Below the pieces are notes generated by a model that had not been told where the DNA came from, ran no database searches, and saw nothing but the letters and a program-made list of their open reading frames with translations. A stretch of DNA of 64,000 nucleotides from Glycomyces artemisiae (GTDB lineage Bacteria > Actinomycetota > Actinomycetes > Mycobacteriales > Micromonosporaceae): assembly GCF_003002955.1 (NCBI RefSeq), contig NZ_PVTJ01000010.1:1-64000 (forward strand), written 5' to 3'. Each line of letters starts with the position of its first letter. Positions within the stretch are counted from its first letter, which is position 1. A program made the position numbers and the translations under genes. This document shows positions 1 to 64,000 of the stretch, piece by piece.

Positions 1-1
1 C

Positions 2-85
2 TCGACAAGGTTCGACAAACTCGCCGTCCGATACCAGGCCACCATCCAAGTCGCGATCATCCTCGACTGGAAACCGACTTCGTAA
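2..85 (+). mobile_element. 3' end of an IS5-type transposase gene (partial)
   Basis: Frame 2 reads a 27-residue C-terminus containing RFDKLAVRYQATIQVA and ending in TAA. This matches the terminal helix of IS5-family DDE transposases (typically KLAxRYxATxxxA followed by a short tail). Only the end of the gene is inside the window. The bases just after the stop include CTAG at 93-96, a common target-type tetranucleotide for this group, so the element probably ends near there. Identification rests on one short motif read by eye; the family is fairly clear but the exact IS name and terminal repeat cannot be given. Confidence 0.7.
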
Positions 86-128
86 ACACGACCTAGGGCA
101 CACCACGAGGCACGGCACGCCGTCCGAC

Positions 129-1334
129 ATGCTCCGCTGGGCCGAGCGCAGCCGGGCGCAGGCGATGCGGGTGCCGCCGGTGAAGACCTCCGGGACCCCG
201 GCCGCCAGGGAGGCGCTCGGGCGCCTTCGCCAAGCGCGCCAGGAACTCTGGGACCTCCAAGTCGAAGGCAAGGACGCCGCCGAGGCGCTGGCGCGCGTCG
301 GGGAGCTCGAAGCGCAGATCCGCGACTACGACCGCGCCAAGCCCGGCCCCGGCGAGCAGGCCGAGCGGATCGCCCCCGAGGCGATCCACGAACTCGCCGA
401 ATCGCGGGAGACCGTAGTGGTCAGCCTCTTCGAGGCCGGCGGGAACGCCCGGGCCGTCCTCGTCGGCGGCACCGACATCCGGCACGTCGAACTGATGCCG
501 CTCGACGACGCCGCGGAGCTCGGCAGCCGCCTCGGCGCCGACCTCGACGCGCTGCGACGGACCTTCCACCACCCCGAGCGCCTGCGGCAGAGCGTCGAAG
601 GCTCCATGCGGCGCAACGCTTCTGCGCTTTCGGCGGGGCTGCTCGACCCGATCGCCGACTACGTGGGGGACCGGCAGGTCGTGCTCGTCCCGCACAGCAA
701 GCTCGCCTGGGTCCCCTGGCCGATGCTGCCGCTGCTGCGCGGGCGGCCGCTCACCGTGTCGCCGTCGGCCGAAGCCTGGTGGCGCGCAGTGCGGAAGCCC
801 GCCGCGACTGGGCCCGCGCTCGCCGCCGCCGGTCCGGGCCTGGGGCGGGCCCGAGAGGAGATCGAGGACATCGCGAAGCTCTACCGCGATCCCGTCCTCA
901 TCCACGCCGACGAGTCCGACCCCGAAGCCGTGCTCAAGGCCCTCGACGGCGCCGCCGTCGCGCACCTCGCCGCGCACGGGCACCACGAGCCGGACAACGT
1001 CCTGTTCTCCCGCTTGGACTTCGGGCTCGGACCGCTCAACGCGTACGAGCTGCTCGGGCTCGACCAGCCCCCGCAGCACGTGGTGCTGTCCGCGTGCGAC
1101 CTGGGGCGGTCGACCGTCGAGGTCGGGAACGAGACGCTCGGGTTCACCGCCGCGCTCCTGCACGCCGGAACCTCCACTGTGGTCTCCAGTCTCGCGAAGG
1201 TCCCCGACTTGATGGCCGCCGAGATGATGGTCGACTACCACCGCCGCTGCGCCGCAGGTGCGAGCCCTGCCGAAGCCCTTGCGGCTGTGGGGGAGCAGCG
1301 TCCGTGGCACCCGTTCGTCGCGTTCGGCGCGTAG
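129..1334 (+). CDS. CHAT-domain (caspase-like) protease, N-terminally truncated by an IS
   Basis: The 401-residue product ends in a CHAT domain: the His of LAAHGHHEPDN is residue 283 and the Cys of LSACDLG is residue 323, the expected caspase-type dyad. CHAT proteins of actinomycetes usually carry long TPR arrays before a segment like the one that opens this reading frame (LRWAERSRAQA). Here those repeats are absent and an IS5-type transposase tail ends 43 bases upstream, so the first ATG (129) is probably internal to the original gene; the frame stays open upstream to the presumed IS boundary. The catalytic part is intact. The substrate is unknown. It may be a pseudogene, or a shortened protein expressed from the IS end. 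Confidence 0.78.
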   Translation: MLRWAERSRAQAMRVPPVKTSGTPAAREALGRLRQARQELWDLQVEGKDAAEALARVGELEAQIRDYDRAKPGPGEQAERIAPEAIHELAESRETVVVSLFEAGGNARAVLVGGTDIRHVELMPLDDAAELGSRLGADLDALRRTFHHPERLRQSVEGSMRRNASALSAGLLDPIADYVGDRQVVLVPHSKLAWVPWPMLPLLRGRPLTVSPSAEAWWRAVRKPAATGPALAAAGPGLGRAREEIEDIAKLYRDPVLIHADESDPEAVLKALDGAAVAHLAAHGHHEPDNVLFSRLDFGLGPLNAYELLGLDQPPQHVVLSACDLGRSTVEVGNETLGFTAALLHAGTSTVVSSLAKVPDLMAAEMMVDYHRRCAAGASPAEALAAVGEQRPWHPFVAFGA

Positions 1335-1373
1335 GCTGCCCCCATACCCCCGCGAAAGGCGCAGCCCGTACCG

Positions 1374-2612
1374 ATGTTCCGCAACCCCGACCACCGCCTC
1401 CTGCTCGTCTCCGTGGCCGCGAGCCAAGTCGGCCTCCAGATCGCGTACTTCTCCGTCTCGATCATCGCCGTGGTCGTGCTCGACCTGAGCGAAGCGCAGA
1501 TCGGCGTCCTCAACGCCATGGACCAGATCGCCCTGGTCATGTTCGGCCTGCTGGTCGGCGCGTGGGTGGACCGGATGCGGCGCAAGCCGATCATCGTCGT
1601 GAGCGAGGTGCTGCGGGCGGCCGTGATGCTGACCGTGCCGCTCGCGTGGATGCTCGACGCGCTCGCGATGTGGCAGATGTACGCCGTCATGTTCGGGCTC
1701 GGACTCGTCTCGGTGTTCTTCGACGTGGCGCAAGGCAGCTACGTGCCGATGCTCATCGACAACGACCGCCTCGCCGGGGCGAACTCGCGCATCCAGGGGC
1801 TCCGGTCGGCCTCCGACACGGGCGGGCCGCTCGTCGCCGGGCCGCTCGTGACGCTGCTGACCGCGCCCGTGGCGGTCGCCGTCGCGGTCGCCGGGTTCGC
1901 GGTGTCGGCGTTCAGTATGTGGCGCATCAGGTTCCAGGAGACCGATCCGGTGCGCCGCGAGAAGCCGCACCTGCGGGCCGAGATCGCCCAGGGGATCAGG
2001 TTCATCCTCAAGGACCCGATCATCCGCACCGTCGCGTTCTCCAGCGCCTGGTGCAACCTCTCCGTGGGCGCGTTCCAGGCCATGCTCGTGGTGTTCCTCA
2101 TCCGCGACGCCGGCCAGTCGAGCGCGGTCGTCGGCCTGGTCCTCGCCGGGTCCGGGGTCGGCGGGGTCCTCGGGGCGATGCTCGTCGGGAAGATCTCCGC
2201 GAAGGCCGGGATGGGGCGCACCGCGCTCGTGGCGCTGGCGCTCTCCGGGCCCGGCATGGCGGTCGTGGCGTTCTCGGGGCCCGGGTGGGGCGCGGTGGTC
2301 GCGTTCCTCGGGCAGGCGCTGTTCGTGGGCGCGATCGTGGTGTTCAACGTGAACGTCGTCAGCTACCGCCAGGCGGTCACCCCCGACTCGATCCAGGGCC
2401 GCGTGAACGCCACCCAGCGCGTCATCACCTGGGGCTCGATGGCGGTCGGCTCGATCGCGGGCGGGTTCGTCGGCGAGGCGGTCGGCGCGAAGTCGGTGCT
2501 CCTCATCGCCGCCGGGATGCTCTTCGCCGGATGCCTCGTGCTCCTCAAGACCCCGATCCGCACCCTCAAGGAGCTCCCCGAGGAGGGCTCGGGCCTCAGA
2601 GAGGTCCGCTAG
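1374..2612 (+). CDS. MFS transporter
   Basis: The 412-residue protein has the hydrophobic pattern of a 12-helix major facilitator, with the loop 2-3 signature seen as GAWVDRMRRKPII (about residues 62-74). Overall it resembles the MFS_3 branch (enterobactin or macrolide exporter-like, no large soluble domain), which usually exports small molecules by proton antiport across the cytoplasmic membrane. It starts 39 bases after the CHAT gene and is followed 25 bases later by a phosphatase gene on the same strand. Nothing nearby indicates the substrate, and it ends in a basic/acidic cytoplasmic tail of about 20 residues. Confidence 0.85.
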   Translation: MFRNPDHRLLLVSVAASQVGLQIAYFSVSIIAVVVLDLSEAQIGVLNAMDQIALVMFGLLVGAWVDRMRRKPIIVVSEVLRAAVMLTVPLAWMLDALAMWQMYAVMFGLGLVSVFFDVAQGSYVPMLIDNDRLAGANSRIQGLRSASDTGGPLVAGPLVTLLTAPVAVAVAVAGFAVSAFSMWRIRFQETDPVRREKPHLRAEIAQGIRFILKDPIIRTVAFSSAWCNLSVGAFQAMLVVFLIRDAGQSSAVVGLVLAGSGVGGVLGAMLVGKISAKAGMGRTALVALALSGPGMAVVAFSGPGWGAVVAFLGQALFVGAIVVFNVNVVSYRQAVTPDSIQGRVNATQRVITWGSMAVGSIAGGFVGEAVGAKSVLLIAAGMLFAGCLVLLKTPIRTLKELPEEGSGLREVR

Positions 2613-2637
2613 CGCTGCGCCGCAGTAGCATCGGGCG

Positions 2638-3063
2638 ATGACCTGGGACCCCGACGCCACCGGCGTGCTGCGCCTCCCGTCCGGCCGCCTCGTGCGCGGC
2701 CGCGGCCTCGCCCGGCCCCTTCCCGAAGGGCCGCAGCCGCAGTTCGCGCTGTACCTCCTCGGCAAGGAGCCGCCCGCGACCGCTTGGGACGCCGTGTGGG
2801 TCCGCTGGCCCGACTTCCGCCTGCCCGCCGACAAGCCCGCCTTCGCCGCGGCCCTGCGCGACGCCTGGACCCGCGCCGAGACCGAGCGCGTCGAGATCGC
2901 CTGCCACGGCGGCCACGGCCGCACCGGCACCGCCCTCGCCTGCCTCGCCGTCCTCGACGGCGTCCCCGCAGCCGAAGCCGTCGCCTTCGTCCGCGCCGGA
3001 TACTCCCCGAAAGCCGTCGAGACCCCCTGGCAGCGCCGCTTCGCCTCCCGTTTCGAGTCCTGA
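2638..3063 (+). CDS. protein tyrosine phosphatase-like protein
   Basis: The 141-residue protein contains the P-loop CHGGHGRTGT, with Cys89 as the thiolate nucleophile and Arg95 closing the Cx5R loop that defines cysteine phosphatases. A likely general-acid Asp lies in the WPDF segment near residue 59. The size is that of a minimal dual-specificity or PTP-like domain, without signal peptide or membrane segment, so it should be cytosolic. It begins 25 bases after the MFS gene and could share its transcript. Phosphoprotein versus phospholipid or nucleotide substrate cannot be decided from sequence. Confidence 0.8.
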   Translation: MTWDPDATGVLRLPSGRLVRGRGLARPLPEGPQPQFALYLLGKEPPATAWDAVWVRWPDFRLPADKPAFAAALRDAWTRAETERVEIACHGGHGRTGTALACLAVLDGVPAAEAVAFVRAGYSPKAVETPWQRRFASRFES

Positions 3064-3141
3064 GACGGGTAGGCGTTTGCAGCGCCCCTGGCATAAGGTG
3101 GGGGACGCGCATCACCCCCACCGAACCCCAAGAGGCCGCAC

Positions 3142-3861
3142 ATGACGCCACCCGCACCGCACGAGCGCTCGACGCTGCGGCGGTGGCTGCCGGTCCTCGC
3201 CGTGGTCGCCGCGCTGCTGGTCGTCGGGATCGCCGCGCAGGGGACGGGGCTCCAGTGGGACGAGGCGCGGATGCCGTACTCCGGGGGCGAGGGCGCCGAG
3301 AGCCCGCCGCCGCTGATGACCCAGGAAGAGCTGTCGATGCCGCCGACCGGCGAACCCGTCGAGGGGAGCACGTTCCCCTCGTGGATCAGCTGGCTCATCC
3401 TCGGCGTCCTCGCCGGCATCCCGCTGCTGCTCATCCTGCTGCTCGTCATCCGGCGCCTCATCAGGTGGATCGTGGAGGCGCCCGAGTCGACCGGCGTGCC
3501 CGAACCCGAACCGGCGCACCTGGTCCGCGACTTCGCGCTCGTCGAGGACGCCATCGCCTCCGCGCTCCAGGAGATGGACCTCGGCACCGACGCCAGGTCG
3601 GCGATCATGGCCTGCTGGATCCACTTCGAGCGCGCCGCCGAAGGCGTCGGCATCGAGCGCGACGCCTCCGACACGCCCGCCGACCTCGTCCGCAAGCTCC
3701 TGTCGAGCCACGACCTCGACGGCGCGGCCCTGAACCGGCTCACCGAGGCGTACCTGCGGGCGAGGTACTCGCCGCACGAGGTCGGCGAGGCCGACCGCGA
3801 CCGCGCCCGCGACGCCCTCGTCGCGCTCCGGGCCCAGCTCGGCGTCAGGGAGGCGCAGTGA
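3142..3861 (+). CDS. DUF4129 membrane protein
   Basis: The 239-residue protein has two hydrophobic segments (about residues 14-35 and 80-105) and a C-terminal cytoplasmic DUF4129 domain, recognised by LVEDAIASALQ, ACWIHFERAA and the downstream Leu/Arg helix ending with YSPHEV. DUF4129 is typically found in MoxR-DUF58 loci, often fused to transglutaminase-like cores; here it stands alone. Its stop overlaps the start of the next gene, so five genes from here to 7380 look translationally coupled. The cluster role is unknown; in other bacteria such loci act in envelope protein maturation or secretion. Confidence 0.8.
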   Translation: MTPPAPHERSTLRRWLPVLAVVAALLVVGIAAQGTGLQWDEARMPYSGGEGAESPPPLMTQEELSMPPTGEPVEGSTFPSWISWLILGVLAGIPLLLILLLVIRRLIRWIVEAPESTGVPEPEPAHLVRDFALVEDAIASALQEMDLGTDARSAIMACWIHFERAAEGVGIERDASDTPADLVRKLLSSHDLDGAALNRLTEAYLRARYSPHEVGEADRDRARDALVALRAQLGVREAQ

Positions 3862-4397
3862 GAAGAGAAGCGCCGCAAGGCATCTCGGTGAGGGAACTCC
3901 TCTCGCCGTTCGGGCGCGTGCGGCTGTGGCCCGCGGTCGGGGCCGTCGCGCTCGCCGTGTTCGCGTGGGCGTTCGCGTACGTCGGCGGCGTCGACTTCGC
4001 GCTGTGGCAGCTCGTGCTCCTCGCCGTCGCCGCGCTCCTGGCCTACTCCGTGGTCTCCGGGATGCGCGCCGACACCGAGCCCGCGCCCGAACTGCGCGTC
4101 CACACCGTCAACGAGCCGTCCTGGCGCCCGTTCGCCGACGTCAACCGCTGGGAGGACCGGTTCATCTTCGCCGAGGCCAAGCCCGGCCGGTTCGCCACCA
4201 CGAACGCGAAGCAGCAGCTCACCGAGCTCGCCGCCGAGCGCCTGCGGCTGCGCCGCGGCCTCTCGCTCGACGGCCAGCCCGAGGAGTGCCGGGCCGTCCT
4301 CGGCGAGCGCACCTACCTGTTCCTGACCGGCCCCGTGCCGGACTGCCCCTCGCCGCAGCAGCTCGGCGCCCACCTGACAGCCATCGAGGAGATCTAA
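3858..4397 (+). CDS. small two-helix membrane protein of the MoxR locus
   Basis: The 179-residue product starts at a GTG that overlaps the preceding TGA, with GGGAGG about 5 bases upstream. Two adjacent hydrophobic helices (about residues 20-40 and 43-63) are followed by a cytosolic domain with WEDRFIFAEAKPGRF and an Arg/Leu-rich helix. I do not recognise a named domain. Its stop abuts the MoxR start directly (4397/4398). Position between DUF4129 and MoxR suggests an accessory membrane subunit of that system. Confidence 0.75.
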   Translation: MRREAPQGISVRELLSPFGRVRLWPAVGAVALAVFAWAFAYVGGVDFALWQLVLLAVAALLAYSVVSGMRADTEPAPELRVHTVNEPSWRPFADVNRWEDRFIFAEAKPGRFATTNAKQQLTELAAERLRLRRGLSLDGQPEECRAVLGERTYLFLTGPVPDCPSPQQLGAHLTAIEEI

Positions 4398-5405
4398 ATG
4401 ACCGAGACGCCGCGCATCAGCCTCGACCAGGTCGCGCACCACGCCGAAGCGGTCCTCAAGTCGGTCCGGTCGGTCATCGTCGGCAAGGACGAGCCGCTGC
4501 GCCTGGTCCTCGCCGGGATCCTCGCGGGCGGGCACATCCTCCTCGAAGACCTCCCCGGCCTCGGCAAGACCCTCACCGCCCGCTGCTTCGCGCAGAGCCT
4601 CGGCCTCGACTTCCGCCGCCTCCAGTTCACGCCCGACCTGCTGCCCGCCGACGTCACCGGGTCCCTCCTCTACAACCAGAAGACCGGCGAGTTCGTCTAC
4701 CGCAAGGGCCCGGTCCACACCAACCTCCTCCTCGCCGACGAGATCAACCGGACGCCCCCGAAGACGCAGTCCGCGCTCCTCGAAGCCATGCAGGAGCGCC
4801 AGGTCTCCGTCGAGGGCGAGACCCACCTCCTCCCCGAGCCGTTCACGGTCCTCGCCACCTCCAACCCCGTCGAGTTCGAAGGCACCTACCAGCTCCCCGA
4901 GGCCCAGCTCGACCGGTTCCTGCTGCGCGTCTCCTTCGGCTACCCCACCCCCGACGAGGAGTGGGAGGTCCTCCAGCGGCGCATCGGCCGCCGCCAGGAG
5001 GCCGTCGACCTCGACCCCGTCATCGACGCCGCCACCCTCGTCGCCATGCAGCGCGCCCTCGAAGACGTCACCGTCGAGGACTCCGTGGGCCGCTATATCG
5101 TCGCCGTCACCACCGCCACCCGCGGCCACGCGCAGGTCCAGGTCGGCGCCTCCCCGCGCGGGTCCCTCGCGCTGCTGCTCGCCTCCCGCGCGCTCGCCGT
5201 CCTCGCCGGGCGCGACTTCGTCACCCCCGACGACGTCAAGGGCGTCGCGGGCGCCGCGCTCGCCCACCGGATCACCCTCAAGCCCGAGCTGTGGATGCGC
5301 CGCATCGACCCCGCCGCGGTCGTCGCCGACATCTGCCGCGGCGTCCCGGCCCCGCAGACCGCCCAGGCCCCGGCCTACACCGCGGGCCCGGCGCAGCAGC
5401 GATGA
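4398..5405 (+). CDS. MoxR-family AAA+ ATPase
   Basis: The 335-residue protein has Walker A GLGKT at residues 54-58, Walker B LLADEIN with Asp114-Glu115, the NRTPPKTQSALLEAMQE helix and sensor-1 ATSNP, all standard for MoxR ATPases. These act as metal-insertion or assembly chaperones, usually with von Willebrand-type partners encoded next door. The neighbouring DUF58 protein is the classic partner. Its TGA overlaps the DUF58 ATG by ATGA, showing translational coupling. The client protein is unknown. Confidence 0.93.
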   Translation: MTETPRISLDQVAHHAEAVLKSVRSVIVGKDEPLRLVLAGILAGGHILLEDLPGLGKTLTARCFAQSLGLDFRRLQFTPDLLPADVTGSLLYNQKTGEFVYRKGPVHTNLLLADEINRTPPKTQSALLEAMQERQVSVEGETHLLPEPFTVLATSNPVEFEGTYQLPEAQLDRFLLRVSFGYPTPDEEWEVLQRRIGRRQEAVDLDPVIDAATLVAMQRALEDVTVEDSVGRYIVAVTTATRGHAQVQVGASPRGSLALLLASRALAVLAGRDFVTPDDVKGVAGAALAHRITLKPELWMRRIDPAAVVADICRGVPAPQTAQAPAYTAGPAQQR

Positions 5406-6766
5406 CGATCGACCCGGTCCTGAGCCTGCGCACCGACAACCCCCGCGAGGTGCGCCCGGCTCGGGTCGAACCGCCCGTGACGTGGCGGCGGACGAAGGCC
5501 CTCACCAGGGCCGTCGCCCTCGCCGCGGTGTGCCTGCTCGCGGCGGTCGCCTTGGGCCGCATCGACCTCGTGCTCATCGCCGCGCCCTTCGCGATCGGCA
5601 CCGCCGTGCTCCTCCAGCGCCGCCCGCACCGCCCGCCCGAGGTCCGCATCGCGCCCCTCGAAGGCACCGGCACCGACCTCTCCTGCGCCGAGGGCGGCAC
5701 CGCCGCCGCGCGCGTCATCGTCGCCAACCCCGAGCCTGTCGCCGTCACCGCGATCGTCACCGCCGTCGCCGACCCCTGGATCGAACTCCACACCGGCAAG
5801 GGCGACTTCGCGTCCGCGCTGGCGCCGCGGTCCGGGCGCGACCTCGTCGTCGCCGGGACGGCCCGCCGCTGGGGCGAGCACCACCTCGGCCCGGTCCACG
5901 TCCGCTCCGTCGCCTGCGGGGGCCTGCTGGAGACCACCGTGCAGCGCCTCCCCGGCCTGTCCGCGTGGGTCCTGCCCGTGCCCGACTGGTTCGACTCGGC
6001 CGAGTCCCTGCCGTTCGCCGACGGCGTCACCGGCGTCCACCGGTCCCGCCGCGGCGGCGACTCCGGCGAGCTCGCCGAGGTCCGCCTCTACCAGCCCGGG
6101 GACCGGCTGCGCCGCATCGACTGGCGCACCTCCATGCGCACCAGGGACCTGTACGTCAACGCCACGCTCTCCGAACGCGACACCGATGTCACCCTCGTGC
6201 TCGACCTCCAGGTCGAGGCGGGCGTGTCCGGGGGCCTCGACGGCGCCGCGTCGATCGCCGACCTCACCGTGCGCGCCGCGGGGGCCGTGGCCTCCCACTA
6301 CGCGCTCCAGGGCGACCGCACCGCGTGCGTCGAGTTCGGCGCCCGCGGGCGCCGCATGCGGGCCGGGGCCGGGCGCCGCCACGCTGCCGCCACCCTGCGC
6401 TGGCTCGCCGCCGTCGAGATCCCGCCGGACCCCGTCCCGCCTTCGCCGGACCTGCTGCGCCGCCAGCTCGCCGGCCAGCGCAGTCTCAACGTCGTGTTCA
6501 CGCCGCTGCTCACCGACCGGTCGATCGCGCTCATCGCGTCCCTCGCCCGCGCCGGGCGGCCCGTCCTGTGCGTCGACACCCTCCCGCCGCACGTCGCCCC
6601 GCCCCGTCGTACACATTGGACGCCGTACGCGGAGCGGCTGTGGCGCCTCTCGCGCGACAACACCCTCATGGAGCTGCGCGACCTCGGCGTCGCCGTCGAG
6701 CCCTGGCAGGGCGCGGCCTCCCTCGACAACGTCCTCGCTCAACTCACCCGGAGGCGCTACCGATGA
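5402..6766 (+). CDS. DUF58 domain protein
   Basis: The 454-residue protein begins at an ATG overlapping the MoxR stop. Two N-terminal transmembrane helices (about residues 35-75) are followed by a beta-rich extracytoplasmic-type domain and the DUF58 core RLYQPGDRLRRIDWRTS, then a vWA-like fold with a TLVLDLQ strand. DUF58 proteins are the usual MoxR partners. The stop overlaps the next start in the same ATGA manner. No catalytic residues are expected; a scaffold or assembly role is inferred from family and position. Confidence 0.9.
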   Translation: MTIDPVLSLRTDNPREVRPARVEPPVTWRRTKALTRAVALAAVCLLAAVALGRIDLVLIAAPFAIGTAVLLQRRPHRPPEVRIAPLEGTGTDLSCAEGGTAAARVIVANPEPVAVTAIVTAVADPWIELHTGKGDFASALAPRSGRDLVVAGTARRWGEHHLGPVHVRSVACGGLLETTVQRLPGLSAWVLPVPDWFDSAESLPFADGVTGVHRSRRGGDSGELAEVRLYQPGDRLRRIDWRTSMRTRDLYVNATLSERDTDVTLVLDLQVEAGVSGGLDGAASIADLTVRAAGAVASHYALQGDRTACVEFGARGRRMRAGAGRRHAAATLRWLAAVEIPPDPVPPSPDLLRRQLAGQRSLNVVFTPLLTDRSIALIASLARAGRPVLCVDTLPPHVAPPRRTHWTPYAERLWRLSRDNTLMELRDLGVAVEPWQGAASLDNVLAQLTRRRYR

Positions 6767-7380
6767 CTGACGTCCAGCGCCCGCTGCTCCAAGCGCTCCG
6801 TGACGGCGCCCGCGAGCGCGCCAAGGCCGGGCGCGCCGGTGGCGTCTCGTGGGCCCGCCGCATCGCCCCCGCGCCGGTCCTGCTGCGCCTCCTGACGGCC
6901 CTGACGCTGTTCACCGCCTCCGAGCTGGCCGTGCCGCCCGAATGGGCCGGGACCGGGTTCTACGCGGCGCTCGCGGCGCTGCTCGCACTCGCCGCGGCCC
7001 TCGCCCCCGCGGGACCGGCGGTGTTCGTGGCAATCGGCTTCACGATCGCCGCCTGGCTCGTCTCGGACGCCCTCGACGGCGACCGCTCTCCCACATTGTG
7101 GACGGCTGCCGGGCTCGCCTGCCTGCTGTACACCGGCCATTCCGCGGCGGCCGTCGCGCAGCGTTTCCGAACGACTACCGCAATGGACGGTGAGATCATC
7201 CTCACCTGGGCGAAGCACCTCGGGCTGGTGCTGGCGTCGACTGTGGGCATAGCGCTCACCCTGGCGCTGTTCACCGCGTATTTCACCGGTCTCACCGCAG
7301 GTCTCGCGGTCGGCGCGGGCATCGTGGCCGCTGTCACCGTGATCTACGTCCTCGCGCGTTCACTACACAAGACCCCCTGA
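6763..7380 (+). CDS. multi-pass membrane protein closing the MoxR operon
   Basis: The 205-residue product starts at the ATG overlapping the DUF58 stop. After a basic N-terminus (about 35 residues) it shows five or six hydrophobic segments, including LLRLLTALTLFTASELA, two Ala/Leu-rich helices and a C-terminal pair. No named domain is recognised. Coupled translation makes it part of the DUF4129-MoxR-DUF58 system. It is the last gene; an unrelated dehydrogenase follows 20 bases later, so some readthrough is possible. Confidence 0.75.
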   Translation: MTDVQRPLLQALRDGARERAKAGRAGGVSWARRIAPAPVLLRLLTALTLFTASELAVPPEWAGTGFYAALAALLALAAALAPAGPAVFVAIGFTIAAWLVSDALDGDRSPTLWTAAGLACLLYTGHSAAAVAQRFRTTTAMDGEIILTWAKHLGLVLASTVGIALTLALFTAYFTGLTAGLAVGAGIVAAVTVIYVLARSLHKTP

Positions 7381-7400
7381 ACAGGGCCAGAATTGAACAC

Positions 7401-8777
7401 GTGAAACGTATAGTCGTGATAGGTGCCGGTCACGTCGGTTTTTACGTTGCCGAACGCTTGAGCAAGCTGCTGAAGGGCGACATCAAGCGCGGTCAAGTTG
7501 AACTGATGGTCATCGACCCCAACCAGCACATGACCTACCAGCCGTTCCTGCCCGAGGCGGCCGCTGGTTCCATCTCCCCGCGACACGGCGTTGTGCCGCT
7601 CCGACAGGCCCTCAAGCACTGCACCATCCTCACCGGTGCGGTCACCGAGATCAAGCACTCCGAGCGCAAGCTCATGGTGCAGCCCTATGTCGGCCCCGCC
7701 CGCGAGGTCGAGTACGACGAGGTCATCGTCGCCCCCGGCTCCGTCTCCCGCCCGCTCCCCATCCCCGGCCTGGCGGACACCGCCATCGGCATCAAGTCGA
7801 TGGGCGAGGCGATCTGGCTGCGCAACCACGTGCTCCAGCGCTTCGACATCGCCGCCACCACCGAGGACCCCGACGTGCGCCGCAAGGCCCTCACGTTCCT
7901 CACCGTCGGCGGCGGCTTCGCCGGCGCCGAGACCCTCGGCGAGCTCGAAGACCTCACCGCGAACATCGTGAAGAACTACCCGATGCTCGACGCCTCCGAG
8001 ATCAAGTGGTACCTCGTCGAGTACGCCAACAAGATCCTCCCCGAGGTCGGCCCCGAGATGGGCGCGTACGCCGCCCGCGAGCTCACCAAGCGCGGCGTCG
8101 ACATCCGCCTGGGCACCACCCTGAAGTCCTGCGAGGGCGGCCACGTCGTCCTCACCGACGGCGAGGAGTTCGACTCCGACACCATCATCTGGACCGCCGG
8201 CGTCATGCCCCACCCGCTGCTCAAGCAGACCGACCTGCCGATCGGCCCGCGCGGCCACCTGGAGTGCAACACGCGCCTCCAGGTCGCCACCGGCGTCGAA
8301 GCCGGGAAGCACACCGTCGGCGAGGTCGTCGAAGGCGCCTGGGGCGCGGGCGACTCCGCCCAGGTCCCCGACACCTCGGACTTCCCGATGGACTGGTGCA
8401 CCCCGTCCGCGCAGCACGCCGTCCGCCAGGCCAAGACCCTCGCGGACAACGTCTACCGCAGCCACGTCGGCCGCGAGCTGACCCCGTACGAGCACAAGTA
8501 CATCGGCTCGGTCGCCGGCCTCGGCCTGTACAAGGGCGTCGCCAACACCTACGGCTTCAAGGCCAAGGGCCTCCTCGCCTGGCTCATGCACCGCGGCTAC
8601 CACCTGTCGCGCGTGCCCGGGACCGGCCGCAAGGGCCGCGTCCTCGCGGACTGGATCGTCGGCTTCTTCACGAAGCGCGAGATGGTCCAGCTCGGCGAGA
8701 TCCAGGCCGGACGCGAGCCGTTCGAGGCCATCGCCGCAGGCACCGACCCCGCACGGGCCGCCAAGTCCGTCGGATAG
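7401..8777 (+). CDS. ndh: type II NADH dehydrogenase (NDH-2 family)
   Basis: The 458-residue flavoprotein opens with the FAD Rossmann motif VIGAGHVGFYVAE and has a second dinucleotide motif GGGFAGAETLGEL near residue 173 for NADH. The ATG-to-motif segment VIWTAGV and the C-terminal GDSAQVPD with conserved DWCTPSAQHAVRQA fit NDH-2-type dehydrogenases, which pass electrons from NADH to menaquinone without pumping protons and sit on the inner face of the membrane. Length is close to mycobacterial Ndh but sequence alone cannot exclude a related quinone or sulfide oxidoreductase. A strong hairpin follows the stop. Confidence 0.82.
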   Translation: MKRIVVIGAGHVGFYVAERLSKLLKGDIKRGQVELMVIDPNQHMTYQPFLPEAAAGSISPRHGVVPLRQALKHCTILTGAVTEIKHSERKLMVQPYVGPAREVEYDEVIVAPGSVSRPLPIPGLADTAIGIKSMGEAIWLRNHVLQRFDIAATTEDPDVRRKALTFLTVGGGFAGAETLGELEDLTANIVKNYPMLDASEIKWYLVEYANKILPEVGPEMGAYAARELTKRGVDIRLGTTLKSCEGGHVVLTDGEEFDSDTIIWTAGVMPHPLLKQTDLPIGPRGHLECNTRLQVATGVEAGKHTVGEVVEGAWGAGDSAQVPDTSDFPMDWCTPSAQHAVRQAKTLADNVYRSHVGRELTPYEHKYIGSVAGLGLYKGVANTYGFKAKGLLAWLMHRGYHLSRVPGTGRKGRVLADWIVGFFTKREMVQLGEIQAGREPFEAIAAGTDPARAAKSVG

Positions 8778-8788
8778 TCGTTACAGTT

Positions 8789-8820
8789 GGAGCACCACGG
8801 GGAGACACCCGTGGTGCTCC
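8789..8820 (+). terminator. intrinsic terminator after ndh
   Basis: A perfect 13-bp stem (8789-8801 pairing with 8808-8820, loop GAGACA) lies 11 bases after the ndh stop and is followed by GGCCTTTAG. The U-tract is weak, as usual in actinomycetes. It separates ndh from mtrA. Confidence 0.8.
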
Positions 8821-8844
8821 GGCCTTTAGCGAGGTGGAAAACTG

Positions 8845-9540
8845 GTGTCCATGAGAGCACGTGTACTCGTCGTCGACGACGACCCGGCCCTGGCGGAGAT
8901 GCTCGGCATCATCCTCCGGACCGAAGGCTTCACCCCCACGTTCGTCGTCGACGGCGAGAAGGCGCTCGCCGCGTTCAAGGAGCACCGCCCCGACATCGTC
9001 CTCCTCGACCTCATGCTCCCGGGCATGAGCGGGATCGACGTCGCGAAGGCGATCCGCGGCGAGTCCGGCGTGCCGATCGTGATGCTCACCGCCAAATCGG
9101 ACACCGTGGACATCGTGCTGGGCCTCGAATCGGGCGCCGACGACTACATCGTGAAGCCGTTCAAGCCCAAGGAGCTGGTGGCCCGCATCCGCGCCCGCCT
9201 GCGCCGCGGCGACGACGTCACGCCCGAGCGCCTGGAGATCGGCAAGCCCGGCCTCCAGGTCCAGATCGACGTGCCCGCCCACCAGGTCACCCTCAACGGC
9301 GCCGAAGTGAAGCTGACGCCCCTGGAGTTCGACCTGCTCGTGGCCCTCGCCCGCAAGCCCCGCCAGGTCTTCACCCGGCAGGTCCTGCTGGAGCAGGTGT
9401 GGGGCTACCGCCACTCCGCCGACACGCGCCTGGTGAACGTCCACGTGCAGCGCCTGCGCGCCAAGATCGAGCCCGACCCCGAGCGCCCCCAGCTCATCCA
9501 GACCGTCCGCGGCGTCGGGTACAAAGCCGGACTCGGCTAG
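8845..9540 (+). CDS. mtrA: DNA-binding response regulator MtrA
   Basis: The 231-residue OmpR-class regulator has a receiver domain with acidic pocket VVDDD, phospho-acceptor Asp55 in LLDLMLPG and Lys in MLTAKSD, followed by a winged-helix domain containing LTPLEFDLLVALARKP and VWGYRHSADTRLVNVHVQRLRAKIE. This C-terminal sequence and the mtrB and lpqB genes downstream identify MtrA, the regulator of cell division, wall metabolism and development in actinobacteria. Start is GTG 8845, with an ATG two codons later as alternative. The mtrB start lies three bases after the stop. Confidence 0.95.
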   Translation: MSMRARVLVVDDDPALAEMLGIILRTEGFTPTFVVDGEKALAAFKEHRPDIVLLDLMLPGMSGIDVAKAIRGESGVPIVMLTAKSDTVDIVLGLESGADDYIVKPFKPKELVARIRARLRRGDDVTPERLEIGKPGLQVQIDVPAHQVTLNGAEVKLTPLEFDLLVALARKPRQVFTRQVLLEQVWGYRHSADTRLVNVHVQRLRAKIEPDPERPQLIQTVRGVGYKAGLG

Positions 9541-9543
9541 ACC

Positions 9544-11187
9544 ATGACCGCGGGGGAGGACCGGGCGCGCCAGCGCCCGGTGTGGCTGCGACGGGCATGG
9601 GGGAGCGCCGCCCGCTGGGCGGACCGGGCCTCGCGCCCGCTCATCGACCGCTTCCGCGCCTCCCTCCAGCTGCGGGTCGTCTCCTCGACCCTCATCGCCT
9701 CCACGGTCCTCGTCCTCATCTTCTCCTTCGTCGTCGCCGGGTCGGTCACCTCCGGGCTCCTCACCGAGCGCCAGGAGACCGCCGTCGAGGAGACCCTCAA
9801 CGCCGTCGAGCGGGCCGCCGAGCAGCTCGGCACCTACGCCTCCTCCTCCGACTCCGCGCTCGCCACGACCATGCAGCGCATCGTCAACGAGCTCGCCGAG
9901 GACCCCGTGTACGCGCCGGTCATCGTCCTGCGCACCGATGACGGCGAGGTGACCCGCTCGCACCCCGCGTCGGCCGAGGCCGCGCCGTCCGAGGAGCTGC
10001 AAGAGGACGTCGCCGACCGCAAGACCGCGATCCAGTACGACAACTTCACGCTCGACGACCAGGGCCCCATGCCGTACCTCGTCGTCGGCTCCTTCATCGA
10101 CCTGACCGTGGACTTCGAGCTGTACGCGTTCTACCCGCTCGAATCGCAGCAGGACGCGATCAGCCTGCTGCGCACCAACCTCGCGCTCGCCGGGGTCGCG
10201 CTGGTCCTCCTCCTCGGCGTCATCGCCGCGCTCGTCACCCGCCTGGTCGTCACGCCCGTGCGCGAGGCCGCCCGCACCTCCCAGCGGCTCGCCGCCGGGC
10301 TGCTCCACGAGCGCATGGAGGTCCGCGGCTCCGACGACCTCGCGCGGCTCGCGGGCTCGTTCAACCTCATGGCCGAGAACCTCCAGAGCCAGATCCGGCG
10401 CCTGGAGGAGATGTCGATGATGCAGCGGCGCTTCACCTCCGACGTCTCGCACGAGCTGCGCACGCCGCTCGCGACGATCCGCATGGCCGCCGACCTGCTC
10501 TACGACAACCGCGACGACTTCGACCCGGTCACCAAGCGCTCCACCGAGCTGCTCCAGCACGAGATCGACCGCTTCGAGGAGCTGCTCCAGGAGCTGCTGG
10601 AGATCTCCCGCTTCGACTCCGGGTTCGCGTCCCTGGAAGTGGACGCCGTCGACGTCGGCCGCATCGCCGACGACGTCGCCGAGGGCCTCTCGCACCTCGC
10701 GGGCGAGTGCGGGGTGGAGGTCACCGTCGAGAAGCCGAAGCGCCGCGTCATCGCCGAGGTCGACCCGCGCCGCGTCCAGCGCATCCTGCGCAACCTCGTC
10801 TCGAACGCGATCGAGCACGCCGAGGGCCGCCCCGTGCGCGTCACCGTCGCCGAGTCCGAGACGGCGGTGGCCGTCGCGGTCCGCGACCACGGCGTGGGCC
10901 TCAAGCCCGGCCACGCCGACCGCGTCTTCGACCGGTTCTGGCGCGCCGACCCGTCCCGCAACCGCAGGACCGGCGGCACGGGCCTGGGCCTGGCGATCAG
11001 CCTGGAGGACGCGAAGCTGCACTCCGGGACGCTCCAGGCCGTGGGCGAGCCCGGTAAGGGCACCCTGTTCGTGCTCACCCTGCCGCTCCAGGCCGGGAAC
11101 CGCGTCATCACCTCGCCGATCCCCCTGCGGCTCGACGGCCCGCGCCCCGGCGCGGGGAAGGAGGCCACCCGTGCGACGCAGGACTAG
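9544..11187 (+). CDS. mtrB: sensor histidine kinase MtrB
   Basis: The 547-residue kinase has transmembrane helices at about 47-67 and 212-236 bounding an extracytoplasmic sensor region of about 145 residues. HAMP follows (residues about 236-288), then the HisKA box with phospho-acceptor His303 in SDVSHELRTPLAT, and the HATPase domain with N box NLVSNAIEHAEG, G1 VRDHGVGLKP and G2 GTGLGLAIS. It phosphorylates MtrA. The 3' end overlaps lpqB by 17 bases, giving tight coupling of kinase and lipoprotein. Confidence 0.95.
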   Translation: MTAGEDRARQRPVWLRRAWGSAARWADRASRPLIDRFRASLQLRVVSSTLIASTVLVLIFSFVVAGSVTSGLLTERQETAVEETLNAVERAAEQLGTYASSSDSALATTMQRIVNELAEDPVYAPVIVLRTDDGEVTRSHPASAEAAPSEELQEDVADRKTAIQYDNFTLDDQGPMPYLVVGSFIDLTVDFELYAFYPLESQQDAISLLRTNLALAGVALVLLLGVIAALVTRLVVTPVREAARTSQRLAAGLLHERMEVRGSDDLARLAGSFNLMAENLQSQIRRLEEMSMMQRRFTSDVSHELRTPLATIRMAADLLYDNRDDFDPVTKRSTELLQHEIDRFEELLQELLEISRFDSGFASLEVDAVDVGRIADDVAEGLSHLAGECGVEVTVEKPKRRVIAEVDPRRVQRILRNLVSNAIEHAEGRPVRVTVAESETAVAVAVRDHGVGLKPGHADRVFDRFWRADPSRNRRTGGTGLGLAISLEDAKLHSGTLQAVGEPGKGTLFVLTLPLQAGNRVITSPIPLRLDGPRPGAGKEATRATQD

Positions 11188-12898
11188 CCTCGCCGCCGCG
11201 CTCGCCCTCGGCACCGCTTGGGCCGCATCCGCCTGCGGCATCCCCACCGGCAGCGACCCGGAGGTCGTCGACGACGCGCCCACGAACTTCGGGGAGTCCT
11301 CCGGGACGACCGCCGAGACGTTCGAGCCGACCGTCGATGCCGACGTCACGGTCCAGAACTTTCTCAAGGCTGCCGCCGGTGACCCCGCGAGCCGCGACGA
11401 CCGCCTCAACAAGTTCACCGCCTCCGGGAACGAGCAGTTCTCCGACGCCGCCTCCGGCATCCGCCTCCTCGCCGACATCGAGGTGACCGTGGGCGGCGGC
11501 AATCCGATCGAGTCGGCGAACGTCACCGTCACCGCCTCGGTCGTCGGCGTCTACCTCGAAGACGGCTCGGTCCGCATGAGCTCCTCGCCGAGCGCCTACG
11601 AGGAGACGTTCATGCTCGGGCGCGACGGCGGCCTCCAGGACGTGTGGTCGATCCAGAGCCAGCCGTCCCAGGTGTCCCTGGACTACCGGCAGTTCCTCGA
11701 CTCCTACCGGGCCTCGCCGCTGTACTTCCAGGCCGACGCGCCGGAGCTCCTCGTCCCCGACCTGCGCTGGATCTACGCCGACCTCGACGCCGAGACCGAC
11801 AGGCGCCTCCGGCTCGACTGGCTCCTGCGCGGCCCCTCCGAGTTCGCCCTCCAGTCGTCGCGCAGCGCGATCCCCTCCTCGACCACCGCGAAGATCACCT
11901 CGCGCAACGGCGTCCCCGAAGTGGAGCTCACCCTCGGCGAACCGGTCGACGACCGGTCCGTGCAGGACGCCATGACCGCGCAGGTCGCCTGGACCCTGGG
12001 CCTGTCCGACGGATTCGTGCTCACCGCCGACGGCGACGTCATCGGCGAGGGCACGCTCGCGGACTGGCGCAACTGGAACGCGATCCCCGCGGACCTGCCG
12101 CCGACCGCGTACTTCCTGTTCGAGGAGACGGTCTGGGAGTACGCGGCCGACGAGGTCACCACCGAGTCCGCTGAACATTCATGGGTCGGCTTCCACGCGG
12201 ACGGCCTCCGGCAGGTCGCGATCGGCCCCGCCGACCAGATCGCCGCGATCGCCGCCGGGACCTCCGGCGACGTGCTCACCGTGGGGCCCACGGACTCCGC
12301 GATGGGCGCCGTCGGCGGCCTGGGCTCCGTGCTGGCCGACCCGCAGTGGCACCCGGCGAGCGCGATCCTCGTCGTCTCCGACGGCGTGCCCACCGTCGTG
12401 AACCCGAACTCGCGGGCGGTGGTCCAGCCGCTCACGGTGGGGGAGTCGGTGACGGCCATGGCGCTCGCGGCGGACGGGCGGCGCCTGGCGTACGTCGAAG
12501 GCGGCCACGCGTGGGTGGCGCCGCTGAACGTGGACGCCGACGGGAACCTCCAGGCGGGGGAGCCGCGGCGCATCGGCACCGACATCGAGGACGTCACCGA
12601 CATCGCGTGGAGCTCGGAGAACTACCTGTGGGTCACGGGCAAGCGCGACGACGACACGCTGTTCCGGGTCGCGATCGACAACTCCCGCACCGACGTCCAG
12701 GCCGGCACGGCCGGGCTGGTGTTCTCGGAGGTCGCCGCGAACCCGGCCGACCCGGTCGAGTCGAACCTCAACCGCGGCGACCCGGTGCTGGTGGTCGCGA
12801 ACGACACGCTGTACCGGGTCCACACGAGCGGCCCGGAGGGCGTGCGCAACGGCAGCCACGCGGTCGGCGGCACCGCGCCGTTCACGGTCCTCCAGTAG
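11171..12898 (+). CDS. lpqB: lipoprotein LpqB
   Basis: The 575-residue protein starts at GTG 11171 with AAGGAGG seven bases upstream, inside the end of mtrB. A signal peptide ends in the lipobox ASAC with lipidated Cys22. The mature part has a GerMN-like domain (about residues 200-310) and a C-terminal beta-propeller-like region, the LpqB layout. LpqB interacts with the MtrB sensor region and modulates MtrAB signalling in mycobacteria. Adjacent position and overlap support that role here. Confidence 0.93.
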   Translation: MRRRTSLAAALALGTAWAASACGIPTGSDPEVVDDAPTNFGESSGTTAETFEPTVDADVTVQNFLKAAAGDPASRDDRLNKFTASGNEQFSDAASGIRLLADIEVTVGGGNPIESANVTVTASVVGVYLEDGSVRMSSSPSAYEETFMLGRDGGLQDVWSIQSQPSQVSLDYRQFLDSYRASPLYFQADAPELLVPDLRWIYADLDAETDRRLRLDWLLRGPSEFALQSSRSAIPSSTTAKITSRNGVPEVELTLGEPVDDRSVQDAMTAQVAWTLGLSDGFVLTADGDVIGEGTLADWRNWNAIPADLPPTAYFLFEETVWEYAADEVTTESAEHSWVGFHADGLRQVAIGPADQIAAIAAGTSGDVLTVGPTDSAMGAVGGLGSVLADPQWHPASAILVVSDGVPTVVNPNSRAVVQPLTVGESVTAMALAADGRRLAYVEGGHAWVAPLNVDADGNLQAGEPRRIGTDIEDVTDIAWSSENYLWVTGKRDDDTLFRVAIDNSRTDVQAGTAGLVFSEVAANPADPVESNLNRGDPVLVVANDTLYRVHTSGPEGVRNGSHAVGGTAPFTVLQ

Positions 12899-12920
12899 CG
12901 GCTTCTTCAGGGAACGGACA

Positions 12921-12946
12921 AGGCCCGGAGCAGCAGCCCCGGGCCT
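12921..12946. terminator. terminator between convergent lpqB and DUF3107 genes
   Basis: AGGCCCGG (12921-12928) pairs with CCGGGCCT (12939-12946) around a 10-base loop. It lies between two convergent genes and could stop both transcripts. No T-run is present on either strand. Confidence 0.6.
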
Positions 12947-12963
12947 GAAGTCACTTCCGTCTG

Positions 12964-13191
12964 CTATGCGTCGACCGTGAAGCCGACGGACCGCACGTTG
13001 GTGGCGGCGATCTCGACGTAGGCGATCTTCTCGACAGGGACGATCACCTGACGCCCCTTGTCGTCCTCCAGGCGCAGGACCCCGCCGTCCTTCACGGCCT
13101 GCTCGATCGTGTCGGACAGGTCCTTCGGCGACAGCTTGCTCTCCAACACCAGTTCGCGTGGGGCGTACTGGACACCGATCTTGACCTCCAC
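12964..13191 (-). CDS. DUF3107 protein (TB9.4-like)
   Basis: The 75-residue acidic/basic alternating protein (VKIGVQYAPREL..., with KIAYVEI in the C-terminal half) is the complete DUF3107 family, small cytosolic proteins found almost only in actinobacteria. The start is a GTG with GAGGAGG upstream. In mycobacteria the same gene neighbours a TetR regulator as here. The function is unknown. Confidence 0.88.
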   Translation of the reverse strand: MEVKIGVQYAPRELVLESKLSPKDLSDTIEQAVKDGGVLRLEDDKGRQVIVPVEKIAYVEIAATNVRSVGFTVDA

Positions 13192-13331
13192 GGGCCCTCC
13201 TCAATCGAAATACTCTGACCTTCGGTCCGAAGCAAGACTACTCGCGGCGACCCCCGGTCCACTGCACGGAGCGCTGCGCCGAGAGCGAACGGCGCCGCCC
13301 CGAGCATGCACCTTCCGGAAGGAAGGGACGC

Positions 13332-13949
13332 TCAGACTTCTTCCTCGCGGGGGAAGTGCGAGATGCCCCGCCAAGCGAGCGTGCTCATGAGCTGCACCGC
13401 CTCGTCCTTCGGGATGGCGCGGCCGGAGGCGATCCACTTGCGGGCCGAGACCTCGGCGGTCCCGAGCAGGCCCGTCGCCAGGAGTTCGGCCCGGGCCTTG
13501 TCGACGTGGGTGTCGGCCATGATCGTCTCGGCCATCGCCGCGACGCAGTCGGCCTCCATGCGCATGACCCGCTCGGCGACCTCGGGGTCGTTGCGCTGGT
13601 CGGACTCGAACACGAGCCGGAACGCCTCGCCCTGCGCGTCCACGAACTCGAAGTACGCGCGCATGGCGCGGTTCACCCGCTCCTTGTTGTCCTCAGTGGA
13701 CTGCAAGGCGTCGCGCACCTGGCCCACCAGCTCGGCCGCCCGGCCGTCCAGCAGTGCCAGATACAGTTCCAGCTTCGACGTGAAGTGCTGGTACAGCACG
13801 GGTTTCGACACCCCGGCGTTCTCGGCGATGTCGTCCATGGAGGTGCTGTGGTAGCCCTTGGAGACGAAGACGTCCTGAGCGGCACGCAGCAGCTGCACGC
13901 GGCGTTCGCTCCTGGGCAGTCGGACCCGCCCCTCACCAGCGCTGTTCAC
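13332..13949 (-). CDS. TetR-family regulator next to DUF3107
   Basis: The 205-residue protein has a TetR helix-turn-helix: VFVSKGYHSTSMDDIA followed by the recognition helix VSKPVLYQHF. The ligand domain contains YFEFVDAQGEAFRLVFESD. I chose the GTG at 13949 because GAGG lies about eight bases upstream and the frame before it is not protein-like. It is transcribed away from the Pro-rich gene and toward DUF3107, the arrangement known for Rv3208/Rv3208A. Effector and targets are unknown; a 22-bp palindrome at 16998 is one candidate site nearby. Confidence 0.88.
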   Translation of the reverse strand: MNSAGEGRVRLPRSERRVQLLRAAQDVFVSKGYHSTSMDDIAENAGVSKPVLYQHFTSKLELYLALLDGRAAELVGQVRDALQSTEDNKERVNRAMRAYFEFVDAQGEAFRLVFESDQRNDPEVAERVMRMEADCVAAMAETIMADTHVDKARAELLATGLLGTAEVSARKWIASGRAIPKDEAVQLMSTLAWRGISHFPREEEV

Positions 13950-14126
13950 GCCGCCACCTCTTCCCGGCTCATGTCGCCCATCCGTCAGCCGCGGTCGCTT
14001 GCGGCCCGAACGGAGTTTACGGAAACCTTGAATACAGTCTCCCAGCGTACGGGGGCGACAAACGCGGGTTCGAGTCACTGGGCGCGCCACGGTACCTTGA
14101 GGGCGGGAATATGAAGGAGTTGTCTA

Positions 14127-16007
14127 GTGGTGTATGACCAGAACCGACCGGATGAGCAGCGTCCGACCGGGGAGGAACGGGCAGCCCGCAGGCGGATCGG
14201 CAGGTCCTGGGGCCCGCCGTCCGAGGAGGGCGCCGAGACCGCCGACGCGGCCCGTCAGGGGATGGGGCAGGCGCCCGAGCAGTACCGGTTCGACCCGGAC
14301 CGCGGCAGACGCCACCGCTACAGCGAGGACCCCACCGGACAGGTCCCGAACGTGCCGGTCGAGATGACCGAGACCGGGCCGATGGTCCCCGCGACCCGCC
14401 GCCCCGCACCGGGCGAGCAGTTCGAGCCGATCCCCGCCGTCCCGCAGACCCCCCAAGGCCCCCAGGGCTTCCAGGCCGAGCAGGTCCCGGTGAACCCGTT
14501 CGCGCCGCCGCAGAGCGCCCCTCCGGCGCCGCCCGCGCCGCCGGCCCAGGAGTACGCCCCGCCGCCCGCGGCCCCGCTGCCGGGCGCCACCCAGGAGTAC
14601 GCGCCCGCCCCGCACCACGAGGCGCCCGCTCCGCCGCAGCACCACACCCCGCCGCCGCCCGCGGCCCCCGCGCCGCCGCAGCAGAGCCAGCCCGCCCAGC
14701 AGTTCTACAGCGCCCCCGCCCAGGACTTCGGCGTCCCCCAGCAGCACCCCGGCTACAGCGCCCCGCCGCTGCCCGGCGACTACGCGCCCAGCCCCGCGGC
14801 CCCGCAGCAGCCGGTCCCCGCGCCGCCCGGCCCCAACCAGGAGTTCGTCCAACCCCCGGCACCCGAACCCCAAGCGCAGCAGCACTACAGCGCGCCCGCG
14901 CCGCAGCACACCGGCCCCATCGAGGTCCCGCAGGCCCAGAGCGCCCCGCCCGCGACCGTGCAGACCCCGCCGCCGCCCGCGCCGCCGAGCCCGGTCCGCC
15001 CCGCGGTCCACGCCCCCGAGGAGGCGACCCAGGAGCACCCGGCGGTCCCCGCCGCACCCGCGGCCCCGGCTCCCGCCACGCCCGCGCCCGCCGCCGAGGC
15101 CCCGCCGCAGCCGAGCGCGCCGCCCGCGCCCGCGACCCCGCCGCCCCCGGCCCCGTCCGTCCCGGTCGTGGAGCAGCGCACCGACCAGTTCCCGATCGTG
15201 CAGCCGCCGCTCACTGAGGTCTCGCCCGCGGCGGTCCCCAGCCCGCCCGTCACCGAGCAGGCCCCACTGCTGCGCACGCCGCCCCGCCCGCCCATCGCCG
15301 AGCCGACACCGCCCGCCACCGTGGAGAACACAGGACCCATGCCCGGATCCGCCGGCACCCAAGTGCAGGACACCGAATCCGCCCGCCTCGTCGACGCCGT
15401 CCGCCAGGTCCCCGGCGTCCGCGACGCCTTCCACGTGACGGCCCCCGACGGCGCCTCCAGCCTCCGCCTCGAACTCGAAGAGGGCGTCGACCCCGACGAG
15501 GTCCACGCCGTGGTCTCCGCCGTCGTCAACGAGCAGCGCGCCGTCGAGCCCGGCCCGCAGTCCGGCGACGAGGCCGAGATCCGCGGCCACGTCGAGCCCG
15601 CCTCGACCGACGTCGAGGTCGCCTCGGTCGGCCCGGTCGAGCTGCGCCGCGTCGAGATCGAGTCCGCCGGTCTCGAAGCCGAAGTGAGCGTCACGCTCGC
15701 CCTCGGCGACACCGAGTCCACGGGCAAAGTGGCGGTCCCGCCGATCGACTGGCACATCCAGCACGCCGCCGCGGCCGCCACTGTGGAGGCCCTGCGGCCG
15801 CGCCTCGGCGCCGGGGACGTGCGCGTCGAAGTCGAGCACGCCTCGATCGTCCCCACCGGGCCGGTGAAGACCGCGGTCGTGGTCATCCTGTGGCTCGACG
15901 GCCGGTCCGTGCGGCGCCTCTCCGGGGCCTCGGTCGTGACCGCCGAGCGCGCCCGCGCGGTGGTTTCGGCTACTTTGGGCGCGCTCGCAGCCGAAGTGGC
16001 ACACTAG
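14127..16007 (+). CDS. Pro/Ala/Gln-rich protein with conserved C-terminal domain
   Basis: The 626-residue product starts at GTG with AAGGAG about ten bases upstream. Residues about 90-400 are low complexity, dominated by Pro, Ala and Gln, with repeated YSAP and QEYAP units, predicting a disordered linker. The folded C-terminus (about 410-626) has an alternating alpha/beta pattern, with RQVPGVRDAFHV and later VEIESAGLEAEVSVTLALG. No signal peptide or membrane helix is evident. Homologous-looking proteins sit between TetR and hydrolase genes in related actinomycetes, by memory. The function is unknown. Confidence 0.75.
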   Translation: MVYDQNRPDEQRPTGEERAARRRIGRSWGPPSEEGAETADAARQGMGQAPEQYRFDPDRGRRHRYSEDPTGQVPNVPVEMTETGPMVPATRRPAPGEQFEPIPAVPQTPQGPQGFQAEQVPVNPFAPPQSAPPAPPAPPAQEYAPPPAAPLPGATQEYAPAPHHEAPAPPQHHTPPPPAAPAPPQQSQPAQQFYSAPAQDFGVPQQHPGYSAPPLPGDYAPSPAAPQQPVPAPPGPNQEFVQPPAPEPQAQQHYSAPAPQHTGPIEVPQAQSAPPATVQTPPPPAPPSPVRPAVHAPEEATQEHPAVPAAPAAPAPATPAPAAEAPPQPSAPPAPATPPPPAPSVPVVEQRTDQFPIVQPPLTEVSPAAVPSPPVTEQAPLLRTPPRPPIAEPTPPATVENTGPMPGSAGTQVQDTESARLVDAVRQVPGVRDAFHVTAPDGASSLRLELEEGVDPDEVHAVVSAVVNEQRAVEPGPQSGDEAEIRGHVEPASTDVEVASVGPVELRRVEIESAGLEAEVSVTLALGDTESTGKVAVPPIDWHIQHAAAAATVEALRPRLGAGDVRVEVEHASIVPTGPVKTAVVVILWLDGRSVRRLSGASVVTAERARAVVSATLGALAAEVAH

Positions 16008-16012
16008 CTTCC

Positions 16013-17002
16013 ATGAAACGGGCGCGGCTGGTCGACGCCGGGGAGGTCCGCACTCCCCGACGGCCGCACGCGCCGTGGCCCGGCATCGAGCACCAGGTGA
16101 GCCGCCGCCGGCTGTTCATCCGCCACACCCCGGCGACCGCGCCGGGGGCCGAGCCCGCCGTGTTCGTCCACGGGCTCGGCGGCTCGGCGCAGAACTGGAC
16201 CGACCTCGCCGACGCGCTCTCCGACCGGCTCCGCACCGACGCGGTGGACCTGCCCGGTTTCGGCCACTCGGCGCCCGCGCCGCGGACCACGATCCCGCTC
16301 CTGGCGCAGGACGTGGCGGCGTGGATCTCCGAGTCCGGGCGCGGCCCGGTCCACCTCGTCGGCCACTCGCTCGGCGGCGCGGTCGCGGTGTACCTCGCCG
16401 CGACCCGCCCGAACCTGGTCCGCACGCTCACCCTCATCTCGCCCGCGATGCCCTTCGGGAACCCGCGCCGCTCGCACCAGTCGCGCTACCTGCCGATGCT
16501 CGCCGTCCCGAACATCGCGTGGCTCGCCGACCGGGCCATGCGCGGGCGCACCCCGCAGCAGGTCGTCGACGACATCATCCGCGGCACCTGGGCCGACCCG
16601 TCCTCGATCCACCCGCAGCGCCGCCGCGAGGCGATCGCCGAGGCCCGCCACCGCCTCGCCGTGCCCTGGAACAACCAGGCGTACTTCCAGACCTACCGGG
16701 GCCTCATGGCCTCCTTCGTGCAGGCCCTCGTGCCCGGCACGCACTCCCTGTGGCGCCTCGCCCGCGAGATCCAGTGCCCGACCCTCGTCGTCTGGGGCAA
16801 GCAGGACCACGTCATCGACGTCCGCCAAGCGCCGCCCACGGCCCTGGCGATCCCCGACTCCCGCCTCCTCATCCTCGACAAGACCGGCCACGTCGCGATG
16901 ATGGAGCGGCCCCAGGCGGTCGCGCGCGCAATGGTCGCCATGTTCGACGAAGTCCGCAACGACGAGGTCGCCGACCCCGAGAACGCTTTGTCCATATTGT
17001 GA
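16013..17002 (+). CDS. alpha/beta hydrolase
   Basis: The 329-residue protein shows the oxyanion segment HGLGGSAQNW, the nucleophile elbow GHSLGG, the acidic strand WGKQDHVI and the catalytic His in TGHVAMMERP, in the correct order for a serine hydrolase of the lipase/esterase fold. A lid insertion covers about residues 150-240. ATG 16013 follows the previous stop by five bases, indicating co-transcription with the Pro-rich gene. The neighbourhood resembles mycobacterial lipV, but the substrate cannot be assigned. A 22-bp palindrome overlaps its stop codon. Confidence 0.88.
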   Translation: MKRARLVDAGEVRTPRRPHAPWPGIEHQVSRRRLFIRHTPATAPGAEPAVFVHGLGGSAQNWTDLADALSDRLRTDAVDLPGFGHSAPAPRTTIPLLAQDVAAWISESGRGPVHLVGHSLGGAVAVYLAATRPNLVRTLTLISPAMPFGNPRRSHQSRYLPMLAVPNIAWLADRAMRGRTPQQVVDDIIRGTWADPSSIHPQRRREAIAEARHRLAVPWNNQAYFQTYRGLMASFVQALVPGTHSLWRLAREIQCPTLVVWGKQDHVIDVRQAPPTALAIPDSRLLILDKTGHVAMMERPQAVARAMVAMFDEVRNDEVADPENALSIL

Positions 17003-17019
17003 ACCGGAACCGGTTCACA
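16998..17019. promoter_or_regulatory. 22-bp palindrome, candidate operator
   Basis: TGTGAACCGG and CCGGTTCACA form perfect 10-base arms separated by AA. It overlaps the hydrolase stop codon and lies 53 bases before the next gene. The two-base centre makes a poor RNA loop, so a dimeric repressor site is more likely than a terminator; the TetR product encoded at 13332-13949 is a possible ligand. This is inference from symmetry alone. Confidence 0.5.
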
Positions 17020-17071
17020 CAATGCTGCGGGCTGAGCCCCTGGGGCGGCCGTCTGGCCTAGACTCCCGGGT

Positions 17072-17914
17072 GTGACTGAGGGACGGCTGGATCGCAACCG
17101 CAGGCTCCGCAGACGACGGCGCTTCGTGCTGCTCGCGGTCCTGGTCGTCATGGCCGGCGCGGGGCTGTACTTCGCGCTCGGCGCCGCGGATTCGGAGAAG
17201 CCGCAGGCCCTCGACGAGGACGAGCAGGTCGTCCCGACCAGCGCGGAGGCGGTCCCCGACGAGGCCGTGCCGCCGTCGCCGTCCGCCTCTCCGGAGGTCG
17301 CGAACATCCCGCTGTACTTCTCGGGCACGGGGACCTGGACGTACGCGCAGCCGTCCGACACTGCGGTGTTCGGCGACGCGGGGACCCTCCTGACGTACAA
17401 CGTGGCCGTGGAGAACGGCATCGAGCTGAACGCCGACGAGTTCAGCGACTTCGTGCACGCGACGCTCGCCGATCCGCGCTCGTGGACCGCGGGCGGGGCG
17501 TGGCGGTTCCAGCAGGTCGGCGGCGGCGACGCGGACTTCACGGTCTACCTGGCGAGCCCCGAGCAGCGCTCGTACCTGTGCGGCTCGCAGAACACGACGG
17601 TCTCGTGCCGCAACGGCGACGCGGTGGTCATCAACTCGGCGCGGTGGCTCACCGGGGTCGAGCACTGGGACGGCACGCTGGAGACGTACCGCCAGTACGC
17701 GGTGAACCACGAGGTGGGGCACCGGCTCGGGCACGGGCACGAGGTGTGCCCCGCCGAGGGAGAGCTGTCGCCGGTGATGGCGCAGCAGACGTACCAGCTC
17801 GCGGGCTGCACGGGGAACGCGTGGCCGTTCCCGGACGGCGAGACGTACCTGTCGGGCCCGGCGGGGGACTACAACGGCCCCGACCTGCCGCCGGACGACT
17901 TCATCGACCGGTAG
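17072..17914 (+). CDS. DUF3152 secreted metallopeptidase-like protein
   Basis: The 280-residue protein has an N-terminal membrane anchor or signal segment (FVLLAVLVVMAGAGLYFAL, about residues 15-33), an acidic linker, and a DUF3152 domain with the zinc-type motif NHEVGHRLGHGHEVC near residues 211-225. That HExxHxxGHxH arrangement fits metzincin-like peptidases. Two Cys pairs may form disulfides outside the cell. It precedes moeZ, as in mycobacteria. No proteolytic activity is known to me for this family; the start is GTG 17072. Confidence 0.85.
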   Translation: MTEGRLDRNRRLRRRRRFVLLAVLVVMAGAGLYFALGAADSEKPQALDEDEQVVPTSAEAVPDEAVPPSPSASPEVANIPLYFSGTGTWTYAQPSDTAVFGDAGTLLTYNVAVENGIELNADEFSDFVHATLADPRSWTAGGAWRFQQVGGGDADFTVYLASPEQRSYLCGSQNTTVSCRNGDAVVINSARWLTGVEHWDGTLETYRQYAVNHEVGHRLGHGHEVCPAEGELSPVMAQQTYQLAGCTGNAWPFPDGETYLSGPAGDYNGPDLPPDDFIDR

Positions 17915-18034
17915 CCGCGGCCGGTTCCACGAACCTCGTCCCGCCATGCGGGACAAGGAATCTCACGGGGTGAAGCGCGGCACACCGGGCCGGGGGGTGG
18001 AATATCCACCCCGTGGACATGCATTATTGGTTAT

Positions 18035-19213
18035 ATGAGTTTGCCGCCGCTGGTCGAACCAGCCTCCGAGCTGTCGGTCGACGAGGTGCGCCGCTATTCG
18101 CGCCACCTCATCATCCCCGACGTCGCCATGGACGGTCAGAAACGACTCAAGAACGCCAAGGTGCTCTGCGTGGGCGCGGGCGGCCTCGGGTCCCCCGCGC
18201 TGATGTACCTGGCCGCGGCCGGGGTCGGCACCATCGGCATCGTCGAGTTCGACACCGTCGACGAGTCGAACCTCCAGCGCCAGATCATCCACGGCCAGTC
18301 CGACATCGGCCGCACCAAGGCCGAGTCCGCGGCCGAGTCGATCCGCGAGATCAACCCGTACGTGAACGTGGTCATCCACAACACGGTGCTCGACAACGAC
18401 AACGTCTTCGAGATCTTCGAGCCGTACGACCTCATCATCGACGGCACCGACAACTTCGCGACGCGCTACATGGTCAACGACGCCGCGGTCCTCTCGGGCA
18501 AGCCGTACGTGTGGGGCTCGATCTACCGCTTCGACGGCCAGGCCAGCGTCTTCTGGGCCGACCAGGGCCCGTGCTACCGCTGCCTCTACCCCGAGCCCCC
18601 GCCTCCGGGCATGGTCCCGAGCTGCGCCGAGGGCGGCGTCCTGGGCGTCCTGTGCGCCTCGATCGGCTCGATCCAGGTCACCGAGGCCATCAAGCTGCTC
18701 ACCGGGATCGGCGACCCGCTCGTGGGCTCGCTCATGGTCTACGACGCGCTGGAGATGACCTACCGCAAGATCAAGGTCCGCAAGGACCCGAACTGCGCGG
18801 TGTGCGGCCCGAACGCCACGGTCAAGGAGCTCATCGACTACGAGGACTTCTGCGGCTCGGTCACCGACGAGGCCGCCGAGGCCGTCGTCGGCTCCACCAT
18901 CACGGCCCGCGAGCTGGCCGAGTGGATCAAGGAGGGGCGCGACATCGACCTCATCGACGTGCGCGAGCCCGCCGAGTACGAGATCGTGCGCATCCCGGGC
19001 TCCCGGCTGATCCCCAAGGGCGACATCGTGTCCGGTGCCGCGCTGGCGGATCTGCCGACGGAGAGGCAGGCGGTGTTCTACTGCAAGGCCGGCGTGCGCT
19101 CGGCCGAGGCCCTGGCCGCCGCGAAGGCCGCCGGGCTCAAGAACGCGGTCCACGTCCAGGGCGGCGTGCTCGGCTGGATCAACCAGGTCGACCCGAGCCT
19201 GCCCGCGTACTAG
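18035..19213 (+). CDS. moeZ: adenylyltransferase/sulfurtransferase MoeZ
   Basis: The 392-residue protein joins a ThiF/MoeB-type adenylyltransferase (ATP loop GAGGLGSPALMYLAAAGVG, zinc pairs CYRC and CAVC) to a C-terminal rhodanese domain with persulfide Cys in FYCKAGVRS. MoeZ proteins adenylate and sulfurate the C-terminal Gly-Gly of carrier proteins such as MoaD, CysO and ThiS, supplying sulfur to molybdopterin and cysteine synthesis. No Shine-Dalgarno sequence is visible before ATG 18035. A strong hairpin follows the stop. Confidence 0.95.
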   Translation: MSLPPLVEPASELSVDEVRRYSRHLIIPDVAMDGQKRLKNAKVLCVGAGGLGSPALMYLAAAGVGTIGIVEFDTVDESNLQRQIIHGQSDIGRTKAESAAESIREINPYVNVVIHNTVLDNDNVFEIFEPYDLIIDGTDNFATRYMVNDAAVLSGKPYVWGSIYRFDGQASVFWADQGPCYRCLYPEPPPPGMVPSCAEGGVLGVLCASIGSIQVTEAIKLLTGIGDPLVGSLMVYDALEMTYRKIKVRKDPNCAVCGPNATVKELIDYEDFCGSVTDEAAEAVVGSTITARELAEWIKEGRDIDLIDVREPAEYEIVRIPGSRLIPKGDIVSGAALADLPTERQAVFYCKAGVRSAEALAAAKAAGLKNAVHVQGGVLGWINQVDPSLPAY

Positions 19214-19223
19214 ACAGGCCGTC

Positions 19224-19257
19224 CGAAGGGCGTCCGGCGCTTGCCGGACGCCCTTCG
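19224..19257 (+). terminator. terminator after moeZ
   Basis: A perfect 15-bp stem (19224-19238 with 19243-19257) around a GCTT tetraloop begins 11 bases after the moeZ stop. The T-tract is short. It isolates moeZ from the following exported hydrolases. Confidence 0.85.
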
Positions 19258-19367
19258 GCGTGCTTTGGGTTGCTTCGCTCCGGTATGACATTTCAGACAC
19301 CCTTGCTCGGGGGATTCCGTTGAGGGCACGTTGACTCCGGTTCGACCGGTTCCCTAGCCTTGGGGCC

Positions 19368-20258
19368 ATGATCCGCAGAAGCGAACCTTCCTCCCGTCTG
19401 CTCCGCCCCTCCCGCCGCAACCTCCTGCGGTTCGGCGTCCCCGCAGCGGCCGCCCTGGTCGGGGCCGGGGCCGTGGCAACGGTCGCCGCGAACGCCTCCG
19501 AGAACGGCCTCGACGCCATCTTCGGGCCGTCCCGCGAAGAGCTCGAAGCGGACCTCAAGACCCGGATCGACGCCTACCTCGCCTCCACCGGCACGCAGGT
19601 CGAGGCGTCGGTCGCGATCGAGCGCGGCGACATGCGCCTGGACTACAACCCCGACCAGACGCACATCACCGCCTCCATCGTCAAGGTCGAGATCCTCTCG
19701 ATGGTCCAGGAGTACTGGGGCTCGGTCGACGCGATCCCCGAGGACCACCTCGCGCTGCTGAACCGCATGATCCGCGAGTCGCACAACGCCTCCACGTCCA
19801 CGCTGTACAACTACTTGGGCGGCGTCGACGCACTCGTCGCCGCGCACGCGAGGTACGGTCTCCAGGACACCACCCCCGATCCCCAGGGCCGCTGGGGCGT
19901 CGGCTGGTCCTCCGCCTCCGATCAGCTCATCCTCGTGGGCCTCAACCTCTTTGAGGGCATCCTCGACGCCGAGCAGGTCGACCTCGGGCGCGAGCTCATG
20001 GCCTCGGTGATCGAGGAGCAGGCCTGGGGGATCTCCGCCGCCGCGAAGGACGGCGAGACCGTCTGGCTCAAGAACGGCTGGGACGTCGAGTCCCAGCTCG
20101 GCGGCCTGTGGGTGGTCAACTCCATCGGCGTCCTCGACGGCGACGGCGACCCCGTCAAGCTGGCGGTCCTCACCAGCGGCGCGGTCGACGACGTCGAGGG
20201 GATCCCGATCGTCGAGGAGATCTCCCGGATCTCCCGCGACGTCATCCAGTACGAATAA
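19368..20258 (+). CDS. Tat-exported class A beta-lactamase-like serine hydrolase (copy 1)
   Basis: The 296-residue protein starts with a twin-arginine signal (SRRNLLRFG, then a hydrophobic stretch to about residue 42). The catalytic motifs of the penicillin-binding fold are present: Ser103-Ile-Val-Lys106, Ser138-His-Asn140 replacing the usual SDN, and Lys235-Asn-Gly237 replacing KTG. A clear Glu166-type general base in an ExxLN loop is not seen, so true beta-lactamase activity is doubtful; a wall-modifying or esterase role is possible. A paralogue follows 11 bases downstream. Confidence 0.82.
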   Translation: MIRRSEPSSRLLRPSRRNLLRFGVPAAAALVGAGAVATVAANASENGLDAIFGPSREELEADLKTRIDAYLASTGTQVEASVAIERGDMRLDYNPDQTHITASIVKVEILSMVQEYWGSVDAIPEDHLALLNRMIRESHNASTSTLYNYLGGVDALVAAHARYGLQDTTPDPQGRWGVGWSSASDQLILVGLNLFEGILDAEQVDLGRELMASVIEEQAWGISAAAKDGETVWLKNGWDVESQLGGLWVVNSIGVLDGDGDPVKLAVLTSGAVDDVEGIPIVEEISRISRDVIQYE

Positions 20259-20269
20259 ACAGGAACCGC

Positions 20270-21154
20270 ATGACTCTCGAAGCACCCCAGGCGGAACCGG
20301 CCCCCCGGTCCCGCCGCCTCACCCGCCGGACCGCGCTGCGCGCTGGCATCCCGGCCGCCGTCGCCCTCGCGGGCGGCGGGGCCTGGATCGGCACGGCCGC
20401 ATGGGCCGACGGACCCACCGACAGCGAACTGGCCCTGGAGCTGACCGACCGGATCAAGACCTACATCGGCTCCACCGGACTCGACATCACGGCCTCGGTC
20501 GCCGCCTCCCGCAGCAACCGCACCATCACCGCGAACTGGCGCCGCGTCCAGGACACCGCCTCCCTCGTGAAGATGGAGATCCTGCTGATGCTGCTGGAGA
20601 AGTACAGCAAGGTCTCCTCCATCCCGGCCGAGAAGAAGGAGTGGGCGCGGAAGATGATCACCGAGTCGCACAACGACTCGGCGACCAGCCTGTACAACTT
20701 CCTCGGCGGCTGCTCCGCCCTCTCGGCGGCGCATGTGCGCTACGGCCTCAAGAACACCAAGGCGTCCTCGGACTGCCGCTGGGGCCTGACCACGACCACC
20801 GCGACCGACCAGCTCCGGGTGCTGAACCACCTGATGCTCCCGGGCCTGCTCAACCAGGAGAAGATCGACTACGCGCGGTCGCTCATGGGGAACGTCGTCG
20901 ACTCGCAGGACTGGGGCGTCACCGCCGCAGCGAGCGCCACGGACACCGTGTGGCTCAAGAACGGCTGGGACACCCGCTCCTCCCTCGGCGGGCTGTGGGT
21001 CGTCCACTCCGTCGGCTACATCTCCATCCCGAACAAGCACGACATCCGCATGGCGATCATGACGAGCAAGGCGCCCAATTACTCCAAGGGCGTCCAGATC
21101 GTCGAAGAGGTCGCTCGGATCACCCGCTCGGTCATCATGAAGGCCGTCGTCTGA
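20270..21154 (+). CDS. Tat-exported class A beta-lactamase-like serine hydrolase (copy 2)
   Basis: This 294-residue paralogue has a twin-arginine signal (TRRTALRAG, cleavage near residue 46) and the same motifs: Ser98-Leu-Val-Lys101, Ser133-His-Asn135 and Lys230-Asn-Gly232. The two proteins share block order, WGxTAA/WGISAA and LGGLWVVxSxG segments, and size, so they arose by tandem duplication and have since diverged. Start is ATG 20270, with AGGAACCGC before it, so it is co-transcribed with copy 1. The transcript meets a double hairpin just after the stop. Confidence 0.82.
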   Translation: MTLEAPQAEPAPRSRRLTRRTALRAGIPAAVALAGGGAWIGTAAWADGPTDSELALELTDRIKTYIGSTGLDITASVAASRSNRTITANWRRVQDTASLVKMEILLMLLEKYSKVSSIPAEKKEWARKMITESHNDSATSLYNFLGGCSALSAAHVRYGLKNTKASSDCRWGLTTTTATDQLRVLNHLMLPGLLNQEKIDYARSLMGNVVDSQDWGVTAAASATDTVWLKNGWDTRSSLGGLWVVHSVGYISIPNKHDIRMAIMTSKAPNYSKGVQIVEEVARITRSVIMKAVV

Positions 21155-21161
21155 CGAGCAG

Positions 21162-21192
21162 AACGGCCCGGTCCGCAGTGGACCGGGCCGTT
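21162..21192 (+). terminator. terminator after the beta-lactamase-like pair
   Basis: AACGGCCCGGTCC (21162-21174) pairs perfectly with 21180-21192 around GCAGT. It is directly followed, without a spacer base, by the 52-bp palindrome at 21193-21244. Confidence 0.85.
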
Positions 21193-21244
21193 CCCTATAT
21201 CCTATATCCTATATCCTATAGGATATAGGATATAGGATATAGGG
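21193..21244. repeat. perfect 52-bp palindrome of 7-bp units
   Basis: Each 26-base arm is CCC followed by three TATATCC-type heptamers and TA; the two arms are exact reverse complements with no central spacer. It is strikingly AT-rich for this genome and lies between two convergent genes, touching the ahcY stop codon at 21245. It can fold as a long hairpin on either strand, so a bidirectional terminator is one reading; a protein-binding site or repeat expansion is another. Confidence 0.9.
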
Positions 21245-22690
<1,446 letters not shown>

Positions 22691-22831
22691 GCCTGAAATG
22701 CTACGCGCCGGCCCCTGGGCCCCAGCTGAACGGGACCGTGGCGCCGCGCACGCGACACGCCGGGCGCGGGGCTCCTGGGGCGCCCGTGGCAGGCGACACG
22801 GAAAAAAATTTGCCGCAACCGCTGTTTCTGC

Positions 22832-22859
22832 TTGACACTGCTGAGGCGGTGGGTAATAT
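22832..22859 (+). promoter_or_regulatory. strong sigma70-type promoter
   Basis: TTGACA (22832-22837) and TAATAT (22854-22859) are separated by 16 bases, the best -35/-10 pair I noticed in the window. It points rightward, with initiation expected near 22866, and drives the leader region ending at the 22948 terminator. It also lies about 140 bases upstream of divergent ahcY. Confidence 0.75.
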
Positions 22860-22865
22860 TGCAGA

Positions 22866-22985
22866 TACGCAGCGTCACGGAGATGCGGGAATCCACCGGG
22901 TTCCAGACCATTTCCGCAGGCGCCACGGGGAAACCAAACCGGGGGGAGTGCCGGGCGGTCTGGGGTGGCCGCCCGGCACATTTTT
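22866..22985 (+). ncRNA. candidate leader or small RNA between ahcY and the GNAT gene
   Basis: About 120 bases lie between a consensus promoter and an intrinsic terminator. Inside, TGCGGGAA (22882) can pair with TTTCCGCA (22911) as a stem enclosing a GC-rich arm, followed by a purine-rich linker and the terminator. No start codon with a Shine-Dalgarno sequence is evident. It could be a free small RNA, or an attenuator or riboswitch for the acetyltransferase gene whose start is 70 bases past the terminator. I could not match it to TPP, FMN, cobalamin, SAM, SAH, glycine or ydaO consensus elements. Confidence 0.5.
22948..22985 (+). terminator. intrinsic terminator or attenuator upstream of the GNAT gene
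   Basis: GTGCCGGGCGG (22948-22958) pairs perfectly with 22969-22979 around a 10-base loop and is followed by ATTTTT, a textbook rho-independent terminator and rare in such GC-rich DNA. It lies upstream of, not after, a protein gene, which is why the preceding 80 bases are suspected to be a regulatory or stable RNA. Confidence 0.88.
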
Positions 22986-23054
22986 GCCCCGATTGGCAAG
23001 CGCTGTCATCAAATTCGTTTGCGCGCCGCCCTCCACATGGGGGAGGGTCAGGGC

Positions 23055-24086
23055 GTGAGCAACCCTGACATCGAGATCGTCCCGATCGATCCTCTCGACC
23101 GCGACCTGGTCGACGGCTGGATCGAAGTCGAGCGCGCCGTGTACGAGCACGACAACCCCGGCACGCCCCAGAGCAGGCCCGCCCTCCAGCGCCTCCGCCT
23201 GCTCCTGTACCCCGCGGCGATCCGGCCCGAGCGGTACGCGGCCGTCTCCGGCGGCACCGTCGTCGGCTACGTCGAGCTCGTCACCTTCCTCACCGACAAC
23301 CAGCACCTCGCCGCGCTTGAGCTGCTCGTCCACCCCGACCATCGCCGCCGCGGCGTCGGCACCGCGCTCCTCGAACACGCCGAGCGCCGCGCCGCCGAAC
23401 TCGGCCGAGACACGCTCCTGTCCGCAGTCACCGACTCCCTCGACGGCGCCCCCAAGCAGGACCACGCCGGGCAGCACTTCGCCGCCGCCCGCGGCTACAA
23501 GACCGTCGACCAGGAGATCCACCGCCGCAACGACCTCTTCGCCGTCGACGACGACGAACTCGCCAAGCTCTACGTCAGCGCCTGGGAGCACGCCGCGGGC
23601 TACGAGCTCGTGCAGTGGATCAACCACGCCCCCGACGACGTCGTCGAAGGCGTCGCCGCCATGCGCCAGCGCATGTCCACCGACCCGCCCATGGGCGAGG
23701 AGCTCGACATGCGCCCCTCCGTCTACGACGCCGAGCGCGTCCGCGACGAGGAGCGCACCTTCACCGCCCGCGGCCAGCTCCAGCTCGCCGCCGCGGTCCG
23801 GCACGTCGAGAGCGGCGAGATCGCCGGGCTCACCGACATCCTCGTGTTCCCCGGCGACGAGGAGCACGCCGGGCAGAACGACACGACCGTCGACCCCGCG
23901 CACCGCGGCCACCGCCTCGGCACGATCCTCAAGATCGCCAACCAGCGGGCGCTGCGCCAGTACCGGCCCAAGCTCCGGTACGTGCACACCTGGAACGCCG
24001 AGTCCAACGATCACATGATCGCGATCAACGAGGCCGTCGGCTATCGGGCCCTGTGCAGGGACCTCGACGTCCAGAAGAAGCTCTAG
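23055..24086 (+). CDS. tandem GNAT acetyltransferase
   Basis: The 343-residue protein contains two GNAT folds. The N-terminal one has the acetyl-CoA loop HPDHRRRGVGTALLEHAE (about residues 95-112); the C-terminal one has DPAHRGHRLGTILKIANQ and ends with WNAESNDHMIAINEAVGY. Tandem GNATs include mycothiol synthase, but the motifs here differ and the substrate is unknown. The GTG start follows GGGAGGGTCAGGGC. The upstream promoter-terminator pair suggests that expression is controlled by attenuation. Confidence 0.85.
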   Translation: MSNPDIEIVPIDPLDRDLVDGWIEVERAVYEHDNPGTPQSRPALQRLRLLLYPAAIRPERYAAVSGGTVVGYVELVTFLTDNQHLAALELLVHPDHRRRGVGTALLEHAERRAAELGRDTLLSAVTDSLDGAPKQDHAGQHFAAARGYKTVDQEIHRRNDLFAVDDDELAKLYVSAWEHAAGYELVQWINHAPDDVVEGVAAMRQRMSTDPPMGEELDMRPSVYDAERVRDEERTFTARGQLQLAAAVRHVESGEIAGLTDILVFPGDEEHAGQNDTTVDPAHRGHRLGTILKIANQRALRQYRPKLRYVHTWNAESNDHMIAINEAVGYRALCRDLDVQKKL

Positions 24087-24114
24087 AACGCAGATTCCCG
24101 CGTTGCAGATGGGA

Positions 24115-24145
24115 ACCGGCCCTGCCACATCGTGGCAGGGCCGGT
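24115..24145. terminator. terminator between convergent GNAT and manA genes
   Basis: A perfect 14-bp stem (24115-24128 with 24132-24145) around a three-base loop is followed by CTTTCG. It lies 28 bases after the GNAT stop and 16 bases before the manA end and can serve both directions. Confidence 0.85.
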
Positions 24146-24160
24146 CTTTCGTTGCGGGCC

Positions 24161-25309
24161 TTAGGCGCTGGCGATGAACAGTTCGCCCTCGCCGCTGGCG
24201 ACGACCGGTCCGGAGGTGCCCGCGGAGAACGCGGCGCGGCCGGGCGCGAGGGCCGTGGCGCCCTGGTCGTCGGCGACGGTGACCTCGCCGCCGGTGGACA
24301 GGCAGATGCGGGGGCCGTCGACGTCGATGGAGAGCGGCGCGCCGGTGAGTTTGACGCGGCGGAGCCGGAAGTCGTCGATGGGGACCGGCCAGGTGCGGAC
24401 CGGGCCGTCGTCCTCGGCGGCGGTGCGCGGGTCGGCCATGGCCTGGAAGTCGAGGACGCGCAGCAGCTCGGGCACGTCGACGCGCTTGTTGGTGAGGCCG
24501 CCGCGCAGCACGTTGTCGCTGGCGGCCATGATCTCGACGCCGAAGCCGTGCAGGTATGCGTGGAGGTTCCCCGCGGGCATGTACACCGCTTCGCCGGGCT
24601 GGAGCGTGATGTGGTTGAGCAGCAGGCTGACCAGGACGCCCGGGTCGTCGGGGTAGGACCGGGCGAGCGACACCAGGTCGGCGCCGTCGTCGGTCGCGAG
24701 CTCGGAGGCGGCCTTCGCGGCGGCGTCGATGATCGAGCGGCACTCGTCGCGGGCGAGCCCGAGGAGGTCGGGGACGGCCTTGCGGAGCCCGGCCTTCTTG
24801 TCGCGCAGCGTGGCCGCGAGCCCTTCGAGCTCGGGGACGCCGAGCGCCTCGATGTCGGCGGCGGCGTCGAGCGGGTCGCGGAAGCCGCACATCGCGCGGA
24901 ACTCGGTGAGCGCCACCAGCATCTCGGGCTTGTGGTTGTCGTCCACGTAGTTGCGGTAGGCCATGTCGATGCCGATGCGCATCTCCCGCTGGTGGCCCGA
25001 GTGGGCCTGGCGGGCGTTCGGGTGCGCCTGGAGCGACAGCGGCTTCGCGGCGGCGAGGAGCTTGAGCAGGAACGGGAGCTTCGGGCCGAAGCGCTCGTGG
25101 GCGCGCTCGCCGAGCATCCCGGCCGGGTCGGAGGCGATCGCGGCGTCGAGGGGGCGCCCGTCGTGGAGGGTCGAGGGCGCGCTGTGGTGGGCGCCGAACC
25201 ACTCCTCGGCCTCGGGCAGGTCGGCCGGGACCTCGCGGTCCTGGAGCCTGGCGATGTCGATTTGCGATCCCCACGCGTAGTTGCGGATGACGCCGTAGAG
25301 CCCCTGCAC
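24161..25309 (-). CDS. manA: mannose-6-phosphate isomerase, class I
   Basis: The 382-residue cupin enzyme interconverts fructose-6-P and mannose-6-P, feeding GDP-mannose synthesis. Zinc-site and substrate motifs of type I PMI are visible: LQAHPNARQAH near residue 96, KPEMLVALTEF near 130, and the signature YMPAGNLHAYLHGFGVEIMAASDNVLRGGLT near 240-270. The start is GTG, with GAGGAG upstream. It is the last gene of the minus-strand mannose cluster that runs from 28344 down to 24161. Confidence 0.95.
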   Translation of the reverse strand: MQGLYGVIRNYAWGSQIDIARLQDREVPADLPEAEEWFGAHHSAPSTLHDGRPLDAAIASDPAGMLGERAHERFGPKLPFLLKLLAAAKPLSLQAHPNARQAHSGHQREMRIGIDMAYRNYVDDNHKPEMLVALTEFRAMCGFRDPLDAAADIEALGVPELEGLAATLRDKKAGLRKAVPDLLGLARDECRSIIDAAAKAASELATDDGADLVSLARSYPDDPGVLVSLLLNHITLQPGEAVYMPAGNLHAYLHGFGVEIMAASDNVLRGGLTNKRVDVPELLRVLDFQAMADPRTAAEDDGPVRTWPVPIDDFRLRRVKLTGAPLSIDVDGPRICLSTGGEVTVADDQGATALAPGRAAFSAGTSGPVVASGEGELFIASA

Positions 25310-25420
25310 CGCCGCTCCTCACTCATCTCGTTCCGGAGACCACAACTCTATCCGTCGGGCCCACGCGTACCGTAGCCCGCGTCCTCAGATGGATGACGCG
25401 GGGCACCTGCACGGCATGGA

Positions 25421-25444
25421 CCGCGGACGGCGCGCCGTCCGCGG
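25421..25444. terminator. 24-bp perfect palindrome between the SIS gene and manA
   Basis: Twelve-base arms (CCGCGGACGGCG and its complement) meet without a spacer, 18 bases downstream of the SIS-protein stop and 112 bases upstream of the manA start. As RNA it folds with a GCGC loop and ten pairs. It may terminate part of the upstream transcript or be a protein site; no T-run follows on the minus strand. Confidence 0.5.
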
Positions 25445-25461
25445 CCCTCACGCCTTGTCGC

Positions 25462-26658
25462 TCACTCGCTGCCGAGTGTGTAGTCCTTCATCTCGGAGAC
25501 CGCGGGGACGCGCATCGGGTCGAGGCCGTGCGCGAGCGCGAGGTACACCGACGCGAAGTCGGGGACGGCGATGAGCGACGCGAGCCGCTCCAGGGCGCAG
25601 CCGCCCTCGGCGGGGAGCACGTCGCAGCGGACGCCGCGGCGCCCGGCCAGGTCGGCGACGGCGTCGGCGCGCCGCGTGTCGGGTTTCGGGTTGGCGTCGT
25701 CGCCGTCGAGGCCGTCGTCGCGCATGAGCACGATCCGCAGCCGGGTCAGCTCGTCGCCGTCGTCGGGGTCGGCGAAGATGTCCTTCTGGCCTTCGGCGAG
25801 CGACCCGAACACGCCGTCGAGGAGGCCGACGCGGCCGCGGCCGACCTCGCCCAGCTCGCCGGAGACGACGGGGTAGCGGGAGTTCGCGGCGAGCATGTCG
25901 CCGAAGCGGCGGGCCGCGACGCCCGCGAGCGGGCTGGAGCCCCATACGACTGGGATGGACCCGGCGAGGTTCATCGCCAGCTCCTTCGCCGGGTTGACGT
26001 ACGCGTCGGCGTCGGGGCGGCAGCGCTCGGCGTCCTCGTCGAGGCGCCGCGCGGTCTCGGCGATGTCGGCCTCGACCAGGTTCACGAGCCCGAGTTCCCT
26101 GGCCGCCATGAGGACCGGCACGGTGAGGGCCCACAGGCTCAGGCGCGCGGGGGCGCGGCGCGGGACCGCGACGAACGAGGCGCGGGCGCGCTCGGCGAGC
26201 GCCTGGAGCTCGGAGTCGGGGGCGCCGATGGCGACGAGGCGGGCGCCGCGCCTGGCGGCGGCCTCGGCGGCCGCGAGCGCCTCGGGGCTGCGGCCGGACG
26301 CGGAGACGGCGATGACGACGTCGGCGGCGCCGACCCAGCCGGGGACGCCCGCGGAGCGGTGCCCGAGGATCGGGACCGGGCAGCGGGGCCCGGCGACCGT
26401 GGCGAGGATGTCGCCGGTGCGCGCCGCGGTGCCGACGCCCGCGACGACGACCGCGCGGGGGCGGCCCTCCTCGGCGAGCGCGCCCAGTCCGGCGTCGGCG
26501 GCGAGCGCCGCCGACTCGCGCAGCTGCGGCCCGGCCGACGCGAGCGCCCACAGCGCCCCGCCGGGGCGGATCGACTCGCTCAGGTCGCCTTCGATGCGCC
26601 GTTCGTCCGGGAGCCGGTCGCCGGTGATGCCGGCGAAGCCGTCGTCCTCAAGACCCAT
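25462..26658 (-). CDS. SIS-domain phosphosugar isomerase
   Basis: The 398-residue protein resembles the bifunctional phosphoglucose/phosphomannose isomerase family: a SIS domain with the loop ISASGRSPEAL-type segment (VIAVSASGRSPEA) near residue 140, and a C-terminal SIS repeat ending EMKDYTLGSE. The start has AAGGAGG upstream. It lies between Trm112/manB and manA, as in mycobacteria (Rv3256c), so it probably balances glucose-, fructose- and mannose-6-phosphate pools; some family members have lost catalysis, and activity is unproven. Confidence 0.8.
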   Translation of the reverse strand: MGLEDDGFAGITGDRLPDERRIEGDLSESIRPGGALWALASAGPQLRESAALAADAGLGALAEEGRPRAVVVAGVGTAARTGDILATVAGPRCPVPILGHRSAGVPGWVGAADVVIAVSASGRSPEALAAAEAAARRGARLVAIGAPDSELQALAERARASFVAVPRRAPARLSLWALTVPVLMAARELGLVNLVEADIAETARRLDEDAERCRPDADAYVNPAKELAMNLAGSIPVVWGSSPLAGVAARRFGDMLAANSRYPVVSGELGEVGRGRVGLLDGVFGSLAEGQKDIFADPDDGDELTRLRIVLMRDDGLDGDDANPKPDTRRADAVADLAGRRGVRCDVLPAEGGCALERLASLIAVPDFASVYLALAHGLDPMRVPAVSEMKDYTLGSE

Positions 26659-26784
26659 GCTGTTCCTCCTTGGCCTGCCTCGGCCGTCGCGGTTCGGTTG
26701 CCGGGTGGGATCGCTCGGGGGCGCCCGCCGCGCGCTCGGCGCCGCTCGGGAGCCGCTGCGCCGCAGTGCTGCTCGGCGGCGGCG

Positions 26785-26961
26785 CTATTCGGTCGCACCA
26801 TCGAGGAGCATCACGGGGATGCCGTCCTCGACGCGGAAGACCTTCGCGCACTCGGAGCACGTCAGGGCGTTCTCCTCGCGGTCGTACGCGAGCGGGGCGT
26901 GGTGCGGTTCGGGGCAGCGCAGCAGTTCGAGGAGCACTGGTTTGGGCGCGGTGGCGGGCAT
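26785..26961 (-). CDS. Trm112-like small zinc-ribbon protein
   Basis: This 58-residue frame reads MPATAPKPVLLELLRCPEP and then a second Cys pair in TCSECAKVFRVEDGIPVMLL. The C-x(n)-CxxC layout and the closing GIPVML motif define Trm112-like (UPF0434) proteins. It starts four bases after the manB end, so it is part of the operon. Bacterial members are unassigned or activate methyltransferases. It is short but strongly patterned. Confidence 0.88.
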   Translation of the reverse strand: MPATAPKPVLLELLRCPEPHHAPLAYDREENALTCSECAKVFRVEDGIPVMLLDGATE

Positions 26962-26964
26962 GGC

Positions 26965-28344
26965 CTAGTTCCTTACGATGCGGAGGATGTCGTCGCGCAG
27001 CCGTTCCATCGAGGCCGTGTCGGGGCCTTCGGCGTTCAGCCGCAGCAGCGGTTCGGTGTTGGAGGGGCGCAGGTTGGCCCAGGAGCCGTCCGGGAACGAG
27101 ACGGTGAGGCCGTCGAGGCGGTCGGTCGCGACGCCCTCCTGGGCGTCGAAGTGCGCGGCGACCTCTTCGATCTTCGCGTGCGGGTCGTCCACTTTCGAGT
27201 TGATCTCGCCGGAGGCGGTGTAGCGCACGTAGTCCGCGGCCAGCTCGGCGAGCGTCTGGTCCGAGCCGCCGACGGCGGCGAGCACGTGCATGGCCGCGAG
27301 CATGCCGGTGTCGGCGAACCAGAAGTCCTTGAAGTAGTAGTGCCCGGAGTGCTCGCCGCCGAAGACGGCGTCCTCCTCGGCCATGACGGCCTTGATGTAG
27401 GAGTGGCCGACGCGGGTGCGCAGGGGGCGGCCGCCGTGCTCGGCGATGATCTCGGGGACGGCCTTGGAGGTGATGAGGTTGTGGCACACCGCGGAGCCGG
27501 GGTGCTTGGCGAGCTCGCGGGCGGCGATGAGCGCGGTGATCGCGGAGGGGGTGACGGGCTCGCCGTCGGCGTCCACGACGAAGCAGCGGTCGGCGTCGCC
27601 GTCGAAGGCGAGGCCGAGGTCGGCGCCGGCCTCCTTGACGCGGGCCTGGAGGTCCACGATGTTCTTCGGTTCGAGGGGGTTGGCCTCGTGGTTGGGGAAG
27701 GTCCCGTCGAGCTCGAAGTAGAGCGGATCGATGTCGAGGGGGAGCGCGGCGAGGAGCTGGTCGCCGAGGACGGCGGGGACGGTGTGGCCGCCCATCCCGT
27801 TGCCCGCGTCCACGACCACCTTGAGCGGGCGGATGCCGGAGAGGTCGACGAGGTCGCGCATGTACTGGGCGTAGGCGGCGAGGAAGTCCTCGCTGGTGGC
27901 CGTCCCGGGCTTCTCGGCCTCGGAGGCCGGCTCCCCGTCGAGGATGGCCTGGGCCTTGTCGCGGATGTCGGCCAGGCCGGTGTCGAGGCCGATGGGCCGC
28001 GCGGCGGGCAGGCACATCTTGAGGCCGTTGTACTCGGCGGGGTTGTGGCTGGCGGTGAACATCGCGCCCGCGACGTTCCGCAGCCCCGCGATGAAGTACA
28101 GCATGTCGGTGGAGCACAGCCCGGCGTCGATGACGTCGGCGCCGGCGCGGGCGGCGCCGCGCGCGAAGGCCTCGGCGAACCCGGGGCCCGAGTCGCGCAT
28201 GTCGTGGCCGACGGCCCAGGTCTTCTCGCCGGTGACGGCGACGGCGGCCGCGCCGATCGCCTCGAAGACAGCGGGCGTGAGCTGCGATCCGACGAGTCCG
28301 CGGACGTCGTAGGCCTTCACGAATTCACTGAGCTTGGGAGCCAC
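26965..28344 (-). CDS. manB: phosphomannomutase/phosphoglucomutase
   Basis: The 459-residue enzyme converts mannose-6-P to mannose-1-P. Family motifs are in order: TASHNPAEYNG with the phosphoserine near residue 100, the metal loop DGDADRCF near 245, the sugar loop GGEHSGHYYF near 328 and the phosphate loop RPSNTEPLLRLNAE near the C-terminus. I chose GTG 28344 over the open upstream frame because the protein then starts VAPKLSEFVKAYDVRG, the family N-terminus. Trm112, the SIS isomerase and manA follow. Confidence 0.94.
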   Translation of the reverse strand: MAPKLSEFVKAYDVRGLVGSQLTPAVFEAIGAAAVAVTGEKTWAVGHDMRDSGPGFAEAFARGAARAGADVIDAGLCSTDMLYFIAGLRNVAGAMFTASHNPAEYNGLKMCLPAARPIGLDTGLADIRDKAQAILDGEPASEAEKPGTATSEDFLAAYAQYMRDLVDLSGIRPLKVVVDAGNGMGGHTVPAVLGDQLLAALPLDIDPLYFELDGTFPNHEANPLEPKNIVDLQARVKEAGADLGLAFDGDADRCFVVDADGEPVTPSAITALIAARELAKHPGSAVCHNLITSKAVPEIIAEHGGRPLRTRVGHSYIKAVMAEEDAVFGGEHSGHYYFKDFWFADTGMLAAMHVLAAVGGSDQTLAELAADYVRYTASGEINSKVDDPHAKIEEVAAHFDAQEGVATDRLDGLTVSFPDGSWANLRPSNTEPLLRLNAEGPDTASMERLRDDILRIVRN

Positions 28345-28395
28345 GGGCTGCTGCCGCCTTTCGGGTGTGCATGCGGGGCCGATCAGGGGAGGGAG

Positions 28396-28426
28396 CCTCC
28401 GCGGACCCGCCGCGCCGCTGCGGAGG
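28396..28426 (-). terminator. possible terminator after the DUF3499 gene
   Basis: CCTCCGC (28396-28402) pairs with GCGGAGG (28420-28426), with additional GC pairing possible in the 17-base loop. It lies 21-51 bases past the DUF3499 stop on the minus strand, just ahead of manB. No T-run. Confidence 0.4.
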
Positions 28427-28446
28427 GGCCGCCCCCGCACACGAGA

Positions 28447-28887
28447 CTAACCCTGCATGTCCTCGTCGCCGGACACCACCCGGAGGTGACGCCGGGCACC
28501 GAACTGCGGAGTCGCGGACCGGAAGCCCTGGCGCGGAGCCGGATCGGCCTCGGCGAGGCGGCGGCTCGCGAGCGTCGCGGCGTCGTCGGGCTCGCCCGGG
28601 TCCTCGTGGCGCTCGCCGACCGCGGCCTCGCGCACGGCGTTGGCCAGGGCGACCAGGTCGTCGTCGGTGGGCATGGGCACGGCGTAGTCGCCCTGGTGCC
28701 TGACGAGCTCCCAGCCGTGGGGCACGGTGAGGCGCCGGGCGTGCGCATCACACAGGTCGTAGCTGTGGGGCTCCCGCGCCGTCGAGAGCGGGCCGACCAC
28801 AGCCGTCGAATCCGAGTAGATATATGTCAAAGTGGCCACCGCAGGCTGGCGGCAGCCGTTCCGGGAGCAACGCCGATCCGACCTCAC
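28447..28887 (-). CDS. DUF3499 protein
   Basis: The 146-residue protein begins RRCSRNGCRQPAVATLTYIY and has a later CDAH, giving a four-ligand zinc-like N-terminal fold with PHSYDLCDAHA, then a disordered acidic/basic tail. This is the actinobacterial DUF3499 family, encoded next to manB and a peptidase-family gene as in mycobacteria (Rv3258c). The start is GTG. Function unknown; metal binding is inferred from Cys/His spacing. Confidence 0.88.
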   Translation of the reverse strand: MRSDRRCSRNGCRQPAVATLTYIYSDSTAVVGPLSTAREPHSYDLCDAHARRLTVPHGWELVRHQGDYAVPMPTDDDLVALANAVREAAVGERHEDPGEPDDAATLASRRLAEADPAPRQGFRSATPQFGARRHLRVVSGDEDMQG

Positions 28888-29008
28888 CCCACGAAACTAC
28901 CACTCGCGGTGTCGAAGTCGGTGTTGCTGACCAGTGGCCGCGGATCGATTCGCGGCGCGGGGTCTCTCGGGGGCCCGTTTCGTCCGACCCGGACGCTAAG
29001 GTGGCCCC

Positions 29009-29440
29009 ATGCGCAGAGATCGACACGGACGGGGGATGCGGGGCCCGCTGGCGCCCGGGGCCCTGCCGCTGCGGCGCACCCCGGTGGAGGAGTTCGACGC
29101 GCTGGTCATGGAGTCGGTGGTCGCGATCGAGCGGCGGCTCGCGGAGACGCTGGGCGGCAAGTTCACCGACCTGCGCCACATCGAGTTCGCGGTGGACGAG
29201 GTGCCGCCGGAGCCGCAGTCGTACGACGCCGACATCGTCGAGGACCGCGGCGTGCCGCTCTCGAAGCTCTACCCGTCGCAGCCCGGCACCGCGGCGGCCT
29301 CGCCGCGGATCGTCCTCTACCGCAGGCCGATCGAGCTGCGCGGCGAGAGCAAGGCCGACATGGAGTCGCTGGTGCGCTCGGTCCTGGTGGAGCAGCTCGC
29401 GTCCCTGCTGAACCTCCCGCCGGAGGACCTGGAGTTCTGA
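29009..29440 (+). CDS. metallopeptidase-family protein lacking the HExxH site
   Basis: The 143-residue protein matches the small zincin-like family that neighbours whiB in actinobacteria (Rv3259 position): EEFDALVMESVVAIERRLAE, FAVDEVPPEP, IVLYRRPIEL. Where family members elsewhere carry HExxHxxG, this sequence reads SVLVEQLASLLNLPPEDL, with neither His. It is therefore unlikely to be a zinc peptidase. From memory, the mycobacterial protein also has a degenerate motif. It diverges from DUF3499 and converges on whiB. Confidence 0.8.
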   Translation: MRRDRHGRGMRGPLAPGALPLRRTPVEEFDALVMESVVAIERRLAETLGGKFTDLRHIEFAVDEVPPEPQSYDADIVEDRGVPLSKLYPSQPGTAAASPRIVLYRRPIELRGESKADMESLVRSVLVEQLASLLNLPPEDLEF

Positions 29441-29560
29441 GCGGTGCTCGCGCCTTGTTCGAACGGGAATGTCGGACCTGCGGCATAGACTGAAAACAAG
29501 GGGTCCCCCGGACGGACAAATCGGGAATGTCCCGTTTCACGGTTCGCCGGGAACGGCGAA

Positions 29561-29586
29561 GGGACGGAATCGTTCGACTCCGTCCC
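29561..29586. terminator. terminator between the convergent peptidase-family and whiB genes
   Basis: GGGACGGA (29561-29568) pairs perfectly with TCCGTCCC (29579-29586) around a ten-base loop, 24 bases past the whiB stop on the minus strand. It could serve both transcripts. Confidence 0.6.
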
Positions 29587-29610
29587 CTCATCCGCTCGTC
29601 GGGATGTCCC

Positions 29611-30111
29611 TTACGCCGCCACCGGCACGCGGGGTTCGGGCGCGGGCTCCGTTGCCCGCGGTGCGGCCGGCTCGCCTCGGCGAGGTCCGACCAGTTCGTC
29701 CATCAGCGCCTCGCTGCGGCAGCCGCCCATCAGGACCGGCTCCGCGTGCGGAGCCTCGGCCGTGAAGGCGAACTCCGCGGCGAGCGCGGGGTTGATCATC
29801 GGGGTCGGCAGGCACACCACCACCGGCAGCCGCTCGTGGCGGCGCCGCGCCGCCTCCCGGGCCTGGCGTTTGATCTTGCGGCGCTCCCGCTCCGAGAGCC
29901 CGCCCCAGATGCCGAACCGCTCGTCGTGGTCGAGTGCGTACTGCAGACAGTTCTCTTTGACCTCGCACCGCGCGCAGATGCGTTTCGCATCCCGCGTGGA
30001 GCCCCCCTTTTCGGGGAAGAACGCCTCCGGGTCGGTCTGCGCGCACAGCGCGCGAACCTGCCACTCCGGAACGTTACCCAACAGGTCGGCCAAGTAGTCA
30101 CGGCCGTCCAT
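29611..30111 (-). CDS. WhiB-family iron-sulfur regulator with C-terminal extension
   Basis: The 166-residue protein has the four 4Fe-4S ligands Cys23, Cys46, Cys49 and Cys55 (LCAQTDPEAFFPEKG ... CARCEVKENC), the turn GIWGG at residues 67-71 and a basic helix RERRKIKRQAREAARRR. GAGGAGG nine bases before ATG 30111 fixes the start. Synteny places it as WhiB2/WhmD (Streptomyces WhiB), a septation and sporulation regulator working with MtrA-type circuits and WhiA. After the basic helix it carries about 75 extra residues rich in Pro, Ala and Glu that I do not recognise. Confidence 0.93.
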   Translation of the reverse strand: MDGRDYLADLLGNVPEWQVRALCAQTDPEAFFPEKGGSTRDAKRICARCEVKENCLQYALDHDERFGIWGGLSERERRKIKRQAREAARRRHERLPVVVCLPTPMINPALAAEFAFTAEAPHAEPVLMGGCRSEALMDELVGPRRGEPAAPRATEPAPEPRVPVAA

Positions 30112-30444
30112 ATACGTCCGCCTCCTCGTTCGCGCACCGGAAATTCGGTGCTCCCCCCTTGCAATCACTTGCACGGCACCGGAATGCGGACTTGAGGCGT
30201 GCACGCGTCCCCTCCCCTGAAACGCGTACGGCCCTGCGGCGGGCGCGCCGGTCGCCCGCTGGTGGTCAAGTCCTGCATTAAGTCCGATGCCCCGCGGGCG
30301 GCCTGAAGATGGGGCCGCGCCGCCTGACTCATCTCTATGGACGATGAGTGCTCATCGCTATTCGATAACGGTTCGATATCAGACGATAGCGCACAGTGAT
30401 CCGAACGATGGAAGGACCCCTCAGACTCACGCTTGCGGGGGACC
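30112..30444 (-). promoter_or_regulatory. whiB upstream region (333 bases, no gene)
   Basis: This gap precedes whiB on the minus strand and follows the membrane-protein stop. It holds the Shine-Dalgarno sequence at 30121-30127, an inverted repeat GCACCG/CGGTGC (30134-30139/30146-30151) just upstream, and a 16-base palindrome with 7-base arms CGATGAG/CTCATCG (30342-30357). The direct repeats TTCGATA (30361 and 30373) follow the latter. These are candidate operators or promoters; no clear -35/-10 pair was found. Confidence 0.45.
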
Positions 30445-30957
30445 TTACTTGACAGCCTCCGCAGTGGAGGTTCGCTCGCCTTTTCCGGCCTTCTGTGCGA
30501 ATGCGAGGCCGATGGCGGCCAGCACGAGCCACACGACGTCCAGCAGCAGCCGTTCGACCGCCGCGCGGGTGTCGATGAAGACCTGTCCTTCCTTCGCCAG
30601 TTGCCCGGCCTCGTCGAATCCGTACCGTGCCGCTGTCAACGCCAGCAGCACTCCGATAACGATGTAGGCGGCGTAGACGAGACGGGTCGACCGTGCGATC
30701 ACCCGTCCGGGTCTCGTCGGCGGCGCGACGAGCGCCGCCAGCAGCGGCAGCGCGACGGGCAGGATCGAGAAGAGCGTGCCGCGGGCCTCGTCGGTGAAGC
30801 CGATCCCGGCGGCGCGGCTCATGGTGTCGTCCCGCGGGTCGACCCCGGCGCCGAACAGCCACTGCGACAACGCGACGAGGATGACGACGACGGCGCAGGC
30901 GAGGAGGACGGCGGCGAGGGCGGTGCGCGTGCGCGGCGCGAGCTGCAAGGGCCCCAT
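30445..30957 (-). CDS. membrane protein co-translated with manC
   Basis: The 170-residue protein has four predicted transmembrane helices (about residues 10-32, 62-80, 95-115 and 140-158). Its ATG overlaps the manC stop by one base (TGATG), so translation is coupled. I recognise no domain. Co-production with the GDP-mannose pyrophosphorylase suggests a link with mannosylated envelope glycans, which is inference only. Confidence 0.72.
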   Translation of the reverse strand: MGPLQLAPRTRTALAAVLLACAVVVILVALSQWLFGAGVDPRDDTMSRAAGIGFTDEARGTLFSILPVALPLLAALVAPPTRPGRVIARSTRLVYAAYIVIGVLLALTAARYGFDEAGQLAKEGQVFIDTRAAVERLLLDVVWLVLAAIGLAFAQKAGKGERTSTAEAVK

Positions 30958-32045
30958 CAGACGAGGTCGTTCCGCTGCGACTGCTTCAACTCCTCCACGA
31001 GTCCCTTCACTTCCTGCGCGCGGTCCCTGGGGCACACCAGGAGCGCGTCCGGCGTGTCCACGATGATGAGGTCGTCGACGCCGACCGTGGCGACGAGGCG
31101 CCCCGAAGCCGGGACGACGACGTTCCGCTTCGACTCGGTCAGCAGCGCCCGGCCGGAGCCGCGCGGCTCCACGACGACGTTGCCGACCTTGTCGGCGGCC
31201 TTGAGGACCTGGCCGAGCGTGTTGTAGTCGCCCACGTCGTGCCAGTCGAAGTCGCCGGGGACGACGCCGACGCGACCGGCCGCCGCGGCGGGCTCCATGA
31301 CGGCGTAGTCGATCGAGATCTTCTCCAGCGTCGGCCACAGCTGCGAGAACAGGGCCTCGCGGCCGGTGGAGTCCCAGGCCTTCGCGAGGGTCCGCACGGC
31401 CTCGTGCAGGGCCGGGCGGTGGCGGGCCAGCTCGGCGAGGAACACGTCGACGCGCCACACGAACATCCCGGCGTTCCACAGGTAGTTCCCCGAGGAGACG
31501 TACTCGACCGCGGAGACCTGGTCGGGCTTCTCCACGAACGCTTCGAGCTGGTACCCGGGCCCGACGGGCGCGCCGATGCGCAGGTAGCCCATGCCGGTGT
31601 CCGGGCCCGTCGGGTTGATGCCGATGGTCATGAGCAGGCCGGTCCCGGCCAGCTCCATGGCCCGCTCGACCGTCTTGGCGAACGCCTCGCCGTCGGGCAC
31701 GAGATGGTCGGCGGCGAACGCGCCCATGACCGCGGTCGGCTCGCGCTCGGCGATGACGGCCGCGGCGAGGCTGATCGCGGCGGCCGAGTCCCTGGGGGAG
31801 GGCTCGACGAGGATGTTGTCCCCGGGCACGTCGGGGAGCTGGCGGGCCACGTCGACCGCGTGCGCGGCCCCGGTGACGACGTAGACGTGGTCGGGCCGCG
31901 ACAGCAGCCGCACCCGCTCCACGGTCGATTGGAGCAGCGACGAGTCCGTGCCGGTCAGCGGCAGCAGGAACTTGGGTCGTTGCGCGCGAGACAGGGGCCA
32001 GAGCCGGGTTCCGGAACCCCCTGCGGGGACCACCGCGTGAAGCAT
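30957..32045 (-). CDS. manC: mannose-1-phosphate guanylyltransferase
   Basis: The 362-residue protein makes GDP-mannose from mannose-1-P and GTP. The nucleotide signature PAGGSGTRLWPLSR and Lys of PKFLLPL are at residues 7-28; EKPD, NAGMFVW and WHDVGDYNTLG follow in order. No C-terminal isomerase domain is present, so this is the short monofunctional type, and PMI activity comes from manA. ATG 32045 is chosen because the motif spacing is standard; the frame stays open upstream. It supplies donors for mannolipids and protein mannosylation. Confidence 0.93.
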   Translation of the reverse strand: MLHAVVPAGGSGTRLWPLSRAQRPKFLLPLTGTDSSLLQSTVERVRLLSRPDHVYVVTGAAHAVDVARQLPDVPGDNILVEPSPRDSAAAISLAAAVIAEREPTAVMGAFAADHLVPDGEAFAKTVERAMELAGTGLLMTIGINPTGPDTGMGYLRIGAPVGPGYQLEAFVEKPDQVSAVEYVSSGNYLWNAGMFVWRVDVFLAELARHRPALHEAVRTLAKAWDSTGREALFSQLWPTLEKISIDYAVMEPAAAAGRVGVVPGDFDWHDVGDYNTLGQVLKAADKVGNVVVEPRGSGRALLTESKRNVVVPASGRLVATVGVDDLIIVDTPDALLVCPRDRAQEVKGLVEELKQSQRNDLV

Positions 32046-32231
32046 GCCAATAGTCTTGCACGCCCCTCCCACGTGCCCGTTCACCCCCGCGGCGCCCGCC
32101 GCGGGGTGACGCGGGCGTTGCGGCCGGGTGAAGGATCGGGCAACGTCCCCCGTCCACGGGCGGGGATATCGTTTGCCGGTGGTGCGGGCGCCGTGCAGAC
32201 TGGTCCCCGCACCGATCGCAGAGGAGCCCGC

Positions 32232-34307
32232 ATGCCCATCCGCTTCGACGAAGCCGCCCGCACCTGGCACCTGTCGGGGGCCGGCCTGTCCTACGTCGTC
32301 GGCCTCGGCGACGGACTGCCCCGCCAGCTGTACTGGGGGCCCGAGATCCCCGACGGGGCCGTCCCGTCCCTGGTGCGGGAGTGGCGCGAGGCCTACTCGT
32401 TCGACGACCGCCTCCACACCGGCGCCGAGCTCCTCGGCGAGCTCGGGCCGCAGTTCGCCACCCCGTCCCTCCAGCTGCGGCACCCGGACGGCGCCAAGGG
32501 CTTCGCGTGGAACTACCGCGACTTCTCGGTGGACGGCGACGCGCTGGCGATCAGCTTCACCGACCGCGACCTGGTCCTGACGCTGCACTACCGCCTGTGG
32601 GACACCGGGGTCCTCGACCGGTGGGCCGCGATCGAGGCGGGCGCGCCGGTCGAGGTCTCGCGCTTCGACTCCGCGGCCTGGACGCTCCCGCACTGGGGCG
32701 GCTACCGGCTCTCGCACCTCTCGGGCGAGTGGGCCGGCGAGTGGCAGCTGCGGCGCACCGAGCTGCCCGTCGGCGAGACCGTCCTCGGCTCGCGGCGCGG
32801 CAACACCAGCCACCAGGCCAACCCGTGGATCGCCCTCGACGACGGCACCGCCACCGAGACCGCGGGGACCGTGTACTCGGCGAACCTCGCGTGGTCGGGG
32901 TCCTGGCGGGTCCAGCTGCGCCGCTCCGCGCAGGGCCGCGTCTCGGTCACCGGCGGCGCCGGGCAGGAGGGGCTGCGCTGGACGCTGCGCGAGGGCGAGA
33001 CCTGGACGACCCCGGTGTACTCCGGGCTGCTCAGCACCGAGGGCTTCGGCGGGGCCTCGCGGGCCTGGCACGAGCACCTGCGCCGCCACGTGATGCCCAC
33101 GGCCGACGAGGACGCGCCGGTGCTGTTCAACTCCTGGGAGGCGGTGTTCTTCGAGGTCTCCGAGGAGAAGCAGCTGCCGCTGGTGGAGCTGGCCGCGCGC
33201 ATCGGCTGCGAGCAGTTCGTCGTCGACGACGGCTGGTTCGGGCGGCGCACCACCGACAACGCCGGGCTCGGCGACTGGTGGCACAACCCCGAGCGGTTCC
33301 CCGACGGCCTGACGCCGCTCGCCGACGCCGTCCACAAGGCGGGCATGCGGTTCGGCATCTGGGTCGAACCGGAGATGGTCAACGCGGACTCCGACCTGTA
33401 CCGCGCCCACCCGGACTGGGTCCTGCACCAGGAGGGCCGCGAGCGGACCGAGCTGCGGCAGCAGATGGTCCTCGACTACGGCCGCCCCGAGGTCGCCGAA
33501 TGGGCCTTCGGCTGGCTCGACAAGCTCTTGGGCGACAACCCGATCGACTACGTCAAGTGGGACCACAACCGGCCCCTCACCGAGGTCGGCCGCCCCGGCT
33601 CCGACGACCCCGACCGCGCCTACTTCGAGCACGTGCAGGCCGTCTACGCCCTCAAGGACCGCCTGCGCCGCGCCCACCCGGGCGTGCGCATCGAGGGCTG
33701 CGCCGGGGGCGCGGCCCGCGTCGACCCCGGCATCCTGCGCTACGTCGACCAGGTGTGGACCTCGGACAACACCGACGCCGGAGACCGCGTCAACATCCAG
33801 TACGGCTTCAGCCAGGCGTACCCGGCGCGGGCCATGGGCGCGTGGATCACCGACGAGCCCAGCGGCTTCAACCACCGCACCACCTCGCTGCGCTTCCGCT
33901 TCCAGGTCGCCAGCGCCGGGGTGCTCGCCGTCGGCGGCGACCTCTCGGAGTGGTCGGAGGCCGAGCTGGAAGAGGCCGCGGCGCACATCGCGCTCTACAA
34001 GCAGCTGCGGCCGGTCGTGCAGCACGGCGCGCAGTACCGGCTCGGCGACCCGGAGGCGGACGCGTTGACGGGCGTCCAGTACGTCCTCGGCGACCGGATC
34101 GCGGTGCTGGCGTTCAAGACCCCATGGCACTGCAACCGCCCGCTGGCGCCGCTGCGGCCCGCGGGGATTCCGTCCGATTCGCGGTGGGTCGACGAGGACA
34201 CGGGCGAGACCCATTGGGGCGCTGCGCTCAATGCGCTGGGGCTGCCGATGCGGTGGACCCCGGCGGACTGGGATTCCGCTATCATGAGACTGCGGAGAGT
34301 GCAATAG
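32232..34307 (+). CDS. GH36 alpha-galactosidase
   Basis: The 691-residue protein has an N-terminal beta-sandwich and a TIM barrel with the family motifs VDDGWFG, WVEPEMVN, YVKWDHNR carrying the nucleophile Asp, and SDNTDAGDR carrying the acid/base Asp. It hydrolyses alpha-1,6 galactosides such as melibiose or raffinose. There is no signal peptide, so it is cytoplasmic. GAGGAG precedes ATG 32232. No sugar transporter is adjacent; the gene is divergent from manC and alone. Confidence 0.95.
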   Translation: MPIRFDEAARTWHLSGAGLSYVVGLGDGLPRQLYWGPEIPDGAVPSLVREWREAYSFDDRLHTGAELLGELGPQFATPSLQLRHPDGAKGFAWNYRDFSVDGDALAISFTDRDLVLTLHYRLWDTGVLDRWAAIEAGAPVEVSRFDSAAWTLPHWGGYRLSHLSGEWAGEWQLRRTELPVGETVLGSRRGNTSHQANPWIALDDGTATETAGTVYSANLAWSGSWRVQLRRSAQGRVSVTGGAGQEGLRWTLREGETWTTPVYSGLLSTEGFGGASRAWHEHLRRHVMPTADEDAPVLFNSWEAVFFEVSEEKQLPLVELAARIGCEQFVVDDGWFGRRTTDNAGLGDWWHNPERFPDGLTPLADAVHKAGMRFGIWVEPEMVNADSDLYRAHPDWVLHQEGRERTELRQQMVLDYGRPEVAEWAFGWLDKLLGDNPIDYVKWDHNRPLTEVGRPGSDDPDRAYFEHVQAVYALKDRLRRAHPGVRIEGCAGGAARVDPGILRYVDQVWTSDNTDAGDRVNIQYGFSQAYPARAMGAWITDEPSGFNHRTTSLRFRFQVASAGVLAVGGDLSEWSEAELEEAAAHIALYKQLRPVVQHGAQYRLGDPEADALTGVQYVLGDRIAVLAFKTPWHCNRPLAPLRPAGIPSDSRWVDEDTGETHWGAALNALGLPMRWTPADWDSAIMRLRRVQ

Positions 34308-34488
34308 GCGATCCCGTTGCTGAATACACACAGGACGATCACGGACAGTGATCGCCCTGGTGTGCATGGTCGAAGTGAGTAGTATCTCTGGATTTACCCC
34401 GGTTCCCGAATCGACTCGACTTGCATCGACCCCATAGACTCACCGCAGTTCCGCCCAACTCAAGTACCTGAACAATTGGAGTTCCCTC

Positions 34489-34914
34489 GTGGCTTACCCG
34501 CCTGCCCCGGCGCCCGTCCCTCAGCCCGTCCCCGTGAAGCAGGGCAACGGTTTCGGCGTGACCGCCCTTGTGCTGGGCATCATCGGCCTGGTCTTCGCCG
34601 TCATCCCCGTCGTGAACGTCTTCACGGCCATCCCCCTCGGCATCCTCGCCATCATCTTCGGCATCGTCGCCTTGGTCGCCGCCGGCAAGCGCGGCGGCAA
34701 GGGCAAGGGCACCGGCGGCACGGGCCTCGTGCTCGGCATCCTCGCCATCGGCGCCGCGATCGCCATGAACGTCCTGGTCTTCAACGCCGTCGGCGACGCC
34801 GCGGACGAGATCAAGGAGGACACCATCCAGGACTGCGTCGACTCGGGTGCGGGCACCCGCGAAGAGTGCGAGCAGATCTGGCAGGACGCCGAAGACTCCG
34901 TCTACGGCGAGTAG
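34489..34914 (+). CDS. DUF4190 small membrane protein
   Basis: The 141-residue protein has a Pro-rich N-terminus (APAPVPQPVPVKQG), then the DUF4190 double-helix unit GVTALVLGIIGLVFAVIPVVN and LGILAIIFGIVALVAAGKRG, and a third hydrophobic stretch LVLGILAIGAAIAMNVLVF, before a short acidic tail with two Cys. The start is GTG with TGGAG upstream. Such proteins are abundant and unassigned in actinomycetes. A terminator follows. Confidence 0.85.
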   Translation: MAYPPAPAPVPQPVPVKQGNGFGVTALVLGIIGLVFAVIPVVNVFTAIPLGILAIIFGIVALVAAGKRGGKGKGTGGTGLVLGILAIGAAIAMNVLVFNAVGDAADEIKEDTIQDCVDSGAGTREECEQIWQDAEDSVYGE

Positions 34915-34929
34915 TCCCGCTGAACGCCC

Positions 34930-34961
34930 AAGGGCCGCAACGCGAATGCGTTGCGGCCCTT
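34930..34961. terminator. bidirectional terminator between DUF4190 and nucS genes
   Basis: AAGGGCCGCAACGC (34930-34943) pairs perfectly with 34948-34961 around GAAT. It lies between convergent genes and is flanked by T-containing sequence on the right. Confidence 0.88.
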
Positions 34962-34971
34962 GCTGCTTCGT

Positions 34972-35637
34972 CTAGAACAGCCGGGGCTGGCTCTCGTCCA
35001 CGGCCCCCCGCAGATCGTCGTAGTCGAGGACGACGCAGCGGATCCCGCGGTCCTCGGCGAGCACCCGCGCCTGCGGTTTGATGGCCTGGGCGGCGAAGAC
35101 GCCGTCGACGGGGGCCAGCAGCGGGTCGCGGTTGAGCAGCTCCAGGTACCTCGTCAACTGCTCGACGCCGTCGATCTCCCCGCGCCGCTTGATCTCCACG
35201 GCCACGTGCTTCCCGTCCGCGTTGCGGCACATGAGGTCCACGGGCCCGATCGCGGTCGGGTACTCCCGCCGCACCAGGCTCCACCCCTTCCCCAGCGGCG
35301 CCGTGTCGGCCGCCAGCAGCTCCTGAAGGTGCGCCTCGACCCCGTCCTTCTGCAACCCCGGGTCCACCCCCAGCTCATGACTGGAGTCGTGCAGCACTTC
35401 CTCGATCGTGATCTTCAGCTGGTCCCCGGTCTTCTTCGAGGTGACCGTCCACTCCGTCGCCCCCTCGACCACCGCGCACGGCGGCGTCATCCAGTTCAAC
35501 GGCTTGTACGACCCCCCGTCCGCATGCACCAGCACACTTCCGTCAGCCTTCCAGATTATCAAACGGACAGCCATCGGCAAATGGGCAGAAAGCCGACCTG
35601 TGTAATCAACCTGGCACCGTGCCACCAACAAACGCAT
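34972..35637 (-). CDS. nucS: mismatch endonuclease NucS (EndoMS)
   Basis: The 221-residue protein cleaves mismatched DNA in the non-canonical mismatch repair of actinobacteria lacking MutS/MutL. The N-terminal dimer domain [20 protein letters not shown] is followed by the nuclease core: Asp134 (PVDLM), Glu148 and Lys150 (VEIKRR), then [13 protein letters not shown]. The frame is open upstream, but the ATG at 35637 matches family starts. A diverged fragment of the same gene's 5' end lies at 37925-38047. Confidence 0.95.
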
Positions 35638-35760
35638 GGCAAGCACCCTACCGCCGCCCTGGCACGCGGCCCATATGTGCTCATGCTCATGAGGCAGGGG
35701 ACGCGTCGTCTCGCATAGTGGCGGCACCGGCGTGGGATATCGCGTGCACAACGGCCGCGA

Positions 35761-36807
35761 CTAGCGTTTGACGGCCTTCCTGACGGCCTCGTCCACGGTC
35801 CACGCCGAGTCGTTGACGTTGCTGAGGACCACGGTGTTGACGTCGAGCACAGGGTAGCGGCGGATGAGCGCTTCGGCGCCGGGGTCGCCGCCGTCGGCGC
35901 CGAAGGCGCGCTTGTCGTCGTCGCCGAACAGGTAGACGCCCAGTCCCATCGAGGTGATCTTCCCGATGTGGATGTGCGGGCTGAGCGCCTGCTCCAGCAG
36001 GTCGGGTTTCACCAGTTCCCCTGCGGCGTAAGCGGTGAGGAAGCGGTCAAGGTCGGGCGCCGAGGAGAACGCGCCGCCGTCCGGGGCGCCGATCGCGGGC
36101 GTGGAGAACACGTTGGTGCGCCACGGCAGGCCTGGTGCGGTCGGCCGCAGGTAGCCGGCCGCGACGTCGGGCCGGACCTCGTCGGTGCGGAAGAATCCGC
36201 TCTCGTCCATGCCTGCGCGGGAGAAGACCCGCTCGTCGACCGCGGTGAAGTAGTCAGTGCCCGCGACGTCTTCGATGACCAGGCCCAGGAGGATGAACCC
36301 GGCGTTGGAATACTGGAACCGCCCGCCGGGCGCCCGGTAGGGCGGGAGGTCGGCGAACAGCGGCAGGTAGTCGGCCGGCGTGAGCACCCGGTAGACCGGC
36401 CGGTCGCGCCACAGGGCCGCGAACTCCTCGGCCCAGTCGTCGGTCGCGGTCTCCTCCTCGAAGTAGTCGGCGATCCCCGAGGTGTGCGTCAGCAGGTGCC
36501 TGACGGTGACGTCGTCCCGCAGCGTGCTCGGCCGCCGTTCAGGCGGCAGGACCGAGGCCACCGCTGTGTCGAGCCCCAGGCGCCCTTCATCGACGAGGTC
36601 GAGGATCACGGCGGCGGTGAAGATCTTCGTGACCGAACCGAGCGCGAACCGCGTGCCGGGGCCGATCGGGGCGCCCCAGGCGCGGTCGGCGAGGCCGCGG
36701 TGCGCCTCGTAGACCGTTCGCCCGGCCTGCGTGATGAGGACCGAACCGGAGAAGTCACGGTCGGCTTCGAGCCGGTCGAGCTCGGTGTCGAGGTCGATGA
36801 ACTGCAT
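35761..36807 (-). CDS. class C beta-lactamase-type serine hydrolase
   Basis: The 348-residue protein has the serine-hydrolase motifs Ser-Val-Thr-Lys (FALGSVTKIFTAA) near residue 57 and a Tyr-Ser-Asn motif (FQYSNAGFILLG) near 165, plus HTSGIADYF. The third motif is degenerate (GADGGDPG). No signal peptide is seen with ATG 36807, so a cytoplasmic esterase or peptidase is more likely than a penicillinase. It lies in the accessory region between the intact nucS gene and a nucS fragment. Confidence 0.85.
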   Translation of the reverse strand: MQFIDLDTELDRLEADRDFSGSVLITQAGRTVYEAHRGLADRAWGAPIGPGTRFALGSVTKIFTAAVILDLVDEGRLGLDTAVASVLPPERRPSTLRDDVTVRHLLTHTSGIADYFEEETATDDWAEEFAALWRDRPVYRVLTPADYLPLFADLPPYRAPGGRFQYSNAGFILLGLVIEDVAGTDYFTAVDERVFSRAGMDESGFFRTDEVRPDVAAGYLRPTAPGLPWRTNVFSTPAIGAPDGGAFSSAPDLDRFLTAYAAGELVKPDLLEQALSPHIHIGKITSMGLGVYLFGDDDKRAFGADGGDPGAEALIRRYPVLDVNTVVLSNVNDSAWTVDEAVRKAVKR

Positions 36808-36907
36808 GAGCACAGTCTCGGCGCCGCCGACGGCCGCTGCAACCGAGTATCGCGAACAGGACCACGCGAGGCTGCGGTCGAAGCGGGGCTTGGTTCGAGG
36901 TTGAGCC

Positions 36908-37183
36908 TTGCCGGGGATCGGCGGGGCCAACGGTGCTGATGCCGCGGTGGGCGGTAGCCGGTACTTGATCGAGGAGCGGGGCTATCCGGATATCGGGGTG
37001 GTGTTCGCCGTACGGCCCTCGGGAGGGCACGACACGGTCATGCTCGACTACTCCCGGCCCGCCGGAGGCGGCGAGCCGACCGTGGCCTACATCGACGAAG
37101 ATCGTGTGCCGAGAACGATCGCGACCAGTCTCGGTGACTTCGTTTCCGGTCTGTGCTCACCAGGCGCGAACTGCGGTGAATGA
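36908..37183 (+). pseudogene. SMI1/KNR4 (SUKH) immunity protein, C-terminal remnant
   Basis: Only the C-terminal half of a SUKH-fold protein is present: YLIEERGYPDIGVVFAVRP, SGGHDTVMLDYSRP and VAYIDEDRVPRTIATSLGDFV. Typical members are about 130-190 residues; here the conserved N-terminal WG-containing half is missing and the first 20 residues are not family-like. SUKH proteins neutralise polymorphic toxins. No toxin gene is left beside it, so it is read as a decayed immunity gene. The ATG at 36908 is nominal. Confidence 0.7.
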
Positions 37184-37225
37184 GACCGTGGGATGATCTC
37201 TCCATGCACGATGTTCGAAAGGCCG

Positions 37226-37654
37226 ATGCCGCGTAGGAGGCCGGGCGCGTTGCGCGCTGAGGCGGCGTTGTACGACCGCCGTCGACAGGTTCCCCCGCTG
37301 ACGATTCGCGGGCTCTCCGACCAGACCGCGTTCGCAGTGCATCTGGTGGAGATCGCCGACAAGGACTACTACCTGTATCCGGGTGCGACAGCGCGTGCGT
37401 TGGAACGGTACCGCGGGTTCCTGGACGTGCCGAGAAGCCGACCGCTGTCGCAGGAGTTCAACGTCTGCGATTGTCGGGGCTGTGCCTTCGACGATGTGTC
37501 GCTAGCCCGTGAGGTGCTTGAACATGCCATACAGGTGGTGCAGGGCCGTGCCCGCTCCGAGTTGCGTCGCGAGCTCGCCGGTATGGATGCCGAGTACCGA
37601 GAGCACACGGTTCCGAATCCGTTCCCGCGCAGAGTTCACGGACGACTGTGGTGA
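37226..37654 (+). CDS. hypothetical protein with CDCxxC motif
   Basis: The 142-residue product begins at ATG 37226 (an in-frame ATG at 37193 would add eleven residues). It starts with an Arg-rich helix PRRRPGALRAEAALYDRRR, contains VCDCRGCAFDD about residue 80, and ends with an amphipathic Arg/Leu helix and TVPNPFPRR. The three clustered Cys could bind metal. I do not recognise the family with confidence. Codon use is less GC-biased than in the flanking core genes, in keeping with an accessory locus. Confidence 0.5.
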   Translation: MPRRRPGALRAEAALYDRRRQVPPLTIRGLSDQTAFAVHLVEIADKDYYLYPGATARALERYRGFLDVPRSRPLSQEFNVCDCRGCAFDDVSLAREVLEHAIQVVQGRARSELRRELAGMDAEYREHTVPNPFPRRVHGRLW

Positions 37655-37924
37655 TCAGCCTGATCCTGCACCGCTGCGTTGTCGGTGGGGCCGGGTACGG
37701 TCGCGAGGTTGGGCCGGTCGGAGATCGTTAGGGACTCGCGGCAATGGAGGGCGGGTGTGGAAGGTCCCCGGCAGCCGGCTCGGGACTGGAATTGAGATCC
37801 GTGTCCCCGCCCTCCACCTTTCATGGCGGTTGATTGCTCAGTTGGAGGGTGTGGAGTTTGAACTCGGTCCGGATCTGGGTGTAGAGAGTGCCGAAGGGTC
37901 CAGACCTCGCCGAGACGGTTCATC
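37655..37924. other. 270-base stretch without a convincing gene
   Basis: No start, Shine-Dalgarno sequence or family-like reading was found on either strand. It contains an 11-base inverted repeat TGGAGGGCGGG (37745-37755) and its complement (37806-37816), separated by 50 bases. It lies between an accessory gene and the nucS fragment and probably carries degraded sequence. An open frame on the plus strand (ALHLSWRLIAQLEGVEFELG) looks protein-like for about 30 residues but has no family I know. Confidence 0.4.
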
Positions 37925-38047
37925 TCAGGCGCTCGTGTCGGCGGCGGACCCGTCGGCCTTCAGCATGATGAGCCGCGGAGCCATGGGCAGGTGAGCGGAC
38001 AGCCGCCCCGTGTAATCGACTGAACAACGAGCCACAACCAAACGCAT
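37925..38047 (-). pseudogene. nucS 5' fragment (truncated second copy)
   Basis: A minus-strand frame of 40 residues starts [20 protein letters not shown] and runs to LKADGS, then ends with unrelated residues and TGA. It matches the first 34 residues of the intact NucS at 34972-35637 at 29 positions, and the ATG context (AACGCATGGCAAGCACCC on the plus strand) is the same for both. The nuclease domain is entirely absent, so the fragment cannot act. It has diverged, so it is not a very recent duplication. Confidence 0.85.
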
Positions 38048-38202
38048 GGCAAGCACCCAGACCCTCTCCCGAGACGCCGTGGCCGGGCGTCGTGCGCTCA
38101 TGCTGCGGGGCCGGCCTCGGTGCTGTGCCGGGAAGCCGCTGCTCCGCTGGTCTATTGGCGCCGTCAGATTTCGGGTGGGTGAGTCGTGTCAGGATGGACC
38201 GT

Positions 38203-38946
38203 ATGTCTCCTGATCACGAGCGTTCTTCCGGGCTCATCGGCCGGACGCCGACCGCGGACTACGACGGGTTCGCCGAGGCGTACGCCGCCGAGACCGAGTC
38301 CAGCCTCCTCAACGCCTACTACGCGCGGCCCGCGATCGTCGATCTCGCCGGAGACGTGGCCGGGCGGCGGATCCTCGACGTCGGCTGCGGTGCGGGGCCC
38401 CTCTTCGAGGCGCTCCGCGACCGGGGCGCCGTCGTCACCGGCATCGACCCCAGCGCCAAGATGCTGGAGCTGGCCAGGCGGCGGCTCGGCGAGGGCGCGG
38501 CGCTCCGGCAGGCGGACCTCAACGACCCCTTGCCGTTCCCCGACGGCGCGTTCGACGACGCCGTCGCGTGCCTGGTCCTGCACTACCTGGAGGACTGGAC
38601 GGCGCCGCTCGCCGAGCTGCGGCGCGTCCTGGCACCGGGCGGCCGCCTCATCGTGGCCGTCAACCACCCCTGGGTCTACAAGCACACCAACCCCGAGGGC
38701 GGCAGCTACTTCTCGACCCACGAGTACGGCCTGGAATGCAATTTCAACGGCCAGAACGTCCTGCTGTCGCAATGGCACCGGCCCTTGCAGGCGGTCACCG
38801 GCGCATTCATCGACGCCGGGTTCCGGATCGCGGTCATCAGCGAGCCGCCCCCCGCATCTGGCGCCCACGAGCGGTTCCCCGACGACGTCAAGACCCCCGA
38901 CTCGGCATTCCTGTGCTTCCTGTTCCTCGTCTTGGAAGCACCCTGA
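38203..38946 (+). CDS. class I SAM-dependent methyltransferase
   Basis: The 247-residue protein has motif I ILDVGCGAGPLFEAL at about residues 55-69, motif II acidic Asp in VTGIDPSAKML, and motif III VLAPGGRLIVAVNHP. The fold is a stand-alone methyltransferase of the UbiE/COQ5-like type; the substrate is not deducible. ATG 38203 is favoured because AGGA lies eight bases upstream; an ATG at 38194 is the alternative. It follows the nucS remnant in the same accessory block. Confidence 0.87.
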   Translation: MSPDHERSSGLIGRTPTADYDGFAEAYAAETESSLLNAYYARPAIVDLAGDVAGRRILDVGCGAGPLFEALRDRGAVVTGIDPSAKMLELARRRLGEGAALRQADLNDPLPFPDGAFDDAVACLVLHYLEDWTAPLAELRRVLAPGGRLIVAVNHPWVYKHTNPEGGSYFSTHEYGLECNFNGQNVLLSQWHRPLQAVTGAFIDAGFRIAVISEPPPASGAHERFPDDVKTPDSAFLCFLFLVLEAP

Positions 38947-39102
38947 GCGACGTCCCGGCCGATGCTGGGGCGCAAGGGAGCCGATTCCACGCTCAAAGGC
39001 CGCTCTGAGGAGTCCCCTGGTGTCGGACCCCTGCGATAGGTTGCCCCGGTGCCCGCGAGGTGTGCGGCAATCCCTTGGATCGAGAGTATCGGTGGTGCGG
39101 TC

Positions 39103-39558
39103 ATGGGTGCTTCCAGCTGGAGCTACCTTGTGGAATTCGACGGGTCGATAGAGGCGACCTTCGCCGGGCTGCGTGAACGCGCCTTCGACACCGGCGACTG
39201 GTATTGGCGCCCGGAGGACGAGCCGGAAAAGGGGCCGAAGCCGCGCAGTCTCCATGAGTGGGAGCAGTCGATCTACGGGAACGACTACCCCGGTGCTCAC
39301 TCGATCGTCGACATGCGCGAAATCGTTCGCGACATCGAGTTTCACGAGATCGACCAAGGCCAGATGCTGGAGCTGACAGAACCGGAGGCCAATGCGGTCT
39401 TCGGTACCAAGGCCCCTTCTGTCGCGGACTGGACCCGGGCTTTGGAAAAGGACCGGGAACTCTGGGACATGGTCGACTGCGACAGCGGCCGCTTCATAGC
39501 CTTGAATGACGAGCAGGGCCGCCAATGGGTTGCATTCTGGGGCAACAGCGGTGACTGA
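39103..39558 (+). CDS. hypothetical protein (start of a small operon)
   Basis: The 151-residue acidic protein starts at ATG 39103 with MGASSWSYLVEFDGSIE. Motifs seen: ERAFDTGDWYW, HSIVDMREIV, and a C-terminal WDMVDCDSGRFIALNDE followed by WVAFWGNSGD. Similar small proteins with a WSYL start occur in actinomycetes, where I know no function; an immunity-type or sensing role is speculation. The next genes follow after 12 and 9 bases, so three genes probably share one transcript. Confidence 0.65.
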   Translation: MGASSWSYLVEFDGSIEATFAGLRERAFDTGDWYWRPEDEPEKGPKPRSLHEWEQSIYGNDYPGAHSIVDMREIVRDIEFHEIDQGQMLELTEPEANAVFGTKAPSVADWTRALEKDRELWDMVDCDSGRFIALNDEQGRQWVAFWGNSGD

Positions 39559-39570
39559 CAGGGGGTTGAC

Positions 39571-39921
39571 ATGTTGAGCGACGGGGAAATCGCTGCGGGG
39601 TTTCGGCCGGTGTTCGGGTTGATGGAGGAGTTTCAGCGGTTGGGGGAGGTGCTGGATCGGCTGGTGGACGCGACCGATCCTGCTGAGGTCGAGGAGCGCG
39701 AAGCGGTAGGGGAGCGGTTCGCGGAGCTCAGCGAGGAGATCTGCCGGGCCACTGGGGAGGCGTTGAAGGGGATCGGGCTGTGGCATGGGGCCGCGATGAT
39801 CGATGCGGGGTTGGCGATTCCGCACGAGGTCTGGGAGGGCCTGGTCGAGCAGTATCCGCCGTACCCGCCGGCCGTGCCGGATCTGGAATTGAGGCCGCGC
39901 CGGTCTTGGCGGGCCAAGTGA
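39571..39921 (+). CDS. hypothetical small protein
   Basis: The 116-residue protein starts at ATG 39571 with CAGGGGG ahead of it. It is helix-rich (EFQRLGEVLDRLVDATDP, then AELSEEICRATGEALKG) and ends in a Pro/Tyr segment and Arg-rich tail. No domain is recognised. It is encoded between two small genes of one operon. Confidence 0.6.
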   Translation: MLSDGEIAAGFRPVFGLMEEFQRLGEVLDRLVDATDPAEVEEREAVGERFAELSEEICRATGEALKGIGLWHGAAMIDAGLAIPHEVWEGLVEQYPPYPPAVPDLELRPRRSWRAK

Positions 39922-39930
39922 GGAAGTGCG

Positions 39931-40266
39931 ATGACTCGGTATCTGATCTCGTTCGATGACGGGGCGATGGTGGTTCCGGACGGGGAGTGGGGTGCGGTCG
40001 GGGCTGCTGCTCATGCCGTCGTCGCGGAGGCGAAGCGGGCCGGGGTGTTCGTCACCGGGGGCGGAGTCGTTCAGGGGGCGACGGTCGTCGGAGTCGACGG
40101 GGCGGTTGTCGAGGTGCCGTTGCCGGAGGCGAAGGCCGTGGTCGGAGGGTTCGTGATCGTGGACGTGGGATCGCTGGAGGAGGCGCAAAGGTGGGCCGCG
40201 AAATGGGCGGTGGCGTGCCGGTGCGCGCAGGAGGTCAGGGCGCTCATGGACGATCCGGAGATGTAA
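39931..40266 (+). CDS. YCII-related protein
   Basis: The 111-residue protein resembles YciI/DGPF-type small enzymes: it starts MTRYLISFDDGAMVVPD, has HAVVAEAKRAGVFVTGGG in the middle and GFVIVDVGSLEEAQRWAAKW near the end, the dimeric alpha-beta barrel pattern. Family members are often near sigma factors, which are not seen here. GAGGAA precedes ATG 39931. Role unknown. Confidence 0.75.
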   Translation: MTRYLISFDDGAMVVPDGEWGAVGAAAHAVVAEAKRAGVFVTGGGVVQGATVVGVDGAVVEVPLPEAKAVVGGFVIVDVGSLEEAQRWAAKWAVACRCAQEVRALMDDPEM

Positions 40267-40320
40267 GCGGCTCAACGAAATGCGCTATGCGGCGGTGCGC
40301 TCATTCAGGAGCATTGGCGC

Positions 40321-40578
40321 GTGGGTTTCGTAGTTCGGGATCATGCGGCCGGCGATGAGGCCGAATGGCTTCGGTGCCGGGTGCTCGCATTCTTGGGGAC
40401 TTCCTATTTCGATTCGGTGGAACGGCGGAAGCCTGTTATGCCGGAGCCCGGGTTGGCGCATCCAGACCGGCGGTCCGAGGGGATCGCGAGAACGTTGCTG
40501 GAGAACGCCCTCGGGCGGCTTTCCCGCCTGGGGGTCGAACGTCTCGATGCGTGGACTCGGGACGATGCCGAGGTGCCC
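40321..40578 (+). pseudogene. GNAT acetyltransferase with internal deletion
   Basis: The frame opens at GTG with AGGAG nine bases upstream and reads FVVRDHAAGDEAEWLRCR, AFLGTSYFDSVERRKP, then jumps to LAHPDRRSEGIARTLLENAL and ERLDAWTRDD. GNATs have about 40 residues of beta strands between those blocks and about 25 after the last. Both are missing here, leaving the acetyl-CoA loop attached to the first helix. The 3' end runs into the convergent TetR gene. A non-functional remnant is the simplest reading. Confidence 0.75.
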
Positions 40579-40579
40579 G

Positions 40580-41152
40580 CTATTCCGGGACCAGTTGGGT
40601 GACGAGGCTGGTGATGAGCGCGTCCGTGCGGGCCTGGTCGAAGAGGTCGGGGAGGGTGAGGCGTTCGAGGATGAGCCAGTTCAGGGCGAGGTAGAGGTGG
40701 ACGACGGTGTCGGCGTCGCCGGGCATGGCGGTGTCGAGGTGGAAGTCGATGTTGTCCTGGAGGTTGGCGCGGATCTGCTCGGTGAGGATCGCGCGGAGCT
40801 CGGGGCGGCGGGTGGATTCGAGGCGGAGTTCGAGCATGGCGAGCTGGCCTGAAGGGTAGGCGGTGATGCGGCCGACCATCTCGTGCATGAGGCGGTCGAC
40901 GGAGGCGCGGGTGCGGGGCAGGGCGAGGGACTCGCCGATGACCTCGGGGCCGGGGTCGAGGCGTTCGAAGACGCGGCGGCCGGCCTGGACGAGGAGCGCG
41001 TCGCGGTTGGGGAAGTAGTTCGAGGCGGTGCCGGTGGGAACGCCCGCGCGCTGGTCGACGGCGCGGAACGTGAGCCCGCGCGCGCCCTGGTCGGCGAGGA
41101 CCTCGATGGCGGCGTCGACCAGGGCGGTGCGGCGTTCGGGGTTCTGGCGCAT
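40580..41152 (-). CDS. TetR-family regulator of the adjacent reductase
   Basis: The 190-residue protein has the TetR helix-turn-helix (LADQGARGLTFRAVDQRAGV with recognition helix PTGTASNYFPNRDALL) and a ligand domain with HEMVGRITAYPSG. It is divergent from the DHFR-like reductase gene, with 87 bases between, carrying an operator-like inverted repeat inside the promoter. The classical arrangement implies that it represses its neighbour and itself until an unknown ligand binds. Confidence 0.88.
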   Translation of the reverse strand: MRQNPERRTALVDAAIEVLADQGARGLTFRAVDQRAGVPTGTASNYFPNRDALLVQAGRRVFERLDPGPEVIGESLALPRTRASVDRLMHEMVGRITAYPSGQLAMLELRLESTRRPELRAILTEQIRANLQDNIDFHLDTAMPGDADTVVHLYLALNWLILERLTLPDLFDQARTDALITSLVTQLVPE

Positions 41153-41171
41153 GGGGTTCCTCGATCCTCGG

Positions 41172-41201
41172 TTGACACCACTGCGGGCGTAGTGGTAACT
41201 T
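41172..41201 (+). promoter_or_regulatory. promoter and operator for the DHFR-like gene
   Basis: TTGACA (41172-41177) and TAACTT (41196-41201) are spaced by 18 bases. ACCACT (41177-41182) and AGTGGT (41191-41196) form an inverted repeat placed between and touching the two promoter boxes, where a TetR dimer would block polymerase. Two copies of ACTTCAAAC (41198 and 41222) follow. Function inferred from layout. Confidence 0.6.
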
Positions 41202-41239
41202 CAAACCACTTCATTCATAGTACTTCAAACGGAGTGTAT

Positions 41240-41812
41240 ATGCGCGAGCTGACCTACTACATCGGCGCCACCATCGACGGCTACATCGCCGGCCCCGGCG
41301 GCGAGTTCGACCGGCTGCCGATCGAACCCGACCTGTCCGCCCACATCAACGCCATTCGGCCCGAGACGATCCCGACCGCGTTCCGGGAGCCGCTCGGCCT
41401 CGCCGACGCGCCAAACAAGCTGTACGACACCGTCCTCATGGGCAAGGGCACCTACCTGCCGGGCCTCGAATCCGGCAGCCCCAGCCCCTACTCGCACCTG
41501 AAGCAGTACGTCTTCTCCTCGACCCTCGATCCCGCGCTCGCACCCGACGTCACCTTCGTCGCCGACGACGCCCTCAAGACCGTGCGGGAACTCAAGCAGC
41601 AAGAGGGCCAAGGCATCTGGCTCTGCGGCGGCGGCAAGCTCGCCGCCGCGCTCGTCGAGGAGATCGACGAGATCGTCCTCAAGCGCTACCCCGTGGTCCT
41701 CGGCGGCGGCCTCCCGCTGTTCGACGGCCCCTACGCGCCCCTGCGCCTCGACCTCGTCGAGAACCTCTCCTTCGAGTCGGGCATGTCCCTCCAGACCTAC
41801 CGCGCCAGGTAG
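41240..41812 (+). CDS. dihydrofolate reductase-like (RibD C-terminal) protein
   Basis: The 190-residue protein begins ELTYYIGATIDGYIAGPGGEFD, has the NADPH-loop residues LMGKGTY and ends with WLCGGGKLAAALVEEIDEIVLKRYPVVLGGG, the RibD C-terminal/DHFR-like fold. Members of this branch are reductases of unknown substrate frequently paired with a TetR regulator, as here. GGAG precedes ATG 41240. It is probably not the housekeeping folate enzyme. Confidence 0.87.
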   Translation: MRELTYYIGATIDGYIAGPGGEFDRLPIEPDLSAHINAIRPETIPTAFREPLGLADAPNKLYDTVLMGKGTYLPGLESGSPSPYSHLKQYVFSSTLDPALAPDVTFVADDALKTVRELKQQEGQGIWLCGGGKLAAALVEEIDEIVLKRYPVVLGGGLPLFDGPYAPLRLDLVENLSFESGMSLQTYRAR

Positions 41813-41866
41813 GCCGCGAGCCGCCGGCGGATCGCGGTGTCGTACCGGGTTCCTATGCTTCCTGGC

Positions 41867-44800
41867 GTGAACCTCAACGACTCCTCATCCGTCCCCGGCG
41901 AAGACGCCGTCGTGCTCCCCGACGCCTGGGCCGCCCACACGCTCGACCGGCGCGGGCGCGGCGGGCCCAGGGCCGTCGTCATCGACCCCGAAGCGCCCCA
42001 ACGGCTCCAGGACCTGTTCGACCAGAAGCGCGACTTCTTCGAGAAGCCCCTCGAAGTGGCGCAAGGCGGCCCGTACGAAGCCGCGATCCGGGCCGGGACC
42101 GCGCTCGCACCCGACGCCGAGGCCGCCGCGTTCGCCGTCGCCCTCCTGGGCCGCACGCACCACCAGCGCCGCAAGGAGTTCGAGCGCCTCGCCGTGCACG
42201 CCTGGACCGCCCGCCACGGCCTCCCGTTCGCCGTCGAGGCCCTCACCGAGCTGTACGCCAACAGCCTCACCTGGTACTGCGCCCACAACCACCCCGCCGA
42301 CTCGCACCTGTCCTTCACGCCCCACTCGATGTACAGCATCACCAGGTACGCGATCGTCTCCATGGACGCCCTCGCCGACGTCCGGTCCCTCCTCGCCGCA
42401 CTGCCCGACGACGAGTACGAGCACATCCGCGCCCTCGTCGAGGCCCGCCGCACCGGCGACGCCCACAAGTTCGTCAGCGCCGTCCTCATGCCCGAGCAGG
42501 AGCAGTGGGCCCTCGACGCCTGCGCCGCCTACGCCGACCGCGGCCATGCCCGCCACGGCGCCGACATCCTCTGGACCTTCGTATCCACCGCCGAGCACCT
42601 CTCCCTCTGCGGCGTCGAGTACTTCGACCACCCCCAGTTCGACGCCGGGGCCGTCGCCCGCGCCCTCCACGTCCTCGGCGCCGACCTCCTGCCGCTGCTC
42701 ACCGCGACCCTCGAAGACGACGCCAAACCGAGCGCCGAGACCCGCGACCTCATGTACGAGGCGATCGGCCGCATCCCCTCCGAGGCCGGCATCGCCTTCC
42801 TCCTGGAGCGCACGGTCCGCCCGCAGGCGCTGGCCGCCCTGCGCCAGGCCGCCGCGCGGTTCCCGGTGCGCACGCTCCGAGCCGTGGCCGCGGTCGCCCC
42901 GGGTACGGCGTCGCACGCGCGCAGCCGCATCGCGGGACTGGTGCGCGAGTTCGGCATCGAGCAGCACCTGTCCGCATTGGACGAGGAGTCGCGCGGACGC
43001 GTCGAGGAGCTGCTGGCCGCGACGTCGCGGTACGAGACGGCCGAGCTTCCCGCGGTGTTCGCAGTGCCGCCGTGGACGCCGTTCAAGGCCGCCGGGACGA
43101 CCGCCGTCGCCGGGCTCGTGCCGCCCGAGATCGACGAGCTGCGGTGGGCGCCGGAGGAACGCGACGCGTGGGGCACGATGCCCGAGCACGGCTACGAGTA
43201 CGACTACATCCGCTCGACCCCCGCGATGTGGGAGCGGATGATGCCCGACGGGCCTGATCCCGACCACTACTACTTCCCCGGGTTGCTCGCGTGGGGCCCT
43301 GACGACCGCGCCCGCGCGGCGCTGCCGCTGTGGACCGGGAAGTTCGAGTGGGCCTCGACCGAGACGCTCTGCGCGATCCTCGCCCGCTTCGGCGAGGAGG
43401 CCGCGGGGCGCGTCCAGGAGCTGATCAAGAAGCGGCCCTCGCACCGGAACGCCATGCTGCCCTTGGTGAGTCTGGAAGTCGCGCGCATGGCCGCCGACCT
43501 GGTGTCGCGGCCCCGCGGGGACCGGGCGCTCGGGCGGGCGTGGCTCGACCGGCACGCCGCCGACGCCGCGTCGCTGCTCATCCCCGACGCGCTCGGCAAG
43601 GCCGGGAAGCAGCGCCTCAGCGCCGTCGACGCGCTCAAGCACCTGGCCGATGCGGACCGGGCGCTGCTCGACGAGCGCGCCGCCGCGTACGGCCTGGCCG
43701 CGGCCGAGGCGGTCGCCGCGATCGTCGACGCCGACCCGCTGGACCCGCAGCGCCGCGTCCCCAAGGCCCCGGCCTGGGCCGACCCCGCGATGCTCCCGCC
43801 GGTCCTGCTCAGAGGCCGCGAGGCCGCGCTGCCCGCCGAGGGGGTGCGGACCCTCATGGCCGCGCTCGCCCTCGACGACCCGGACCGGCTCTACCCGGGC
43901 GTCGATCCCCTTGTGGCCGAATGCGACCCGGCGTCGCTGACGGCGTTCTCGTGGGGCCTGTTCGAGCTGTGGCTCTCCGCGGGCGCGCCGTCGAAGGACG
44001 GCTGGGCGATGGACCAGCTGCGGCGCTTCGCCGACGACGTCGCCGTGCGGCGCCTCACGGACCTCATCCGCGAATGGCCGGGCCAGAGCCAGAACCGCAA
44101 AGCGGTGCGCGGCCTGGAGATCCTCGGCCACATCGGCTCGGAGGCCGCGCTGCGGTCGGTGCAGGCGATCGCGTCGAACGCGAAGTTCAAGGCGCTCAAG
44201 AAGACCGCGGCTGCGCAGATCGAGGTCATCGCCGAGCGCCTGGACCTGAGCCTCGACCAGCTCGCCGACCGGCTCCTGCCCGACTTCGGCCTGTCCTCGG
44301 ACGAGCCGCTGGTCCTGGACTACGGGCCGCGATCGTTCACCGTGAAGTTCGACGAGAGCCTGAAGCCGTTCGTGGTGGACGACAAGGGCAAGCGCCGCGC
44401 GAGCGCCCCGAAGCCCGCCGCGGCCGACGACGCGGAGCCGGCGCAGGCCGCGTTCGAGCGGTTCGCGCTGCTGCGCAAGGAGTTGAAGGCCGCCGCGACC
44501 GAGCAGGTGAAGCGGCTGGAGGCGGCGATGATCGCGCAGCGGGAGTGGACCGTGCCGGAGTTCCGGCAGTACCTCGTGGAGCACCCGGTGGCGTGGCAGC
44601 TCACGAGCCGCCTCGTCTGGCAGTGCTCCACTGGGGACGGATGGCGGTCGTTCCGGCTCGCCGAGGACCGCACGCCCGCGGACGCCGAGGACGAGCCGTT
44701 CGACCTGCCGGAGGGCGGCTCGGTGCGGATCGCGCACCCGGTGACGCTCGGCGCGGAGGTCTCTGCGTGGGCGGAGGTGTTCGCGGACTATGAGATCCTG

Positions 44801-45172
44801 CAACCGTTCGAGCAGCTCACGCGGCTGGTGCTGGCGTTGACGGACGAGGAGCGCGCGAGCGGGCGCGTGGCGCGCTTCGAGGGCGCGAAGACCGGCGCGG
44901 GGCCGCTGATCGGGCTGCTGAAGCGCGGCTGGAAGTACGGCGACCCGCGGGAGCGCAGCTACGGGCGCGGGATCTTCTACGAGTTCCCCGAAGGCGGGTT
45001 CCTGCTGCTGGAGCCGTCGCCGGGCGTGCACCCGGGCTACGGCGGGTACGACGACAACGAGCAGGTGCTGGAGAAGGTCGTCGTCGCGCTGCCGGAGGAC
45101 GGCGAGGTCGACGCGGTCCGCATGTCGGAGACGCTGACAGTCGCCGCGCGCATCGCGCGGGCGACCAGGTAG
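41867..45172 (+). CDS. large DUF4132 protein (HEAT-like)
   Basis: The 1101-residue soluble protein starts at GTG 41867. It is dominated by helical Ala/Leu/Arg-rich repeats like HEAT or Armadillo units (about residues 200-800), and its C-terminal DUF4132 region includes YGPRSFTVKFDESLKPFV, QREWTVPEFRQYLVEHPVAWQL and EPSPGVHPGYGGYDDNEQ. DUF4132 proteins (MolR-like) are poorly characterised. No transmembrane segment or catalytic motif is evident. A strong terminator follows. Confidence 0.82.
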   Translation: MNLNDSSSVPGEDAVVLPDAWAAHTLDRRGRGGPRAVVIDPEAPQRLQDLFDQKRDFFEKPLEVAQGGPYEAAIRAGTALAPDAEAAAFAVALLGRTHHQRRKEFERLAVHAWTARHGLPFAVEALTELYANSLTWYCAHNHPADSHLSFTPHSMYSITRYAIVSMDALADVRSLLAALPDDEYEHIRALVEARRTGDAHKFVSAVLMPEQEQWALDACAAYADRGHARHGADILWTFVSTAEHLSLCGVEYFDHPQFDAGAVARALHVLGADLLPLLTATLEDDAKPSAETRDLMYEAIGRIPSEAGIAFLLERTVRPQALAALRQAAARFPVRTLRAVAAVAPGTASHARSRIAGLVREFGIEQHLSALDEESRGRVEELLAATSRYETAELPAVFAVPPWTPFKAAGTTAVAGLVPPEIDELRWAPEERDAWGTMPEHGYEYDYIRSTPAMWERMMPDGPDPDHYYFPGLLAWGPDDRARAALPLWTGKFEWASTETLCAILARFGEEAAGRVQELIKKRPSHRNAMLPLVSLEVARMAADLVSRPRGDRALGRAWLDRHAADAASLLIPDALGKAGKQRLSAVDALKHLADADRALLDERAAAYGLAAAEAVAAIVDADPLDPQRRVPKAPAWADPAMLPPVLLRGREAALPAEGVRTLMAALALDDPDRLYPGVDPLVAECDPASLTAFSWGLFELWLSAGAPSKDGWAMDQLRRFADDVAVRRLTDLIREWPGQSQNRKAVRGLEILGHIGSEAALRSVQAIASNAKFKALKKTAAAQIEVIAERLDLSLDQLADRLLPDFGLSSDEPLVLDYGPRSFTVKFDESLKPFVVDDKGKRRASAPKPAAADDAEPAQAAFERFALLRKELKAAATEQVKRLEAAMIAQREWTVPEFRQYLVEHPVAWQLTSRLVWQCSTGDGWRSFRLAEDRTPADAEDEPFDLPEGGSVRIAHPVTLGAEVSAWAEVFADYEILQPFEQLTRLVLALTDEERASGRVARFEGAKTGAGPLIGLLKRGWKYGDPRERSYGRGIFYEFPEGGFLLLEPSPGVHPGYGGYDDNEQVLEKVVVALPEDGEVDAVRMSETLTVAARIARATR

Positions 45173-45178
45173 TGCAGT

Positions 45179-45206
45179 CGGGCGGACGGGGCGACCCGTC
45201 CGCCCG
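45179..45206. terminator. terminator between convergent DUF4132 and aldo/keto reductase genes
   Basis: CGGGCGGACGGG (45179-45190) pairs perfectly with 45195-45206 around GCGA. It lies between two convergent genes, six bases from the reductase stop, and likely serves both directions. Confidence 0.85.
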
Positions 45207-45211
45207 GCCGC

Positions 45212-46147
45212 TCAGATGGTCGCGTTCGGCTTGAGGGATTCGAGCTGGGGCCAGAGGGTGTCGGGGATCGCCGTCTCGTAGAGGGCGATGGTCTCGGCGA
45301 TGCGCTCCGGGCGGGAGATGCCGACGACCGTCGCATCGATGAGCGGGGAGCGGGTCGAGAACTGGAGGGCCGCCGCCGCGAGCGGGACGCCCGCCGCCTC
45401 GCAGGCCTCGGCCATCGCAGTCGCGCTCGCCGCGAACGCCTCGTCCCGTTCGCCGTAGCAGTACTTCGGCTGGGCCGCCGGGCCCTTCGAGAGCATCCCG
45501 CCGCCGTACGGCGCGGCGTTGAGCACGCCCAGGCCGTTCGCCCGCGCGCCCTCGAAGAGGTCGTGGGCCTCGCGGTTGAGGAGGGTGTAGCGGTTGTGGT
45601 TGAGGACCACGGCGAACTCGCCGGTGTCCAGGTACCGCTGGGTGATCGCGATGTCCCCGGCGGCCACCGCGAGGTGGTCGACCAGACCCTCGTCGCGGAT
45701 CGCGACCAGCGCCTCCAGCGCGCCGCCGGGGGCGAAGCCGTCCTGGCTCATGAACTCCGGGTCGTGGAGGGCGAGGATCGGGACGCGGTCCAGGCCGAGG
45801 CGTTCAAGACTCTCCTCAAGGGAGCGGCGGACGCGGGCGCCGGAGTAGTCGCCGGTCTCGGGGTCGGCGTCTACTTTGGTCTGGAGGACGAAGCCGACGG
45901 GGAGGCCTCCGCGGCGGCGGATCGCCTCGCCGATACGGCGTTCCGCGAGGCCGTCCTTGCCGTAGTTGTTGCCGGTGTCGAGGTAGTTGATGTCGCTGTC
46001 GAAGACCGCGAGGATCGTCTCGACCGCGCGTTCGTCGTCCACTTCGTACCCGTAGATCCCGGTGAACCCGGCGATGGTGCTGGTGCCGAAGCACAGCGGC
46101 GTGACGCTGATGCCGGTCTTGCCGAGTGTGGTGCGCTGCATGATCAT
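45212..46147 (-). CDS. aldo/keto reductase
   Basis: The 311-residue enzyme starts MIMQRTTLGKTGISVTPLCFG; its ATG overlaps the ROK gene's TGA by ATGA. The AKR tetrad elements are visible: FDSDINYLDTGNNYG (Asp and Tyr), LQTKVD with Lys near residue 90, and LALHDPEF with His. It resembles pyridoxal/L-fucose/aldose dehydrogenases of that family. Coupling to a ROK regulator and opposition to a sugar operon suggest that it oxidises or reduces the same sugar. Substrate unknown. Confidence 0.85.
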   Translation of the reverse strand: MIMQRTTLGKTGISVTPLCFGTSTIAGFTGIYGYEVDDERAVETILAVFDSDINYLDTGNNYGKDGLAERRIGEAIRRRGGLPVGFVLQTKVDADPETGDYSGARVRRSLEESLERLGLDRVPILALHDPEFMSQDGFAPGGALEALVAIRDEGLVDHLAVAAGDIAITQRYLDTGEFAVVLNHNRYTLLNREAHDLFEGARANGLGVLNAAPYGGGMLSKGPAAQPKYCYGERDEAFAASATAMAEACEAAGVPLAAAALQFSTRSPLIDATVVGISRPERIAETIALYETAIPDTLWPQLESLKPNATI

Positions 46148-47355
46148 CCGTTCTTCAGAGAATCCGTGCCCGCGTCGAGGCGCGCGGGGTCGAGGGCGTG
46201 CTCGATGACCATCACCCCGGCGCCGATGGCGCCGCTCGACTCGCCCGTGCGGGCGGCGGCGATGCGGAGGTGCCTGGTGGCCAAGGGGAGCGAGCGCTGG
46301 TAGATCACTTCGCGCACGCCCGCGATGAGGTGGTCGCCCGCGAGGGCGAGGGACCCGCCGATGACGATGATCGAGGGGTTGAAGAAGTTGACGGCCCCGG
46401 CGAGCACCTCGCCGATGTCGCGCCCGGCCTGGCGGACTCGTTGCAGCGCGGGGATGGAGCCGGAGCGGGCCAGTTCCACGACGTCGAGCGAGCCGCCCGC
46501 CTGGATGCCCTCGGCCGTCAGGGCGCTGGCGATGGCCGCGCCCGAGGCCACCGCTTCCAGGCATCCCGTGTTGCCGCACCGGCAGTGGGCTTCGTCCGCG
46601 CCCGCGACGCGGATGTGCCCCATGTCCCCGGCCGCGCCCTGGGCGCCGCGGTAGACCTGGCCGCCGACGATGATGCCGCAGCCGATGCCGGTGGCGGCCT
46701 TGATGAAGAGCAGGTGCTCGTATTCGGGCCAGGCGGCGAAGTGCTCGCCGAGCGCCATGATGTTGACGTCGTTGTCGACCAGGACCGGCACCGGGATGCG
46801 TTCGCGCACATAGGAGGGCACGTCGAAGCCGTCCCAGCCGGGCATGATCGGCGGGTTGACGGCGCGGCCGGTGGAGTGCTCCACGGGGCCGGGGAGGCCG
46901 ATGCCGATGCCGAGGAGGTCGCCCACCGGCCGACCCACCTCGTTCAGGAGCTTCCGCCCGTGCTCGACCACCCAGTCCAGGACCGCCTTGGGGCCCAAGG
47001 CGATCTCCAGGTCGGCGTTGACGGCCGCGAGCACCGTCCCGGCCATGTCGATCACCGCGAGCCGCGCGTGCGTGGCGCCCAGGTCGGCGCCGAGGACGAT
47101 CCGCGCGGCGGGGTTGAACGCGAACGTGGCGGGAGGCCGCCCGCCGGTGGAGGCGGTCTCGCCGCTGGGCGCGATGAGGCCGGCGGCGAGGAGGGCGTCG
47201 ATGCGGCCGGTGACGGTGGAGCGCGCGAGGCCGGTGAGCGCGGCGAGCTCGGACCTGGTGCGGGGCACGCCGTCCCGCAGCAGCTGGAGCAGGGTGCCCG
47301 CACCGGCGGCGGCCGCGGGGGCCGTCCGGTGCCGCTCGGTCGAACCATCAGTCAC
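46144..47355 (-). CDS. ROK-family transcriptional regulator
   Basis: The 403-residue protein has an N-terminal winged helix (SELAALTGLARSTVTGRIDALLAAGL) and a ROK sugar-kinase-like body with DLGATHARLAVID, GIGLPGPVEHSTGRA and the metal-binding CRCGNTGCLEAV near residue 265. Repressor ROKs bind a sugar or sugar phosphate and release DNA. GTG 47355 is used; ATG 47373 is possible. It is divergent from the oxidoreductase/ABC operon and presumably controls it through the repeats in the 47356-47461 gap. Confidence 0.93.
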   Translation of the reverse strand: MTDGSTERHRTAPAAAAGAGTLLQLLRDGVPRTRSELAALTGLARSTVTGRIDALLAAGLIAPSGETASTGGRPPATFAFNPAARIVLGADLGATHARLAVIDMAGTVLAAVNADLEIALGPKAVLDWVVEHGRKLLNEVGRPVGDLLGIGIGLPGPVEHSTGRAVNPPIMPGWDGFDVPSYVRERIPVPVLVDNDVNIMALGEHFAAWPEYEHLLFIKAATGIGCGIIVGGQVYRGAQGAAGDMGHIRVAGADEAHCRCGNTGCLEAVASGAAIASALTAEGIQAGGSLDVVELARSGSIPALQRVRQAGRDIGEVLAGAVNFFNPSIIVIGGSLALAGDHLIAGVREVIYQRSLPLATRHLRIAAARTGESSGAIGAGVMVIEHALDPARLDAGTDSLKNG

Positions 47356-47391
47356 GCGACTAGTGAACCACACCGGTTCGGCCGGGCCGCC

Positions 47392-47462
47392 GTCATAACT
47401 GTTTCATAACGCGAACAACTTTTGCTTGTGCTCCGTCATAAGTCTGTCATACGGTCGTCATA
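47392..47462 (+). repeat. five GTCATA-type repeats before the sugar operon
   Basis: The hexamer GTCATA occurs at 47392, 47435, 47446 and 47457, with a TTCATA variant at 47403; three sit at exact 11-base spacing (47435/47446/47457), about one helical turn, the last overlapping the start codon of the oxidoreductase. The first pair is also 11 bases apart. An upstream GAACC-N5-GGTTC repeat lies at 47376-47390. Same-face, regularly phased sites fit cooperative binding by the divergently encoded ROK regulator. Confidence 0.7.
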
Positions 47463-48559
47463 TGGCTCACGTCACGATCAACCGGCAGGCGACCTACCGC
47501 GCCGCCGTCATCGGCACCGGCTTCATGGGGCGGGTCCACTCCCACGCCATCGCCGTCGCGGGCGGCGCCGTCGCCGGGATCGCCGGTTCGACCCCCGAGC
47601 GGGCCCGCCGCGCCGCGCCGTCGCTGCGGGCCGAGGCGGTGTTCGACGACGTCAAGGACCTCATCGACGCGGTCGACGTCGTCCACGTCTGCGTGCCGAA
47701 CGACCTGCACCATCCGATCGCCATGGCCGCCATCGAATCCGGGAAGCACGTAGTGTGCGAGAAGCCCCTCGCCACCGACCTCGGCGCCGCCCGCGAGATG
47801 ACCGAGGCCGCGGAGGCCGCGGGCGTCGTCGCCACCGTCCCGTTCGTCTACCGCTTCCACCCGATGGTCCGCGAGGCCCGCGCCCGCGTCAATGCGGGCG
47901 GCATCGGCCGCCTCACCCTCGCCCACGGCTCCTACCTCCAGGACTGGCTGCTGCGCCCCGAGGACGACAACTGGCGCGTGGACGCCGACCGCGGCGGGGC
48001 GCTGAGAGCGTTCGGCGACATCGGGTCCCACTGGTGCGACCTGCTCGAATTCGTCTCGGGCGACCGCATCACCGCCGTCTCGGCGCAGCTGTCGACCGCG
48101 AACCGCCGCCGCGGCGGACGGGACGTCGCCACCGAGGACATCGTGACGCTCCAGTTCGCCACCGCGGGCGGCATGATCGGCTCCACCGTGGTCAGCCAGG
48201 TCTCCGCGGGCCGCAAGAACCGCCTCCTGCTGGAGATCTCGGGCTCCGAGGCCACGCTCGCGTTCGACCAGGAGCGCCCCGAGACGCTGTGGATCGGCGG
48301 CCGCGAGGTCAACGGCGAGCTCATGCGCGACCCCGAGCACCTCAGCCCCGACGCCGCGCGCCTCGCCCGCGTCCCCGGCGGCCACGCCCAGGGCTACCAG
48401 GACTGCTTCAACGCGTTCGTGGCCGACACCGCCGCGGCGATCGCCGGGAGCGCCCCCGACGGGCTGCCGGTGTTCGCCGACGGTCTGCGCGCCGCCCGCA
48501 TCGCCGAGGCCGTCGCCGAGTCGGCCCGCACCAGGGACTGGGCGGAGGTGCCGCGGTGA
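47462..48559 (+). CDS. Gfo/Idh/MocA oxidoreductase
   Basis: The 365-residue NAD(P)-dependent enzyme has the Rossmann loop AVIGTGFMGRVHSHA and the family EKP motif VCEKPLATD near residue 95, with a catalytic-His region GDIGSHWCDLLEF. These enzymes oxidise sugars or inositols. ATG 47462 is preceded by a weak ribosome site. The stop overlaps the start of the transporter ATPase by ATGA-like GTGA, making it the first gene of a seven-gene operon to 55077. Confidence 0.92.
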   Translation: MAHVTINRQATYRAAVIGTGFMGRVHSHAIAVAGGAVAGIAGSTPERARRAAPSLRAEAVFDDVKDLIDAVDVVHVCVPNDLHHPIAMAAIESGKHVVCEKPLATDLGAAREMTEAAEAAGVVATVPFVYRFHPMVREARARVNAGGIGRLTLAHGSYLQDWLLRPEDDNWRVDADRGGALRAFGDIGSHWCDLLEFVSGDRITAVSAQLSTANRRRGGRDVATEDIVTLQFATAGGMIGSTVVSQVSAGRKNRLLLEISGSEATLAFDQERPETLWIGGREVNGELMRDPEHLSPDAARLARVPGGHAQGYQDCFNAFVADTAAAIAGSAPDGLPVFADGLRAARIAEAVAESARTRDWAEVPR

Positions 48560-50040
48560 CCGGCCCCCTGCTCGCCATGCGCGGCATCGACAAAGCCTTC
48601 CTCGGCGTCCCCGTGCTCTCCGCTGTGGACCTCACCATGGAGCCGGGAGAGGTCCACGCCCTGGTGGGGGAGAACGGCGCCGGCAAGTCCACGCTCATGA
48701 AGATCCTCGCGGGCGTCCACACCGCGGACGCCGGCACCATCGAGCTGGACGGCCGCGCCGTCTCCTTCACCCACCCCCTCCAGGCCCAGCAGGCCGGGGT
48801 CGCCTCGGTCTTCCAGGAGTTCAACCTCCTCCCGGAGCTGACGGTGGCCGAGAACGTGCACCTCGGGCGCGAACCCAAGCGCCGCATGCTCATCGACCGC
48901 CGCGCCATGACCGAATCGACCGCGGCCGTGCTCGCCGACCTCGGCGTCGAGGACCTCTCGCCCGCCGCGAAAGTCGGCACCCTCTCCGTCGCGCACCAGC
49001 AGATCACCGAGATCGCGAAGGCCCTCTCCCAAGGTGCCGACCTCATCTGCATGGACGAGCCCACCGCCGCCCTCGCCGACGCCGAGGTCGAACTCCTCTA
49101 CCGCCTCATCGGCCGCCTGCGCGAGCGCGGCACCGCCGTCCTCTACGTCTCCCACCGGCTGAAGGAGATCTTCGACCTCTGCGACCGCATCACCGTCCTC
49201 AAGGACGGCCGCCTCGTCGACACCACCGCCGCCGCCGACATCACCCCCGACGACCTGGTCGCCAAGATGGTCGGCCGCCGCATCGAGGCCCAGTTCCCCG
49301 ACCGCCTGCCCGGCACCGAGACCGGCGAGGTCAGACTTAGGATCACCGGCGGCGGGAACGACCGTGTCGACGCGATCGACCTCGAAGTCCGCGCCGGAGA
49401 GATCGTGGGCCTCGCCGGGCTCCAGGGCTCGGGCCGCACCGAGATCGCCGAGGCCGTCTTCGGGATCGCCCCGTTCACCCGCGGCTCGATCGAAGTCGAC
49501 GGCGCGCCCATCCGCATCACCAAGCCCCGCAAGGCCATCAACGCCGGGATCGCGCTCGTCACCGAGGACCGCAAGGCCCAGGGCCTGGCCCTGCGGCAGT
49601 CCGTGCGCGCTAACGCCCGCATGGTCCTCGACGCCAACGCCCGCGTCCACTCCCGCGCCCGCCTCGCCCGCGTCTCGGGGCTCCTCTCCAGCCTCGACCT
49701 CGTCGCCCGCGGCGAGGACCAGGAGGTGCGGTTCCTCTCCGGCGGCAATCAGCAGAAGGTCGTCGTCGCGAAATGGCTCGCCGCCGAGCCCGGGATCATC
49801 GTCCTCGACGAGCCCACCCGCGGGATCGACGTGGGCGCCAAGCACAAGCTGTACTCGGTGATCCGCGAACTCGCCGCCGAAGGGCTCGCGGTGCTCCTCA
49901 TCGCCTCCGAGCTCATCGAGGTCATCGGCCTCGCCGACCGGATCGCCGTCCTCCACGACGGCCGCATCGCCGCCGAACTCCCCGGCGGCGCAACGGAGCA
50001 GCAGGTCATGGCCTACGCGACCGGAAGGGGCCCGGAATGA
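48556..50040 (+). CDS. Rbs/Mgl-type sugar ABC transporter ATP-binding protein
   Basis: The 494-residue protein has two ABC domains. The first has Walker A GENGAGKSTLMK and a degenerate signature LSVAHQQ; the second has a degenerate Walker A GLQGSGRTEIAE and a canonical signature LSGGNQQKVVVAKWL. This split is usual for RbsA/MglA/XylG importers. GTG 48556 overlaps the previous stop, and its own stop overlaps the permease start. It energises import of a monosaccharide. Confidence 0.95.
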   Translation: MTGPLLAMRGIDKAFLGVPVLSAVDLTMEPGEVHALVGENGAGKSTLMKILAGVHTADAGTIELDGRAVSFTHPLQAQQAGVASVFQEFNLLPELTVAENVHLGREPKRRMLIDRRAMTESTAAVLADLGVEDLSPAAKVGTLSVAHQQITEIAKALSQGADLICMDEPTAALADAEVELLYRLIGRLRERGTAVLYVSHRLKEIFDLCDRITVLKDGRLVDTTAAADITPDDLVAKMVGRRIEAQFPDRLPGTETGEVRLRITGGGNDRVDAIDLEVRAGEIVGLAGLQGSGRTEIAEAVFGIAPFTRGSIEVDGAPIRITKPRKAINAGIALVTEDRKAQGLALRQSVRANARMVLDANARVHSRARLARVSGLLSSLDLVARGEDQEVRFLSGGNQQKVVVAKWLAAEPGIIVLDEPTRGIDVGAKHKLYSVIRELAAEGLAVLLIASELIEVIGLADRIAVLHDGRIAAELPGGATEQQVMAYATGRGPE

Positions 50041-51035
50041 CCCAGCGCCTCGCCGGGCCCCGCCTCGGCACCACCGCCCTCATCTACCTCGCGCTCGCGG
50101 GCGTCCTCGTCGTCGGCGGCGCCGCCGTCGCCATGGACGGCGGGAACCTGTTCGCCACCGCCAATCTCGTGGACATGCTCACCCGCACCAGCCTCACCGG
50201 GTTCCTCGCCATCGGCATGACCCTGGTGATCCTGTGCCGGTCCCTGGACCTGTCCGTCGGGTACACCGCGGCGCTCTCCAGCCTCGTCGCCGCGACCACG
50301 ATGGACGGCCAGGCGGGGAACGTGCCGCTCGCCGTCGCCGCGGTGCTCCTCGTCTCGGGGTTCGTGGGCGCCTTCAACGGCGCGGTCACCGCCTACCTCG
50401 GCGTCAACCCGTTCATCACGACCCTCGGCACGGGCCTGATCATCAAGGGCTACCTGGACACCCAGTACAAGGGCCCGGCCGGGGACGTCCCCGCCGTGTT
50501 CCAGCAGTTCGGGTACACCCGCATCGGGCCCGTCCCGGTGTCCGCCCTGGTGATGCTCCTCGTCGCCGCGGCCGCGATCTGGTTCCTGCGCTCCACGCGC
50601 ATCGGCCACCACATGTACGCCGTGGGCGGCGATGCCGACGTGGCCCGCATGTCCGGCATCCGCACCGGCCGCACCCTCCTCGTCGCCCACATCCTCTGCG
50701 GCATGACGGCCGGGGCCGCCGGGCTCCTGCTGGCGGCGCGCTTCGGCACCGGCTCGGCCGAGGCGTACACGAACCTCTACGAGCTCGACGCCATCGCCGC
50801 GGTGGTCCTGGGCGGGACGCTGCTCCTCGGCGGCAAGGGCGGCGTCGCCGGAACGGTTGCGGGCGTGGCGATCCTCGCCGTCCTCGACACCGTGTTCAAC
50901 GTCCTCCAGATCGATCCGTTCGCGAAGGACGTGCTGCGCGGGGTGGTCATCATCGCGGCCGTCGCCATCTACGCCCGCCGCCAGCTCGACCGCCACGCGC
51001 GGCGGCCCCGCTTCGCCGAAGGGAGGGCGTCATGA
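50037..51035 (+). CDS. sugar ABC transporter permease 1
   Basis: The 332-residue protein has about nine hydrophobic helices of the BPD_transp_2 (RbsC-like) family, including LVILCRSLDLSVGYTAALSS, GAVTAYLGVNPFITTLGTG and LGGTLLLGGKGGVAGTVAG. It starts at ATG 50037, coupled to the ATPase gene, and overlaps the second permease by ATGA. Two permeases suggest a heterodimeric channel. Confidence 0.92.
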   Translation: MTQRLAGPRLGTTALIYLALAGVLVVGGAAVAMDGGNLFATANLVDMLTRTSLTGFLAIGMTLVILCRSLDLSVGYTAALSSLVAATTMDGQAGNVPLAVAAVLLVSGFVGAFNGAVTAYLGVNPFITTLGTGLIIKGYLDTQYKGPAGDVPAVFQQFGYTRIGPVPVSALVMLLVAAAAIWFLRSTRIGHHMYAVGGDADVARMSGIRTGRTLLVAHILCGMTAGAAGLLLAARFGTGSAEAYTNLYELDAIAAVVLGGTLLLGGKGGVAGTVAGVAILAVLDTVFNVLQIDPFAKDVLRGVVIIAAVAIYARRQLDRHARRPRFAEGRAS

Positions 51036-52030
51036 CCCGCGCCCGGGAGCTGCTCGCGCGGGCGACGAACCCGACCGCGACCGTCTTCATCCTGCTCGTC
51101 CTCGTCTTCGCGGCCGTGTTCGCGATGAACCCCGGGTTCTTCGCGGGCCCCTCGCTCATGGCGTTCCTCAAGCAGGCCGCGCCCCTGGTGATCCTGGCCG
51201 CGGGCCAGTACTTCGTGATCGTCTCGGGGAACTTCGACCTGTCCGTGGGCGCGCTCGTCGGCGCCCAGGTCGTGATCGCCGCGCGCCTCATCGACGGCGA
51301 GGAGTCCCGCACGGTTCCGGTGCTCATCGTCATGGCGCTCTTCGGGATCGCGGTGGGCCTCGTCAACGGGCTCATCACCACCGCGCTGAAGGTCCAGTCG
51401 TTCATCACGACCCTCGGGATGCTCCTGGTCCTCTACGGCGCCATCAGGCTGTGGACGGGCGGCGCCCCGACCGGCAGCCTCTCCGAAGCGTTCCGCGTCC
51501 CCGGCCGCATGGGCATCGAGGACGTGCCGGTCCTCGGCCAGATCCCGTGGGCCCTGCTCATCATGGTCGCCCTCGGCGCGGGCGCGGTGCTGCTGATGCG
51601 CACCCGCTTCGGCCGCATCCTCTTGGCCGCGGGGGACAACGAGCGCGCCGCGGCCCTCTCGGGCGCCCGCGTCGACACCGCCCGCACGCTCGCGTTCGTC
51701 CTCTCAGGACTGTCGGCCACCGTCGCCGGGGTCCTCATCGGCGGCTTCGCGGGCGTCTCCGCGCAGGTCGGCGACGGCCTGGAGTTCACCGTGATCACCG
51801 CGGTGGTCCTCGGCGGCGTCGTCCTCGGCGGCGGCCGCGGCTCCGTGCTCGCCGCGATGGCCGGGGCCCTGGTCATCGAGGGCCTGTTCACCCTGTTCAA
51901 CCAGATGGCGCTCCCCGCGACGCTCCGGCCCGCCGTGCAGGGCGCCATCATCATCGCCGCCGTCGCCTACGCGGCGCGGGCGCGCGCACGACCCGTTCCG
52001 ACCGCCACCGCAACTCCTACTCCCTCATGA
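51032..52030 (+). CDS. sugar ABC transporter permease 2
   Basis: The 332-residue protein is a second RbsC-like permease with IVSGNFDLSVGALVGAQ, GLITTALKVQSFITTLGM, GENERAAALSGARVDT-type loop and LGGVVLGGGRGSVLAAM. Its start overlaps permease 1. A weak start at 52027 for the next lipoprotein would again give ATGA overlap with its stop, but the better ribosome site lies further on. Confidence 0.92.
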   Translation: MTRARELLARATNPTATVFILLVLVFAAVFAMNPGFFAGPSLMAFLKQAAPLVILAAGQYFVIVSGNFDLSVGALVGAQVVIAARLIDGEESRTVPVLIVMALFGIAVGLVNGLITTALKVQSFITTLGMLLVLYGAIRLWTGGAPTGSLSEAFRVPGRMGIEDVPVLGQIPWALLIMVALGAGAVLLMRTRFGRILLAAGDNERAAALSGARVDTARTLAFVLSGLSATVAGVLIGGFAGVSAQVGDGLEFTVITAVVLGGVVLGGGRGSVLAAMAGALVIEGLFTLFNQMALPATLRPAVQGAIIIAAVAYAARARARPVPTATATPTPS

Positions 52031-52047
52031 AAAGAAGGTCACACACC

Positions 52048-53247
52048 ATGCGGACCACACGCATAGCCGCGGCCGCCGCGGCGTCCCTGGGCATCCTGCT
52101 CGCCACCGCGTGCACCACCGACGCCCCGACCGACGAAGCGGACGACGCCACCACCGCAGCCGAATCGGGCGACGAGTGGTTCGTCCAGGCCGACTACGAC
52201 GAGCAGCTCGCCCAGCGCGACATCGAACCCGAAGGGGACCCGGCGGCCCCGTGGCTCCAGGCCATCGAGCCCGAGTGGATCGACACGACCGAGTTCGCGC
52301 AGGAGGGCGGCGACGCCACCGTGTGCTTCTCGAACGCGTCGGTGTCGAACCCGTGGCGCGTGACCGGCTGGATCACCATGCAGCAGCAGGTCGAGGTCCT
52401 CCAGGCCGAAGGCAAGATCGGCGAGTTCCGGCACTCCGACGCCGGGGACGACGACGACCAGCAGATCAGCGACATCCAGGCGTTCGTCGACTCCGGCGAC
52501 TGCGACGCGCTCATCATCTCCCCGTCGACCACCGCGACCCTCACGCCCGCAGTGGAAGCGGCCTGCGAGTCGGGCGTCCCGGTGATCGTGTTCGACCGCG
52601 GCGTCAACACCGACTGCGCGGTCACGTTCATCCACCCGATCGGCGGCTACGCGTTCGGCGCCGACGCCGCCGAGTTCCTCGTCGACAACCTGGAGCCGGG
52701 CGACAAGGTCCTGGCGCTGCGCATCCTCCCGGGCGTGGACGTCCTGGAGAACCGCTGGGCCGCGGCCCAGGAGATCTTCGCGGACTCCGAGCTGGAGATC
52801 CTCGGGAACGAGTTCACCGGCGGCGACGCCGCGGAGATCAAGAACATCGTCACGCAGTACCTCCAGCGCGGCGACGTGGACGGCATCTGGATGGACGCCG
52901 GGGACGGCGCCGTCGCGGCCATCGAGGCGTTCGAGGACGCCGGCAAGCCCTACCCGGTGATGACCGGCGAGGACGAGCTGTCGTTCATGCGCAAGTGGCA
53001 GGAGACCGGCATGACCGCGCTCGCGCCCGTGTACTCGAACTTCCAGTGGCGCACGCCGGTGATCGCCGCGACGATGATCCTCGCGGGGGAGCAGGTCCCG
53101 TCGGAGTGGGTGCTCCCGCAGGACCCGATCACCGAGGCCGAGCGCGACCAGTACCTGGAGGTGAACGCCGACATGCCTTCACTGCACTACGCCAAGTTCG
53201 GCGGCGAGGACCTGCCGGGCTTCCCCGAAGCGTGGCAGGACCGTTGA
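52048..53247 (+). CDS. sugar-binding lipoprotein of the ABC importer
   Basis: The 399-residue protein has a lipoprotein signal with lipobox LATAC, lipidated Cys22. The mature protein is a periplasmic-binding type I fold: VCFSNASVSNPWR, QISDIQAFVDSGDCDALIIS, VIVFDRGVN and WMDAGDGAVAAIEAFEDAGK. An N-terminal insert of about 65 residues precedes the fold. AAGAAGG nine bases before ATG 52048 supports the start over ATG 52027. It captures the sugar outside the membrane. Confidence 0.9.
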   Translation: MRTTRIAAAAAASLGILLATACTTDAPTDEADDATTAAESGDEWFVQADYDEQLAQRDIEPEGDPAAPWLQAIEPEWIDTTEFAQEGGDATVCFSNASVSNPWRVTGWITMQQQVEVLQAEGKIGEFRHSDAGDDDDQQISDIQAFVDSGDCDALIISPSTTATLTPAVEAACESGVPVIVFDRGVNTDCAVTFIHPIGGYAFGADAAEFLVDNLEPGDKVLALRILPGVDVLENRWAAAQEIFADSELEILGNEFTGGDAAEIKNIVTQYLQRGDVDGIWMDAGDGAVAAIEAFEDAGKPYPVMTGEDELSFMRKWQETGMTALAPVYSNFQWRTPVIAATMILAGEQVPSEWVLPQDPITEAERDQYLEVNADMPSLHYAKFGGEDLPGFPEAWQDR

Positions 53248-54083
53248 GCCGCATCGGCGTCAACACCTGGGTCTGGGCCTCGCCGCTCGACGACGAGGCC
53301 CTGGCCCGGCTCGCGCCGCGGATCCGCGACTGGGGGTTCGACGCGATCGAGCTGCCGGTGGAGTCCATAGGGGACTGGGAACCCGCGAAGGCCGCCGAGC
53401 TGCTCGCGGAACTCGGCCTCGACGCCACGGTGGTCCTCGTCATGGGCCCGGGACGCGAGCTCCTCGACGCCCCGGAGGAAACCGTCGCCGCGACGCAGGA
53501 GTACCTGCGCGGCGTCGTGGACGCCGCCGCCGCGGTCGGGTCGCCGGTGATCGCCGGGCCCGCGTACGCGTCGGTCGGCCGGACCTGGCGCATCGGCGAC
53601 CGCGCGGCGGCCTATGCACAGCTGCGGGCGAACCTCCGGCCCGTCGCCGAGTACGCCGCCGCGCGGGGGATCACCGTCGCGGTGGAGCCGCTGAACCGCT
53701 ACGAGACCAGCGTCGTGAACACTGTGGACCAGGCACTCGAAGCGCTCGACGGCCTGCCCGGGACCGGGCTCGCCCTGGACGTCTACCACATGAACATCGA
53801 GGAGACCGACATCCCCGCGGCGATCGCAAGGGCCGCAGGGAGGATCGCGCACGTGCAGGTCTCGGCGAACGACCGGGGCGCGCCGGGCCGCGACCACCTC
53901 GACTGGCCCGCGATCACGGCGGCGCTCGACGGTGCCGGATATCGCGGACCGCTTGTCATCGAGTCGTTCACGGCGCACAATGCGACCATCGCCACCGCCG
54001 CGTCGATCTGGCGGCCCCTGGCGCCGACCCAGGACGCCATCGCCGTCGACGGCCTGACCTACCTGAGGAGTCTGCATGCCTAG
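53244..54083 (+). CDS. sugar phosphate isomerase/epimerase 1 (TIM barrel)
   Basis: The 279-residue protein is an AP-endonuclease-2-like xylose-isomerase barrel with [10 protein letters not shown] at the N-terminus, catalytic Glu in [18 protein letters not shown], metal-site segments [10 protein letters not shown] and [16 protein letters not shown], and a final Glu in VIESF. The family start fits TTG 53244, overlapping the previous stop; an in-frame GTG at 53232 is an alternative. It resembles D-tagatose 3-epimerase/hydroxypyruvate isomerase-type enzymes. Substrate unknown. Confidence 0.87.
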
Positions 54084-55077
54084 ACCGATCACGCTGTTCA
54101 CCGGCCAGTGGGCGGACCTGCCGTTCGAAGAGGTGTGCCGCCTCGCGGCCTCGTGGGGCTACGACGGGCTCGAAGTGGCCTGCTGGGGCGACCACCTCGA
54201 CGTGGTGCGCGCCGCCGAGGACGACGACTACGTCGCCGACCGCAGGGCCATTCTCGAATCGCACGGCCTGGGCCTGTGGGCCGTCTCGAACCATCTCGTG
54301 GGCCAAGCGGTCTGCGACGACCCGATCGACGACCGCCACAAGGCGATCGTGCCCTCCCGCGTGTGGGGCGACGGCGACCCCGAAGGGGTCCGGCAGCGCG
54401 CCGCCGAGGAGATGAAGGCGACGGCGCGGGCCGCCGCGAAGCTCGGCGTGGACACCGTCATCGGCTTCACCGGCTCGGCCGTGTGGAAGTACGTGGCGAT
54501 GTTCCCGCCCGTGTCGGAGGCGGTGATCGAGGCGGGATACGACGACTTCGCGGCCCGCTGGAACCCGATCCTCGACGTGTTCGACGAGGCGGGCGTGCGG
54601 TTCGCGCACGAGGTGCACCCCTCGGAGATCGCCTACGACTACTGGTCGACGCACCGCGCGCTCGAAGCGGTCGGGCACCGGACCGCGTTCGGGCTCAACT
54701 GGGACCCGAGCCACATGGTGTGGCAGGACATCGACCCGGCCGCGTTCCTGTGGGACTTCCGGGACCGGATCTACCACGTGGACTGCAAGGACGCGCGCAA
54801 GCGCTTCGACGGCCGCAACGGCCGCCTCGGCTCGCACCTGCCGTGGGGCGACCCGCGGCGCGGCTGGGACTTCGTCTCGACCGGCCACGGCGACGTGCCG
54901 TGGGAGGACTGCTTCCGCGTGCTGGGCCGCATCGGCTACTCCGGTCCGATCTCCGTGGAGTGGGAGGACGCCGGGATGGACCGCCTGCGCGGCGCCGCCG
55001 AAGCGGTGGAGTTCGTGCGGAACCTGAACTTCGAGCCCCCGGAGGCGTCCTTCGACTCCGCCTTCGGCTCGGATTAG
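54076..55077 (+). CDS. sugar phosphate isomerase/epimerase 2 (TIM barrel)
   Basis: The 333-residue protein begins [19 protein letters not shown] and has the barrel metal ligands in [34 protein letters not shown] and the final Glu in [11 protein letters not shown]. It overlaps epimerase 1 by eight bases. Having two different isomerases with a Gfo/Idh oxidoreductase is typical of pathways for inositols and rare keto-sugars, by family knowledge; the exact pathway is not determined. Confidence 0.88.
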
Positions 55078-55117
55078 ACCTCCGGGCCCGACCGCACCTT
55101 CGGGACCGCACAGGTGA

Positions 55118-55151
55118 CCGCGGGCCGCCCTCCTCCCAGGGCGGCCCGCGG
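55118..55151. terminator. terminator at the end of the sugar operon
   Basis: CCGCGGGCCGCCC (55118-55130) pairs perfectly with 55139-55151 around an eight-base loop. It lies between convergent genes, 40 bases past the isomerase stop and 10 bases before the membrane-protein stop. Confidence 0.85.
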
Positions 55152-55161
55152 CGGTTTCCTC

Positions 55162-56520
55162 TCAGGCGAACGAGAACAGGGGCGGGAAGAGCAGGACCAC
55201 GACGGCCGCCCACGCCGCGTAGACGGGCATGTAGTTCGTCTGCCAGTCTTCGAGCTGCGCGAACCGCTTGCGGCGCCTGATGATCGAGACATAGAGCCAT
55301 GCGGTCCACGCGAGGTTCGCGAAGAGCACGAGGTTCTCGCCGAGCGCGGCGCTCTTGTTCGGCGTGAACCCCCATTCGGTGATGCGGCCGAGGATCGCGA
55401 CGAGCACGAGGACGTCGATGAGCAGGGCGCTCACGACGAGCGCGAGCTGCATCCAGTCGAACACCCCGGGCTTCGCCTCGGCGTCGCGCGCCGAGATGGA
55501 GTAGAGCACCAGGCCGAGGACGACCGCCAGGAGCAGGTCGAACAGGATGAGCATGTCGCGTTCGACGTCGATCGCATTGGTGGTCACGCCGATCGCGACG
55601 AGCACCGCGACGAGCGTGACGGCGAACAGCGGCGTGAACACGCGGGTGAGCACCGGGGCCATGTTCTCGATGACCGACTGCTTGGCCTCGACCAGCCACG
55701 CGGCCACCACGACCGCGGCGGCGAGCCCGCACGGCACGAGCCATTCGGAGACGAACACCTCGGCGTCGACGCCGATCGCGCCGAACACGCCTGCGGTGAA
55801 CCCGGTGAGCACCCCGCCGCCGAGTCCGATGAGGACCAGGTAGATGAACCACTCGCCGGAGAACCGGATGAAGTCCATGCGCCTGCGCCCCGACCGCCAT
55901 TCGCCGCCCGCGTAGGCGATGCCGACGACGAACCACAGCATGAGCGGCAGGTGGATCGCGCTGAGCACCACCGACTGCGAGTCGGCGTCGAGCGGGTAGG
56001 CGTTGTTGGCGACCGCGCCGACGGCGAACAGGACCGCCACCGCCGCGATCGAACCCGTGCCGAGCCTGCGGCGCCACGCGAAGTAGACCGCGAGCGGCGC
56101 GAGCACGAGCAGGCCCATGTTGCGGGCGTAGAAGTCCCCGGAGTCGTCGAATCCGAGTCCGAACAGCGCGGGGGCCTTGATCGCGACCACTCCCAATGCG
56201 GCGCACACGATCATGACGAGCAGGCCGCGGCGCCGCTCCGCGTCGGCGGCGGCGTCCCGGTCGGGGTCGAGCACGAGCTGCTTCCACAGCCGGTCGGAGT
56301 GCTCGCGGGCGAACTCGCGGGACAGCTCGTCCATGCGGCCCATGCGCTTGACGGCGATGAGGAACGCCTCGTCGGGCTTGAGGCCCGCCGCGGTCAGGTC
56401 GCCGACCCGCTCGCGCAGGTGGTCCTCCAGCTCGTCCACGTCGGCTTCGCTGATCGCCTTGCGGCGCAGCATATAAGCGCGCCACTCGGTCACCTGCGCC
56501 TCGATGTCGGTGTCGGTCAT
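55162..56520 (-). CDS. permease-prefix-domain membrane protein
   Basis: The 452-residue protein has a cytosolic N-terminal permease prefix domain (MTDTDIEAQVTEWRAYMLRR and DELEDHLRERVGDLTAAGL), a second acidic/basic linker to about residue 90, and about ten transmembrane helices. GGAGG precedes ATG 56520, two bases after the PadR gene's TGA. PadR-prefix-protein pairs are common; the prefix domain occurs on macrolide-type ABC permeases, but no transporter module follows. Function unknown. Confidence 0.78.
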   Translation of the reverse strand: MTDTDIEAQVTEWRAYMLRRKAISEADVDELEDHLRERVGDLTAAGLKPDEAFLIAVKRMGRMDELSREFAREHSDRLWKQLVLDPDRDAAADAERRRGLLVMIVCAALGVVAIKAPALFGLGFDDSGDFYARNMGLLVLAPLAVYFAWRRRLGTGSIAAVAVLFAVGAVANNAYPLDADSQSVVLSAIHLPLMLWFVVGIAYAGGEWRSGRRRMDFIRFSGEWFIYLVLIGLGGGVLTGFTAGVFGAIGVDAEVFVSEWLVPCGLAAAVVVAAWLVEAKQSVIENMAPVLTRVFTPLFAVTLVAVLVAIGVTTNAIDVERDMLILFDLLLAVVLGLVLYSISARDAEAKPGVFDWMQLALVVSALLIDVLVLVAILGRITEWGFTPNKSAALGENLVLFANLAWTAWLYVSIIRRRKRFAQLEDWQTNYMPVYAAWAAVVVLLFPPLFSFA

Positions 56521-56521
56521 G

Positions 56522-56890
56522 TCAGGCCTCCATCGCCCTGGGCGCGGCCGGTCCGAGGGTGCGGGTGGTCTCCCAGATGTCCTGGAGCGCATCGGTGACG
56601 GCCGCCCACTGGCGCCGCTGCTCGGCGAGCTCCCGGCGCCCGTCCTCGGTGATGGCGTAGTACTTGCGGCGCCGCCCGCCTTCGGGCGTGCGCCAGGTGG
56701 ACTCGACGTGTCCGAGCCGTTCGAGCCGGTGCAGCAGCGGGTAGAGCAGGCCCTCGGTCCACTCCAGCCGCCCGCCGGACCGCTCGGCGATCTCCTTGAG
56801 GATCGCGTAGCCGTAGCTCTCCTCCTCGGCGAGGATGCCGAGCACGAGCGGGGTGGCCGAGGCCGCCACGAGGTCTTTCGCGATGTGCAT
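56522..56890 (-). CDS. PadR-family regulator
   Basis: The 122-residue protein has the PadR winged helix: LVLGILAEEESYGYAILKEIAERSG and EGLLYPLLHRLERLGHVESTWR with the wing RRRKYYAITEDGRREL. AAGGAGG lies nine bases ahead of ATG 56890. It is co-transcribed with the downstream membrane protein and probably represses both in response to an unknown ligand, via the sites upstream. Confidence 0.93.
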   Translation of the reverse strand: MHIAKDLVAASATPLVLGILAEEESYGYAILKEIAERSGGRLEWTEGLLYPLLHRLERLGHVESTWRTPEGGRRRKYYAITEDGRRELAEQRRQWAAVTDALQDIWETTRTLGPAAPRAMEA

Positions 56891-56911
56891 GAGGGGGCGC
56901 CTCCTTCGTAC

Positions 56912-56956
56912 CTAGAACTTCTATGCCTTGCTGTTCTATGCATCGTAGATCTAGGG
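56912..56956 (-). promoter_or_regulatory. candidate PadR operator
   Basis: Two direct TTCTATGC copies (56919-56926, 56934-56941) lie inside CTAGA...TCTAG flanks (56912-56916 and 56950-56954), about 25-50 bases upstream of the padR start. The AT-rich repeats contrast with surrounding GC-rich DNA. Autoregulatory binding is inferred from position. Confidence 0.55.
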
Positions 56957-56972
56957 TTCCGGAAATGTCAAA

Positions 56973-57000
56973 CGGCCCGGCCGGAACCCCGGCCGGGCCG
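56973..57000 (-). terminator. terminator after the alcohol dehydrogenase gene
   Basis: CGGCCCGGCCGG (56973-56984) pairs perfectly with CCGGCCGGGCCG (56989-57000) around AACC, 15 bases past the dehydrogenase stop on the minus strand. Confidence 0.8.
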
Positions 57001-57015
57001 CCCCTGCGCACACGC

Positions 57016-58056
57016 TCAGCCGTTCGGCAGGATCACCGCGCGCCCGTTGATCCGGCCCGCGTGCAGCCGCTCGTACGCCTCTGGCGCCTCGTCCAGGGAG
57101 AACGTCTCCACGTGCACGTCCACGTGGCCGCCGCGCGCCAGGTCGAGCACCTCGATCAGCTCGTCGCGCGTGCCCCAGTACGGCGCCTTCGCCGACACCT
57201 CGAACGGCAGCGCCCCGAACCCGACCGGCAGCGTGCCGCCGCCGATCCCCACGATCGTCACGTCCGACTCAACGGCCGCGCACGCGCCCGCGGTCGCCAC
57301 GGTCGGGCCCACGCCCACGAAGTCGAACACCGCCTGCGCGCCGACCCCGCCGGTCAGCTCCTTCACCTTGCCCGCTGCCTCCTCGTTCGACAGGAACGCC
57401 TCGTGCGCACCGACTTTCCGCGCCAGCTCCAGCTTGTCCTCCGAGACGTCGAGCGCCACGACCCGCGCGGCCGAGACCGCCCGCAGCACCTGCACCGCGA
57501 CGTGCCCGAGCCCGCCGGTGCCGATGACGACCGCCGTCGAACCCGGCGTCAGCTTCGGCAGCGACCGCTTGATCGCGTGGTACGGGGTGAGCCCCGCGTC
57601 GGTGAGCGGCACGGTCTGCACCGGGTCGAGGTCCCCGAGCGGGACGAGGTGCCGGGCGTCGTCGACGATCAGGTACTCGGCGATCGCGCCGGGCGAACCG
57701 AGACCCGGCGGGTTGATGCCCAGCTCCTGGGCGCGCTGGCAGTAGTTCTCCTCGCCCGCGGCGCACTTGATGCACCGCCCGCAGCCCCACGGGCCGTACA
57801 CGGCGACGGACTCGCCGACCTCGACGCCCGTGACGCCGTCGCCGAGCGCCTCGACGGTGCCCGCGCCCTCGTGGCCGAGCGTGAGCGGCAGCGCGTACGG
57901 GAAGCCCTCGGCGGGCCACTCCATGACGGCGATGTCGGAATGGCACACCCCGGCGGCGGTGACCTTGAGGAGGACCTCGCCTGGTCCCGGCTCGGGCGTG
58001 GGGATCTCGACGACCTCGGGGGCCGCGCCGATCTCGCGGTATTGCAGGGCTTTCAT
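57016..58056 (-). CDS. zinc-dependent alcohol dehydrogenase
   Basis: The 346-residue medium-chain dehydrogenase has catalytic zinc ligands in AAGVCHSDI and GHEGAGTVEALG, the structural CGRCIKCAAGEENYC site and the NAD loop VIGTGGLGHVAVQVL. This is the AdhP-like class acting on primary alcohols or aldehydes with NAD. GGAGG lies five bases before ATG 58056. It stands alone between PadR and a kinase gene; the physiological substrate is not given by the context. Confidence 0.93.
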   Translation of the reverse strand: MKALQYREIGAAPEVVEIPTPEPGPGEVLLKVTAAGVCHSDIAVMEWPAEGFPYALPLTLGHEGAGTVEALGDGVTGVEVGESVAVYGPWGCGRCIKCAAGEENYCQRAQELGINPPGLGSPGAIAEYLIVDDARHLVPLGDLDPVQTVPLTDAGLTPYHAIKRSLPKLTPGSTAVVIGTGGLGHVAVQVLRAVSAARVVALDVSEDKLELARKVGAHEAFLSNEEAAGKVKELTGGVGAQAVFDFVGVGPTVATAGACAAVESDVTIVGIGGGTLPVGFGALPFEVSAKAPYWGTRDELIEVLDLARGGHVDVHVETFSLDEAPEAYERLHAGRINGRAVILPNG

Positions 58057-58201
58057 GTCGCCTCCGTGCGGTTTCGCCAGGCCCGCGACTCCGCGGTCCG
58101 CAGGGCCTCTGACCCGGTCACCGTAACCCCGATCACCGTGGCCGCGTCCGGTTTTGAGCAGCCTCTGCGGGGCCGCGGAGCCCGTGGGCTAGGTTCGGCG
58201 C

Positions 58202-58864
58202 GTGGACTTCGCGAACGACCCCCAGGCGCTGCTGGAGCGCGTCAAGGCCCTGGACGCGGGCGGCCGGGTGCTCATCGGCATCGCCGGATGCCCCGGCGCG
58301 GGCAAGACGACCCTCGCCGAGTGGCTGGCGCGCACGCTCGACGCGGGCGGCACGCGCGCGGTGCAGGTGCCCATGGACGGCTTCCACCTGGCGAACGCCG
58401 AGCTGGTGCGGCTGGGGCGGCGCGGGCGCAAGGGCGCGATCGACACGTTCGACGGCGGCGGCTACCGCTCGCTCCTGGAGCGGATCGCCGTCGAGCGCGG
58501 CACCGTGTACGCGCCGGAGTTCGACCGCACGGTGGGGGAGCCCGTGGCCGGGTCGATCGCGGTCCCGCCCGAGGCCGCGGTGGTCGTGACCGAGGGGAAC
58601 TACCTGCTCGACGAGTCGGGCCCGTGGCCCGCGGTGCGCGCCGCGCTCACCGAGGTCTGGTACTGCGAGACCCCCGAGCCGCTGCGCCTGGAGCGCCTCA
58701 TCGCCCGCCACGAGCGCTTCGGCAAGACCCCCGAGCGGGCCCGGTCCTGGGTCGCCGAGGTCGACGAGCGCAACGCCGAGCGGATCCGCCTCGTCCGCGA
58801 CCGCGCCGACCTGCTGGTCGATTTCGAGGCGCTCGCGATAGGCAGAGGTTCGAGCCGTCCCTAA
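58202..58864 (+). CDS. P-loop nucleoside/sugar kinase
   Basis: The 220-residue protein has the P-loop GCPGAGKTTLAEWL near residue 30, PMDGFHLANAEL and IDTFDGGGYRSLL, a PRK/uridine-kinase-like layout with lid region PEFDRTVGEPVAGS and EGNYLLDE. It resembles nucleoside triphosphate hydrolase/uridine-kinase-like and fructose-type kinases of actinomycetes. The start is GTG 58202. Substrate uncertain (pantothenate- and uridine-kinase folds both possible). Confidence 0.82.
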   Translation: MDFANDPQALLERVKALDAGGRVLIGIAGCPGAGKTTLAEWLARTLDAGGTRAVQVPMDGFHLANAELVRLGRRGRKGAIDTFDGGGYRSLLERIAVERGTVYAPEFDRTVGEPVAGSIAVPPEAAVVVTEGNYLLDESGPWPAVRAALTEVWYCETPEPLRLERLIARHERFGKTPERARSWVAEVDERNAERIRLVRDRADLLVDFEALAIGRGSSRP

Positions 58865-59048
58865 CCCCCACCCACCCGGGGGACCGTAGCGCCAAGACTT
58901 GCCGAGGGGTCCGACAGCAACCGGCCACCGCGGGCGATGTGTCACCCGAACGGGTGCCGGCCGCGCGGCCTCGCAGCGGGGGCACTGTCCCCGCCCGCGC
59001 GGACTCGCGAAGCGAAAGCCGCTGCGCCCGGCGACGTATATTCATCTC

Positions 59049-62000
59049 ATGCCGCCACTCGACGCCTCTACGTTCACGGTCGGGGTGCTGGGGCCGCTCG
59101 CGGTCGGGACCGCAGACGGGCCCGTCGAGGTCGCCGGGGCCCGGCTCCGCGCCCTGCTGACCCGCCTCGCGCAGAGCGCGGGGCGGCCCGTCGCCGCCGA
59201 ATCGCTCGCCGCGGCCGTGTGGCCCGAGGACGGCCCCGCCGACCCCGCCTCCGCGGTCCGATCCCTGGTCGCGCGCCTGCGCCGCCTCCTGCCGCCCGGC
59301 GCCGTCGCGTCCGTCCCCGGCGGGTACCGCCTCGAAGCCGACCCCGAGGCCGTCGACCTGCTCCGCTTCGAACGCCTCGCCGCCGCGGGCCGCCGCGCGC
59401 TCCGGGCCGGGGACCCCGCCGCCCGCGGCCTCCTCGCCGAGGCGCTGGGCCTGTGGCGCGGCCCCGCGCTCGCCGACACCCCCGACGCGCTCAGCGCGAT
59501 CGCCGCGCTCGAAGAGACCCGCCTCGCCGCCGTCGAGGACTGGGCCGAGGCCGAACTCGCCTCCGGCGCGGCCGCAGCCGCGCCGCTCCCCGCGCTCGCC
59601 GAGGCCGCCGCCGCGCACCCCCTCCGGGAACGCCTGCACGCCTTGTACTTCCGCGCCCTCCTCGCCGCGGGCCAAGGCGCCGAGGCGCTCGCCCGCTACG
59701 ACGCGCTGCGCCGCCGCCTCGCCGACGAGCTCGGCGCCGACCCCGGCCCCGACCTCCAGGCCGTCCACATGCGACTCCTCGAACCGGCGCCGCCGAAGCC
59801 CGCCCGCACCCGCGGCAACCTCCGCGCCCCGCTCACCAGCTTCGTCGGCCGCGAACCCGAACGCGCACAGATCGCCGCCGCCCTCGGCAACGCCCGCCTC
59901 GTCACCCTCTGCGGCCCCGGCGGCGTCGGCAAGACCCGCCTCGCCACCTCCGCCGCCGCCTCCACCGCCCCGCCCGGCGGCGCCTGGATCGCCGAACTCG
60001 CGCCCGTCACCGACCCCGAGGGCGTCGCCCGCGCCGCCGCGGAAGCCGTGGGCGCCTTCGACACCGACCCCGCCGAGCGCCGCGCCCCAGCCGCCACCCT
60101 CGAACTCCTCGTCGAGGCCCTCGCGGGCCGGCCCGCGCTCCTCGTGCTCGACAACTGCGAGCACCTCATCGACGCCGCCGCCGACTTCGCCGACCGCCTC
60201 CTAGGCGCCTGCCCCGACCTGCGCATCCTCGCCACCAGCCGCGAACCGCTCGCCATCACCGGCGAGACCGTCTGCCACATCGGCCCCCTCGGCTCCCAAG
60301 CGGCCCAACGGCTCTTCGCCGACCGCGCCGCCGCCGTCCGCCCCGGGTTCACCGTGGACGCATCGAACGCGGCTGACGTCGCGGCCCTCTGCGACCGGCT
60401 CGACCGCCTCCCCCTCGCCATCGAGCTCGCCGCCGCGAAGCTCCGGACCCTCGACCTCCCGCAGGTCGCCGACCGCCTCGGCGACCGCTTCCTGCTCCTC
60501 ACCGGCGGCTCCCGCACCGCCCTCCCGCGCCACCAGACCCTCCGCGCCGTGGTCGCCTGGAGCTGGGACCTCCTCGAACCGTCCGAACGGGACCTCGCCG
60601 AATCCGCCTCCGTCTTCGCCGGGGGCCTGTCCATCGACGCCGCCGAATGGCTCGGCGCCTCCCTCGACACCCTGACCTCCTTGGCGGACAAGTCGATCCT
60701 CCAGTCCACCGGATCGGGCCGCTTCCACATGCTGGAGACCATCCGCGAGTACGGCCAGGAGCGCCTCGCCGAGACCGGCCGCCTCGTCAAGGCCCACGAA
60801 GCGCACGCCGCCTACGCCCTCGAACTCGCCGAGGCCGCCGAGCCGCACCTGCGCGGCCCCGACCAGATCGAGTGGATGCGCCGCCTCGACGCCGAACGCG
60901 GGAACCTCCTGGCCGCCTTCCACTTCGCCGTCGGCGGCGGCGACGCCGACACGGCCGTGCGCCTCGCCGCCGCCATGTGCATCCACTGGCTCTACGCGGG
61001 CGCCCGCCCCGAGGTCACCGGCTGGCTCGACGCGGCGCTGGCCGTCCCCGGCCCCGCCCCCGACGAATCCCGCGTCGTGGTGCAGGGCATGGCCGTGATC
61101 AACCGGATGATGTGCGGCACCTTCCAGACCGACGGCATCATCGAGGAGTTCGACGCCGTCGTCCGCGCCGCCGCGCCCTACCCCGACCACCCGCTGCTCG
61201 TCCTCGCCGAACCCCTGCTGCTCATGTTCATCGACGAGCACGACGGCGGCTTCGCCTGCATCGAGCGGCGCATGGCCCACCCCGACCCGTGGGTCCGCTC
61301 CGTGCTCTGGATGCTGCGCGCGCTCCTGCTCGAAGACCGCGGCGAGATGACCGAGATGCGCGTGGACCTCGGCCGAGCCGCCTCCGGCTTCCGCGACACC
61401 GGCGACCGGTTCGGCCTCTACCACGCGCTCAACTGGCTCGCCCAGATCGGCCTCATGTTCGGCGACCTCGAACCGGCCGTCGCCGCCCTGGAGGAGTCCA
61501 TTGCGCTGCAACGCGAACTGAGCCCGGGCGCCGCCGCGATCCAGACCCGCACCATCCTCGCGAGCGCCCTGATCCGCGAGGGACGCAATGACGAGGCCCG
61601 CGAGGCCCTCGAAGCGGTCATCGCCGAGGCCGAGGCCGACCGGGACCACCCCTCGGCGGGCCGCGAGGCCCTGTTCGCCCACCTGGGACTCGGCGACCTC
61701 GCCCGCCTCGAAGGGCGCCTTGAGGACGCCGAGCGCCACTACACCGTCGCCGACGGGCTGCGCGAGGACCAGTGGGTCATCGTGCCTCCCCAGTGGACTG
61801 CGCTGATGTCGCGGGCCCGGATCTTCACCGCCCTCGCCCGCGACGACCAGGAGGGCGCCCGCCGCCTCCTCGCCGAGTCCTTCGACGCCGCGCACTCGGC
61901 GCTCGACATGCCGGTCCTCGCGAAGGTCGCCATCGCCGCCGGGTCCTTCGCGGCGGCCGGAGGCGACGACGCCGCCGCGGCCGAGCTCCTCGGCGTCGCC

Positions 62001-62219
62001 GACGAGCTCCGCGGCGCCCCCGACCGGTTCGACGTCGACGCCGCGATCCTCGAACGCGCCCTTCGCAAACGCCTCGGCGCCGAGCCCTTCGAGGCGGCGG
62101 CGCGGCACGGCCGCGCCCTCGACCGGGACGCGGCCCTCGCCCGTCTGGAGCGGGCGTGCAAAGCGCGAGAGCCGGACCCGGAGGCCCGGCGCTCGCGCGG
62201 TGCTTCCCAGTTGGATTAG
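59049..62219 (+). CDS. AfsR/SARP-type regulator with NB-ARC and TPR domains
   Basis: The 1056-residue protein has an N-terminal winged helix and BTAD domain (FTVGVLGPLAVG, VRSLVARLRRLLP, LHALYFRALLAAGQGAEALARYDALRRRL), an NB-ARC/LuxR-type ATPase with Walker A GPGGVGKTRLA near residue 300, LLVLDNCEHLID and SREPLAI, then TPR-like repeats to the C-terminus. AfsR proteins activate secondary metabolism and development genes after phosphorylation or ligand binding. It lies beside a DrrAB exporter. No Shine-Dalgarno sequence is seen; TATATT is 59036-59041. Confidence 0.93.
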   Translation: MPPLDASTFTVGVLGPLAVGTADGPVEVAGARLRALLTRLAQSAGRPVAAESLAAAVWPEDGPADPASAVRSLVARLRRLLPPGAVASVPGGYRLEADPEAVDLLRFERLAAAGRRALRAGDPAARGLLAEALGLWRGPALADTPDALSAIAALEETRLAAVEDWAEAELASGAAAAAPLPALAEAAAAHPLRERLHALYFRALLAAGQGAEALARYDALRRRLADELGADPGPDLQAVHMRLLEPAPPKPARTRGNLRAPLTSFVGREPERAQIAAALGNARLVTLCGPGGVGKTRLATSAAASTAPPGGAWIAELAPVTDPEGVARAAAEAVGAFDTDPAERRAPAATLELLVEALAGRPALLVLDNCEHLIDAAADFADRLLGACPDLRILATSREPLAITGETVCHIGPLGSQAAQRLFADRAAAVRPGFTVDASNAADVAALCDRLDRLPLAIELAAAKLRTLDLPQVADRLGDRFLLLTGGSRTALPRHQTLRAVVAWSWDLLEPSERDLAESASVFAGGLSIDAAEWLGASLDTLTSLADKSILQSTGSGRFHMLETIREYGQERLAETGRLVKAHEAHAAYALELAEAAEPHLRGPDQIEWMRRLDAERGNLLAAFHFAVGGGDADTAVRLAAAMCIHWLYAGARPEVTGWLDAALAVPGPAPDESRVVVQGMAVINRMMCGTFQTDGIIEEFDAVVRAAAPYPDHPLLVLAEPLLLMFIDEHDGGFACIERRMAHPDPWVRSVLWMLRALLLEDRGEMTEMRVDLGRAASGFRDTGDRFGLYHALNWLAQIGLMFGDLEPAVAALEESIALQRELSPGAAAIQTRTILASALIREGRNDEAREALEAVIAEAEADRDHPSAGREALFAHLGLGDLARLEGRLEDAERHYTVADGLREDQWVIVPPQWTALMSRARIFTALARDDQEGARRLLAESFDAAHSALDMPVLAKVAIAAGSFAAAGGDDAAAAELLGVADELRGAPDRFDVDAAILERALRKRLGAEPFEAAARHGRALDRDAALARLERACKAREPDPEARRSRGASQLD

Positions 62220-62223
62220 TCCC

Positions 62224-62255
62224 GATCCCTCTGCGCCCCTTGCCAGGCGCAGGGA
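62224..62255. terminator. possible terminator at the end of the AfsR-like gene
   Basis: GATCCCT...GCGCC (62224-62237) can pair with GGCGCAGGGATC (62246-62257) with a two-base CT bulge. It lies between the convergent regulator and ABC-permease genes, partly overlapping the permease stop. Confidence 0.5.
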
Positions 62256-63074
62256 TCAGGTGCGCCGCCGGTAGGCCGCGACCGCGAGCGGCGCGAACAC
62301 CGCGATGATCCCGGCGATCCACGCGAGGGTCACCGCGACCGGCGTGGCGACCGGCCCGCCGACCATGAGCCCGCGCGCCGCGTCCATCGCGTACACCGAC
62401 GGGTTCACGTCCATCCACGCCTGGAGCCAGCCGGGCATCGACGCGGTCGGGGTGAGCATGTTCGTGCCGAACGTCAGCGGGAACGTCACGATGAACGCGA
62501 TGCCCTGCACCGACCCCGGCTCCTTCATGACCGCACCGAGCAGCAGGAACACCCAGCTCAGCGCGAACCCGAGCCCGATCGCGAGCAGGCACGCCGCGAG
62601 CGCCCGCGCCGGGTCGGTCTCGATCCGGAACCCCAGCAGGTACGAGAACCCGAGCAGCACGACGATGGTGACCACGTACCGGATCGCGTCCCCGAGCACC
62701 GCGCCGATGAGCGGTGCGGACCGCCCGATCGGCATCGACCGGAACCGGTCGAACAGGCCGCTCTTCAGGTCCGTGGAGAAGTTCGTGCCCGACTGGATCG
62801 ACGCGAACAGCGTCAGCATCACCATCAGCGCGGGCACGAGCGTCTGGAGGTACGCGGCGGTGTCGCCCGCGAGCGCGCCGCCGAGGAGGAACCCGAACAT
62901 CGCGGTGAAGATGATCGGCTGGAGCGTCACGTCGAGCAGCTGCTCGGGGTTCCGCATGGTCTTGACGAGGTTGCGCCAGGCGAGCGCGAGCGAGTGCCGC
63001 GCGAGCGCGAACGGGCGCTTGACGGCCGCGGCGTCGAGGCCGGGCGCGGCGGGCGCGGTGAGGACGGCGGTCAT
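62256..63074 (-). CDS. ABC-2 type permease (DrrB-like)
   Basis: The 272-residue protein has six transmembrane helices and the ABC-2 signature region NPEQLLDVTLQPIIFTAMFG and SGTNFSTDLKSGLFDRFRSMP. It forms the membrane pore of an exporter with the upstream ATPase, whose TGA overlaps its ATG (63074). GGAGG is in the end of the ATPase gene. DrrAB-type pairs export hydrophobic compounds such as anthracyclines and glycolipids; substrate unknown here. Confidence 0.92.
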   Translation of the reverse strand: MTAVLTAPAAPGLDAAAVKRPFALARHSLALAWRNLVKTMRNPEQLLDVTLQPIIFTAMFGFLLGGALAGDTAAYLQTLVPALMVMLTLFASIQSGTNFSTDLKSGLFDRFRSMPIGRSAPLIGAVLGDAIRYVVTIVVLLGFSYLLGFRIETDPARALAACLLAIGLGFALSWVFLLLGAVMKEPGSVQGIAFIVTFPLTFGTNMLTPTASMPGWLQAWMDVNPSVYAMDAARGLMVGGPVATPVAVTLAWIAGIIAVFAPLAVAAYRRRT

Positions 63075-64000
63075 GCCGGCACCTCCGTTTTCTGGTCGTT
63101 GCTGCTGGTGACGTGCCCGGTGAGCTTGAAGAACACGTCGTCGAGGTCGGGGAGGCGGAGCGCCAGCTCGGTGACGCCGATCCCGGCGAGCGCGAGCTCG
63201 GCGACGATCGCGGTGAACACGAGCTCGTTCTCCGCGGGCACGGCGAGCACGCCGCGCTGCGGCGACTCGGGCTCGTGCCCGGTGAACTTCCGCAGCAGGC
63301 CGGCGACGGCGTCGATGGAGCCGGCCTCGCTGGGCCGCACCACGATCGACTGCCCGCCGACGATCCGCTTCAGCTCGGCGGGCGTGCCGTGCGCGATGAC
63401 GCGGCCGTGGTCGAACACGCTGATCTCGTCGGCGAGCGCGTCGGCCTCTTCGAGGTACTGCGTGGTGAGCAGGACCGTGGTGCCGTCGGCGACGAGCCTG
63501 CGCACGACGCCCCACAGCTCCTCGCGCTTGACCGGGTCGAGCCCCGTCGTCGGCTCGTCGAGGAAGACGGTGCGCGGGCGGCCCATGAGGCTCGCGGCGA
63601 GGTCGAGGCGGCGGCGCATCCCGCCGGAGTAGGTCTTGACGGTGCGCTTCGCGGCGTCGGCGAGGTCGAAATCGGCCAGGAGCTGCTTCGTGCGGGACCG
63701 GATCTCGCTGCCGCGCAGGTCGAGGAGCCTGCCGATGAGCTGGAGGTTCTCCATCCCGGTCAGGTCGTCGTCGACGGACGCGAACTGCCCGGTGAGCCCG
63801 ATCCGGCGCCGCACCTCGTCGGGGCGGCGCGTGACGTCGATGCCGTCGACCCGCGCGGCGCCGCCGTCGGGGCGCAGGAGCGTCGCGAGGACGCGCACCA
63901 TGGTGGTCTTGCCCGCGCCGTTGGGCCCGAGCACGCCGAGGACGGTGCCCTCCTCGGCGGCCAGGTCGACCCCGGCGAGGGCGGTGAAGTCGCCGAAGCG
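63071..64000 (-). CDS. ABC transporter ATPase (DrrA-like), 5' end outside the window
   Basis: Codons run in frame to the last base of the window; 309 residues are visible. Walker A GPNGAGKTTMV, signature YSGGMRRRLDLAASLM, Walker B TVFLDEPTTGLDP and the switch His region are present, followed by the DrrA C-terminal domain (PSEAGSIDAVAGLL...). The missing N-terminus is probably about 15-20 residues. It pairs with the downstream permease in the same operon. Confidence 0.95.
   Translation of the reverse strand, partial: RFGDFTALAGVDLAAEEGTVLGVLGPNGAGKTTMVRVLATLLRPDGGAARVDGIDVTRRPDEVRRRIGLTGQFASVDDDLTGMENLQLIGRLLDLRGSEIRSRTKQLLADFDLADAAKRTVKTYSGGMRRRLDLAASLMGRPRTVFLDEPTTGLDPVKREELWGVVRRLVADGTTVLLTTQYLEEADALADEISVFDHGRVIAHGTPAELKRIVGGQSIVVRPSEAGSIDAVAGLLRKFTGHEPESPQRGVLAVPAENELVFTAIVAELALAGIGVTELALRLPDLDDVFFKLTGHVTSSNDQKTEVPA

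Follow-up and report, generated by a model that had tools for sequence, protein, structure and literature searches.

The unit between ahcY and a GNAT-type acetyltransferase gene in the window (the whole stretch of 64,000 nucleotides analysed here) probably encodes a stand-alone trans-acting small RNA (sRNA) of the Micromonosporaceae/Glycomycetaceae lineage with a housekeeping-type promoter, as judged from sequence comparison. It is very likely that the unit is a real independent RNA, and it is quite likely that this RNA would act in trans. The features of the locus are listed in Table 1.

Table 1. Features of the predicted RNA gene and its neighbours (positions of the window).
Feature	Position	Strand	Details
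ahcY (S-adenosylhomocysteine hydrolase)	21245..22690	-	ORF; divergent neighbour of the RNA
A/T tract, possibly an UP element	22802..22810	+	about 57-65 nt before the RNA start; putative function
Promoter of the RNA	22832..22859	+	-35 TTGACA 22832-22837; 16-nt spacer; -10 TAATAT 22854-22859
sRNA gene	22867..22985	+	A22867 through the T run as the predicted transcript; both ends are predictions
5' domain	22872..22923	+	P1 22872-22876/22919-22923; P2 22878-22885/22909-22916; P3 22888-22894/22898-22904
Linker	22927..22947	+	GGGGAAACCAAACCGGGGGGA; largely unpaired, most constant part
3' hairpin and U tract (intrinsic terminator)	22948..22985	+	stem 22948-22979; ATTTTT 22980-22985
GNAT-type acetyltransferase	23055..24086	+	GTG start; label from the first reading; upstream element AATTCGTTTGCG 23012-23023

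Promoter, ends and extent of the predicted RNA gene

An earlier note on this DNA had proposed a sigma70 promoter (TTGACA-16-TAATAT), a discrete non-coding unit of about 120 nt, and a rho-independent terminator at its end. The promoter was confirmed. It has 10 of 12 consensus matches and was the top-scoring site in the 4 kb scanned for promoters, where 3 promoter-like sites were found versus 0.2 expected; two of the three are this promoter in two registers. A/T tracts like the one upstream were also seen by eye at the same place before the RNA in the genus loci.

The conserved sequence of the RNA begins at ACGCAGCGT, and the covariance model R1 located the RNA core at 22867-22948. The model rests on 51 loci, namely 7 of the genus set of 22 plus 44 others, with L080 and the unrelated pattern match L075 excluded. 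The predicted 5' start is ACGCAGCGU, which would give an RNA of about 110-120 nt. CTTGAC was found 36 nt (55 loci) or 37 nt (5 loci) before ACGCAGCGT in 60 of 61 loci (22 from the genus and 39 others), in a search of 35 to 38 nt that allowed up to three mismatches in the 5' end; the distance in L074, which was missed by the script, is also 36 by eye. This fixed distance suggests that the conservation of the RNA begins where transcription is expected to start.

The terminator also stood, although its stem has 13 pairs (11 of them G-C) and not the 11 bp of the earlier note. The terminator scan of 4 kb gave 3 terminator-like sites versus 1.0 expected, and two of these overlap at the RNA end. Within the genus, the hairpin loop TCTGGGGTGG is constant and the stem is 100% paired in 22/22 loci, where both-sided changes occur at 2 pairs. 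Across genera, the ten outer levels of the hairpin are paired in 51/51 loci with several pair types per level, a figure that arises partly by construction because the script chose the longest stem. At least four T within 8 nt past the hairpin were found at only 20 of the 51 loci, and termination is therefore less certain outside Glycomyces.

The in silico evidence of a promoter and a terminator-like end of its own supports the proposed discrete unit. Mechanical ORFs overlap this unit; however, many of the lengths found between the 5' end and the linker are not divisible by three, which indicates that no protein is conserved across it. A coding gene was rejected on this ground, and the earlier view that no plausible protein gene lies between the promoter and the terminator was borne out, as no conserved reading frame was found there.

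Distribution and predicted fold

The BlastN search with positions 22800-23000 gave matches in 22/22 Glycomyces genomes (own genome included) and in 37 of 61 genomes overall. The matches beyond Glycomyces were short and mostly within query positions 127-183, and the weakest of them may be chance. The genome of the window has one RNA copy. A core pattern (up to two mismatches) matched 147 of the 200 family genomes, representing 36 of the 44 genera, whereas the reversed-pattern control gave 0. As a rule there is one match per genome, with two each in G071, G167 and G170; the two copies in G170 (contigs 6 and 12) are exact. At least 4 of the 147 matches (G091, G110, G139 and G187; loci L060, L061, L063 and L038, respectively) lie at sites that look unrelated and lack both promoter and 5' end, and true diverged copies in G091 and G187 were retrieved by a later search.

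With model R1, diverged copies (E<=0.0012) were retrieved from 17 of another 27 family genomes. These 27 include 25 of the 53 genomes that lacked a pattern match. Pattern and model combined place the RNA in 40 of the 44 genera. Among 298 genomes of the order, 53 were matched by R1, all in the family of the window; the filters of this search were stricter, and diverged copies, for example in genus g51, escaped them as well. In permissive searches of 24 genomes from other families and 40 from the class, the best E beyond the family was 0.034. A scan of named genomes for the promoter, 5' end and core matched at least 119 stretches; among the 80 stretches listed, 79 have titles that we take to be Micromonosporaceae or Glycomycetaceae, and the remaining one is an actinomycete MAG. 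The contig end of G222 (genus g4) cuts the RNA at L154, where an apparent sequencing-adapter end in the assembly was seen by eye.

Searches for a mobile-element origin gave nothing full-length: one plasmid match covered 42% (E 0.3), and 88 phage records matched, with 28 bases at E 0.03 among the matches listed. A mobile element was rejected on this basis.

The presence in 40 of 44 sampled genera with a hardly changing core suggests that the RNA probably does something important. The family is rich in antibiotic producers, and Micromonospora, Actinoplanes and Dactylosporangium are among the matched names. To our knowledge, few sRNAs have been characterised beyond Streptomyces and the mycobacteria, and we know of no Hfq in actinomycetes. 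The RNA is simple to delete and test in laboratory strains and offers a handle on sRNA regulation in actinomycetes.

The predicted RNA has a minimum free energy (MFE) of -62.8 kcal/mol (z -4.31), and 0 of 200 shuffles were as low. Its anatomy includes a compensated 5' stem-loop, an unpaired linker, and a compensated 3' hairpin. For P1 and P2, 80.7% of the cells are paired family-wide versus 75.1% in shuffles (0/500 as high), and 8 of 9 pairs are changed on both sides somewhere, versus 5.2 in shuffles (equalled by 7/500); slid controls drop to 15-65% paired. In the genus alignment A2, a 33-pair structure that includes the 3' hairpin is 93.5% paired, versus 89.4% in shuffles and at most 52.7% in slid controls, with 8 pairs changed on both sides versus 4.9 in shuffles (equalled by 1/500); this structure was drawn from the window's own MFE fold and is hence somewhat favoured. 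RNAalifold returned just two invariant pairs on the family alignment, because the middle of that alignment is hard to align.

The internal stem TGCGGGAA/TTTCCGCA, which had been put forward as a sign of structure, is present in the window; however, it is poorly kept in the genus. Its cells are 63.7% paired versus 59.2% in shuffles (0/500 as high), and its covariation score was equalled by 27 of 500 shuffles, whereas the rival 33-pair fold reaches the higher pairing given above. It was therefore rejected as a supported structure.

The linker sequence CAAACCGGGGGGA is identical in 51/51 rows of alignment A1 and in 60/60 loci of the neighbour-class count, figures that are biased because the loci were retrieved using sequences or patterns containing CAAACCGGGGGGA. 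Copies retrieved by the covariance model alone differ in the linker, and CGGGGGGA is by eye its steadiest part.

Neighbouring genes

Ligand- or RNA-dependent attenuation of the acetyltransferase gene had been suggested from the terminator that precedes it. A GNAT relative is the next co-directional gene after the RNA in 22/22 genus loci; whereas none was found (tblastn, 1e-10) in 40 loci from other genera, so that among the loci examined GNAT follows in Glycomyces only. Moreover, GNAT has a separate conserved upstream element, AATTCGATTGCG, with at most one mismatch in 16/22 and at most three in 20/22 genus loci. Where RNA and GNAT are farther apart, this element remains on the GNAT side. The absence from the 40 loci and this element of its own speak against the suggestion; GNAT attenuation was rejected on these grounds, and such an attenuator is highly improbable. 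By pattern, five of the 22 genus loci (L010, L012, L013, L019 and L020) have an extra stretch (GGTCCCCC..GGACTACC.GC) between the RNA hairpin and GNAT; L021 resembles them by eye.

The divergent ORF on the other side was named by recognition, and we take it to be ahcY. Relatives of ahcY adjoin the RNA in many genera; ahcY is divergent in Glycomyces, and outside this genus the RNA lies mostly between manA and ahcY. Among 38 loci (40 fetched from other genera minus L075 and L080), 25 have ahcY co-directional and within 400 nt 3' of the RNA, 4 have it at a greater distance and 4 in divergent orientation, and in the other 5 it was not found within 5 kb. L080 carries an RNA-like unit, and neither manA nor ahcY was found within the fetched stretch. 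Between ahcY and the preceding convergent gene of the window is a perfect 52-bp AT-rich palindrome (21193-21244) composed of 7-bp units (CCTATAT), directly after a 14-bp G/C-rich inverted repeat (21161-21193). The sequence ATATCCTATATCCTAT (up to one mismatch) occurs 18 times in the genome, and its reversed control, itself nearly the same repeat, occurs 25 times.

The 25 co-directional loci would suit a cis-acting ahcY leader (riboswitch or attenuator) that came along during rearrangement of the locus. At L084 the ahcY start is 37 nt past the hairpin, so the RNA may be an ahcY leader there; and riboswitch control of ahcY in some other organisms is described in the portion of PMC2864571 used here. 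However, the 5' end and the linker are equally kept where ahcY is divergent or not found and where the next gene is convergent, apart from a diverged linker in L136. The 5' end retains a mean of 8.0-8.8 of 9 consensus bases in each neighbour class (classes assigned by hand, two loci unclear). A convergent manA is next after the RNA in L078, L085, L095 and L136 (four genera), which leaves no cis target there. A TAnnnT box belonging to ahcY (often TAAGGT) is usual past the hairpin and was seen by eye in at least 18 of the 25 loci, and the RNA gave no SAM or SAH riboswitch match. No constant co-directional downstream gene, as for a cis-acting attenuator, was found across the loci. An ahcY leader is thus quite unlikely, and since the RNA is conserved whatever gene comes next, action in trans is favoured.

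Possible action of the linker and comparison with known RNAs

Transcription would begin near A22867 and end in the T run (22981-22985), and the RNA would expose ACCAAACCGGGGGGA between the two hairpins. As the constant unpaired part, the linker is the likely contact site. This G-rich sequence might pair with C-rich mRNA sites (UCCCCCCGGUUU-like) or be bound by a protein; both fit such a contact, and the odds of base pairing rather than protein binding are put slightly below even.

The linker complement (up to two mismatches) was searched in 12 genomes, and 34 matches were found versus 9 for the reversed control. The RNA itself accounts for 12 of the 34, and the remaining 22 are still somewhat commoner than the 9 control matches. 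Inspection of 18 of these 22 sites revealed 6 where an ORF in sense orientation lies at the site or closely follows it, and no related genes recurred among the 18. One candidate target is a secreted-protein gene (L176/L310) on contig 4 of the own genome (about 235,475-235,750), which has CCCCGGTTTGGTCGAGA before its start codon; the complementarity to the RNA linker extends to some Glycomyces species only. Relatives of the gene were found in 21 of 22 genus genomes. Their predicted duplexes with the RNA have -30.2 to -31.5 kcal/mol in 4 of the 21, -22.6 to -26.0 in 3, and -11.2 to -21.3 in 14, in a set where the extraction missed the start codon in at least 4 loci. For comparison of the RNA with 37 gene starts of the window, the best value was -25.9, with ahcY and GNAT entered at wrong, 5'-most starts.

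A protein- or polymerase-binding RNA (Ms1/6S-like or a decoy) overlaps the trans-acting sRNA proposed here and differs only in the mode of action, as its linker would be a protein site and not an antisense seed. The linker is little changed over about 40 genera while the rest drifts, which suits one constant partner. Ms1, also an actinobacterial sRNA (6S-like), went undetected in Glycomycetales in a published search based on synteny, according to the part of PMC9130861 available, which is in favour of such a role. However, the RNA has no Rfam match and is not Ms1 itself: in the same part of that source, Ms1 is located in intergenic regions >300 nt beside a HAD hydrolase gene, whereas the present RNA is about 115 nt with ahcY, manA, GNAT and others as neighbours. 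Ms1 was ruled out by these neighbours and the unit size, and protein binding as the mode of action is rather doubtful. The near-invariant AAACCGGGGGGA linker might also touch one universal partner, such as RNA polymerase, the ribosome, or an RNA chaperone still to be discovered in actinomycetes. The RNA would then be a core family-wide regulator with global rather than single-mRNA action, which we consider unlikely.

The search of Rfam 15 with the whole window gave 0 matches at the gathering threshold, and a permissive scan of 401 bases around the RNA gave sub-threshold matches only. The relatives gave no Rfam match either, in agreement with the earlier statement that the element fits no known riboswitch. 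The SAH riboswitch and any other Rfam 15 family were rejected, with no score at the gathering threshold. No published description of the RNA was found in the open-licence literature; as only this literature was covered, the RNA may appear in other sources as a transcript without a name.

The RNA (CGGGGGAACCA...GGGG.GA) shows by eye a short likeness to the 5' half of the c-di-AMP riboswitch (ydaO/yuaA, RF00379), judged against the two copies of the own genome; whereas the second half of the riboswitch is missing from it. The RF00379 covariance model gave no match for the window element (E up to 10) or its relatives (E up to 1). Two c-di-AMP riboswitches of the own genome (L034 and L035; contigs 4 and 1) were over the cut-off, which indicates that the model performs properly here. 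An origin from half a c-di-AMP riboswitch was rejected, the resemblance being short and by eye only.

The SAH and SAM-Chlorobi leaders of ahcY, as far as they are covered by the part of PMC2864571 consulted, adjoin ahcY as does the present RNA; whereas the latter has no Rfam match and is kept also without a downstream ahcY. Intergenic sRNAs of the scr5239 type belong to another lineage, and no Rfam family matches the present RNA. Nevertheless, the Streptomyces scr5239 is, in the sections of PMC4365011 drawn on here, likewise a short non-coding RNA kept in one lineage.
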